Source: Bacteroidota bacterium
Lineage (GTDB): Bacteria; Bacteroidota; Ignavibacteria; SZUA-365
Reading direction: 5' to 3'
Length of the DNA: 41,042 bases
Assembly (NCBI GenBank): GCA_029907355.1
Contig: JARYLZ010000020.1
Location: 1 to 41,042, forward strand
Shown here piece by piece: positions 1 through 41,042 of the stretch. Position numbers and translations under genes: made by a program. The notes below the pieces were generated by a model that saw only the letters and a program-made list of their open reading frames with translations, ran no database searches and had not been told where the DNA came from. The first letter of the stretch is position 1. Each line of letters begins with the position of its first letter.

Positions 1-596
1 AAATACATGAGGTCACCGCCGTTCTTCGCCGAGCCCGGATCCTGCGACCATCGCACCGCCAGCGTGTCGAAGGGCACTCCCTCCTGGGCTTCCCGCAGGA
101 TATCCCACGCCCGCCGGTATACGGTCGCGGTATCGATCCGACCCGTCGAATCCGGCTGGGTGCGGAGGAGAATGTGCGCGGCGCGGACCTCTTCCTTCCG
201 GCGGTCGTACAGCTTCTTGATCTGCGGGTCGATGACGGCCCGCTCGGAGAGGTACGGGACGGCGAGACTGTTCCGGTATTCGGCGAGTTCTTTGATGATC
301 TCAGGGTCCTTGTCGTATCCCTGCGCTTTCGCTTCGAGAACCTTCAGACGGTACTTGACGAGCAACTCGAGGAAATCCATTCTCCCCGCGAATGTCGAAG
401 TGTCCGCTGCGGCTTTTCCGCCGTTGTTTTTCAAATACTGCCGCTCGTATTCCCCCTTCGTCAGCGTGTAATCCCCGATCACGGCGACGACTTCATCCCC
501 CGTTGCGCCGCATCCGACGAAGAGCATGCCGCCGAGGATCAGAACGACCATCGCGGCAAGCATCTTGGTCCCCGTTGTTGTTCCGTCCTGAATCAT
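1..596 (-). CDS. PpiC/parvulin-type peptidylprolyl isomerase lipoprotein (3' end outside window)
   Basis: The frame is open from an ATG at 596 to the left edge, giving the first 198 residues. The N-terminus has a hydrophobic segment followed by a lipobox-like LFVGCG, so this is probably a lipoprotein facing the periplasm. A helical SurA-like N-terminal region follows, then the start of a parvulin rotamase domain near residues 140-198: an AHILLRT strand, then a conserved serine and SAKNGGDLMYF just before the edge. Parvulins of this type assist folding of outer-membrane and secreted proteins. GAAGG lies four bases before the ATG, a rather short spacing; an internal ATG at codon 12 is the alternative start. 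It is divergent from the gene at 763. The family call is fairly sure; the substrate is unknown. Confidence 0.8.
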   Translation of the reverse strand, partial: MIQDGTTTGTKMLAAMVVLILGGMLFVGCGATGDEVVAVIGDYTLTKGEYERQYLKNNGGKAAADTSTFAGRMDFLELLVKYRLKVLEAKAQGYDKDPEIIKELAEYRNSLAVPYLSERAVIDPQIKKLYDRRKEEVRAAHILLRTQPDSTGRIDTATVYRRAWDILREAQEGVPFDTLAVRWSQDPGSAKNGGDLMY

Positions 597-762
597 GACG
601 CCTTCACTTGTTTGAAAAAAATGTTTCGCAAAATGAATTCGAATTTCAATATTACGCCGTCGTGCCTGAAAATACAAGGTGAATATTGTTACCGACCCCT
701 CATCCGCATTTCTGTGCGCTCATCGAACCTCAGGATCTCAAGGGAAGGCAAAACGAAGTGAA

Positions 763-1467
763 ATGAGGAGAATGAACGCTTTTTCCCCGAATATCTTCCA
801 CGATTCGCCGAGGGGTTTCCGACAAGTGCTCGCGAAATCCCGACGTACCCGTTTGTTTTCCTTCATGTTCCTCATTCTCGCCCAAATTCTTTTTCATTCC
901 CCGATGCTCCACGCGCAGGACAGGCTTTCCGAACTCGAAGCCTTTCTCCTCGAAAATATCCACCGGCGCCCCGGCATGGGGATCCAGGACGTATACAAGC
1001 TTCTCCACCAGGGCGTATTCGGCGTCGGGCACTTGATCGAGGACAGCGCATCCGCATTGGCATACCTCGAGTCGGAAATCGCGCGGATGGACGGGACGCC
1101 GGATGACCCCCTCTGGGAGTCGTGCAGGCCGGACGCCTCCGTCCTGCGTCTGAACCTCCGCCCGTTCACGCAGCACGGGGGATCGCCGACCGCCCTTGTC
1201 GCCGCGATGATCGAGAGCGCGCGGTGTACCGTGCCGGACACGGCGGAATTCGCGGCACTCTGGTCGTCGGTGGGGGTGCTCGTCTCACGAGGACGGCTCC
1301 CGTTCGACACGGCGGATTATCGTTCGTTCTCGCACTCGCTACCCGAGCGCTCGTACCCCGTCCTTCACCATTCCGCACTCTACAGCGAGCGCTGGAAGCC
1401 CGCATACCGCGTCCTCCGTCGAGACGTCGCCGAAAGGTTTTTCCCTTCTTTGTTCCTGAGAAAATGA
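763..1467 (+). CDS. Conserved secreted protein of unknown function
   Basis: About 234 residues. A basic N-terminal stretch is followed by a long hydrophobic segment ending in LHAQ, which reads as a signal peptide with cleavage after Ala. The mature part opens with LSELEAFLLENIHRRPGMGIQDVYKLLHQGVFGVGHLI, a motif-rich helical start with conserved-looking Gly/His positions, but I do not recognise a named domain. The start is uncertain: the ATG at 763 has GAAG five bases upstream, the ATG at 772 has an AGGAG that is too close, and an open frame extends back to 679. It is divergent from the parvulin gene and convergent with the lipoprotein at 1596-2417. Function cannot be inferred from the context. 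Confidence 0.6.
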   Translation: MRRMNAFSPNIFHDSPRGFRQVLAKSRRTRLFSFMFLILAQILFHSPMLHAQDRLSELEAFLLENIHRRPGMGIQDVYKLLHQGVFGVGHLIEDSASALAYLESEIARMDGTPDDPLWESCRPDASVLRLNLRPFTQHGGSPTALVAAMIESARCTVPDTAEFAALWSSVGVLVSRGRLPFDTADYRSFSHSLPERSYPVLHHSALYSERWKPAYRVLRRDVAERFFPSLFLRK

Positions 1468-1493
1468 TCCGGCCACGGCTTCTGAAGGGAAAC

Positions 1494-1510
1494 CGCCCTT
1501 CGTGAGGGCG
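1494..1510. terminator. Short GC-rich hairpin between convergent genes
   Basis: CGCCCT-TCGTG-AGGGCG forms a 6-bp stem in the 128-base gap between two convergent genes. No U-tract follows on either strand, so a terminator role is a weak inference from position only. Confidence 0.3.
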
Positions 1511-1595
1511 AGTCAGGGATTCGGATCCATGCGGGACTCGTCACGATTGAGAATTGTCCGCGATTCCGTTCGAGAACGGTTTCCCCGCAGTCGTT

Positions 1596-2417
1596 TCAGA
1601 AAAGACAGCGTCCCGTCGGCTGAACGATCTCGTAACCGATGACTTCCATGTGCACCCTGCGTCTGGCGGGGGTGAATGGAAGGCCCCCTTCGAGCAGAGT
1701 GAAAATCGTCTGCGCACCGTCACCCACTACGAGCCCGAGGGGGCGCGAAAACCAGAAATCGGCGTCTTCCTGGATGACGATCGGGTTGAGGATATCTTGC
1801 GGATTCTGCAGGTTGGGCAGGCGGATGTCGAGAGAAACACGGATTTTCGCGCATTCCCGGAAGCTGCGGTCGTCCGTCTGTATCGTCTCCCGCCCGAGAT
1901 ACGAAGCAGTGACGATGAAACGGATGGGGATCAGGGGAATCTGGTTGTATTCGAAACGGAGGATATCCCACGAGGACCGTGAGGAAATGTCCGCCGGGAT
2001 GAGCAGGTATTCCTTGGGGAATGAGGGGAAATTCGGGAGGATGCTTCCCAACCCGCTGAAGTTTCTCAGGGCCGGGCTCGACCCGTGCACACCCTGGGCG
2101 TCTTTCCGGATATAGACCGTATCGCGCGTCGTCGTCACCCCGCTGACGGTTTCGTTGACCTGGACGGCGTAAACCAGCGAGTCGATTCGTATCGTCCCGA
2201 CCATTCGAGACGTTTTCCTGCTCACGTCGCGCACGGTCGGTCCGGTCACGCCCGTCGTGTCCACGCGGTATCGCCAGAATGTCCCTTCTTCCGTCGGGTA
2301 ATACTGCTGGTCGACGAGAAACGGCACGGCGTTCGCCGTCACGACGGTGGTGTCGTCGCTGCACGATGTCATCAGGAACGCCGTGCAGGCGAGCGAGAGA
2401 ATGATGACGTGTCTCAT
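1596..2417 (-). CDS. Lipoprotein of unknown function
   Basis: 273 residues. The N-terminus MRHVIILSLACTAFLMTSC is a typical lipoprotein signal with lipobox L-M-T-S-C. The mature chain is beta-rich, beginning with a segment like YYPTEEGTFWRYRVDTTG, a pattern common in secreted Bacteroidota/Chlorobi proteins that carry an N-terminal 'total width' strand followed by a barrel or jelly-roll. No catalytic motif is visible. The ATG at 2417 overlaps the rdgB stop by four bases (ATGA), so the two are translationally coupled; this decides the start against the longer frame reaching to 3017. The coupling to rdgB is probably positional and does not suggest a shared function. Confidence 0.75.
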   Translation of the reverse strand: MRHVIILSLACTAFLMTSCSDDTTVVTANAVPFLVDQQYYPTEEGTFWRYRVDTTGVTGPTVRDVSRKTSRMVGTIRIDSLVYAVQVNETVSGVTTTRDTVYIRKDAQGVHGSSPALRNFSGLGSILPNFPSFPKEYLLIPADISSRSSWDILRFEYNQIPLIPIRFIVTASYLGRETIQTDDRSFRECAKIRVSLDIRLPNLQNPQDILNPIVIQEDADFWFSRPLGLVVGDGAQTIFTLLEGGLPFTPARRRVHMEVIGYEIVQPTGRCLF

Positions 2418-3076
2418 GCGTTCCGCCCTCCGGCGGGTTCCGGGGGATGTGACCGAACCGATACATGATAGAGATTCTCGAGGTAATATTTCAACGCGGC
2501 GAGAGCGCGGCCCCGATGACTGACGGCGTTCTTCTCTTCGGGAGCCATTTCGGCGAATGTTTTCGTGGATCCCGCTGGGACGAAAATGGGATCGTAGCCG
2601 AAACCGTTCTTCCCGCGCGGTTCGAAGGCGATGCTCCCCTCGACGAGACCCTCGAACACGCGCTCTCCTGTTGCGCCTGCGAGCGCGATGACACATCGGA
2701 ACCGTGCTCCGCGTTTCCGTTCCGGTACCTGCGTCAACCGGCGCAGGAGTTTGCGATTGTTGTCCTCGTACGTCGCCTCCGGCCCGGCGTAGCGGGCGGA
2801 GTACACGCCGGGTTCTCCGAGAAGGTAATACACTTCCAAACCGGTATCGTCCGCGAGAGCGGGGAAGCCGGTGAAACGGGATACCACCCGTGCCTTCTTG
2901 AGCGCATTTTCCTCGAGCGTCTCGCCGTCTTCGTCCACTTCCGGGCACTGAGGGAATTCGCGCAAATCTCTGACAGAGATCGGCAAAGCGGCGAGCATCG
3001 TACGGATTTCGTCGCACTTGTGCGTGTTGCGCGTCGCGAGGACGATGGTTTCGTATGGCATCGATGCGCGCTTCAT
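2414..3076 (-). CDS. rdgB: Non-canonical purine NTP pyrophosphatase (RdgB/HAM1 family)
   Basis: 220 residues. The enzyme hydrolyses dITP, ITP and XTP to the monophosphate and pyrophosphate, keeping deaminated purines out of DNA and RNA. Family motifs are all present: an N-terminal LATRNTHKCDEI substrate loop, the ADDTGLEV acidic motif, the GVYSARYAG segment, GFGYDPIF and a C-terminal SHRGRAL. The start at 3076 is chosen because GGGAG sits eight bases upstream; the frame continues 13 codons further without another good site. The C-terminal tail after ENLYHV is slightly longer than usual. It is the first gene of a two-gene unit with the overlapping lipoprotein. Confidence 0.95.
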   Translation of the reverse strand: MKRASMPYETIVLATRNTHKCDEIRTMLAALPISVRDLREFPQCPEVDEDGETLEENALKKARVVSRFTGFPALADDTGLEVYYLLGEPGVYSARYAGPEATYEDNNRKLLRRLTQVPERKRGARFRCVIALAGATGERVFEGLVEGSIAFEPRGKNGFGYDPIFVPAGSTKTFAEMAPEEKNAVSHRGRALAALKYYLENLYHVSVRSHPPEPAGGRNA

Positions 3077-3220
3077 TTTCTCTCCCTTGCCCGGCGGCCC
3101 ACCCCTCGATTCCATCGATCTCGGTTAAAAACGAGGGGTTTCGTCATGGGTCTACCGTGATGTGACACCGCAAGGAATGGTACTGTTTTTCTCGAATCGA
3201 AAAAAGCCGCTCATAAACGC

Positions 3221-3246
3221 CGATACCCCGCCGCGGCGGGGTATCG
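3221..3246 (-). terminator. Strong intrinsic terminator-like hairpin
   Basis: A perfect 12-bp inverted repeat (CGATACCCCGCC / GGCGGGGTATCG) with a two-base centre lies 20 bases after the stop of the gene at 3266-3511. Reading the minus strand, a run of six T follows about 16 bases later. It most likely ends that minus-strand transcript. Confidence 0.7.
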
Positions 3247-3265
3247 GTGAAAGTTGTGAGGCCGT

Positions 3266-3511
3266 TCACTTGTTGATCTGGTAGACGATCTTGCGAACGG
3301 TGTCGAACTGGAGGTACGGGTACTCTTCCCGGATCTTGTCGATCGCGTCGCCCGCGCTCATGAACCGCCTCATGTCCTTGAACATCCGGCGGATCTTGTA
3401 ATCGCGCAGGGCTTTCTCGTTGAACAGATTGTGGCGATACAGATCTTCGAACGTTTTATCGTCGATCAGATCGCGCAGGGGGTTTTCGATGGGTTTCGAC
3501 TGGTAATTCAT
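3266..3511 (-). CDS. Small conserved-looking protein, function unknown
   Basis: 81 residues, highly charged and predicted helical, with no signal peptide or membrane segment. Features that stand out are ENPLRDLIDDKTFEDLYR near the N-terminus and YPYLQFDTVRKIVYQ near the C-terminus; the latter could be a small helix-turn-helix or packing motif, but I recognise no family. The start at 3511 is supported by GGAGG six bases upstream; the frame extends 20 codons further without support. It stands alone behind about 300 bases of non-coding DNA and is followed by a strong hairpin, so it is probably a monocistronic, well-expressed gene. Confidence 0.7.
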   Translation of the reverse strand: MNYQSKPIENPLRDLIDDKTFEDLYRHNLFNEKALRDYKIRRMFKDMRRFMSAGDAIDKIREEYPYLQFDTVRKIVYQINK

Positions 3512-3809
3512 GACTGCCTCCGTTGTGTTGTGGGTGTGACACGTCTCTCCATAGCGAAACACGAACAACAACGGTCGATACGTTCCTCTCCATCTAGTGG
3601 TCCTTGACGATATGACACCTGAAAAGCGAAAAGGTTACTTTTTCATGCATGCATCGGTCCATCTCTTCCACTGTAAACGGGGAAAGAGCCCGTTTTGTTC
3701 CGGCAGGGGAAAGAGAAGCGATGACAAGATGCTTTATGCTTCGCGTGGCGACTTTCGTGAGAAATTTTCGAGCAAATATAGACAGACCGGTGGGAAATCA
3801 CATCTCCCT
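3512..3809. other. Non-coding spacer, presumed promoter region
   Basis: About 300 bases between the deacetylase stop and the small gene at 3266-3511. It is AT-richer than its surroundings (notably 3755-3785) and holds no convincing reading frame or RNA. It presumably carries the minus-strand promoter of the small gene; I could not fix a -35/-10 pair. Confidence 0.4.
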
Positions 3810-5282
3810 CTAGGTCAATTCGCCGTCAAGGATTGTCTTTTGAACTTCCTCGATGGAACGAACACCGAGTGAACCCAGCCATTCCCCAAGGGTTTCATGC
3901 AACGTGCCGGTGAATGCATGGCGGCCTGAAGGGTCCGCCCACCGCTCAAAGAGCGAGCCCCAGCCGGGATACTCGTCCTCATCGTACACGAGGTTATGGA
4001 AAAGGAGTGTCAATACTCCCCCGAAACGCTCCACTACCCGGGCCAGCGTGTCGATTCGTTCCATGCTCTCCCCGGCACTCAGGTGAAGGTAATCACGGAA
4101 AGTTCCGTCCATCGCGTGAAGCGGAACTTCCCAGATCGGGAGAACATTCTCGCTCTCGAGATCGTACGGCAGGAACGGGTGACAGCACCCGTTGCGGAAC
4201 CCCTCGCGCCCTGCGAAACCGAGGGTGGAATCGATATCGAACCCCAGAGCCACAGCAGCGGACCAGCTGTCCGGGTATCGGAAACGCAGGTAGTGCCCGC
4301 GCATCGAACGCGGCGTTTCTCCGAATGCGTCGGCGAGCAGATCCCTCTCTCTCTGTATGAGACCGGGCTCGTCGGGACAGCGATAGCTGGTGTGCAACCC
4401 GATTTCATGTCGGCCTGCACGCAGGGTTTCGAACGCTTTCCTCACCGCCCGGCAATTCAGGGAATACCGCTCATCCCTTTTATCCGTCGCGCCCGCCTTG
4501 AAGAAATACGTTCCGCGGGTGCCGAAACGCGACTCCGTTTCGATGATTCTTGCCAGGCAGACGGCGGGAGGGTCCCGGCGCGTGAGGAAACCTTTCGCAT
4601 AGCGGGCAAAACGTCTCGTACGGTCCCGCAACGGCTTCTCGCACGTGTCGAGGATAAAGCGGTCCAACGCTTCCCTCTTCGCGAAACCCGGCGTGAACTT
4701 GGTCATGTAATCGATGTCGTGTGTCAGGCAGACCGCCCAGCACCTGCCCGAGAAACGACGCTCGGCGCGCGTTTCCACCCCGGCAACCTTTCTGAGGAAT
4801 GCGGCGTATTCCGCGACGACGGGGCGGTCCAAAATACCGGCCGCCCCGAGGAGGCTCGCTTCGACCGGTAAACGCCCGAAGGCGTCGCGCTCCGGTACCG
4901 ACCATTCCTCATGGAGGGAAAGGAAAAAGAAGGCGTCGGAGAGAAGGTCCGTCCCGATGCACCCCTCCGACGCCTCAACAGGGAACAACGAGAGAAGCCG
5001 GAGATCGCCCGCTGCGATGTGCTTGCAGGCGGTGATGTCGTACCGGTTTTTCCGCGCGAGAAAAGCGTGGGCGGCTCTCGAAGCGGGGAGGAACACGGCA
5101 TCCCCGCCGTGGGATGGTGCCTCGTAAGCGTAGATCAGGCGGGCGTTCCGCGATTCGGCGGGCGGGAGAAACCGAGGGAGGAAACCGGCGGCGAGTCCCA
5201 ACATGGTCGCCGTATACCGGGCTCTTCGGGCAAAAGCCGGACTGCAGTCGATGACGATCGGAACGAGGGGTGGTGAAGTCAC
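3810..5282 (-). CDS. Polysaccharide deacetylase family protein (NodB-like, with long N-terminal domain)
   Basis: 490 residues. The C-terminal two thirds form a NodB-type carbohydrate esterase: LTHDIDYM at about residues 186-193 supplies the metal-binding Asp, HEIGLHTSY at 292-300 supplies the His pair, and a late FHNLVYDEDEYPG segment matches the distal part of the fold. The first 170 residues resemble the N-terminal domain (DUF7033-like) found on such deacetylases in FCB bacteria, with IVIDCSPAFARRARYTATMLG at the start. That match supports the GTG start at 5282 over the internal ATG at codon 27. There is no signal peptide, so it is probably cytoplasmic and may act on a lipid-linked glycan. 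ManC and RlpA upstream suggest an envelope polysaccharide role; the substrate is unknown. Confidence 0.85.
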   Translation of the reverse strand: MTSPPLVPIVIDCSPAFARRARYTATMLGLAAGFLPRFLPPAESRNARLIYAYEAPSHGGDAVFLPASRAAHAFLARKNRYDITACKHIAAGDLRLLSLFPVEASEGCIGTDLLSDAFFFLSLHEEWSVPERDAFGRLPVEASLLGAAGILDRPVVAEYAAFLRKVAGVETRAERRFSGRCWAVCLTHDIDYMTKFTPGFAKREALDRFILDTCEKPLRDRTRRFARYAKGFLTRRDPPAVCLARIIETESRFGTRGTYFFKAGATDKRDERYSLNCRAVRKAFETLRAGRHEIGLHTSYRCPDEPGLIQRERDLLADAFGETPRSMRGHYLRFRYPDSWSAAVALGFDIDSTLGFAGREGFRNGCCHPFLPYDLESENVLPIWEVPLHAMDGTFRDYLHLSAGESMERIDTLARVVERFGGVLTLLFHNLVYDEDEYPGWGSLFERWADPSGRHAFTGTLHETLGEWLGSLGVRSIEEVQKTILDGELT

Positions 5283-5353
5283 GCGTCGGGGAAAGAGATA
5301 CGTCCTTGCAATACGCCCGCCAGGGAGAACGGCGGGGAGATTTCCGTTGCTCG

Positions 5354-5803
5354 TCAGTTGCGTGCCGTGCCTTCCTCCCCCCCCCAGTCGATCACCTCGA
5401 CGCGGACCGGGATGACACCGCTGCGGAGCATGCCGAGTTCCCGCGCAGCCGCGTAGCTCAGGTCGACGATGCGGTTCCCTCGTATCGGCCCTCGGTCGTT
5501 GACCCGGACGAGTACGGATTTACCGGTTCGTTTTGCAGTGACGCGGAGCCACGTTCCAAAGGGGTAGGAATTGTGCGCGGCGGTGAACCGGGAACGATTA
5601 TACCGTTCCCCGCTGGCGGTCCTCCGTCCGTGCAGGCGGTCGCTGTAATAGGATGCGGTTCCCTCGCTCGCTTCGAGAACGCGGTACGCGTGTCCGCCGA
5701 GGGCGTCTTCCTCCGCCGTTTCCCGGAGAGAGGTGCAGCCGTTCAGCGCGGCAGCGCCAACGCCGAGGGCGAACCCGAAGCCGTAAACGAATACCGTGCG
5801 CAT
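5354..5803 (-). CDS. rlpA: RlpA-family lipoprotein, septal ring lytic transglycosylase-like
   Basis: 149 residues. A signal with lipobox-like AALNGC is followed by a single double-psi beta-barrel domain. Family landmarks are GTASYYSDRLHGRRTASGE, the FTAAHNSYPFGT segment and VRVNDRGP, whose Asp is the proposed catalytic residue. RlpA cleaves glycan strands lacking stem peptides during division. No SPOR domain follows, so this is the minimal form. The ATG at 5803 overlaps the manC stop by one base (TGATG), which fixes the start against the 495-residue frame that reads back through manC. Translational coupling to manC suggests a small envelope operon with the deacetylase downstream. Confidence 0.88.
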   Translation of the reverse strand: MRTVFVYGFGFALGVGAAALNGCTSLRETAEEDALGGHAYRVLEASEGTASYYSDRLHGRRTASGERYNRSRFTAAHNSYPFGTWLRVTAKRTGKSVLVRVNDRGPIRGNRIVDLSYAAARELGMLRSGVIPVRVEVIDWGGEEGTARN

Positions 5804-6888
5804 CAGAGGTGCCTCTTCAAGTCGGCTTTCTTGAGGGCTTCGACGATCTCGCGCACTTCCTGCGAACGCCCCCGCTTGCAAATGAGGAGGGCGTCGTCGG
5901 TGTCGATCACCGTCAGGTCCTCCACACCGATCGCAGCGACGACGCGTTTTCGCGTCGTGCTCAGATGGCAACCGTGCACGTCCCGGACGAACACACGCCC
6001 TTCCAGAACGTTCTCGTTCTCGTCTTTCTCCGCGATGCGGTAGGCTTCGTCCCAGCTCCCCAGATCGTTCCACCCGAACTCCGCAGGGAGGATGAAACGG
6101 TTCTCTGCATGCTCCATCACCCCGTAATCGATGGAAATCGATCGCATGCCCCGATATGCCGCCTCGAGCGCGGGGTAGAATTCGGGGGTGTCGATGAAAC
6201 CGCGCAGACGGTGGAACTCCTCGGATACGTCGGGGAGGTGGTCCGCCACGGCATTGAGGATGATCGTCACCTTGAAAATGAACATCCCGCTGTTCCAGAG
6301 GAAATCGCCGCTCTCGATGAAGCGCTTGGCCGTGGGAAGGTTCGGTTTCTCTGCGAACGTCTTGACAGGGAAAGCGCCGAGCGCGCGGAGAGTCTCCGGG
6401 ACGGAACGATCGTCGTACTGGATATACCCGTAACCCGTTTCCGGGCGCGTGGGTCGTATACCGACGGTTACCAGGCCGCGGCTGCGCACGGCGGTTCGGA
6501 CGGCACGGCGCAGGACGTCCTGGAACGCAGGGACATCCCGGACGATATGATCGGCCGGGACGACGACCATCACGACGTTCCCCGCCCTGTGCCGGAGAAC
6601 CTCTGCCGCATAGGTGATCGCGGGCGCTGTGTTCTTCCCCGACGGTTCGACGAGGACGTTCTCCGGCGGAATGTGTGCCAACTGACGCTGGATTTCCCCG
6701 ACCTGGGCGCTGTTCGTGACGATGAGCACATTCTCCGGAGGGATGAGGGGGTGGAGACGTGCGACGGTGTTCTGGATCATCGTCCCTTCCCCGACGATTT
6801 CCAGCAGCTGTTTGGGGGAACGCTCCCGGCTGCGCGGCCAAAAACGGGAACCGATGCCTCCGGCGATGATGACGGCGAAAACTTTCAT
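5803..6888 (-). CDS. manC: Mannose-1-phosphate guanylyltransferase
   Basis: 361 residues, the length of the short form without a fused isomerase domain. It makes GDP-mannose from mannose-1-phosphate and GTP for envelope glycans. The N-terminal nucleotide signature is clear: IIAGGIGSRFWPRSRE followed by SPKQLL; VVVPADHIV, FAEKPN and EFGWNDLGSW are the further family motifs. The ATG at 6888 is the only plausible start, although no good ribosome-binding site precedes it. It lies 64 bases after atpC and overlaps rlpA by one base. The downstream deacetylase and RlpA fit an envelope-polysaccharide group that may share the ATP synthase transcript. Confidence 0.93.
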   Translation of the reverse strand: MKVFAVIIAGGIGSRFWPRSRERSPKQLLEIVGEGTMIQNTVARLHPLIPPENVLIVTNSAQVGEIQRQLAHIPPENVLVEPSGKNTAPAITYAAEVLRHRAGNVVMVVVPADHIVRDVPAFQDVLRRAVRTAVRSRGLVTVGIRPTRPETGYGYIQYDDRSVPETLRALGAFPVKTFAEKPNLPTAKRFIESGDFLWNSGMFIFKVTIILNAVADHLPDVSEEFHRLRGFIDTPEFYPALEAAYRGMRSISIDYGVMEHAENRFILPAEFGWNDLGSWDEAYRIAEKDENENVLEGRVFVRDVHGCHLSTTRKRVVAAIGVEDLTVIDTDDALLICKRGRSQEVREIVEALKKADLKRHL

Positions 6889-6952
6889 GGGTTGCGCGTC
6901 CGCTTCGTTCTCATTCCGCGTGCGTACAGATGTGTCCGCACGGTTCTCCGCG

Positions 6953-7357
6953 TCATCCCCCCGCGAGTTTCAAACGGTTCAGCGCGCGGTGCATAGCCGC
7001 TCGGGCGCGTTCCACGTCGACGTCCCGCGTGGGGTGATCGAGGCGGCGCCTCGCACGGTCCAATGCGGCCTGCGCGCGCGCACAGTCGATCTGTTCCGGC
7101 CTTTCCGCCGAATCGGCGAGGATGACGACCTCGTTCCACAGAACGTGGGCGATCCCCCCGCCGGTCGCGAACACGATGTTCCCGCCGTCTTCGGTCTCCA
7201 CGTCGATCCGGCCGATGTCCAGCGTGGCGAGCAAGGGAGCATGGTTGAAGAGAACCTGGAAACGCCCTTCGCTGCCCGGACACGTGACCGATAGCGCTTT
7301 CCCGTCGTAAGCGACGGAAGCGGGCGTCATGATCCGAAGCACGAAGGGTTTCCCCAT
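6953..7357 (-). CDS. atpC: F1F0 ATP synthase subunit epsilon
   Basis: 134 residues. The N-terminal beta-sandwich of the rotor epsilon subunit is recognisable: LRIMTPASVAYDGKALSV, then GRFQVLFNHAPLLATL and FATGGGIAHVLWNEVVILAD. The C-terminal helical hairpin follows with ERPEQIDCARAQAALDRARRRL. The start at 7357 has AGGAG nine bases upstream; the frame that runs back to 7453 overlaps atpD and is not used. Only 13 bases separate it from the atpD stop, so the two are co-transcribed. Confidence 0.95.
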   Translation of the reverse strand: MGKPFVLRIMTPASVAYDGKALSVTCPGSEGRFQVLFNHAPLLATLDIGRIDVETEDGGNIVFATGGGIAHVLWNEVVILADSAERPEQIDCARAQAALDRARRRLDHPTRDVDVERARAAMHRALNRLKLAGG

Positions 7358-7370
7358 GCGGCGCGGTCTC

Positions 7371-9386
<2,016 letters not shown>

Positions 9387-11207
9387 TCAGAACCTCGGGA
9401 CGAGCACGACGGCGGTCTCAGGGGGGAGAACGAGTGCGATACCGTTCCGCTCCGCGTAAAAGGCAAGATTCTGGAGCGGTGCGTCCACACAGAGGCCTTC
9501 CGGCACGCCGGGGAGCGGGAAACGGAATTCCGCAGGTTTGTCCCCTGCGTTGAGGAGAACGAACACGCGGTCCGCACCCGCTTCGCGCATGTACGCGAAC
9601 AGGAGATGCTCGTCGTCGAGCAGGAGCGTGGTCTGGGAACCGACCTTGAGGGCAATGTGCCGCGAGCGCAGGGACAGCAGTGCCCGGTACCAAGCGTATA
9701 CAGCGCTGTCGAAAACCACGGCGCAACGGACCGTCTCTCCGTCCGGCCCGGTGAATTCTTCATCGTCGTACACGCTGTCCGGCCAGACCATGGGTTTCCG
9801 GCAGTCGGGGTCGTCGCCGCCCCACATGCCCGCCTCGTCCCCGTAGAAGATGAGGGGGGAGCCGGTGTATGTCATCTGAAATACCGTCACGAGCTTTTGA
9901 AGCCGCCGGGCCGCCTCGTCCGGTTTCCCTGCACGATAACCGCTCCCGTCCATCGGGGAGTTGTCGGCATCGTACAGGACATTCCTATTCAGGCACATGG
10001 ACGCGATCCTGTCTGTTTCGTGGTTGTCGATCACGAGCATCTGCGCATCGACGTCGTTGATCGGGTACTTCATCCGAGAGGCCGAGAGTTCCGCTTCGAA
10101 ACGCGTCGGCGTCATTTTGCGGTTGAGCATGAAACGCGAAACGAGCTTGCCGAAGAGGTCCGTCTCCTCGATATCGAACACGCGTTTGTTCGAAGCGTCT
10201 TTCAGGGGCGCCCCGATGACGACGGCGTCGGGGTTCGTTCGCTTGACGAAATCGACCCATTGGTCCCAGAATATCACCGGGAGCGCTCCCGCGGTTTCGA
10301 CCCACCACCCATCTACCCCGTCGGAAGGGTCGCCGTCGCCGTTCGGGTCCATCCAGCGCTTCACCGAGGCGAATACATAATCCCGAGGTCCTTTTGCGAG
10401 ACCGAGACTATCCTTTCGGAACAAGGGAAACGCGGGGAGGTCCCAGAGAGCGCGATACGAAAACTCGGATTTGAACGGCGTTTCCGGCCTGTCCCACTCG
10501 AGGATCGTAAACCAATCCGCGTACGGGGATTTCTCCTGGTTGCGAAGCACATCGCGGAAGGCCCAGAAATTGACCCCTACATGCGCCGGTTGGATGTCGA
10601 GCACCACCTTGAAACCGGAATCGTGTGCCGCACGCAAAACCTCGATGAAAAACCGGTCCGAGGCTGTCCATCCCCATGTCAGCGGATCGGTCGGGTTCTC
10701 CTTGTTCAGGATGGCCGTGTCGGATGCCTCGCGGTGCCCCAGGTGTGGGTCAATGTGGTGATAACTGTCCGCATCGTATTTGTGCGCGGAATGCGATTCG
10801 AAAACCGGCGTGAGCACGAGTCCGGTCACACCGAGGGATTTGAGGTACCCCAGCTTGAGGCGCAACCCCTCGAGATCCCCGCCGTAGTGCCGGAGAAATG
10901 CATTCTCGTAGAACGAACCGCCTGCCGCTCGTTCCTCGGCGGACAGTTCGTACCAGTTCGCCGTCCAGCGTGAAACGGTCCATGGCCGGGGTTCCTCGGG
11001 GAAAATATCCTCCGCCACGGGATCGTTCGATGGGTCGCCGTTGCAGAACCGGTCGATCACGATGCGGTACCACACGACACCCCGCGTCCAGGCGGGCACC
11101 TCCCGTTTGTCGCCTTTCCCGGGTGTCTGAGCATGCCCAGCCGCGGCAAACGCGAGGTACAGCAGTGTGAGGACCGCGATTCTTTTCACTCCGAAGCCCC
11201 GATACAT
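9387..11207 (-). CDS. Secreted GH13 (alpha-amylase fold) protein with degenerate active site
   Basis: About 606 residues from the ATG at 11207; a GTG at 11189 would give a more classical signal peptide (KRIAVLTLLYLAFAAAGHAQ). The catalytic (beta/alpha)8 barrel is recognisable throughout: VVWYRIVIDRFCNGDPSND, GGDLEGLRLKLGYLKSLGVT, LVLTPVFES, a Ca-type domain B, and LIFYGDEAGMWGGDDPDCRKPMVW. The four conserved regions are nevertheless altered. Region I keeps D204 and H209, but region II reads GWWVET with Trp in place of the invariant Arg and Glu304 at the nucleophile Asp position. The acid/base position is Ala333 (IGAPLKDAS), and the third acid is Glu397 (DNHETDR). Hydrolysis of alpha-glucans is therefore unlikely. 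It lies 70 bases after a TonB receptor on the same strand. Confidence 0.88.
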   Translation of the reverse strand: MYRGFGVKRIAVLTLLYLAFAAAGHAQTPGKGDKREVPAWTRGVVWYRIVIDRFCNGDPSNDPVAEDIFPEEPRPWTVSRWTANWYELSAEERAAGGSFYENAFLRHYGGDLEGLRLKLGYLKSLGVTGLVLTPVFESHSAHKYDADSYHHIDPHLGHREASDTAILNKENPTDPLTWGWTASDRFFIEVLRAAHDSGFKVVLDIQPAHVGVNFWAFRDVLRNQEKSPYADWFTILEWDRPETPFKSEFSYRALWDLPAFPLFRKDSLGLAKGPRDYVFASVKRWMDPNGDGDPSDGVDGWWVETAGALPVIFWDQWVDFVKRTNPDAVVIGAPLKDASNKRVFDIEETDLFGKLVSRFMLNRKMTPTRFEAELSASRMKYPINDVDAQMLVIDNHETDRIASMCLNRNVLYDADNSPMDGSGYRAGKPDEAARRLQKLVTVFQMTYTGSPLIFYGDEAGMWGGDDPDCRKPMVWPDSVYDDEEFTGPDGETVRCAVVFDSAVYAWYRALLSLRSRHIALKVGSQTTLLLDDEHLLFAYMREAGADRVFVLLNAGDKPAEFRFPLPGVPEGLCVDAPLQNLAFYAERNGIALVLPPETAVVLVPRF

Positions 11208-11277
11208 TGCCGCCGGGGCACGCCCGGCGGTCACGGGCCCCAATATCGGAAAAACAGCGGTACGAGAACAGCCGGGA

Positions 11278-13122
11278 TCAATCGGCGCGCCAGGCCAGTC
11301 CGGCCTGGAACGTCGTCCCCGGCATGGGGTAGCCCGTGATGAGCTGATACTTTCGATTCAGGATATTGTCGCCCGCGACGTATGCAGAGAGTTTCCCTAT
11401 GATTTCGCTCTCCGCTCGGATGCCGACAAGCACATAGTCCGGCAGCGGCTGCTGCCCCTTGTCCGCACCGAACAATCCGGAAACGCTCGTGATGTCCGTG
11501 CGCAGGGCGAATCTCGACACCTTCCACCGCAAGCCGCAGTACAACTTTCGTTTCGGGTTCGCCATGGTTTGTTCCCCGGGGTCTAACGCACTGAAGGCTG
11601 CATTGAATTCCAGGGCAGCGGACGGCTGCCACACAGCTCCTGCTTCGAACCCCCGATGCACGAATTTCCCTGAATTCTCGAGTTTCATATTCGGATACAT
11701 TCCCGAGACGCGGATCATGTTCGAACCCTCTGCCACGAAAGCTGTCACATCCACATGCGCCCTCGGACCGATTTCCTGCAGAACACCGGCTTCATAGCTC
11801 CAGAGATCCTCGGGTTTCAGGGACGGTGTCGGCGCCGGGAAGAGGTAGATTTCCCGGATGGTGGGGTTTCGGAAACCGCGAGCCGCGAGGATACGGAGCG
11901 TCGTTCCCCTCAGGGGCGAGATGCTCAATCCCGCCTGTGGGACCCACACCCCGCCCGCCGTCCGGTGGTGGTTGTAGCGCACCCCTGCCGAAACCTCCGC
12001 CGCCTTGTCGACCTGCGCCTGGACGAGAAGGAAACCGCCGCCCTCGGTGACGTCATGCGTGCCGAAATCTTTGTTCGTTTTGACGTTCGAAGCGGAACCG
12101 CCGCTGACGCGCACGTCTGCGCCTCCTGTCAACGTGACGCCCGCGAAGGGGGAAACCCCCTGGTACACGGACAACCCCGTCGTGTAATCCCTCGAGCGGA
12201 ACCCGTCGTAGATATCATGGTCCCCGTATGCGAGGAATATCCTCCCTCCCCCGCGGACCGCCCCGAACACGTTGACCGCCGAGAGTCCCGCGTCCGCGCG
12301 GAATGCCTCGGCCCAGTGGTCCGCGTACGGCGACTCCTCCGGGCCGGGGTCGAACGCGCGGAACGAACAGGCGCTTCCGGTGACCGAGAGGCGGACGGAC
12401 TCGGCCGCTTCGAACTCGCCGCCGAACCTCCCGCCCGTGTATCGGAACGAGGAAGACGGCCTATGGCCTTCCGTCTGGGAACGGCTCGCGCGAAACGTGA
12501 ATCCCTTGCCGTTTGCTCCCCCCCGGACTCCTGCCTCCGCTCTCACCGTCGAATACGAGCCTCCCGAAAGGCTCACATCGACGCCGAAGCCGCCGACCGG
12601 CGCCTTGCGCGTGATGATGTGCACGATACCACCCAGAGCGTTGGAGCCGTAGAGGAGCGAGGCGGGACCGCGGATCACCTCGATACGATCGACGCCGCTC
12701 GTCATGAGCATGTCGGGGATGGGGTGCCCGAACAAGCCGGCGATATTCGGGATACCATCCGTCAGGACCAGAACCTGCGTGTTCGGGGTCCCTCCCATGC
12801 CGCGGAGGGAAATGCCCCCGGCACCCTGGCCGAGCCCGTAACCGATCACACCCCGTTCCGGGACGAACAGCCCGGGAACCTGCCGGCTCAGAGCTGGCAG
12901 AACCGATATCTGGCCGGTTTCCGCGATGTCACGCCCTCCGATGACTGTGACGGCGTTGGGCACGGCTTTCCGCGGGAATGCCAGAGCTGTGCCCGTCACG
13001 AGAATCGGGTCGACGCGGAATATCCTCATGCTGTCCGGCGATGTTTCCTGGGCGCGGAGGAAGGGGACTGGGAGAACGAGAACGGTCATCACCGCAAGGG
13101 GCAGATATCTGGAAAGGCGCAT
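11278..13122 (-). CDS. TonB-dependent outer-membrane receptor, probably for nickel complexes
   Basis: 614 residues. A signal peptide ending FLRAQ is followed by the plug domain: ILVTGTALAFPRKAVPNAVTV resembles a TonB-box region, then VLPALSRQVPGLFV, ISLRGMGG, VLVLTDGIP and IEVIRGPASLLYGSNALGGIVHIIT. The remainder is a 22-strand barrel with alternating strands and a final strand GTTFQAGLAWRAD. It imports a substrate across the outer membrane using TonB energy. The ATG at 13122 overlaps the nikR stop by one base (TGATG), so it is translationally coupled to the nickel regulator and under the same operator. The family is BtuB-like, but nickel (or a nickel-chelate) is the substrate inferred from the regulator, not from the barrel. 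Confidence 0.93.
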   Translation of the reverse strand: MRLSRYLPLAVMTVLVLPVPFLRAQETSPDSMRIFRVDPILVTGTALAFPRKAVPNAVTVIGGRDIAETGQISVLPALSRQVPGLFVPERGVIGYGLGQGAGGISLRGMGGTPNTQVLVLTDGIPNIAGLFGHPIPDMLMTSGVDRIEVIRGPASLLYGSNALGGIVHIITRKAPVGGFGVDVSLSGGSYSTVRAEAGVRGGANGKGFTFRASRSQTEGHRPSSSFRYTGGRFGGEFEAAESVRLSVTGSACSFRAFDPGPEESPYADHWAEAFRADAGLSAVNVFGAVRGGGRIFLAYGDHDIYDGFRSRDYTTGLSVYQGVSPFAGVTLTGGADVRVSGGSASNVKTNKDFGTHDVTEGGGFLLVQAQVDKAAEVSAGVRYNHHRTAGGVWVPQAGLSISPLRGTTLRILAARGFRNPTIREIYLFPAPTPSLKPEDLWSYEAGVLQEIGPRAHVDVTAFVAEGSNMIRVSGMYPNMKLENSGKFVHRGFEAGAVWQPSAALEFNAAFSALDPGEQTMANPKRKLYCGLRWKVSRFALRTDITSVSGLFGADKGQQPLPDYVLVGIRAESEIIGKLSAYVAGDNILNRKYQLITGYPMPGTTFQAGLAWRAD

Positions 13123-13535
13123 CACGAACACTCCTCGCATGCGAACATGAGGTGGGTATGAAGGACTCCCCGCATGGCCGTCACCGCATTCGCGAGATCC
13201 CGGATACGGCCGGCCTGCCCGCGGAGAAGGACGACTTCGAGACAGCGGGTCCGGTCGATATGCACATGCATCGTCGAAACGATCATCTTGTTGTGTTCGT
13301 GCTGGATCTCGGTGAGCCGGTGACCGAGGTCTCGGGTCGTGTGTTCGTACACGATCGCCAGCACGGCCGCCGTCCGTGCCGACGGGTTGCGGACCCCTTC
13401 CTGGATGAGTGTACCGCGGATGAGGTCTCGGAGAGCTTCGGAGCGGGACCCGTAGCCCTTGCGGGCGACGAGTTCGTCGAAACGCTCGAGAAGGTCGTTC
13501 TCGAGCGAAACGCTGAATCGGGTGAGGGAAGGCAT
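13122..13535 (-). CDS. nikR: Nickel-responsive transcriptional regulator NikR
   Basis: 137 residues, the usual length. An N-terminal ribbon-helix-helix (LTRFSVSLENDLLERFDELVARKG, then SRSEALRDLIR) binds DNA, and the C-terminal ACT-like domain binds nickel. The square-planar Ni ligands are complete: H79, H90, H92 and C98, with the same 11-2-6 spacing as E. coli H76, H87, H89, C95. No SD is visible: the operator half-site abuts the ATG, and the predicted promoter would give a leader of only about 15 bases. NikR with nickel normally represses nickel uptake; here it is the first gene of an operon with its target receptor, giving autoregulation. Confidence 0.95.
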   Translation of the reverse strand: MPSLTRFSVSLENDLLERFDELVARKGYGSRSEALRDLIRGTLIQEGVRNPSARTAAVLAIVYEHTTRDLGHRLTEIQHEHNKMIVSTMHVHIDRTRCLEVVLLRGQAGRIRDLANAVTAMRGVLHTHLMFACEECS

Positions 13536-13566
13536 GGTGTTACTTTTTTTACGAAATGTAACACCA
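13535..13566 (-). promoter_or_regulatory. NikR operator
   Basis: A perfect inverted repeat GTGTTAC-N14-GTAACAC (13537-13543 and 13558-13564), extended to nine bases per arm, ends exactly at the nikR start codon. It matches the GTGTTAC-N13/14-GTAACAC type of NikR site described for Geobacter-like bacteria. One arm overlaps the predicted -10 box, so bound NikR would block transcription of nikR and the receptor gene. Confidence 0.85.
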
Positions 13567-13584
13567 CGGAATCAGTCCGGTCAA
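13556..13584 (-). promoter_or_regulatory. Predicted sigma70-type promoter of nikR-receptor operon
   Basis: On the minus strand TTGACC (13584-13579) and TTACAT (13561-13556) are separated by exactly 17 bases. The -10 hexamer lies inside the distal operator arm. Transcription would begin about 15 bases before the nikR ATG, so the leader is very short. Confidence 0.65.
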
Positions 13585-13749
13585 TAGGTCGTCGGGAAAC
13601 GCCGGGTGTCGGTCGGTGGGGGATGCGGTGCAACAACGAAGCAGAGGAAAAACGAAATGGGTTGCCACCGCGTTCATATCGGTGTCATGCCCGGATGGGC
13701 GACGATTCCCCCTTGCAATTCACGGGAAGTTTTCGAAAATTTTTTCCGC

Positions 13750-13836
13750 GCTCGAGTGGCGGAATTGGCAGACGCGCTGGACTCAAAATCCAGTGGGATT
13801 AAAAACCCCGTGCCGGTTCGACCCCGGCCTCGAGTA
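13750..13836 (+). tRNA. tRNA-Leu (CAA)
   Basis: An 87-base class II tRNA. Acceptor arms GCTCGAG and CTCGAGT pair with one G-T at the end; the D-arm contains GCGGAATTGGCAGACGC; the anticodon stem CTGGA/TCCAG encloses CTCAAAA, giving anticodon CAA. A long variable arm (TGGGATTAAAAACCCCG) and T-arm GCCGG-TTCGACC-CCGGC follow. Discriminator A at 13836; CCA is not encoded. Confidence 0.95.
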
Positions 13837-14309
13837 CGAAAGAGCGAGCAAACATCTCCCCCACCACCATACGAGGGGAACATGGTGGTGCCCCTCCGGC
13901 GTGCTTTTGCGGCGACGGCGATCGAGAATCAGAAAACGGATTCGTGAGTCCCCAGCGTTACGATCGTCTCGATACGGCGGCGGGTTCGGTAGGAGCAAGA
14001 AATTTCGAGCCACGTTTCACCGACTTGGCAGACGGCTCTCTTCACCCGGGTTACAGCGTATTTATACTCCGCTTTTTTTCCCATTCGATGCGTGTCTGCC
14101 TCTCGAAAACCGCCAAAGGCTCACACCACGAACCTGTCACAGTCACCCCTATCCCCTGACCCGCGCGAGTTCCGTGTGAGAGTTTTCTTCGAGAGGGACT
14201 CTGGTACAGGGACATAACCTTTCTCACGCCGTGCTCCCTCCTCGCACCTGCACACGTTCGAACCAGACCGACGCGTTGGCTTTGGGATGAGCCGGCAATC
14301 GTTACGGGG
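13837..14309. other. Non-coding stretch downstream of tRNA-Leu
   Basis: About 470 bases between tRNA-Leu and the 3' end of the DUF2179 gene. Apart from the paired hairpin elements at 13862-13896, I see no gene: the open frames here have no ribosome-binding site and no recognisable protein. Confidence 0.4.
13862..13896 (+). terminator. Two mutually exclusive hairpins after tRNA-Leu
   Basis: CACCACCAT (13862-13870) pairs perfectly with ATGGTGGTG (13882-13890). GAGGGG in its loop (13873-13878) pairs perfectly with CCCCTC (13891-13896) directly after the first stem. The two stems cannot coexist as a normal pseudoknot because no linker is left. The likeliest role is 3' processing or termination of the tRNA transcript; no U-tract follows. 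Confidence 0.35.
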
Positions 14310-14855
14310 TCATTTGCGGGAACCGTGGACGAAGCCGCGGTACAGGTTCGCGCTGTGCATGACGATCATCGCCCGCGGGTCGATGCCGTCGACGATGCTC
14401 TTGAACTCGTCCGCCCGCTTGCGGGGGATCAGGGAACTGATGATGGGCATGCCTCCCGTGCCCCCTTCGCCTGCGATGATAGTGACGCCGAAGCGGTTTT
14501 TCCGAAGCGCATCCGCGATGACGTCCGTGTGGTGCCGGGAAACGACGTGCACCTGGACGATGCCGATGGCGAGCTTCTGTTCGATCGTAATGCCGAGCCA
14601 CGTCCCGACCGCAAATCCTCCCCCATAACCGAGGACGTTCCAGAGGTTGTCGAGCTGGCTGAACACCTGCCGGATCGCCATCGCCCAGATCATCACCTCG
14701 AAGAAACCGATGCCCGCCGCGAGGTATTTCCTCCCCTGCACGGTGAACATCGTGCGGATCGTGCCCATGGATACGTCGCAGATGCGGAGTCCGAAAATCA
14801 ACAACGCGCTGAGAACGATGGGAACGATGCGGTCGTACACGAAACACCTCGTCAT
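14310..14855 (-). CDS. DUF2179 / UPF0316 family membrane protein
   Basis: 181 residues. Three hydrophobic segments fill the first 100 residues (IVPIVLSALLIFGLRICDVS; AAGIGFFEVMIWAMAIRQVF; WNVLGYGGGFAVGTWLGITI), matching the DUF5698-type membrane part of the family. The cytosolic C-terminal half carries DUF2179: VQVHVVSRHH, RFGVTIIAGEGGTGGMPIISSLIPRKRADEF and a final DPRAMIVMHSANLYRGF. The start at 14855 lies four bases beyond the preceding gene's stop, so the pair is co-transcribed. The family is widespread but has no established biochemical role; a ligand-sensing function for DUF2179 has been suggested. Confidence 0.88.
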   Translation of the reverse strand: MTRCFVYDRIVPIVLSALLIFGLRICDVSMGTIRTMFTVQGRKYLAAGIGFFEVMIWAMAIRQVFSQLDNLWNVLGYGGGFAVGTWLGITIEQKLAIGIVQVHVVSRHHTDVIADALRKNRFGVTIIAGEGGTGGMPIISSLIPRKRADEFKSIVDGIDPRAMIVMHSANLYRGFVHGSRK

Positions 14856-14859
14856 GGTT

Positions 14860-17040
14860 TCAGGGGTGATGGCCCCGTGCGCGGAGCATGCCTTCCGCTC
14901 GTGCGGCTTCCGGCGTCCCCCGAGCGTCCCGCGTGCACGCCCGGAGGGCACGGTACGCCCGCTGTTCGTCACGGAGATCCTCGGCAGCCAGCCGGGCCAG
15001 CTCGAGATACAGCGATGGATACCTCCCCGGTTCCCGCTCGATCGCGCGTTCGTAGAGGAGGGCAGCTTTCGGCGCATCGCCCGACCCTGCCAGCACGCGC
15101 GCAGCTGCCCCGAGGAGAGCCGCATCGCGCGTGGTGGTATCGACCGCCGCGGAGACGCGCGCCGCAAGCAGGGTAAGCGCAAGACCCGGTTCCAGGAACA
15201 CCTCGACGAGCGGCGCTTCTTTCCAGGAAGGGAAAACACGCCGAAAATTTCCGAACGCGTCCCTCGCGAGCACGCTTTCCCCGCATTGAACCGCCGTGAG
15301 CACGGCGCGGGCGGCCAGCTCGTGGAGGTTTCTCCTTCCGTCGTCCATAACCCCGTTTCGAGCTTCCTCCGCGAGGCGGGTGAACACGTTTTCGAATGCT
15401 GCCCTGCGCTCGACAGGATCCCGCACCGCACCGGCAGCCGCGATCAGTTTATCGTACGTGTCCAAGACCAGATGCCCCGTCCCGGCCATTTCCTCGAGCA
15501 GGGCGCGTTCCTTTCCGCCGTCGCCCCGTGCGTGGTAGTACAGCCGAAGGTTCTCGAGAGCCGTGTACGTATGGACGGGGAGAACGGACGCGCGGTCTGC
15601 CGCGACGATATCCTCGAGACGAGCGGCCGCGGCCGAGGAACCGCTTCCCATCGTCACATTCAGGCGCACCCACGCGTACGACGCGGAAAGCGCCGAGAGG
15701 AACAGGAGCGGCAGGACGCGTGGGAGAGAGAGCGAGCCGCGCTCGTGCGCAACACCGATCAACGCGATGGCGAGGAACACGAAAGCGAACGAGGGAACCG
15801 CCGCGAGATCCCAATCCCGCGCCAGACCCAGGGCGGCGTTGCCCGTCAGGAGGAATACCGCTCCCCCGGCGCAGGCGACGAGCGCGAAGAGGACGATCGG
15901 TTCGCGGAACAACCCATCCTTTCCCGGCCGAACGAGAAAGGCGGCGAGGGCGAACACGAACGGCCCCCCGTGAAGCACGAGGGCATTGACGATATCGGCG
16001 AGGCGATCGGGGGAGAGCAAGGTCCGGACATGCGGCGCGTTTTCGCCGAGAACGATGGGGACGAGGAAGCCGTCCGGTGCATCGACGCCGGATAGTGCGT
16101 AGCCGACCGCAGGGACAAGGGCTGTGAGCGCAGCGAGGAGAGCCGCGGTGCGGGCAGGTGTGAGCCCCCGCATGTTCGGTCCGATCCTGATCGACAACAG
16201 GAAGAGATAGGAAGGAATGTAGAAAGCGGCCGGGAGACCGGATGCGACCGCGAACGCGAGAGGTACGCCGGCTATCCATACGGGCGTCTCGAAACGGAAG
16301 ACTGCCCACACGGAGAGGAAATACACGAGGGTGAACATGTACGGCATGGCGTACAGTTCGATATAGCCGAAAAACAACAGGATACCCGCGCTTCCGAGAA
16401 CGGCGGTGCACCACAGCGTCGCAAGGGGTTTCCGCTCGCGTCGCAGGAATGCGAAGAGCGCGAGGGTCAAGAGCGCGGCGCAGGACGAACCGACGAGTGC
16501 GAACGGGACACCCGCATCGGCGGGGCGAAAGCCGATGCCGACCGCGCGAAGAGTCTCCCCTGCCAACCACGACGTCGGTTTCAGGAAAGCGGGCATGTAA
16601 TCCGGGGATGAAATCACGCGGTACATCTCCCCCGCGTAATACGCACCGTCCCCGAGAAAGGCGTACGCGACCGGCAACATCTGCGTGAGAGCCACGGAGA
16701 CAATGACGGCGACAACGGCCGCCGGCAAGCGCAGTCGCGGGAAAAGCATGGGGGCGAGGGGATATGCAAGTGCACGCTCGATCCCGCGTCGGAGGGTTGG
16801 GATGAATGCGGTGAACGGCAGGAGGAGGGCACACAGGATATCGGCCTCGCCGAGCATGTAGCGGGGGAAATCGATCCCCCACAGGCGAGAAGGCCCCTCG
16901 ACGAAGACCGACGCGGCGAGGCGCGCGACCACGTACAGGAACACGGCGGCTGTCAGCGCGCGTTCCCCGGCACGGGGAGCGTCGGCGGCATGTCGGTTGT
17001 CACGCCCCTGCGCCCGTGGTGAACGCCGTTGTTTCGCCAC
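14860..17040 (-). CDS. Multi-pass membrane protein with C-terminal TPR-like region (GT-C-like)
   Basis: 726 residues from the GTG at 17040, chosen because AGGAGAG lies about five bases upstream; an ATG at 17103 extends the frame but has poor support. About a dozen membrane helices fill residues 20-470. The first periplasmic loop contains LGDGAYYAGEMYRV, an acidic motif in the place where GT-C glycosyltransferases keep a catalytic Asp, and NAALGLARDWDLAAVPSFAFVF resembles a segment seen in lipid-linked mannosyl/arabinosyl transferase-like proteins. The last 230 residues are alpha-helical repeats (e.g. LYERAIEREPGRYPSLYLELARLA) typical of TPRs. The glycosyltransferase reading is inference; the topology and repeats are visible. 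It is transcribed just ahead of the DUF2179 gene. Confidence 0.75.
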   Translation of the reverse strand: MAKQRRSPRAQGRDNRHAADAPRAGERALTAAVFLYVVARLAASVFVEGPSRLWGIDFPRYMLGEADILCALLLPFTAFIPTLRRGIERALAYPLAPMLFPRLRLPAAVVAVIVSVALTQMLPVAYAFLGDGAYYAGEMYRVISSPDYMPAFLKPTSWLAGETLRAVGIGFRPADAGVPFALVGSSCAALLTLALFAFLRRERKPLATLWCTAVLGSAGILLFFGYIELYAMPYMFTLVYFLSVWAVFRFETPVWIAGVPLAFAVASGLPAAFYIPSYLFLLSIRIGPNMRGLTPARTAALLAALTALVPAVGYALSGVDAPDGFLVPIVLGENAPHVRTLLSPDRLADIVNALVLHGGPFVFALAAFLVRPGKDGLFREPIVLFALVACAGGAVFLLTGNAALGLARDWDLAAVPSFAFVFLAIALIGVAHERGSLSLPRVLPLLFLSALSASYAWVRLNVTMGSGSSAAAARLEDIVAADRASVLPVHTYTALENLRLYYHARGDGGKERALLEEMAGTGHLVLDTYDKLIAAAGAVRDPVERRAAFENVFTRLAEEARNGVMDDGRRNLHELAARAVLTAVQCGESVLARDAFGNFRRVFPSWKEAPLVEVFLEPGLALTLLAARVSAAVDTTTRDAALLGAAARVLAGSGDAPKAALLYERAIEREPGRYPSLYLELARLAAEDLRDEQRAYRALRACTRDARGTPEAARAEGMLRARGHHP

Positions 17041-17198
17041 TTCTCTCCTGTGGAATTTCTCTCGGGAAAATATGCGGCGAGGACGGCACACTTCCAATCC
17101 CATGCCCTTTCATCCGGCCGCCGGGAACCGTGCACAAGGAGAAAAGGATAAGTCAGTCCTTTTTACCTTTCACCACGGAACGACGGCGGGAACGGCCC

Positions 17199-17234
17199 CG
17201 CGGAAGCCCGTCTCCTTCGGCTCGGGCTTCCGCG
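17199..17234 (-). terminator. Hairpin terminator candidate after the T9SS gene
   Basis: A perfect 12-bp stem CGCGGAAGCCCG / CGGGCTTCCGCG with a 12-base loop begins 31 bases beyond the stop at 17265. No T-run follows directly on the minus strand, so termination may be partial or factor-assisted. Confidence 0.5.
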
Positions 17235-17264
17235 TGCGGTGACGGAAAGCCGCCCGCCCGTTTC

Positions 17265-20200
17265 TCATTTCCGGACGATCAACTTCTGCGCGATAGTCGC
17301 CGTGCCGTCCGTCGCCCGTACGATGTAGAGCCCGTTCGGGACACCCTCCGTGTGCCACGTCCACCGGAGCACACCGTCGGTGGAACCGTTCCCTTCCAAC
17401 CGCCCGACACGCGCGCCGAGAACATTCAGGACATCGACGGTGACGCGGCGTGCCCCCGAACGCACCAAGACGGTCAGGTCAGGTCCTGTCGCCGGGTTCG
17501 GCCAGAGAGCGAGACCCAGTGCGGTGGCGGACGGTGTTTCCATCGATGTCGCAGGGGGCTTTTGTGTGCGGAATTTCCACGTCTCCGACCAGGGGCCCGC
17601 CAGCGTGTCGTTGAACGCCCGGACGTGCCAGTAGTACCACAGCGTGTCGCGCTGGAGTCCAGCGTATGCCTTCTGCGTGCCGGGGATACCGCTCGTGTCC
17701 ATCACCATCGTCGCGAAATCCGGGTCGCGCGCGAGCTGGAGCTGGTACGAGGTCGTGTGCGTCGTGGAGCCCCAGATGAAGCGGCCGGAGAGTTCCACGT
17801 CCGATGCGTCGTTCGGCGGGTTGAACAAGGGGGGAGCCGGCGGCGCGATGAGTTCGGTCACGAAGCTCCACGCGGTCGACCACGGGCTCATGCCGCCGGC
17901 GGAGACGGCGCGGACGCGCCACCAGTACCGCGTCTCGCGCTCCGTGACGCTGTACGCCGCCGTCGTGTCCGCAATGTCCGCGGTGTCGAGCACGAGAAGG
18001 GAGAAATCGCGGGCAGTGGACATCTGTACGCTGTACGTTTCCGCCCCCGCGACGCTCCGCCAGTGCAGAGTTCCCTTCAACGGCAGTCCGATCCTGTCGT
18101 TGGCGGGTGCGAGGAGGATCGGTGCCGGCATGGTGTAGATGGTCGTCGTGAAATTCCACGTATCCGACCATGGGCCCGGGCCGAGCGCATCGACTGCGCG
18201 CACGCGCCAGTAATACTCGGTCCCGTGCAGAAGCCCGGAGTAGGTCAGCAATGTCGCACGGACACCGGCCGTGTCCAGCACGAGGCGTGAGAAATCTTCC
18301 GCGAGCGCGAGCTGAACATGATAGGAGACCGCCCCGGACACGGATTTCCACCGGAGCATGCCCGCGATGGGGAGATCTGTCGAGTCGTCTGCGGGCGAGA
18401 GGAGAACCGGTGCGGCCAGCGTGCTGGACGCGATGGTGAAGTTCCAGACTGCGGACCACGGTCCCGCCCCCTGCGCGTTCACCGCCCGCACACGCCAGAA
18501 ATACGTGTTGCCGCCTTGCAGGCCTGCATACGCGAGCGATGCCGTCAGAACGCCCGAGGTGTCGCGCACAAGCGTGGTGAAATCGTCCGCGGCAGCGATC
18601 TGCACGTGGTAAGAGAGTGCCCCTGCCACGGCATTCCAGCGCAGCGTTCCGCTCGGGGACACGCCGGTCGCCCCGTTCGCGGGGGAAACCAGGATCGGCG
18701 CTGCGAGGGCGCCGCCCGCCGTCGTGAATTTCCAGACGCTCGACCATGGGCCCGTCCCGTCGATATTCGTCGCGCGGACGCGCCAGTAATGGAGCGTCCC
18801 CTCCGCAAGTCCGCTGTACGCATACTCCAGGGCAGTAATCCCCGACTTCTCGGCCACGAGCGTCGAGAAAGACGGGAGGGTGGAGATCTGCACGTGGTAA
18901 CTCTCCGCCCCTGGCGCTTCCGCCCAGCGCACCGTCCCGTTGACGGGGATGTTCGTCGCCTCGTCGGTGGGCGAAAGCAGCGTCGGCGCCTGCGGTGCGG
19001 TGCCGACCGTGGTGAAATGCCAGACCTCCGACCATGGTCCCGTCCCATAGACGTTCGTCGCCGACACCCGCCAGAAATACCGCGTGGAAGGCACGAGACC
19101 GCTGACGGTATAGCGCGTCTCACCGAGATTCGGCACGTCGTAGAGCACGGTCGTGAAACTGGAATCCGTCGTGACCTGCACCGTGTATGTCAGCGCCCCC
19201 GCAACGTTTTCCCACAGCATGTTCCGCGAGAGCGGGACGCGCGTCGTATCGTTCTGCGGCGAGAGGAGCCTCGGCGCCTGCGGCACCTGGCCGATCGTCG
19301 TGAAGGACCAGATCGAGGACCAGGGGCCGGCTCCCTGGGCGTTGGATCCCTGCACGCGCCAGTAATACTGCGTGCTGTACTCCAAGCCGCTGTAAGGGTA
19401 TGACGTCATCGTGATCCCCTGCTCATCGACCACCGTCGAGGAGAAATCGGGGACTTTCGAGATCTGCACGCGGTACGACAGCGCCCCGCCCACAGCGGAC
19501 CAGGAGAGTGTACCCGATATGGGCACGTTCATCGAAGCGTCTGCGGGCTGGAGGAGCGTCGGGGCGGACAACTCGCCCGGCTTCTTCGTCCGGAGAATGA
19601 GCCCGTCCCAGCCCACGGCATACCCGAACGTCTTGCTCGTGAAGTGCAGGGCCTCGAGGTTCCCCATCGAAGGGATGCTCTGTACCGTCCAATCCTTTCC
19701 GCCGTTCGTGCTCCGGAGCAGGTACCCGCCCCACCCGACGCAGTACGCTTCGCTCGCATCGACGAACTGCACGGCGCGGAACACGACCGTCGAGACGGGG
19801 GAATTGACGGTCGCGGGGTTCCAGGACGTGCCGCCGTTCGTCGTGTAGAGGATGGTGCCGTCTGTCCCGACCGCCGCACCGACCGTTGCCGACCCGAACG
19901 ACACGCCGAAGAGCGTCTTCGACGTGCCGCTGTTCTGGCTGAACCACGTGGAGCCCCCGTTCGTCGTCTTGCTGATCTTCCCCGCGTTCCCGACGATATA
20001 GCCGACCGAGGAGGTGGGGAAAGAAATGCTGTACACGTTGTTCGACATGAACTGGGTGGTGACGGGCGTCCAGAGCGCGCCGCCGTTCGTCGTGATCATC
20101 GCCGTGGCGGCCTGCCCGACGACGATGCCGTTGTTCTCGTCGTGGAAATAGACGTCGAAGAAGGTCTGGCTCGATCCGGTGTTCAACGGCGTCCACGTGA

Positions 20201-20513
20201 GGCCCCCGTCCGTCGTCTTCCGCAGAATGCCGTTCTGGCCCGCCGCATAACCGGTTGTGGCGTTGAGGTAGTGGACGCGCATCACCGAGTACGTGGCGCC
20301 GAAGTTCGACTTGCTCCAGGTCGAGCACCCGTCGAACGTCGTCCAGACATTGCCTTCGGTCCCGACCACCGTGCCGTGCTGTTCGTCGGTGAACGAGACG
20401 CCGTACCACATGATCGTGGTGGGGTCCTGCGGGACGACCATCCATTGGGGCTGCGCCGTGAGCACCGGAGCCGCCGCACAAAGGAGGAACGCGAGCCGAA
20501 GAACAGATTTCAT
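17265..20513 (-). CDS. T9SS-secreted YCF48-like propeller plus seven-Fn3 protein
   Basis: 1,082 residues. A signal peptide ending APVLTAQ precedes a YCF48/BNR-type beta-propeller at about residues 25-315, with repeats built around GIVVGQ..., TTNGG.LW and SVGYIVGNAGKISKTTNGGSTW. Seven fibronectin type III-like repeats of about 95 residues follow (each with LLSPA..., a YHVQI strand and YYWRVRA.N..G.GPWS.W.F.T). The end is a type A T9SS sorting domain with LALWPNPATG and a final NGLYIVRATDG...QKLIVRK. T9SS delivers such proteins to the cell surface or medium. Two ATGs stand in tandem; the second (20513) is placed five bases after GGAGG and is chosen. The role is probably extracellular adhesion or surface structure. 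Confidence 0.92.
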   Translation of the reverse strand: MKSVLRLAFLLCAAAPVLTAQPQWMVVPQDPTTIMWYGVSFTDEQHGTVVGTEGNVWTTFDGCSTWSKSNFGATYSVMRVHYLNATTGYAAGQNGILRKTTDGGLTWTPLNTGSSQTFFDVYFHDENNGIVVGQAATAMITTNGGALWTPVTTQFMSNNVYSISFPTSSVGYIVGNAGKISKTTNGGSTWFSQNSGTSKTLFGVSFGSATVGAAVGTDGTILYTTNGGTSWNPATVNSPVSTVVFRAVQFVDASEAYCVGWGGYLLRSTNGGKDWTVQSIPSMGNLEALHFTSKTFGYAVGWDGLILRTKKPGELSAPTLLQPADASMNVPISGTLSWSAVGGALSYRVQISKVPDFSSTVVDEQGITMTSYPYSGLEYSTQYYWRVQGSNAQGAGPWSSIWSFTTIGQVPQAPRLLSPQNDTTRVPLSRNMLWENVAGALTYTVQVTTDSSFTTVLYDVPNLGETRYTVSGLVPSTRYFWRVSATNVYGTGPWSEVWHFTTVGTAPQAPTLLSPTDEATNIPVNGTVRWAEAPGAESYHVQISTLPSFSTLVAEKSGITALEYAYSGLAEGTLHYWRVRATNIDGTGPWSSVWKFTTAGGALAAPILVSPANGATGVSPSGTLRWNAVAGALSYHVQIAAADDFTTLVRDTSGVLTASLAYAGLQGGNTYFWRVRAVNAQGAGPWSAVWNFTIASSTLAAPVLLSPADDSTDLPIAGMLRWKSVSGAVSYHVQLALAEDFSRLVLDTAGVRATLLTYSGLLHGTEYYWRVRAVDALGPGPWSDTWNFTTTIYTMPAPILLAPANDRIGLPLKGTLHWRSVAGAETYSVQMSTARDFSLLVLDTADIADTTAAYSVTERETRYWWRVRAVSAGGMSPWSTAWSFVTELIAPPAPPLFNPPNDASDVELSGRFIWGSTTHTTSYQLQLARDPDFATMVMDTSGIPGTQKAYAGLQRDTLWYYWHVRAFNDTLAGPWSETWKFRTQKPPATSMETPSATALGLALWPNPATGPDLTVLVRSGARRVTVDVLNVLGARVGRLEGNGSTDGVLRWTWHTEGVPNGLYIVRATDGTATIAQKLIVRK
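17560..19568 (-). repeat. Seven tandem Fn3-encoding repeats
   Basis: Seven units of about 287 bases encode consecutive Fn3-like domains. Each contains a GPWS tryptophan motif and a YWRVRA-type strand. The units are diverged at the DNA level, so this is an old in-gene duplication, not a fresh tandem array. Confidence 0.85.
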
Positions 20514-20590
20514 CATACCCTCCGTGCGATGAGACAACTGATGGGTGGAAACGTGTTCGTTCCGCGGGCCATGGGGAGAACCTCGACCGG

Positions 20591-22903
20591 TCATTGCGCA
20601 ATCGGCGCTTTCACGATGGTCCGGCAAACACGGACGTCGCCCGCGTCCACGACGAGGAAATATACCCCGTGGGGAAGTGTCGCGGTATCGATGCGCGTTT
20701 CCCCTCCTGCAGCCGCCTCGTAGAGTGTGACACCGAGGGCGTTGCAGAGGCGGATGTGTGCGGTCTCCCCGGCCGGTATCTCGACCGTGACGTGGTCCCG
20801 GAAGGGATTCGGTCGCGCGGAGAGTTCCACCGTGCGTGGAAGAGGACGCCCGACAGCGCTGACGGTCCCCTCCAGCAGTTCCACCGTGATGTCGAGATCC
20901 ACTGCCAGGTTCGCGCGCGCCTCGTTGCGTACGACGATGATGTACGGGCGGTCCGTCGGGATGTTCATGCTCCATGGTCCGTTCACGGTGCCGACATGGG
21001 CGAAACACGTGTACGGACTGCCCGCTCGGTACGACGCGTACTGGTCCTCCGCCATGAGCATGAGAGCGGTCATCCCCCCTCCGCTGGAGTCGCGCTCGTA
21101 GAACCTGCTCCGCTGTCCGTCATGGATGTTGACGCCGCTGCGGATATCCTGCGCGGTAATCACCGCGCGTATGGCCCCGCCGGGTATGCCGGCGGGGGGC
21201 AAAACGGGCGGCGTTTCCCTGCCGTACCGAGCGTTGGGGTACGGGACGGTGACCGTGTATTTCGCACCGGCGACGGTATTGTTCTGCGTGAGGTAATACG
21301 CCCGCGTCGAATCGGCTGGGCTCCATCCGAGAAGAGGGTGGGAGACGTTCACGAGGTAGCGCTTCTGCTCGCCCGCTTCGAAACGGAGTGTGCCGTCCGC
21401 GCCCGTGTACATGCGGTGGCAGACGAGGTACCCGTTGCCCGCCGGCGCATAGATCTGGACCATTGCCCCCTCGATCGGGTTGCCCAGCGAGTCGACCACA
21501 TGGAGTTCCACGTCGCAGGTGTTCGTGTAGTAGCGTGTGAAGTTCATGGGGTAACCGTCCGGCCTCGTGGCTTCCACCATCGAGATCTTCCAGCCGTAAC
21601 TGCCGCGGTCGAGCAGGTTCGTGATGCCGTAATACTGGTTACCGCTCGGCGCGAGCCCCCCGCGGAAGAACTCGTAGTGGTTCCAGTCCTGGTCCCAGAA
21701 CATGCCGAATACGTGATCCTCCGCGTAGCACCCTGCATAGACGAGCGGGATGAGCGCCGTTCGGCATGCCCCCGCGACGAGGAACGCGTCCTCGTTGCAC
21801 ATGCCGTTGTGCTTCACGAGCACCTGGTTCGGCTGGAACGCGCGCGGGAGTACGACGTCTATGGGTACGGCGCGCGAGGCCCAGTTGCCTAGCACGTCGA
21901 GTGCGGATTGCCCCGGCTGGAAGGGGCGGTTGAAGGGATAATACGTCTTCCGCCTGTCCCAGAGATACGTGGGTGTCTGCATCAGCTCCCCGAAACGGGG
22001 GATGACGTCGACCGTACCCTTCGTCGTCGTGATATTCACCTTCGTGTAGTCATGGGCGGGATCCGGGTTGTTCCAGATGAAATCCCTCCACGCGTACCCG
22101 TACGTGCGCTGTCCCGAGTTGTCGTTGAAATTATCACGGACGTACACCCCCTCCTGGTCGAGCTTGGGGTGGACGACGTACCAGTAGTAGAGTTCGCGCG
22201 GGATTTCCGACCAAACGGTATCGCGGAAAGTAGGGTCGTAGATCCGGTACTCCGCCGTCGTGTACCAGTCTCTCGCCGCTACGGACCCCCGCTCGACGAG
22301 CCGCACGTACCGGAGGGAGTCCGCATAGCGGTATATCGTTTCCGCGTTTCGGGTGATCATCGCGCGGTCCTGGGCGAAGCGCGAATCGGTGAGCGTCTGC
22401 ATCGAAGCGTGCGCGACGACGAAGGCGACCTCGTCCCGCAGCCGTTCTTCCGCATCGAGAATGATTTGCGCGAAGACCGCGTCCAACCGTTTCGCTGCGA
22501 GCAAGATGAATTTCAACCGCAGATCGTTCTCCAGCCAAGAAGGAGCCGCTTCCAGTGCTCGGAGCGCCTCGGCCGACAGTGGGCGCTCCGGTGTGAGCCG
22601 CGTAATCGACCGCGCGGCCGGGTCGACGCGGAATGCGACGTCCTCTCCCTCGAAAAGGATCTCCGAATCCCCGAGCGAAGCGACCACGTCCGTGGGGATC
22701 TCGAATCGAAACTCGGAAACGCCGGGTCGGACGATCCGGGGCGAAGGGACGCGGGAGGGGAGCGGAATCGGCTCGATGAGCGGAACGGTTGCCGCGGGAC
22801 CGTTTTCACCTCTCTCGCTTCGCATCAGAATAGGCGTCTCCTGCGCGAGGAGCGGGACAACGAGAAAGCATACGCTCACCGAAAGCAACAGCCGTCGATG
22901 CAT
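20591..22903 (-). CDS. T9SS-secreted transglutaminase-like protein
   Basis: 770 residues. A signal peptide (RRLLLSVSVCFLVVPLLAQE) follows the ATG at 22903, which has GAGGAG seven bases upstream and is preferred over the ATG 16 codons earlier. The centre shows a transglutaminase-like papain-fold core: C369 in HNGMCNEDAF, H397 in EDHVFGMFW, and D404/D406 in DQDWNHYE, the expected Cys-His-Asp order. A CNA_B-like segment (VELHVVDSLGNPIEGAMVQIYAP) follows at about residue 455. The C-terminus is a T9SS type A sorting domain with LSARPNPFRDHVTVEI and GVYFLVVDAGDVRVCRTIV. It is likely a surface protease or amide-modifying enzyme; the substrate is unknown. Confidence 0.82.
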   Translation of the reverse strand: MHRRLLLSVSVCFLVVPLLAQETPILMRSERGENGPAATVPLIEPIPLPSRVPSPRIVRPGVSEFRFEIPTDVVASLGDSEILFEGEDVAFRVDPAARSITRLTPERPLSAEALRALEAAPSWLENDLRLKFILLAAKRLDAVFAQIILDAEERLRDEVAFVVAHASMQTLTDSRFAQDRAMITRNAETIYRYADSLRYVRLVERGSVAARDWYTTAEYRIYDPTFRDTVWSEIPRELYYWYVVHPKLDQEGVYVRDNFNDNSGQRTYGYAWRDFIWNNPDPAHDYTKVNITTTKGTVDVIPRFGELMQTPTYLWDRRKTYYPFNRPFQPGQSALDVLGNWASRAVPIDVVLPRAFQPNQVLVKHNGMCNEDAFLVAGACRTALIPLVYAGCYAEDHVFGMFWDQDWNHYEFFRGGLAPSGNQYYGITNLLDRGSYGWKISMVEATRPDGYPMNFTRYYTNTCDVELHVVDSLGNPIEGAMVQIYAPAGNGYLVCHRMYTGADGTLRFEAGEQKRYLVNVSHPLLGWSPADSTRAYYLTQNNTVAGAKYTVTVPYPNARYGRETPPVLPPAGIPGGAIRAVITAQDIRSGVNIHDGQRSRFYERDSSGGGMTALMLMAEDQYASYRAGSPYTCFAHVGTVNGPWSMNIPTDRPYIIVVRNEARANLAVDLDITVELLEGTVSAVGRPLPRTVELSARPNPFRDHVTVEIPAGETAHIRLCNALGVTLYEAAAGGETRIDTATLPHGVYFLVVDAGDVRVCRTIVKAPIAQ

Positions 22904-23509
22904 AGGGATTCTCCTCGAATCGTCTTCCTGAAAACCGACATCGCTTGCCATTACCGTTGTTAATGTAGGGAGTTCGCTTGTCGGAGGAAAACAGATGGGG
23001 TTTCATACAGGAGGGAACAAGTCTCCTTCTCGACTCGCCTTCGAAAATAGTATGTCGTTTCGGGCAATCAGAAAAATCTTTCCCAGCATCGGCACTGTGA
23101 TGGTTCAATCCGGAAATGAGACGCTTCCAACAGGATCCCGACGGGGCGGGCGCTCAAGGCACAACGGGGATCTCGGGTCATTCGCAGTCCCGGCCAGCCC
23201 GCTGGGTCGGCAATGCCGGCTTCCCCCGAGTCGTTCACACCGTGCCTCTGCAACTCGCGTCGTCGCCGTTGTATAGCGTTTTACCCGTTCCGAACCGACG
23301 CAGAGTTCCATTGTTCATTTCGATCGTTCACTGCATGAAGAATATCCTTGCATTGCGTTGTCATTCTGTTATCATTCGAGGAGATAGGGATCGTACCGCA
23401 CGGCGTTTTCTTTCCCCGAAAACTGGAGGTACCGACCGCCTGCAGATGGTTCGCATGGGTACGAGCCTATCGTGAATCGTACAACCGACGAGGAGGGACA
23501 GGATCACCA
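22904..23509. other. Divergent intergenic region
   Basis: About 600 bases between the minus-strand transglutaminase-like gene and the plus-strand HD gene; both promoters must lie here. Small open frames (e.g. 23116-23475) lack ribosome-binding sites and look like chance frames. One promoter-like pair is listed separately. Confidence 0.4.
23348..23375 (+). promoter_or_regulatory. Candidate promoter of the HD-domain gene
   Basis: TTGCAT (23348-23353) and TATCAT (23370-23375) are 16 bases apart in an AT-richer patch, about 130 bases before the ATG. The spacing is one short of optimum, and the call is tentative. Confidence 0.35.
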
Positions 23510-24679
23510 ATGAACGACAGGGAAGAATCGAAAGAATGCATTCTCGGATGCATTCTCGAAGGCAGAGTACCGGAACGAAGCGACCTTGAGGAGGTGTACG
23601 ACAAGGAATTCGCCGCACCCCTTCAAGACCATATCAAGAGGCTTCTCGATCAAAGACCCTCTGACGGGAAGGTCAGGCGTCCGCACCTGAACGAAGAGAT
23701 CCGCGACGTGAGGGAGGCGAAAAGACGCGTCGAGCACGACCCGGCGTTTCAGCGTCTCCATGGGACGATTCTCGCCGGGAACATCCCCTCGATCGACGAG
23801 CTCGAACCGTGGTACGGCGTCTTTACCCCATGGGTCCGGCATGCCTTCGAAGCGTACCGTCACTGTGCGAAAGTGCGCCGCTGCTTTACGCCCCTCGCAT
23901 CGCACCCCAACCGAGTGGCCGCTGTGGTGAAGTTCCTCTCCATGGACGACCAGCAACCGCCGACTTACACTGCCCTCGCCGCGATGCACGACGTTATCGA
24001 AGACCTCCTCACGTACGCGCACGACGAGTCGGACCGGGAATACGGCATCGGACGGTATACCGAATTCATGGACGACTTCATTCCGCCGGAACTGCATGGC
24101 ATGCTCCCGCAGTTGACGAACCACTCTGCGCTCTTGATTTCGCTGGTGAACAAGAGGCTGAACCGCGAGGGATATCAATTCACTCGTTCGCACGCCACCG
24201 CGGAGCTCCGGAACATGCTCGCCCACGCGGATCGGAGAATGCACTCCCCCATCACGAAGCTCTGCGACTTCATCGCCGATGCCCCCTCCGAGGCGATCGA
24301 TCTCCCGGAATTAGGGTGGGAATGTTACCAGCGGTTCTATATCGCCGAACTCGCCGTCGAGTCCCACGGCGCCATGAATTACCGCCCATTCGAGATCAAG
24401 GCAGTCGATCTCGCGGACAACGCCATCGACCGTGACGCGCTCGAACTCGACGGGAGAATACGAAGCTTAATCAAAATCCAAACGTGGGTGGACCACGGTT
24501 GGAGCCAGAACCCCACCTGGCAACCGACCGTGCGAAAACTCCGGGAACTTCAGGAGGACGCTCTCACACACGCGGAAGACATCATCCGCGAGCGGCTTTT
24601 CCACACCAGTTCGACGATGGACTACATCACTTCCGCGTTCAAGTGTATAGACCGCTTGAGCCACGTTCTTTATGTCTGA
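23510..24679 (+). CDS. Stand-alone RelA/SpoT-type HD-domain phosphohydrolase-like protein
   Basis: 389 residues. The middle carries a metal-binding HD domain: H132 in SHPNRVAAVV, then H160-D161 in LAAMHDVIEDLL, including the HDVIED signature that RelA/SpoT hydrolase domains use, and a later AVDLADNAID segment with the final Asp of the metal set. This spacing resembles the SpoT hydrolase half. No synthetase domain, TGS or ACT domain is present, so it may act as a small alarmone or nucleotide hydrolase. The first 110 residues and the C-terminal third match nothing I recognise. The ATG at 23510 is used because AGGAGG and AGGA precede it; the frame continues upstream. It is monocistronic. Hydrolysis of (p)ppGpp is an inference from motif spacing. 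Confidence 0.7.
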   Translation: MNDREESKECILGCILEGRVPERSDLEEVYDKEFAAPLQDHIKRLLDQRPSDGKVRRPHLNEEIRDVREAKRRVEHDPAFQRLHGTILAGNIPSIDELEPWYGVFTPWVRHAFEAYRHCAKVRRCFTPLASHPNRVAAVVKFLSMDDQQPPTYTALAAMHDVIEDLLTYAHDESDREYGIGRYTEFMDDFIPPELHGMLPQLTNHSALLISLVNKRLNREGYQFTRSHATAELRNMLAHADRRMHSPITKLCDFIADAPSEAIDLPELGWECYQRFYIAELAVESHGAMNYRPFEIKAVDLADNAIDRDALELDGRIRSLIKIQTWVDHGWSQNPTWQPTVRKLRELQEDALTHAEDIIRERLFHTSSTMDYITSAFKCIDRLSHVLYV

Positions 24680-25006
24680 ACGTGCTCTCACCCGAAACCT
24701 GGAAATCTCTCCCCCCTCTGGAACGGCATCGAACGGGACAAGGGAGAAAGCGAGAAGCGGCGCACGTTCCATGAGTCGTGTGTGTCCTCTTGGACAAGAT
24801 GTGAAGTCCTCGCCAACCAATCGACCCGGGGCACAAGGCTTCTACCCGATTTTCTTTCCCCGCAGAATACCCAGGCCCAGCGATACACAGGATCATATCG
24901 TATAGCCTCCCCTGTATCCAGGAACCACAGCCCATGTTTCCATATAACGGGAAACGCCCCGTTCCGGCGCGGGGCGTTTCCTCGAAATACACGCGAGGAG
25001 TGGGAA
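24680..25006. other. Convergent intergenic spacer
   Basis: About 330 bases between the HD gene and the barrel gene, which converge. It contains the hairpin at 24950-24981. No gene or RNA is seen. Confidence 0.4.
24950..24981 (-). terminator. Hairpin after the beta-barrel gene
   Basis: GGAAACGCCCCG and CGGGGCGTTTCC form a perfect 12-bp stem with an 8-base loop, 25 bases beyond the stop at 25007. The outer arm supplies T residues, but no separate U-tract follows. It may serve both convergent genes. Confidence 0.55.
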
Positions 25007-25519
25007 TCAGAAGTAAAAAGCCGCTCCCACGGCGCCTGTGAACAAGCCGAGCCATGTCGTCTTCCTGTCACCGCCCGTGATTTTCACCGTGGACATACTC
25101 ACCCCCAGTCCGGAATGAGCGTAGACCCCGAAATTCTTCAGGAGCATGGCCTGTCCGCCGAACACCGCCTGGAGCCCGATCGCGCTGTGGTCTTTTTCCG
25201 GAGAGGCATACGACAAGGCACCTCCGATATACGGCGCTACATCACCGTGTTTCAGGAAATACCGGAGGCTTGCGTGAACGCTCATGGTGGTGGTGGCATC
25301 GGGATCCGGAGTCGGGTCGGGGTTATCGATCGAAGTGCTGGAGAACCCCAGGCCGAAGTGCAGGTCCATGGCCGGCGACAACACATAGAGGAGGGACACG
25401 TCCGTGCCCTCACCCGCATACGACGCGGTGAGGCCGAACGCCCCGCCGGGCAGCTGTGCGTTCGCCGTCAGCGACGCGGCGATGATGAATGCGCCGACGA
25501 GAAACAACGCTTTCTTCAT
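25007..25519 (-). CDS. Small outer-membrane beta-barrel protein
   Basis: 170 residues. MKKALFLVGAFIIAASLTANAQ is a clear signal peptide with AQ cleavage. The mature chain alternates short amphipathic strands (FGLTASYAGEGTDVSLLYVL; MDLHFGLGFSSTSI; MSVHASLRYFLKHGDVAPYIGGALSY) and ends VGAAFYF, a C-terminal aromatic typical of outer-membrane barrels. Eight strands fit the length. The extracellular loop with DNPDPTPDPDA is acidic. The ATG at 25519 has GGAGG five bases upstream. The role is unknown; many such barrels are structural or bind small ligands. Confidence 0.85.
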   Translation of the reverse strand: MKKALFLVGAFIIAASLTANAQLPGGAFGLTASYAGEGTDVSLLYVLSPAMDLHFGLGFSSTSIDNPDPTPDPDATTTMSVHASLRYFLKHGDVAPYIGGALSYASPEKDHSAIGLQAVFGGQAMLLKNFGVYAHSGLGVSMSTVKITGGDRKTTWLGLFTGAVGAAFYF

Positions 25520-26074
25520 AGTACCTCCTGCAATTGAGTGATGGGATAAAGCGATGCTCGGGACATCGCGTATGACGGTGCAATCTTCTCGATTCGATTT
25601 CGCGGATCCCATTCCACCTTCCCCCACCTTTCCTCGAGTTCATCCCTCGAACGCGGAAAGGCAGGATTCAGATCTCGAAAAGCAAGGCGAAAAGTACTCT
25701 TTCCGCATCCTTTTGTCAAGCTTTTTCGACAGTCGGCGCATACCGTCATGGTATGGGGGAAAACCAATCGCAGCGCATGAGAAATGCGGTCGGAAGAACA
25801 CGAATACGCACCATTACCCCCTTGCTATCCTTCCACCTCGCGAAAACCCGTTTTTTCCGGTGCCTGAATACCGAGAATGCATGTATTCGGTTGCACCCAC
25901 TTTTTTTCAAACGCATTGCACGTTCCTGTTTCCTCCTGCGCGGGCGTGAAATGACGAGTCTTGGACCGTCCCGGATCACATCCTACAAGCGGAGTACAAA
26001 CCGCTGAATGAGGTGTGAAAAGTCGTACATTCGCGTCATACGCATCGTCATTCATCACAGAGGCTCGACCCGAC
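25520..26074. other. Divergent intergenic region
   Basis: About 550 bases between the barrel gene and the cyclodeaminase-family gene. It should contain both promoters. AT-rich patches occur at 25700-25720 and 25845-25915, but I could not place a good -35/-10 pair. No credible frame has a ribosome-binding site. Confidence 0.4.
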
Positions 26075-27061
26075 ATGGCACTCCTCCTGAGCAGAAGCGA
26101 CGTGCAATCCCTCCTCTCCATGGGCGATTGCATCGAAATCATCGAAGAGGCGTTCCGCTGCCATGCGCTCGGAAACGTCGTCATGCCCCAGCGGACCGCG
26201 ATCCGAATCGAGAAACACCACGGACTCCATCTCGGAATGCCCGCGTACATCGGCGGCGAGACGGACGCCCTGGGACTCAAGGTCGTCACCGTCTACCCGG
26301 ACAACCCTGCACGGCACGGTCTGCCGACAACCATGGGCCTGCTCCTCCTCAACGACCCCGCCACCGGTGCCCCCCTCGCCGTCATGGATGCCGGTTTCCT
26401 GACCGGCATGCGCACCGGCGCCGTGAGTGGCGTCGCGACGAAATATCTCGCCCGCACGAGTGCAACGCGTCTCGGCGTATTCGGCGCGGGCGTGATGGCC
26501 TACCGGCAGGTAGAGGCGGTTTGCGTCGTCCGCCCCATTAAAACGATCCACTGCTTCGATATCGACACGGCGCGTGCCGAGAATTTCGCCTCCCAGGTCT
26601 CGGCATCCCTCGGGGTGGAGGTGCGCCCCGTTCCCTCCGCACGGGACGCCGTCGAAAACATGGACATCATCGTCACGGCGACGAGCGCGGCACGACCCGT
26701 TTTCGACGGCACGTGGCTCGTCCCGGGCCAGCACATCAACGGCATCGGATCGCACTCCCCCGCCGCACGGGAACTCGACACGGCCACGATCGTCCGCGCC
26801 AAGGCGATCCCCGATTCCATCGACGCCTGCCTCGTCGAAGCCGGCGATTTCCTCATCCCGATCGATGAAGGGGCGATTACAAAGGACCATCTCCGCGCAT
26901 CGCTGGGGGAGGTGATCGCAGGCCTCAAACCGGGCCGCGAATCCCCCGACGAGATCACCCTGTTCAAATCCGTCGGCCTCGCCCTGCAGGATGTCTCCGT
27001 GGCGAGCGCGGTTTACCGGAAAGCCCTGGAGGCGGGCGTCGGGTTTTCCTTCTCGTTCTGA
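26075..27061 (+). CDS. Ornithine cyclodeaminase / mu-crystallin family oxidoreductase
   Basis: 328 residues. The Rossmann NAD(P) motif GVFGAGVMAYRQVEAV is central, and the family substrate-side elements are present: MPQRTAIRIEKHHGLHLGMPAYIG, LGLKVVTVYPDNP with the conserved Lys, and MDAGFLTGMRTGAVSGVATKYLAR. The C-terminal GIGSHSPAARELD carries the conserved acidic residue. Members include ornithine cyclodeaminase, archaeal alanine dehydrogenase, ketimine reductases and opine-type siderophore enzymes; the sequence alone does not decide between them. The start at 26075 is favoured by a weak AGAGG and by alignment with family N-termini; the frame extends 20 codons upstream. No pathway partner is adjacent. 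Confidence 0.9.
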   Translation: MALLLSRSDVQSLLSMGDCIEIIEEAFRCHALGNVVMPQRTAIRIEKHHGLHLGMPAYIGGETDALGLKVVTVYPDNPARHGLPTTMGLLLLNDPATGAPLAVMDAGFLTGMRTGAVSGVATKYLARTSATRLGVFGAGVMAYRQVEAVCVVRPIKTIHCFDIDTARAENFASQVSASLGVEVRPVPSARDAVENMDIIVTATSAARPVFDGTWLVPGQHINGIGSHSPAARELDTATIVRAKAIPDSIDACLVEAGDFLIPIDEGAITKDHLRASLGEVIAGLKPGRESPDEITLFKSVGLALQDVSVASAVYRKALEAGVGFSFSF

Positions 27062-27264
27062 CCGGCGCCGCGTGGAGGGAGACCTCCGGGTCCCCTCTTC
27101 GCATTCGGCTCATCGAGGCTTTCGAGAAAACCTCTGCCCATGGGCGACCGGCACGTGAGTGTTCCCTCGATCGGGAGGGGCTTCGAGTATTCGGACCGCT
27201 GGCTCCCACACACGGCATGAGAACACACGCTGCAATCAGCCGTCCTGTGCATGTGGAACGAGGT

Positions 27265-27627
27265 TCACACCGGTTGCGTTCTTGGCAGTGCCGAAAGGCA
27301 GCGCCGCGCCGTACCGGCGCGGATGGAATACGCGGTGTATATTCCCTGCCACGCGAATTCTTGGCCGAGTCTGTGCTCGAGCCATTCCCGCGAACTCCGG
27401 CGCAGTTCGGAAACGACGCCCGTGATCGTGCGTTTGATCGGAACGTGCAGGAGAAGCCGAACACAAGCGCAGGTGTTCTCGACAACGACCGCCCTCGAAC
27501 CCGTCCTGTACGATGCGTCGTAAAGACAGCGGCGGAGCCCTTCGTGCAGATACGCCGGAATGAAGGGCGCATGGGCGGATATGCGGAATAGAACGCAGAC
27601 AAAGAGATGGGATCTGCTTCGATTCAT
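27265..27627 (-). pseudogene. Degenerate Y1 (IS200-like) transposase
   Basis: An open frame of 120 residues whose layout follows the small single-domain Y1 transposases: an N-terminal strand SHLFVCVLFR, a helix SAHAPFIPAYLHEGLRRCLYD, and late landmarks SELRRSSREWLEHRLGQEFAWQGIYTAYSI, which match the family's K.SS.WL...FAWQ.GYGAFSVS. The catalytic HUH pair, normally H-V-H before LLL, reads C-V-R here, and the C-terminal helix with the catalytic Tyr is missing (the frame ends 20 residues after AYSI). GGAAGG precedes the ATG, so it may still be translated. Either it is a decaying element or a domesticated derivative; no terminal repeats are evident. It is unrelated in detail to the RAYT at 39205-39735. 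Confidence 0.6.
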
Positions 27628-27721
27628 GGCCCGTACTTCCTTCCCGAGGTTGTTCCCGCCGTTTCGACGCACGAGAGGTGCCGCGGGTTCCCGCGCACCG
27701 CAGCATGCCCCGGCAGCAGTT

Positions 27722-27750
27722 GAAAAAAAGGCGGGCCTGACCGACCCGCC
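27722..27750 (-). terminator. Rho-independent terminator of the lipoprotein gene
   Basis: On the minus strand GCGGG and CCCGC arms with a nine-base loop are followed directly by CTTTTTTTC, 30 bases beyond the stop at 27781. This is the clearest intrinsic terminator of the left part of the window. Confidence 0.85.
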
Positions 27751-27780
27751 CGCACAACCTTTCTTTTCTCGAAGGGTGAA

Positions 27781-28785
27781 TTACGGCCAGTTCGGGACCG
27801 GCAGGGGAAGCGCATGCATGACGTTGGCATGTGCCGCGATGTAAACGATACCGGTCCCTGTATAGTTCACCATTTTCGTGTAAGACATGCCGGGTGCCGC
27901 CACTGCCTCATTGTATATGAACTGGCCCGGAATGGGGTTGCCGGTAGTGTTCTTCGGCAGACCGGCGAATGATGGAGCAAGGTGGAAAGCGACATCCGTC
28001 ATCGTCCAGCCGTTCGTTGTTGTATAGGTGACGGTGTACATGGTCCCGACCCTCCCGATCGTCACCGTACCGATGTTGTAATATTGCCCGGCGATCAACG
28101 GGACCGTCTTCGACGGACCGTCCAGGGCGGGGTCGTACGTGAAGTACATCGCCCAATTGCCTTGCGGCACGAAGCGCGGCCCGTACCCCCAAGCCGTCTC
28201 GCGGGCATACCCTGCATTGGGACAGCCGACACCGGGGACCTGCGTGACGAGGCAGGGGAGGGATTTCCCTGATTTAAATACGGCATCGACATCGGCGATG
28301 TCATAATCCCCCCGAATCACGAGGCGGTAATACGACGGCGCAGAGCCGACTGTCCCGAGATTGAACTTGACCGTCGGGTACGGGTAGCAGGACGAGGTGG
28401 ACCCATCGATGGTAAGCATGGGGATGAATGGTACCCAGTCCGGGTCGGAAGGGCCTTTCACAGCCGCCGAGACGATGTCCGACATGGTCAGGCACTGGCC
28501 GAGGGTCAGGTTCCAATGGCTGAGGTTCTGGCTGGTGCCGTTACTGCCGTTGCCGGGGTTCGTGTTCGTGATCGTCCAGACCCACGTCCACGTCCCATCC
28601 CCGTTGTCCGTCTTGGTGAGGTCGATGTCGTATGCCGTGCCTCCGATGCGTTTCGCGAAGGGTGATGCCATCGCCTGGTGGTCGGGGGCTGTCGGTTCGA
28701 CCGTGTGCCTGTCGCACGCGGTGATGGACACGAGCAAGAGCGAGGCGAGGGTGAGCCCTGCATGTCGGGCGATCCGCTGTGTCAT
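27781..28785 (-). CDS. Lipoprotein of unknown function
   Basis: 334 residues. The signal LTLASLLLVSITAC has lipobox SITAC. The mature part is beta-rich and rich in Gly, Thr and Tyr, with a TWTWVWTITNTNPGNGSNGTSQNLSHW segment near residue 65 and Cys residues (C98, C132, C179, C187 approximately) that may form disulfides. It looks like an immunoglobulin-like or carbohydrate-binding beta-sandwich, but I recognise no family. AAGGAAG lies five bases before the ATG. A near-perfect AT-rich palindrome upstream (28861-28891) and a strong terminator downstream mark it as a separately regulated single gene. Confidence 0.78.
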   Translation of the reverse strand: MTQRIARHAGLTLASLLLVSITACDRHTVEPTAPDHQAMASPFAKRIGGTAYDIDLTKTDNGDGTWTWVWTITNTNPGNGSNGTSQNLSHWNLTLGQCLTMSDIVSAAVKGPSDPDWVPFIPMLTIDGSTSSCYPYPTVKFNLGTVGSAPSYYRLVIRGDYDIADVDAVFKSGKSLPCLVTQVPGVGCPNAGYARETAWGYGPRFVPQGNWAMYFTYDPALDGPSKTVPLIAGQYYNIGTVTIGRVGTMYTVTYTTTNGWTMTDVAFHLAPSFAGLPKNTTGNPIPGQFIYNEAVAAPGMSYTKMVNYTGTGIVYIAAHANVMHALPLPVPNWP

Positions 28786-29135
28786 CGTTCTTCCTTTCCG
28801 TTTGTGGTGAAAAATGGTGAATGGTGAATAGAAAGCATCCGATTATCGACAAGGGGGGCATTATATAGGATACATAATATCCTTTATAATCGTGGAACAG
28901 ATGGAGAAATCCCCGAGTTCCTCCGTCCGCCTCTTCCGGGACGCGTCAAGTTCTATTGCTATAGGTTTTCACGAATTGTAAAGATGTTTCTTCATTTCTG
29001 CAAGAGGAGAGACGGGAGAAAAAACACCGCAAAAGGCACAAGGACGTTGTACCGTTCGAACGGGAGTTGTACTGCCATGGTAGAATGCCGGATAGAGAAG
29101 ACGTTTCGGGTCAATGCCTCTCAGCGTGCAGTCAT
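28786..29135. other. Intergenic region upstream of the lipoprotein gene
   Basis: About 350 bases. It holds the AT-rich palindrome at 28861-28891 and otherwise only short chance frames. Near 29054-29065 CCGTTCGAACGG is a 12-base palindrome that might help end the large minus-strand gene upstream, without a T-run. Confidence 0.4.
28861..28891 (-). promoter_or_regulatory. AT-rich palindrome with divergent TATAAT hexamers
   Basis: ATTATATAGGATA and TATCCTTTATAAT are 13-base arms with one mismatch around a CATAA centre. Each outer end is a perfect TATAAT -10 hexamer, one on each strand. The minus-strand copy sits about 76 bases before the lipoprotein ATG. It is a plausible promoter with a dimeric repressor site; no good -35 was found. 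Confidence 0.5.
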
Positions 29136-32087
29136 TTACCTTCCCAATGCGCGGAGCGCTTTCTCCACTTCTTCCCTTTTCGGATCCGTCGGGAGCGCGA
29201 TGTCGAGGTAACGCTTCCAGGACTCGCGGGCGAGATCGTATCTCCCCGCCTCGCGGTAGAACAGCCCCCGGAGATAGAGGGCTTTGGCGGGGTAGAACGC
29301 TTTCTGCACGGCTTCGTCGAGGAGGCGGACCGCTTCCCAGGCACGGCGGCTGCCGAACTGCACGGAAGCCATGTTGCAGTAGAAATCCACATTGGTCGGG
29401 TCGAGCGTGATGGCGTTCCGGTATAGGAGGAGCGCGTCTTCGATCGCCCCCTGCCGCGCCCGGATCGTCGCCTGGTTGTCCCGAAACCCCGCATGGCGCG
29501 GGTCGAGGCGCCGTATGCCTTCGATGCACTCGCCCGCCGCTGCTTTGTCGCCCATCTGCATCGCGGCGATCATGCGGAGGCGAAGGACGAGAGTGTTCAG
29601 CGGGACGAGGCGGATGACTTGGTTGAGAACGGGGACCGCTTCGGCGTATTTCTCGTTCCCTACGAGCCACACCGCGCGGCGCAGGAGGATCTCCGCCATC
29701 GCTGCGGCCGCCTCGGCATGGTCCGGCTGGGACCGGAGGATATCGTAGAGGATCAGCGTTGCCGTCGTATCGTCTCCGCGGGCGCTGGACGCACCGGCGC
29801 GGAGAACGGCCTCACGCGCTTCGAAGGCGTTTGTGACACCGCGTCGGAGCGAGTCGTCCAACTCGGTGAAGACCCGTTTCGGGAGGGTGCGTCGTTCGAA
29901 GAGCTCGAACGCGTTCTTCCAGCGTTCCTCCGAGCCGGGTTCGCCCGGTGCGAGCATAGGAGGCGCGAACCGCGACACGGGCTTCGCTCCGCCTGCGAAC
30001 GCGTCGAGAGACGTTCCGTCGAGTCCGAATTCCGAGAGGACGTTCTTCCACGAGCGCCAGCCGATCACCATGAGGTGGAAATTCGTGAGGGCATCCGCGC
30101 GGAGCTTTGCGAATCGCGCGCTGTCCGGTCGCGTGGGTGGGAACGGCGTCTCGGAACCGAGGATGCAAGCCATCGCGTTGTCGACGTCCGCATTCGCGAG
30201 CCACATCTCGCGGTGCGGAAAGGCGGCGGCCATGGAAGCGCAGACGGCGCGCATCCCGTCGCCCGTAACGCGCGAGAGAGGGATACACTGCGCGAACACG
30301 CCCCCCGGCCGGAGAAGCCCCGCGACGCGCCGGTAATGCGCGGGTGTGAATACGGCCATGTCGGGGTAAGGCGATGCGAACGGCTCCGGCGACACGATGA
30401 CGTCGAACGTCTCCGCCGAACGGGCGACGTAGGACGCCGGGCGTTCTATATGGAACCGGACGCCGCTCGTGACCGAACGGCGGAATTCCCGGCGCGCCGT
30501 CGAGTCTGCGTACCACATCAGCGCCTTGACGGGCTCCACGCAGACCACCTTCGCCGGCTTATGCATCTTCACCGCCTCGAGAGCCTTTCCCGATCCGAAA
30601 CCGAGCAGGAGAACCGATTGCGGGTCCTCATGCATGAGCATGGGGAGATGCCCCAGGCGGTACAGGGCGGGCTGGACGAGCCGCGAATCCTGCGTGAGCG
30701 GCGTCGTGTAATTCCAAACCGCCGTGTGGAAGGGGTCGTCGTAATCCCGCGACTGGAGGAACGCGTACCGGCCGCCCGGGACCTGTTTTTCCGCACGCAC
30801 GATGAATCGGTCCGGGACGACGAGGCTCCGGATGCCCTCCGTGTTCACCGTTGCCGGCAGGAGCACGGCTACGGCGGCGGCGAGAGCGAGGACGACCTGC
30901 GCGACGCGGATGGGCCGCAACGACATCACCGCGTACATCGCGACTCCCGCCCATGAAAGAGCCGAAGCCGAAGCAACCCACGCGGCCAATGCGTGCAGCG
31001 GCAAGACGGCCCCCGCGATCGCGCCCAGAGCGACAGCCCCGCCGGCATAGAGGGGAAAGCGGCGACCTGCATCTCCTGTTCGACTATACCCCGCAAGGGT
31101 CCCTGCGGACACGGCAGGCAGGAGGTGCGCGATGAGACAGAGGATCGCGAGCGGCACAGCGACGGACGCCCCCTCGAAATAGGCGCGGTACACCGACTCG
31201 AACACCGCCCCGTTCATCAGGGCGAACGCGGCTGGTGCCGTGAAAGCGGACAGAACGACCGGTACGAGCAGGGTCATGACGCCGTGTTTTCTCCCCCGGA
31301 GCATCCGGCCGAGGGCGAGCCCCCCCGCGAAGAAGAGCGTGACGCCCGGAACGAGGAGAGCGGTGTACGTCTTCTCCGGCAGGGACCATTCCAACGTGAC
31401 GGACGAGGCGTACTGCATCCACACCGCAAGAGCGAAAAAGACAGGCACGATCAGAGCAGGCGGAACGATAACGGCCGGGGAAGAACGCTGAGGTTTTTTC
31501 CCCGCTTTACCGCCGGTCGAAGCCACCGACAGCACAGTCGGTGCCGGTTCCGGGTGCCTCGCGAAAAGAAGCGCCACTCCCGCGAGAACCTGTACGAGAA
31601 AGAGAATACGCAGGTCTATGCCGCCCGATATGGCCTGCATGACGCCGTGAGCCACCGCGGCGGACGCGAGGAAAAGCCCCGCTTTCACGTGACCGTCTTC
31701 TTCAGGCGCTGTCGCCCCCATGGATGCGAGGGGTGCGGAAACGAGAACGCCGTAGAGAAGCGCGAGAAAGACGAACGGCAGAAAAGCCGCCTCTCCGGAA
31801 ATGAAGGCGAAATCGCTGCTGACGACCGAGAGGGCGTAAACGAGGAGCGGCGCCAGAATACCGGCTGTGAAAGCGGGCAAACCAGGGAGAGAAAGTTTCC
31901 GGGTAACACGGAAGCCTCGGAGGGCGATTGCCGTACCGATCACGGCGGCGAGGAAGACCGGTAGGATGCCGAACACCGCCGACGGCCACAGACGCCGGGC
32001 GACCTCGAGGCCGTTCGAGACCACGATGCCGCAGAACACCCCCCCCATGACGGAGAGGGACAATGGCAATCGAGCTTTCGTTTTCAT
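29136..32087 (-). CDS. Membrane-bound spermidine synthase-like protein with TPR tail
   Basis: 983 residues in three parts. Residues 1-430 contain about a dozen hydrophobic helices. Residues 440-680 form a spermidine synthase-like Rossmann methyltransferase fold: LGHLPMLMHEDPQSVLLLGFGSGKALEAVKMHKPAKVVCVEPVKALMW, then FDVIVSPEPFASPYPDMAVFTPAHYRRVAGLLRPGGVFAQCIPLSRV. The final 200 residues are TPR-like (LVLRLRMIAAMQMGDKAAAGECI; AKALYLRGLFYREAGRYDLARESWKRYLDIA). Such fused proteins are common in Chlorobi/Ignavibacteria but have no proven substrate; soluble spermidine synthases use a GGGDG motif, here GFGSG, so polyamine synthesis is doubtful. The start at 32087 has no strong SD. Confidence 0.82.
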   Translation of the reverse strand: MKTKARLPLSLSVMGGVFCGIVVSNGLEVARRLWPSAVFGILPVFLAAVIGTAIALRGFRVTRKLSLPGLPAFTAGILAPLLVYALSVVSSDFAFISGEAAFLPFVFLALLYGVLVSAPLASMGATAPEEDGHVKAGLFLASAAVAHGVMQAISGGIDLRILFLVQVLAGVALLFARHPEPAPTVLSVASTGGKAGKKPQRSSPAVIVPPALIVPVFFALAVWMQYASSVTLEWSLPEKTYTALLVPGVTLFFAGGLALGRMLRGRKHGVMTLLVPVVLSAFTAPAAFALMNGAVFESVYRAYFEGASVAVPLAILCLIAHLLPAVSAGTLAGYSRTGDAGRRFPLYAGGAVALGAIAGAVLPLHALAAWVASASALSWAGVAMYAVMSLRPIRVAQVVLALAAAVAVLLPATVNTEGIRSLVVPDRFIVRAEKQVPGGRYAFLQSRDYDDPFHTAVWNYTTPLTQDSRLVQPALYRLGHLPMLMHEDPQSVLLLGFGSGKALEAVKMHKPAKVVCVEPVKALMWYADSTARREFRRSVTSGVRFHIERPASYVARSAETFDVIVSPEPFASPYPDMAVFTPAHYRRVAGLLRPGGVFAQCIPLSRVTGDGMRAVCASMAAAFPHREMWLANADVDNAMACILGSETPFPPTRPDSARFAKLRADALTNFHLMVIGWRSWKNVLSEFGLDGTSLDAFAGGAKPVSRFAPPMLAPGEPGSEERWKNAFELFERRTLPKRVFTELDDSLRRGVTNAFEAREAVLRAGASSARGDDTTATLILYDILRSQPDHAEAAAAMAEILLRRAVWLVGNEKYAEAVPVLNQVIRLVPLNTLVLRLRMIAAMQMGDKAAAGECIEGIRRLDPRHAGFRDNQATIRARQGAIEDALLLYRNAITLDPTNVDFYCNMASVQFGSRRAWEAVRLLDEAVQKAFYPAKALYLRGLFYREAGRYDLARESWKRYLDIALPTDPKREEVEKALRALGR

Positions 32088-32431
32088 GCGACGTCACGAG
32101 TCGATGAGGAAAAGCGAACCGGCGCCGAACGCCGGGCAGGAGGGCGCCGACGCCGTCGCGAAATATACGGGAATCCCACGGCCGAAAGAGGGGCCGCGAA
32201 AGGCATCCCGAGTGCCGCTCTGAAGGGTTTTCGCAGTCACGCTGCCATTTTTTTTCGGTCGGGAATCACAAGAAATGCTGGAGAGATTCGACCTTTTGCC
32301 GTTTTTTGAAGACCGATCGTATCACCCCCTGGCCCCATCTCTTTGAACTGCCGCAACCCTATTTGACTAAGACACTGAATATCCATAAATTGATATTTCG
32401 ATTTTCACCATATGGGCGGTAAGAGAAAAAC
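32088..32431. other. Divergent intergenic region
   Basis: About 340 bases between the membrane fusion protein and the ribosomal operon. A well-formed promoter for the ribosomal operon lies at 32363-32391. A short T-rich run at 32248-32256 is the only other feature. No frame is supported. Confidence 0.5.
32363..32391 (+). promoter_or_regulatory. Sigma70-type promoter of the ribosomal protein operon
   Basis: TTGACT (32363-32368) and TAAATT (32386-32391) are exactly 17 bases apart in an AT-rich stretch, about 40 bases before the first start codon. The inverted repeat AATATC-N8-GATATT (32378-32397) covers the -10 box and could be an operator. Confidence 0.7.
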
Positions 32432-32614
32432 ATGTCGAAGAAACAATCATTTGCGGAGAAGGCGAAAGCCAAGGTGAAGTCCGAGTACACGGTGTACCGC
32501 TGCGTCTTCTCGGTATACGACGAGGAGAAAGGTTCGTGGAAATTCCGCGAGCGCATCGTCAGTGCCAAGGACCCCGCCGAAATCACGAAGCTGAAAGGGG
32601 AGGTCGTCCCATGA
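32432..32614 (+). CDS. bL38-like (DUF4295-like) small ribosomal protein
   Basis: 60 residues, strongly basic at the N-terminus ([17 protein letters not shown]) with a following beta segment [23 protein letters not shown]. The pattern K..., aromatic-K-F-x-E-x-I-V resembles the DUF4295 family of Bacteroidota, which has been identified as ribosomal protein bL38 in Flavobacterium; the match is by pattern and is moderate. In Bacteroidota the DUF4295 gene sits beside rpmB and rpmG, and here it opens an operon with rpmE, rpsR and rpmB, which supports the call. Its stop overlaps the rpmE start by four bases (ATGA). Confidence 0.65.
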
Positions 32615-32853
32615 AAGAGAATCTCCACCCGCGGTATTACCGTTGCGAGGTGACCTGCAGCTGCGGTGCGACGTTCGTCACGCGTTCGACGAGACCGCGG
32701 CTCAAGGTGGAAATCTGCTCGCAGTGCCACCCGTTCTTCACCGGCAAGCAGAAGATCGTCGACTCGGCGGGACGCGTCGAGAAGTACAACAAGAGGTACG
32801 CGGACTTCGAGAAGACCCGGAAGCAGGAGAAGCAAAAGGAGAAAAGCGAATGA
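32611..32853 (+). CDS. rpmE: 50S ribosomal protein L31 (zinc-binding form)
   Basis: 80 residues. [22 protein letters not shown] and the following [13 protein letters not shown] are diagnostic of L31. C16, C18, C36 and C39 form the zinc-binding (C+) set, so this is not the zinc-independent paralogue. The C-terminus is a lysine-rich extension ([15 protein letters not shown]). GGGGAGG precedes the ATG, which lies in an ATGA overlap with the upstream gene; the stop overlaps rpsR in the same way. L31 bridges the subunits near the 5S rRNA. Confidence 0.96.
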
Positions 32854-33113
32854 AAGCCCGCACGCGCAGGCCGGCAGGCCGCCGGGGCGTCGCCGTCGCG
32901 CGCCGCCGCCCGGACCCCTTCCACGGGGAGGATGCCGTCTACATCGACTACAAAGATTCCAAGTTCCTCGAGCGGTTCACGAACGACCAGGGGAAGATTC
33001 TCCCGCGGCGCCTGACTGGCCTCTCGGCCAAGAACCAGCGTATCGTCGTGGAGGCTATCAAGCGGGCGCGCTATATGGCTTTCCTCCCCTTCGTCGGCGA
33101 AGGGTTGAAGTAA
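32850..33113 (+). CDS. rpsR: 30S ribosomal protein S18
   Basis: 87 residues. The S18 core is clear: [53 protein letters not shown]. The N-terminus is a basic tail with no cysteine. S18 binds S6 in the platform of the small subunit. The ATG overlaps the rpmE stop (ATGA) with AGGAG upstream. Its usual partners rpsF and rplI are not here; the neighbours are L31 and L28 genes, the arrangement found in alternative ribosomal-protein operons of several phyla. Whether a second rpsR exists elsewhere cannot be seen. Confidence 0.95.
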
Positions 33114-33131
33114 ATCCGGGAGACAAGAACC

Positions 33132-33356
33132 ATGTCGAGAGTCTGTTCCATAACCGGGAAACGCCCCCTCGTCGGGAACCATGTTTCCCACGCGCACAAC
33201 CGCACGAAACGGCGCCAGCTCCCGAACCTGCAGAAGAAACGCATCTACCTTCCCGAGGAAAAACGTTTCATCACACTGAAGGTGAGTGCGCGCGCCCTGA
33301 AAACGCTCAACAAGAAAGGCACATATGCCGTTCTGAAAAAGGCGGGCCTCATCTGA
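33132..33356 (+). CDS. rpmB: 50S ribosomal protein L28
   Basis: 74 residues. MSRVCSITGKRPLVGNHVSHAHNRTKRRQLPNLQ is a textbook L28 start, followed by EEKRFITLKVSARALKTLNKKG. Only one cysteine is present, as in the zinc-free E. coli form. GGGAG lies about nine bases before the ATG; it is the last gene of the operon, ahead of a strong terminator. Confidence 0.97.
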   Translation: MSRVCSITGKRPLVGNHVSHAHNRTKRRQLPNLQKKRIYLPEEKRFITLKVSARALKTLNKKGTYAVLKKAGLI

Positions 33357-33380
33357 ACCCACCGAACGAGCGAGATATTG

Positions 33381-33410
33381 AACGGGACCGCCACGCGGTC
33401 CCGTTTTTTC
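33381..33410 (+). terminator. Rho-independent terminator of the ribosomal operon
   Basis: AACGGGACCGC and GCGGTCCCGTT form a perfect 11-bp stem around CAC, continuing into a T-run (six T in all), 24 bases after the rpmB stop. Confidence 0.92.
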
Positions 33411-33550
33411 ATTCATCGGTTCTGCTCCCGGCGTCGTAAGCCGTTCGGCGGAAAAATTCGGTTGCCGTTTGCGCGTCTCGGCTGCGATGATCATATTGTC
33501 GTGCACGGCGCCGTCGCTCGAAAGTCGGCCGCCGCGCGGAATTCCGCCAC

Positions 33551-33639
33551 GGAGAGGTGGGTGAGTGGCTGAAACCAACGGTTTGCTAAACCGTCGTAGT
33601 GCGAAAGTGCTACCGAGAGTTCGAATCTCTCCCTCTCCG
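33551..33639 (+). tRNA. tRNA-Ser (GCT)
   Basis: An 89-base class II tRNA. Acceptor arms GGAGAGG / CCTCTCC, anticodon stem ACGGT/ACCGT around TTGCTAA (anticodon GCT), a long variable arm (CGTAGTGCGAAAGTGCTACC) and T-arm GAGAG-TTCGAAT-CTCTC. Discriminator G at 33639; CCA is not encoded. It stands at the border between host genes and the defence region, a frequent integration site. Confidence 0.96.
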
Positions 33640-33644
33640 CGATG

Positions 33645-33677
33645 AACGCCCGGCCAGAAGGTCGGGCGTTTTTGTTT
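33645..33677 (+). terminator. Terminator after tRNA-Ser
   Basis: AACGCCCGGCC and GGTCGGGCGTT (one G-T) form a stem around AGAA, followed by TTTGTTT. It begins six bases after the mature tRNA end. Confidence 0.85.
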
Positions 33678-34305
33678 CCTGTTAAAATACAGAGAACTAT
33701 GGGAACCACATCACGAATAAATCGAATCAACGAAACTTCTCATTGCACGAGGAAATCGTTTTCAAGAAAGAGAAGAAACCCGACTCGGTTCTCTTCTTGT
33801 TGCTGTTGTGGTTGTCATTCCTGTTTAAAAGATTATGAAAAAATCGCATTTCATGAGTATTAACGAAATCCGGCTCTGAAGCGCTAAGAACCCATCTACA
33901 TCTGCAGCGAGATACGTTGCAAATAACCGCTATTCCAGTAATTGGTCTTTGACAGGAATAGTGTTGTTACGTATACTCACACCATGTTTCACTAGCTTCC
34001 ATAATCGGGGATTAATACAACTGAGGAAGAAAGTGAAGACGGGATCTTCCGAACTTTGTATTGGGGACATACTGTAGTTACCCACCTCGTCGTGGCTCAC
34101 GACGCTACCTATGCGAGGATTGAGGAAAGGAGACTCCACCTTCATCGTATATGAAACCTGGTTCGTTTCTCTCTTTTAAGTAATTGATGGAGTATGACGA
34201 GATAACGGACAAAGGGAGACTGCAAACTCCTCACACATTCAGACTCGTTTCAAATTCTGGCGAAGATATTCAGCATTGAGATCAGCGTTACAATAAAAGA
34301 GGGTC
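33678..34305. other. AT-richer non-coding border of the defence region
   Basis: About 630 bases between the tRNA-Ser terminator and drmD. Line 33721-33780 has 23 G/C of 60, clearly below the host genes. Frames such as 33930-34145 (minus) and 33642-33863 (plus) have no ribosome-binding site and no recognisable homology. This is where an attachment site or remnant of an integrase would be expected; neither could be identified. Confidence 0.5.
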
Positions 34306-37300
34306 ATGAATAGCAGCGGGCTCACATCGCTCATCGGAAAGCGGATAGCCCTCCCAGGACACTTCGACGGCCCAGTGGTTCTGGAAGACGCTCGTCTGCT
34401 CGGCTCCGACGATTCGGCAGGCTATGAGTGTCGTGTACGCCTTCCCGATGGTTCATTGGAAGAGGCTGTCATCTCGGCCGAGGAGGTGAAGGCAGTTCTC
34501 GCGCGGGGTCCAGACGTAGCGAGAGCTGAGACGCCCGTGGATGCCGAAAAGCTACGCCTTCTCATCGAATCCTCGCGGATTCGACTGGCCTACGCGCACG
34601 ACCACCAGTTTGCCGTCAGCCTTTCCGGCATCCGCACCCTGCCGCACCAGATCGAGGCCGTTTACCAGGCGATGCTTCCCCAGCCAAGACTTCGGTTCCT
34701 CCTGGCGGATGATCCCGGAGCCGGCAAGACAATCATGGCCGGTCTCCTTGTGAAAGAGATGAAACTTCGCGAAGCCATCGAGCGCATCCTCATCCTATGC
34801 CCCCCTCCTCTAACCATCCAGTGGCAGGATGAAATGCTCCGCTGGTTCGGTGAGCCTTTCGATATCATCTTCTCCGCTGTCGATCAACAACAATTAACGA
34901 ATCCCTGGGAGAAGTCCTCCCAGATCATTGCTTCCATTGATTACGCGAAACAAGAAGACGTTCGTGAACGAGTTTGGCAACAGCGGTGGGACCTCGTCAT
35001 CATCGATGAAGCCCATAAATGCTCGGCCAGGACTGCGTCAAGCGGTCAGAACCGCGAATGCAAGGTTGCCATGACGAAACGCTATGAGCTGGCATCGCGT
35101 CTCACCGCCCAAGCTGACCACGTCCTCCTGTTGACCGCAACACCCCACCATGGGGACGAGGATAAATTCGCTCATTTCCTCCGGCTCATCGATCCGGACC
35201 TTTTCCCTGAACCGCACCGTCTCGGAAAACAGGCCGCAGAAATCCGGCAAAACGTTTTTCGGCTTGGGAAAGATTCCCCATGGTGTCTACGCCGCCTCAA
35301 GGAAGACCTCAGAGACGCAAACGGCAGACGGCTCTTCCCCGACCGACATACGAGGACCGTCACGTTCCGTTTGAACAACGACGAATACGCCCTGTACAAG
35401 AGCGTTACTGCCTACATCAACGAATTCATCGCCCAGCAAACGGACCAGCGGCGCTCCTCTGCTGCATTGACGCGAACCGTTTTACAACGCCGCCTGGTAA
35501 GCTCCACCTGCGCCATCCACGAGTCGCTGAAGCGGAGGCTGAAGAAACAGGAAGAGTTTTTACAGGAACTCGAAGGCCTCACGCCAGCCCAGCGCGCCAA
35601 ACGGCTGGCTGCTCTTCAGGGCCGCATGCCTGATGTCGAGCAGGATGAGGACGATCTCGATGATGCTCTCCGTGACCAGTTGGTCAATGAGTTTACAACT
35701 GCGCTGGAGCTCGAACAATTGCGCGAGGAAATTTCGAACCTCAAGGAGCTCGTCGAGCAAGCGCGAAGGGTTCGGGAAAACGCAAGCGATTCCAAGCTGA
35801 TTGCATTGAAAAAGTGCCTCGACGAAGCTCAGTTCATGGACTTGAAGGATGGTCGGGGGAAGCTCCTGATTTTTACGGAGCACCGTGATACCTTGAATTA
35901 CGTGCGCGATAATCTGAGACGATGGGGTTTTTCCACCTGCGAAATACACGGCGGTATGAACCCCCATGAACGCAAGTACGCTCAGGAGGTCTTCAGGACG
36001 GGTACGCAGGTGTGCGTAGCGACGGAAGCCGCTGGTGAAGGGATTAACCTCCAGTTCTGTCATTTGATAATCAATTACGACATGCCCTGGAACCCGACCC
36101 GGCTGGAGCAGCGCCTCGGCCGCATCCACCGTATCGGTCAGGACCGTGATGTTTACGCTTTCAACTTCGTGGCCACGGACTCCGAGGACGGCCAGCCCAT
36201 CGTTGAAGGTCGCATTCTCCACCGCCTTTTGGAAAAGCTCGATCAGATGAAAGAGGCTCTTGAAGGCCGTGTCTTCGATGTGATCGGAGAGGTGCTATCG
36301 CTCAATAATGTGAACCTACCGGATATGCTGCGTGAAGCTGCATACGATCCCAAACGTCTCGATGAGTACCTCGATCAAATCGACCGGATTGATCCTGCCA
36401 AACTCCAAGCATATGAGGAAGCAACGGGCATTGCGCTCGCGCGCAGTCACGTGGATTTCTCTGCATTCCAGCGCCGTAACCTCGAGGTCGAGGAACGGAG
36501 GCTCATGCCGCGGTATGTGGAGGCGCAGTTCATCGCAGCGGCCCGCGAGGTGGGATTGCGTGTTGAGCCGCGGGCTGATGGTTTGTGGCGTGTCGAGCAT
36601 GTCCTTGCTGATCTCCGTTCGGAACGACTCCGCTCGATACAGAAGACCGGAAAAGCGGAATCCTCCTATCGAAAGATCACCTTTCACAAATACCACCTCG
36701 AACAGGACGCCCACGTAGACGCCGTCTTGATGGGACCAGGACATCCGCTCTATGCGGCGGTAGACGAGAAGCTCAATGAACGGTTTGCAGGTTTGATCGG
36801 AGGGATCGGTTTCTTCATCGACCCTTTGTGCAGAGATCCCTATCGTATTCATTTTTTTGAGGTATCCATCCGCGGCAAGGATTCAAAGGGGAATGCTATT
36901 CCGCTTTATGGCGAGCTCGTTGCCGTTCGGGAAGAGGGCGGGCAATACGAGATCATCCCGAGCGACATCCTGCTCAATTTTGTGGCGCATCCCCAACCGC
37001 CGCACGAGTTCGACACGATAGTACATTCTGCCAGCCTATCGAAGGCTTCTGATTTTCTAAAGAGCGATTACCAGCTTAAGTGTCGCGAACGTTGTCAGCG
37101 TGAACGACAGCATTTCGCACAGGTTTGTCGGGAATACCTGGGAAAATCGTTCAAGGTCCGAATCGATCGCGCCCAGGAGCGGGCCATGCATCTGATGGCT
37201 GAGGCCGCTACGAAACCCGAATTCAAGCTCGCCGCCGACGAGGCGCGGAAATACGTTGAGGAACTTGAGAGGCAACGCCAGGAACGCCTCGATGGTCTCA

Positions 37301-37833
37301 AACGCCTCGAGATTGCCCGGACGGGTCCGGTCAAACACGTTGGTACGGCCGTTGTCCTGACTCCAGATGCCGACACGCAGGCCCAACTTGCCGATCTGGC
37401 CGAAGAACTCGATCCAAGTATTCGCCGGGAGAGCGAGATCGCCGCCGAAGAGAAGGTTATTGAAGCACTGGTCGCAGAAGGCTTCCCCCAGGACCGTATC
37501 GAGCGGGTCGGTCATCTAAAATTGGGTTTTGACATCCGCGCTCACAAGATCGCCGATGAGACAACCGGCGAGATCTTCGTCAAGAGAGTCGAGGTCAAAG
37601 GGAGGGCACGCGGTCAGGCCATTCGCTTGACGACGAACGAGTGGTATAAAGCGGCGCAACTAGCCGAAACGTACTGGCTCTATGTGGTCTGGGACCCCTT
37701 GGGCGATTCCCCTGAAATTGTGCGTATTCATAACCCTGTTGCCAAGCTCGATCACGCCAAGAGGGAAATTGCAGCGGCGAGATTCTACGAGATTCCGGCG
37801 GAAGCGGTGGAAACCTTTCAAGAAAAGAGGTAG
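34306..37833 (+). CDS. drmD: SNF2-family helicase with DUF3883-like C-terminus (DrmD-like, class 1 DISARM)
   Basis: 1,175 residues. The helicase core has Walker A DDPGAGKT (K141), motif II DEAH (234-237), LLTATPHHG, and the second RecA domain with LLIFTEHRDTLNYV, ATEAAGEGINLQFCH and QRLGRIHRIGQ. A long coiled-coil-rich region (YVEELERQRQERLDGL) leads into a C-terminal DUF3883-like domain with GFDIRAHK (D1076) and VKRVEVKG (E1096, K1098), the D...E-x-K layout of PD-(D/E)XK folds. This architecture and the following DUF1156 methylase match class 1 DISARM, where DrmD pairs with DrmMI against phage. GAGGG precedes the ATG. An alternative is another DUF1156-associated defence set (DUF499 type); the genes to the right would decide. 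Confidence 0.85.
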   Translation: MNSSGLTSLIGKRIALPGHFDGPVVLEDARLLGSDDSAGYECRVRLPDGSLEEAVISAEEVKAVLARGPDVARAETPVDAEKLRLLIESSRIRLAYAHDHQFAVSLSGIRTLPHQIEAVYQAMLPQPRLRFLLADDPGAGKTIMAGLLVKEMKLREAIERILILCPPPLTIQWQDEMLRWFGEPFDIIFSAVDQQQLTNPWEKSSQIIASIDYAKQEDVRERVWQQRWDLVIIDEAHKCSARTASSGQNRECKVAMTKRYELASRLTAQADHVLLLTATPHHGDEDKFAHFLRLIDPDLFPEPHRLGKQAAEIRQNVFRLGKDSPWCLRRLKEDLRDANGRRLFPDRHTRTVTFRLNNDEYALYKSVTAYINEFIAQQTDQRRSSAALTRTVLQRRLVSSTCAIHESLKRRLKKQEEFLQELEGLTPAQRAKRLAALQGRMPDVEQDEDDLDDALRDQLVNEFTTALELEQLREEISNLKELVEQARRVRENASDSKLIALKKCLDEAQFMDLKDGRGKLLIFTEHRDTLNYVRDNLRRWGFSTCEIHGGMNPHERKYAQEVFRTGTQVCVATEAAGEGINLQFCHLIINYDMPWNPTRLEQRLGRIHRIGQDRDVYAFNFVATDSEDGQPIVEGRILHRLLEKLDQMKEALEGRVFDVIGEVLSLNNVNLPDMLREAAYDPKRLDEYLDQIDRIDPAKLQAYEEATGIALARSHVDFSAFQRRNLEVEERRLMPRYVEAQFIAAAREVGLRVEPRADGLWRVEHVLADLRSERLRSIQKTGKAESSYRKITFHKYHLEQDAHVDAVLMGPGHPLYAAVDEKLNERFAGLIGGIGFFIDPLCRDPYRIHFFEVSIRGKDSKGNAIPLYGELVAVREEGGQYEIIPSDILLNFVAHPQPPHEFDTIVHSASLSKASDFLKSDYQLKCRERCQRERQHFAQVCREYLGKSFKVRIDRAQERAMHLMAEAATKPEFKLAADEARKYVEELERQRQERLDGLKRLEIARTGPVKHVGTAVVLTPDADTQAQLADLAEELDPSIRRESEIAAEEKVIEALVAEGFPQDRIERVGHLKLGFDIRAHKIADETTGEIFVKRVEVKGRARGQAIRLTTNEWYKAAQLAETYWLYVVWDPLGDSPEIVRIHNPVAKLDHAKREIAAARFYEIPAEAVETFQEKR

Positions 37834-37836
37834 AAA

Positions 37837-38490
37837 ATGGCAGCTTTCGATAATTTCAGATCTATAATGAAGCGTGCCGAAACGTTAGTTGATTTGCATA
37901 AGGTGTTATGCCCACGAGGCAAACCCAAAGCAGAATATGCAGATATCTTGAGAGCAGTCATAGTTTTATCGGTATCCGCAGTAGACGGATATTTTCATGA
38001 AAAAATACCAGAAAACATTGCACGCCTAATACAGGGGAAGAGGGGCAGGAATCTTCCGGGAAAACTGATCGATGTCATAAAAGCTGAAGCGTCACACGAG
38101 AAATTGATAAGTATCATGTTTGAAAAACGCCGCTTATCGCACATTGTCAGTTTAGTTCGAAAGTCAATGAAAGAAAAAACTTACCAAGATCCTGGCAAAA
38201 TTGAAGAGGCTATCAAACTCTTAGGGATAGATAAGTTTTGGGAAAAGGTAGGACAACAATTAAATGTACAAAAAGAAAAAAAAATTAAAACATACATCCA
38301 AAGGTACATTAATCGTAGGAATGATATAGCCCATCGTGCCGATTTTGGACAAACCAAGAGGAATAAAAATAAACTTCATAATATTAATAGATCTTACGCT
38401 AATAAATGCATTGATGAAGTCAGACAATTCATCGAAGCAATAGAGTCGGTCATAGAAACTGAATTGAAAAGAATAAATACAAGAACATGA
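37837..38490 (+). CDS. HEPN-domain protein within the DISARM-type operon
   Basis: 217 residues, all-helical. A HEPN nuclease motif R-x4-H is seen at R161-N-D-I-A-H166 in YINRRNDIAHRADFG, in the expected late position; the N-terminal helix FRSIMKRAETLVDLH and LSVSAVDGYFHEKI match RiboL-PSP/MAE_28990-type HEPN domains. Such proteins are often RNases acting in abortive defence. The gene begins three bases after drmD and its stop overlaps the methylase start (ATGA), so it belongs to the operon. Its base composition differs sharply from both neighbours: line 38101-38160 has 21 G/C of 60, whereas drmD line 35581-35640 has 41. That suggests a separate acquisition. HEPN genes are not among the canonical DISARM components. 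Confidence 0.75.
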   Translation: MAAFDNFRSIMKRAETLVDLHKVLCPRGKPKAEYADILRAVIVLSVSAVDGYFHEKIPENIARLIQGKRGRNLPGKLIDVIKAEASHEKLISIMFEKRRLSHIVSLVRKSMKEKTYQDPGKIEEAIKLLGIDKFWEKVGQQLNVQKEKKIKTYIQRYINRRNDIAHRADFGQTKRNKNKLHNINRSYANKCIDEVRQFIEAIESVIETELKRINTRT

Positions 38491-41042
38491 CCGACGACCA
38501 TCGTATCATCGAAGACTTCCTCCCTATTCAACCCATCAGCGCCGAGGCGTCTCGAGAGAAATCCGTCCGAAAAGGGCATATTTCGACCCTTCACCTCTGG
38601 TGGGCGCGGCGGCCTCTGGTGGCGTGTCGAGCCGCGGTCTATGGCGCGCTTGTACCAGCGTCGCGGTTCATCCCAGAGAACGGCCCGGACAATAAAAAAC
38701 AGAGTCTGGGCAGGACCAACGCTGCCAGGTTCATCGAGCGGCTCTGCAAGTATCCGGGCAATCCAACCGTCATTAGGGAGGCCCAGAAGCACATCCTCGA
38801 AGCCCATGCTGAACGTCTGAGTGAAGAGACCGGTAAAAAGGTCACTGTCGAGGATATCGAGGAAGGTCGCGCACCACGTCCCAAAGTGCTCGATATGTTC
38901 GCGGGCGGCGGGGCCATCCCTCTGGAAGCCCTGCGCTTGGGCTGCGAGGCTTATGCCCTGGACCTCAATCCAGTGGCGCACATCATCGAGCTTTGCACAC
39001 TGGTCTATCCCCAGAAATACGGGAAGCCCGACCCGAATGCGCGCGGCATGACCGGCCCCAAAAACGCATATGGCGAAACCACCTGGGGAGGCTTGGCCGA
39101 CGAGGTCCGCTACTGGGGCGAATGGGTACTCAAAAAGGTCAAGACTGAGATCGGCGATTTATATCCCCTCATCCCCGACCCTGATTTCCATGAAAAACCA
39201 ATACGTAGCACAGGCTTTCCAGCCTGTGCTCCACAACAAGAGCTTTTCGTTACCCGTCGGAATCTTCCCCATTGGCAACTTCAAGGAAGTACCTATTTCG
39301 TCACGTTCCGCATCAAGGAAGGAACGCTTGCAGAGCCTGAGCGACAGACGGTTTTGGAAGCGATCAAGCATTTCCACGGTGAACGCTATTGGGTTCTTGC
39401 GGCTGTTGTCATGCCTGATCATGCACATGTCATTCTAAGGCCGAATCAGACTCGTTCTGGCACCGATATACGTTTAGGGAAACTGCTCCAGAGCATTAAG
39501 GGATTCTCCGCACGAGAAATCAACAAGATGCGCAGGAAAAGAGGCGCATTATGGCAGGAGGAGAGCTTCGATCGCATCATCCGAGATGAAGAAGAACTCT
39601 TGGAAAAATGGAAATACATCCGACAGAACCCTATTAAACAAGGTCTTTGCGAAAAACCGGAAGAATATCCTTTCTTATGGGAATCGTTTGAATCATTGGA
39701 ATTTGGCAATGCACAGCCTGGAAAGGCTGTGCTACCAGAAAAAACACCCGCCGGGTATTTAACCCCGATTGCCTATCTCTGGACGCGCACGGTTCGCTGT
39801 AAAAACCCCGCCTGCGGCGCGACAGTGCCGCTCGTCCGTCAAACCTGGATGTGCAAGAAGAAGGACCGCTATGTGGCGCTTAAAATGATAGCGCCCAAGG
39901 GCGAAAAGCGGGTGCGCTTCAATGTGGTGGAAAGCCGCACGGAAAAGGGCCTGGGCTTCGATCCCACGGCCTTCTCCAAGGGCGGCAACGCCACATGTCC
40001 GTTCTGCGGCACTGTGGCAGACAGCGACTATGTGAAAACTGAAGGACAGGCGAGCCGCATGGGCACGCAGATGATGGCCATTGTCTGCACGAGGCAGGGG
40101 AGGCAGGGGAAGATCTATCTTTCGGCGGACAATTACCAGGCGTTTTTGCCGGATGATGAAACGATAAAAAGGCGCATAGAGGCCCTTTGCCAGCGCAAAG
40201 ACCTGACGATGCCGAATGAGCCAATTATCACCGATGCGAAGAATAGCTGCTGGACGCACCTCTACGGTTTGACCACCTTCGGCGACCTCTTTACTCCCCG
40301 CCAGATGCTCTGCCTGATCACTTTCGCCGCGGCGGTGCGGGAGGCTTATCAAACCATGATAACCCAGGCATCGTTGGTAGCCCAGGCTTTCCAGCCTGGG
40401 CACGCACAGCCGGGGCACACACACCCTGCACACGCACAGTCGGGGCATGCACATTTGGAATATGTAAAATCGGGGCATGCACAGCCTGGAAAGGCTGTGC
40501 TACCGTATGATCTGGAAAGGGCCAAGGCGGTGGGAACATATTTAGGGGTTATAGTAAACCGATTAGCTGACTACAATTCAGCGCTATGCCATTGGCACAC
40601 AACACGTGAAATATTAGGGAACACTTTCGGCCGGCAAGCTTTGCCCATGGTATGGGATTTCGTTGAATTAGCGCCATTCGGAGATGCCTCAGGTTCTCCG
40701 CAAGGCGCTCTCGATTGGATCGTTAGTGTTGCAGAAGTACAAACCGATACCGGTCTTCCCGCCACCGTCCTCCGTGGCTCAGCTACCGCGCTCCCCTCGC
40801 CTGCTCTTAACTTCGACGCTGTTATCACCGATCCGCCGTACTACGACAACGTGCCCTACGCCGACATCTCCGATTTCTTCTATGTCTGGCTCAAACGCAC
40901 CATCGGTCATCTCTACCCTGAACACTTCGCCACCGAGGGCACACCCAAGAAGCAGGAGGCGGTAGCTGACGCCATGCGTCACGGCGGCAGCAAGGAAAAA
41001 GCCCGGCATGCCTACGAGCGGATGATGGCTCAATCCTTTGCC
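38487..41042 (+). CDS. drmMI: DUF1156/COG1743 adenine-specific DNA methylase (DrmMI-like) with in-frame RAYT insertion, 3' end outside window
   Basis: I translated the frame from 38487 to the edge and found no stop in 852 codons. The DUF1156 N-terminus is exact (FLPIQPISAEASREKSVRKG, then HISTLHLWWARRPL). The SAM motif DMFAGGGAIPLEAL (136 onward) with LDLNPVAH, the zinc ribbon CKNPACGATVPLVRQTWMC and CPFCG, and the catalytic DPPYYDN (D782) are intact. In DISARM this enzyme marks host DNA so that phage DNA is restricted. Residues about 240-416 are a REP-associated transposase and 631-672 a REP pair, both absent from ordinary members. After each insertion the family sequence resumes (GYLTPIAYLWTRTVRC; YLGVIVNRLADYNSALCHWH). 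The start overlaps the HEPN stop by four bases. Confidence 0.88.
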   Translation, partial: MTDDHRIIEDFLPIQPISAEASREKSVRKGHISTLHLWWARRPLVACRAAVYGALVPASRFIPENGPDNKKQSLGRTNAARFIERLCKYPGNPTVIREAQKHILEAHAERLSEETGKKVTVEDIEEGRAPRPKVLDMFAGGGAIPLEALRLGCEAYALDLNPVAHIIELCTLVYPQKYGKPDPNARGMTGPKNAYGETTWGGLADEVRYWGEWVLKKVKTEIGDLYPLIPDPDFHEKPIRSTGFPACAPQQELFVTRRNLPHWQLQGSTYFVTFRIKEGTLAEPERQTVLEAIKHFHGERYWVLAAVVMPDHAHVILRPNQTRSGTDIRLGKLLQSIKGFSAREINKMRRKRGALWQEESFDRIIRDEEELLEKWKYIRQNPIKQGLCEKPEEYPFLWESFESLEFGNAQPGKAVLPEKTPAGYLTPIAYLWTRTVRCKNPACGATVPLVRQTWMCKKKDRYVALKMIAPKGEKRVRFNVVESRTEKGLGFDPTAFSKGGNATCPFCGTVADSDYVKTEGQASRMGTQMMAIVCTRQGRQGKIYLSADNYQAFLPDDETIKRRIEALCQRKDLTMPNEPIITDAKNSCWTHLYGLTTFGDLFTPRQMLCLITFAAAVREAYQTMITQASLVAQAFQPGHAQPGHTHPAHAQSGHAHLEYVKSGHAQPGKAVLPYDLERAKAVGTYLGVIVNRLADYNSALCHWHTTREILGNTFGRQALPMVWDFVELAPFGDASGSPQGALDWIVSVAEVQTDTGLPATVLRGSATALPSPALNFDAVITDPPYYDNVPYADISDFFYVWLKRTIGHLYPEHFATEGTPKKQEAVADAMRHGGSKEKARHAYERMMAQSFA
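39205..39230 (+). repeat. REP hairpin, left end of RAYT element
   Basis: GTAG followed by a perfect 10-bp hairpin AGCACAGGCT-TTCC-AGCCTGTGCT. The GTAG tetranucleotide plus imperfect palindrome is the classical REP layout recognised by RAYTs. Confidence 0.85.
39711..39735 (-). repeat. REP hairpin, right end of RAYT element
   Basis: GCACAGCCT-GGAA-AGGCTGTGC followed by TAC, the reverse complement of the left REP with one compensating change in each arm. It forms the second arm of the inverted pair. Confidence 0.85.
40377..40401 (+). repeat. REP hairpin, left member of second pair
   Basis: GTAGCCCAGGCTTTCCAGCC-type REP: perfect stem GCCCAGGCT / AGCCTGGGC around TTCC. It carries a compensated A-to-C change relative to the REP at 39205, so both arms changed together. 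Confidence 0.85.
40402..40478 (+). repeat. Short degenerate direct repeats between paired REPs
   Basis: The spacer between the paired REPs repeats the unit CACGCACAG[C/T]CGGGGCA at least twice, with a third partial copy (TCGGGGCATGCACAG) running into the right REP. In frame it encodes a His/Pro/Gly/Ala-rich linker. Confidence 0.6.
40479..40503 (-). repeat. REP hairpin, right member of second pair
   Basis: Identical in sequence to the REP at 39711-39735 over the hairpin and TAC. With the REP at 40377 it makes an inverted pair (a BIME-like unit) without a transposase. Confidence 0.85.

Follow-up and report, generated by a model that had tools for sequence, protein, structure and literature searches.

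We report a whole REP-associated transposase (RAYT, TnpA-REP) that lies in frame, with a REP palindrome at each end, inside an antiphage defence methylase gene, and we find comparable composites in other bacteria. The case was found in the window, which is the whole stretch of 41,042 nucleotides analysed here. Our preferred reading, to which we give a probability of about 60%, is that a translated, functional RAYT domain is lodged in a permissive linker of a defence enzyme and is carried along with the defence gene.

Results

The host gene is a HmaB methylase

The host reading frame (38487-41042, + strand) spans 852 codons without a stop and continues past the contig end. The features of the locus are as follows.

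34306..37833 (+): HmaA-like SNF2 helicase with a NOV_C (nuclease-like) C-terminus; PADLOC HmaA 1.1e-185; Pfam Helicase_C, SNF2 and NOV_C
37837..38490 (+): HEPN (RiboL-PSP type) protein; PF18735 2.4e-12
38487..41042 (+): HmaB / DUF1156 N6-adenine methylase frame with RAYT; PADLOC HmaB 7.1e-124; PF06634 2.9e-26; 3' end on contig C108 (L108 3-1010)
38892..38942 (+): SAM-binding motif I region (DMFAGGGAIPLEALRLG); conserved in the methylase alignment
39205..39229 (+): left REP palindrome GTAGCACAGGCTTTCCAGCCTGTGC, translated (R)STGFPACA
39225..39686 (+): RAYT (TnpA-REP) domain, frame residues 247-400; HMM match 1.4e-82; Pfam Y1_Tnp; PDB 4ER8
39420..39428 (+): HUH motif H312-A-H314 (PDH312-A-H314)
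39615..39617 (+): catalytic tyrosine Y377 (YIRQNP); aligns with YIYINP of 4ER8
39711..39735 (-): right REP palindrome, inverted, translated NAQPGKAVLP
39798..40008 (+): zinc ribbon of the methylase (CKNPAC ... CPFC); also conserved in L031, L034 and a Nostoc homologue
40377..40503 (+): another REP pair in frame, lacking a RAYT; its arms enclose 15-bp repeats; the linker is site D
40830..40844 (+): methylase motif IV DPPYY; invariant in the methylase alignment

Pfam, PADLOC and the alignment agree on a DUF1156 domain and N6-methyltransferase motifs I and IV, as in HmaB. DUF1156 lies 5' of the RAYT, and the zinc ribbon and then motif IV follow 3' of it. The RAYT thus sits between the SAM-binding and zinc-ribbon parts with methylase motifs on both sides, as the initial annotation had described. 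The HmaA helicase gene adjoins the locus upstream, and the HEPN gene lies between the HmaA and HmaB genes. Contig C108 of the same genome opens with the matching methylase tail, followed by a gene for a DUF499-like ATPase, a label that comes from the gene's sequence and place and not from a profile. The window contig (C86) and C108 are probably neighbours, as judged from the two gene halves and not from a joined sequence. On the Nostoc plasmid pn5 the same order of helicase, small protein, DUF1156 and annotated DUF499 genes is found.

Hma systems have been renamed DUF499-centred BREX-related (BR) type 1 (PMC12839542). We conclude that the host is the HmaB of a Hma/BR type-1 locus. It had been taken for a DISARM-type methylase, and this assignment has to be given up, since the frame has no match to a Drm methylase (DrmMI/DrmMII), its best PADLOC model is HmaB, HmaA adjoins it and a DUF499-like gene is present on C108. 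The HmaB of PMC12839542 likewise is a DUF1156 N6-methylase beside HmaA; it also has a DUF499 ATPase (HmaC) as neighbour, of which the DUF499-like gene on C108 is a putative counterpart. The window HmaB differs in having a RAYT and additional REPs within its frame; the main text of that paper does not mention a transposase or RAYT.

A complete RAYT element is part of the methylase frame

The element measures 531 bases from REP to REP (39205-39735) and its frame is open, exactly as first annotated. The REP arms are 25 nt each and 92% complementary, and REP hairpins with a GTAG foot stand on both flanks of the RAYT. The unit matches Pfam Y1_Tnp (2.3e-5) and the TnpA-REP structure PDB 4ER8 (profile 5e-11; fold TM 0.69), and the HUH histidines and the tyrosine are intact, as had been claimed. 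It shares fold, HUH and Tyr residues and REP hairpins at both ends with the E. coli RAYT (4ER8). The E. coli gene, however, is stand-alone with its own start and stop, whereas the window RAYT has neither. The first in-frame starts are a TTG at 39354 and an ATG at 39411, both within the RAYT, and no start lies upstream of the catalytic core. Full-length RAYT would therefore be obtainable only as part of the methylase, and the missing start and stop together suggest that methylase and RAYT are one polypeptide. The other two forward frames across the same 531 bases contain 2 and 8 stops. GC3 is 0.45 in the RAYT versus 0.67-0.73 in the flanking host parts. AlphaFold gave a poor model of the full-length composite (pLDDT 41, 9 sequences) and a pLDDT of about 80 for the RAYT part, hence structural support is limited to the RAYT part.

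Two other kinds of insert were considered and rejected. No Hint splicing domain is among the Pfam matches of the frame, as an intein would require, and for an IStron or another intron-borne element neither a group I nor a group II intron, nor any Rfam match up to E 0.5, was found between 37800 and 41042.

The initial annotation had missed the second in-frame REP pair (40377-40503) and a probable in-frame REP in the methylase tail on C108 (L108 681-702). In the 3.25-Mb assembly the REP occurs five times, always within this methylase gene, versus about 50 copies in the Chloroflexi genome with the same composite (L031). The gene therefore probably came from a REP-bearing lineage. In L031, the adjacent DUF499-like gene (5517-6497) has a REP-like peptide (VGQASSLSV) close to its N-terminus, and DarTG-like genes lie upstream of the composite (390-2240).

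Inserts occupy four linkers, and close relatives have empty sites

In DUF1156 methylases we distinguish four insert linkers (A-D). Each of them lies between motifs I and IV, in the part described as the target-recognition insert of these enzymes (PMC12839542). Alignment with DUF1156 homologues places the window RAYT in linker A. A RAYT occupies the same site in the Chloroflexi MAG L031, which speaks against the isolated sequencing or assembly error that the initial annotation had considered, and L187 holds a distant RAYT (43% identical) in this linker. A palindrome-flanked, out-of-frame DUF559-type endonuclease ORF is found in linker A on plasmid CP101712 of Synechocystis sp. B12 (L202 3153-3620). 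Linker D, which holds the second REP pair in the window, holds RAYTs in L074 and L076. The Spirochaetes MAG L034 has a RAYT at a different site of a methylase of this type. On the Geminocystis plasmid pGM01 (L201) a DUF1156 methylase has about 150 residues of low-complexity repeats at linker D.

In six orthologues from the same genus as L074 the linker at the RAYT site is short, and their halves are 74-90% identical to L074. These short linkers show that the RAYT was inserted and that it is dispensable for the methylase family. Empty-site orthologues also exist on named plasmids, for instance in Nostoc. In one phylum sample, 4 of some 37 DUF1156 genes (about one in ten) from 168 genomes contained a RAYT. 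The segment is thus no standard part of the family, an objection that had been raised at the outset.

In-frame RAYTs recur in defence-type genes

For the survey we used the RAYT profile alone on four phylum samples of 395, 301, 297 and 247 genomes (about 1240). RAYTs listed in open frames of more than 400 residues were each fetched and annotated; shorter hosts were left out. The genomes of L031 and L034 were the centres of two samples and already known cases, and those two are not independent. The survey gave at least 26 genuine in-frame RAYTs inside long host genes. Among the matches listed, the hosts were DUF1156 methylases (14), type IIG Eco57I-like enzymes (5), HsdR (3), BrxXI (2), a defence-type SNF2 helicase (1) and RecG (1). 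Other methylases with an internal RAYT, for which a search had been proposed, thus exist: L031 shares the site of the window, and the survey counted at least 14 RAYTs in DUF1156 methylases. Restriction-modification, BREX, BR or SNF2 defence-type hosts make up 25 of 26 among the matches listed, leaving only RecG. If defence genes are assumed to be 10% of long genes, the probability of 25 of 26 is about 2e-24; with the separate events roughly put at 15, that of 14 of 15 is about 1e-13, both among the matches listed. In the RecG case (L077 3-1556) the RAYT lies in frame inside a housekeeping helicase, and both of its REP ends are near-perfect.

Six long-ORF matches were dropped: L166, L167, L194 and L197 for a nonsense-like N-terminal extension, L168 for internal repeats of the RAYT itself, and L199 for a run of N. 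Some composites come from long contigs, such as the single 2.19-Mb contig of L075 and the 3.3-Mb contig of L163. Genome G732 encodes two DUF1156 methylases (L189, L195) with different RAYTs in different linkers. Viral contigs yielded no relatives of the methylase or the RAYT. On plasmids the RAYT relatives were annotated as transposases or unannotated, and none lay inside a methylase.

The inserted RAYT is under purifying selection

In the HsdR composites L107/L072 the dN/dS of the RAYT was 0.10 (0.06-0.17) and that of the host 0.11 (0.06-0.16), with equal dS. For the window and L031, pN/pS was 0.27 (0.20-0.36) in the RAYT and 0.28 (0.24-0.33) in the host. The pair L071/L107 was noisier (RAYT 0.20 versus host 0.10). 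In L074/L076 the RAYT has diverged more than the host, which suggests a replacement or two insertions. As judged by these ratios, the RAYT part of inherited composites is under purifying selection like the host part. The HUH motif is intact in 26 of 26 and the tyrosine in 25 of 26 (His in L073), among the matches listed. Two site-A composites each carry one disablement, an in-frame stop in the N-terminus (L031) and a frameshift 3' of the RAYT (L187).

On a RAYT tree of 63 rows we counted 11 switches between inserted and stand-alone copies, versus 19 with shuffled labels, and well supported branches force at least 6 of such switches. Inserted RAYTs therefore arose many times. Some clades consist of inserted copies only and cross the host families IIG, SNF2 and HmaB.

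Discussion

The anatomy of the composite, its recurrence, the empty sites, the host bias, the purifying selection and the conserved catalytic residues could all be read from sequence. We propose that a RAYT element, comprising the transposase gene and two REP hairpins, would enter a permissive surface linker of a Hma/BR type-1 methylase and become part of its frame, so that both are made as one polypeptide. The methylase would fold around the RAYT, which would take the place of a length-variable linker bordering the target-recognition region. The RAYT itself would fold as an independent domain and keep its REP-hairpin and ssDNA binding and its nicking chemistry. We infer that the product is one stable polypeptide that keeps both methylase and RAYT activities. 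Such lodging would have been repeated many times by several RAYT lineages, and the composite inherited with the defence gene, also across phyla. The reason for the host bias is our best guess: defence genes may be favoured because they are long and rich in loops, move frequently between genomes and are often addictive, and a domain that is not cleanly removable might be carried far and kept in such genes. Lodging is our preferred reading because the insert is optional, site and lineage vary, and the composite travels with transferable genes.

The initial annotation had offered a tolerated insertion or a functional fusion. Both readings can now be narrowed, since the insertion is recurrent and optional and the RAYT is under purifying selection. 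A chance in-frame insertion into a floppy linker, functionless and kept as harmless, would fit linkers that vary naturally in length and accept low-complexity or REP-only inserts, and Di Nocera et al. 2013 (PMC3733652) argued along these lines for intragenic REPs. However, RAYT dN/dS values of about 0.1-0.2, an HUH motif intact in 26 of 26 among the matches listed and the strong host bias already disfavour this reading, and we consider tolerance alone unlikely. Selection on the RAYT in inherited composites is likewise hard to square with hitch-hiking alone, so that some host-level function is likely. This makes co-option a serious rival, as selection implies that the RAYT does something. The defence system would then use it as an ssDNA- or hairpin-binding or nicking module, be it as a sensor of replicating phage DNA, an extra nuclease or an added DNA recognition beside the target-recognition region. 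The near-exclusive occurrence in DNA-acting defence enzymes among the matches listed, selection after insertion that equals the host's, the retained catalytic residues and the position of DUF1156 inserts, always on the target-recognition side, are in line with such a role. Yet most homologues, very close ones included, lack a RAYT (about 4 of some 37 have one in the phylum sample), sites, host families and RAYT lineages vary, and stand-alone RAYTs are also conserved, for reasons of their own. We regard co-option as possible. Equally tentative is the wider idea that a REP transposase has been recruited time and again by DUF1156/BR, BrxXI, type IIG and HsdR enzymes to serve as an ssDNA domain within them, a new class of defence-enzyme architecture; if true, dual methylase/nuclease or restriction/hairpin-binding proteins would exist.

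The bias might also arise at the DNA level, if RAYTs target defence genes or their palindromes and only in-frame products survive. Linkers A and D have been struck repeatedly by unrelated inserts (linker A by RAYTs 43% identical and, in Synechocystis, by the DUF559-type endonuclease; linker D by a RAYT or a REP pair), and REPs alone are over-represented in replication and repair genes (PMC3733652). Against this, DUF1156, BrxXI, type IIG, HsdR, SNF2 and RecG hosts are unrelated in overall sequence, and an unsystematic look at the hosts revealed no shared target motif. We find this explanation doubtful. An assembly or frame artefact is hardly credible. The data are from MAGs, the window gene is cut at the contig end and L031 and L187 have a disablement each, but at least 26 loci over four phylum samples, some on 2.2- and 3.3-Mb contigs, and the co-divergence of RAYT and host already refute it for the phenomenon as a whole.

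Parts of this picture have precedents. Palindromic REPs are known in frame in genes, often those of DNA replication and repair and with several per gene (Di Nocera et al. 2013, PMC3733652). Like the Rickettsia palindromic elements, these intragenic REPs resemble our case in being palindromic REP DNA in frame. Those inserts, however, are REPs alone of 20-82 residues, whereas here a whole conserved transposase lies in restriction/BREX-type defence hosts. In TnpA-REP subclass 2.4, according to Quentin et al. 2018 (PMC6006769), REPs lie inside the subclass's own gene. REP type and in-frame tolerance are common to both, but there the REPs are inside the RAYT and not the RAYT inside another gene, and the passages searched describe no fusion of a RAYT to a host gene. 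Inteins and homing endonucleases likewise sit in frame in DNA-metabolism proteins, at several sites and with presence or absence between close relatives. Inteins splice out, whereas the window insert, in which no splicing domain was found, apparently stays in the protein. Our literature search, with many subscription papers outside its coverage, found no description of a complete RAYT lodged in the frame of a methylase or restriction enzyme. This suggests that, while in-frame REPs were already known, whole RAYTs lodged in defence enzymes are new.

For annotation, the finding is a warning that Y1_Tnp matches within methylases are genuine and not misassemblies. It also provides an example of a transposase that lives inside another protein without removing itself, where inteins do so by splicing. 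RAYTs have been discussed as domesticated transposases (PMC8266576). Their conservation within restriction and BREX-related enzymes ties them to antiphage defence in a way that is concrete and can be tested.
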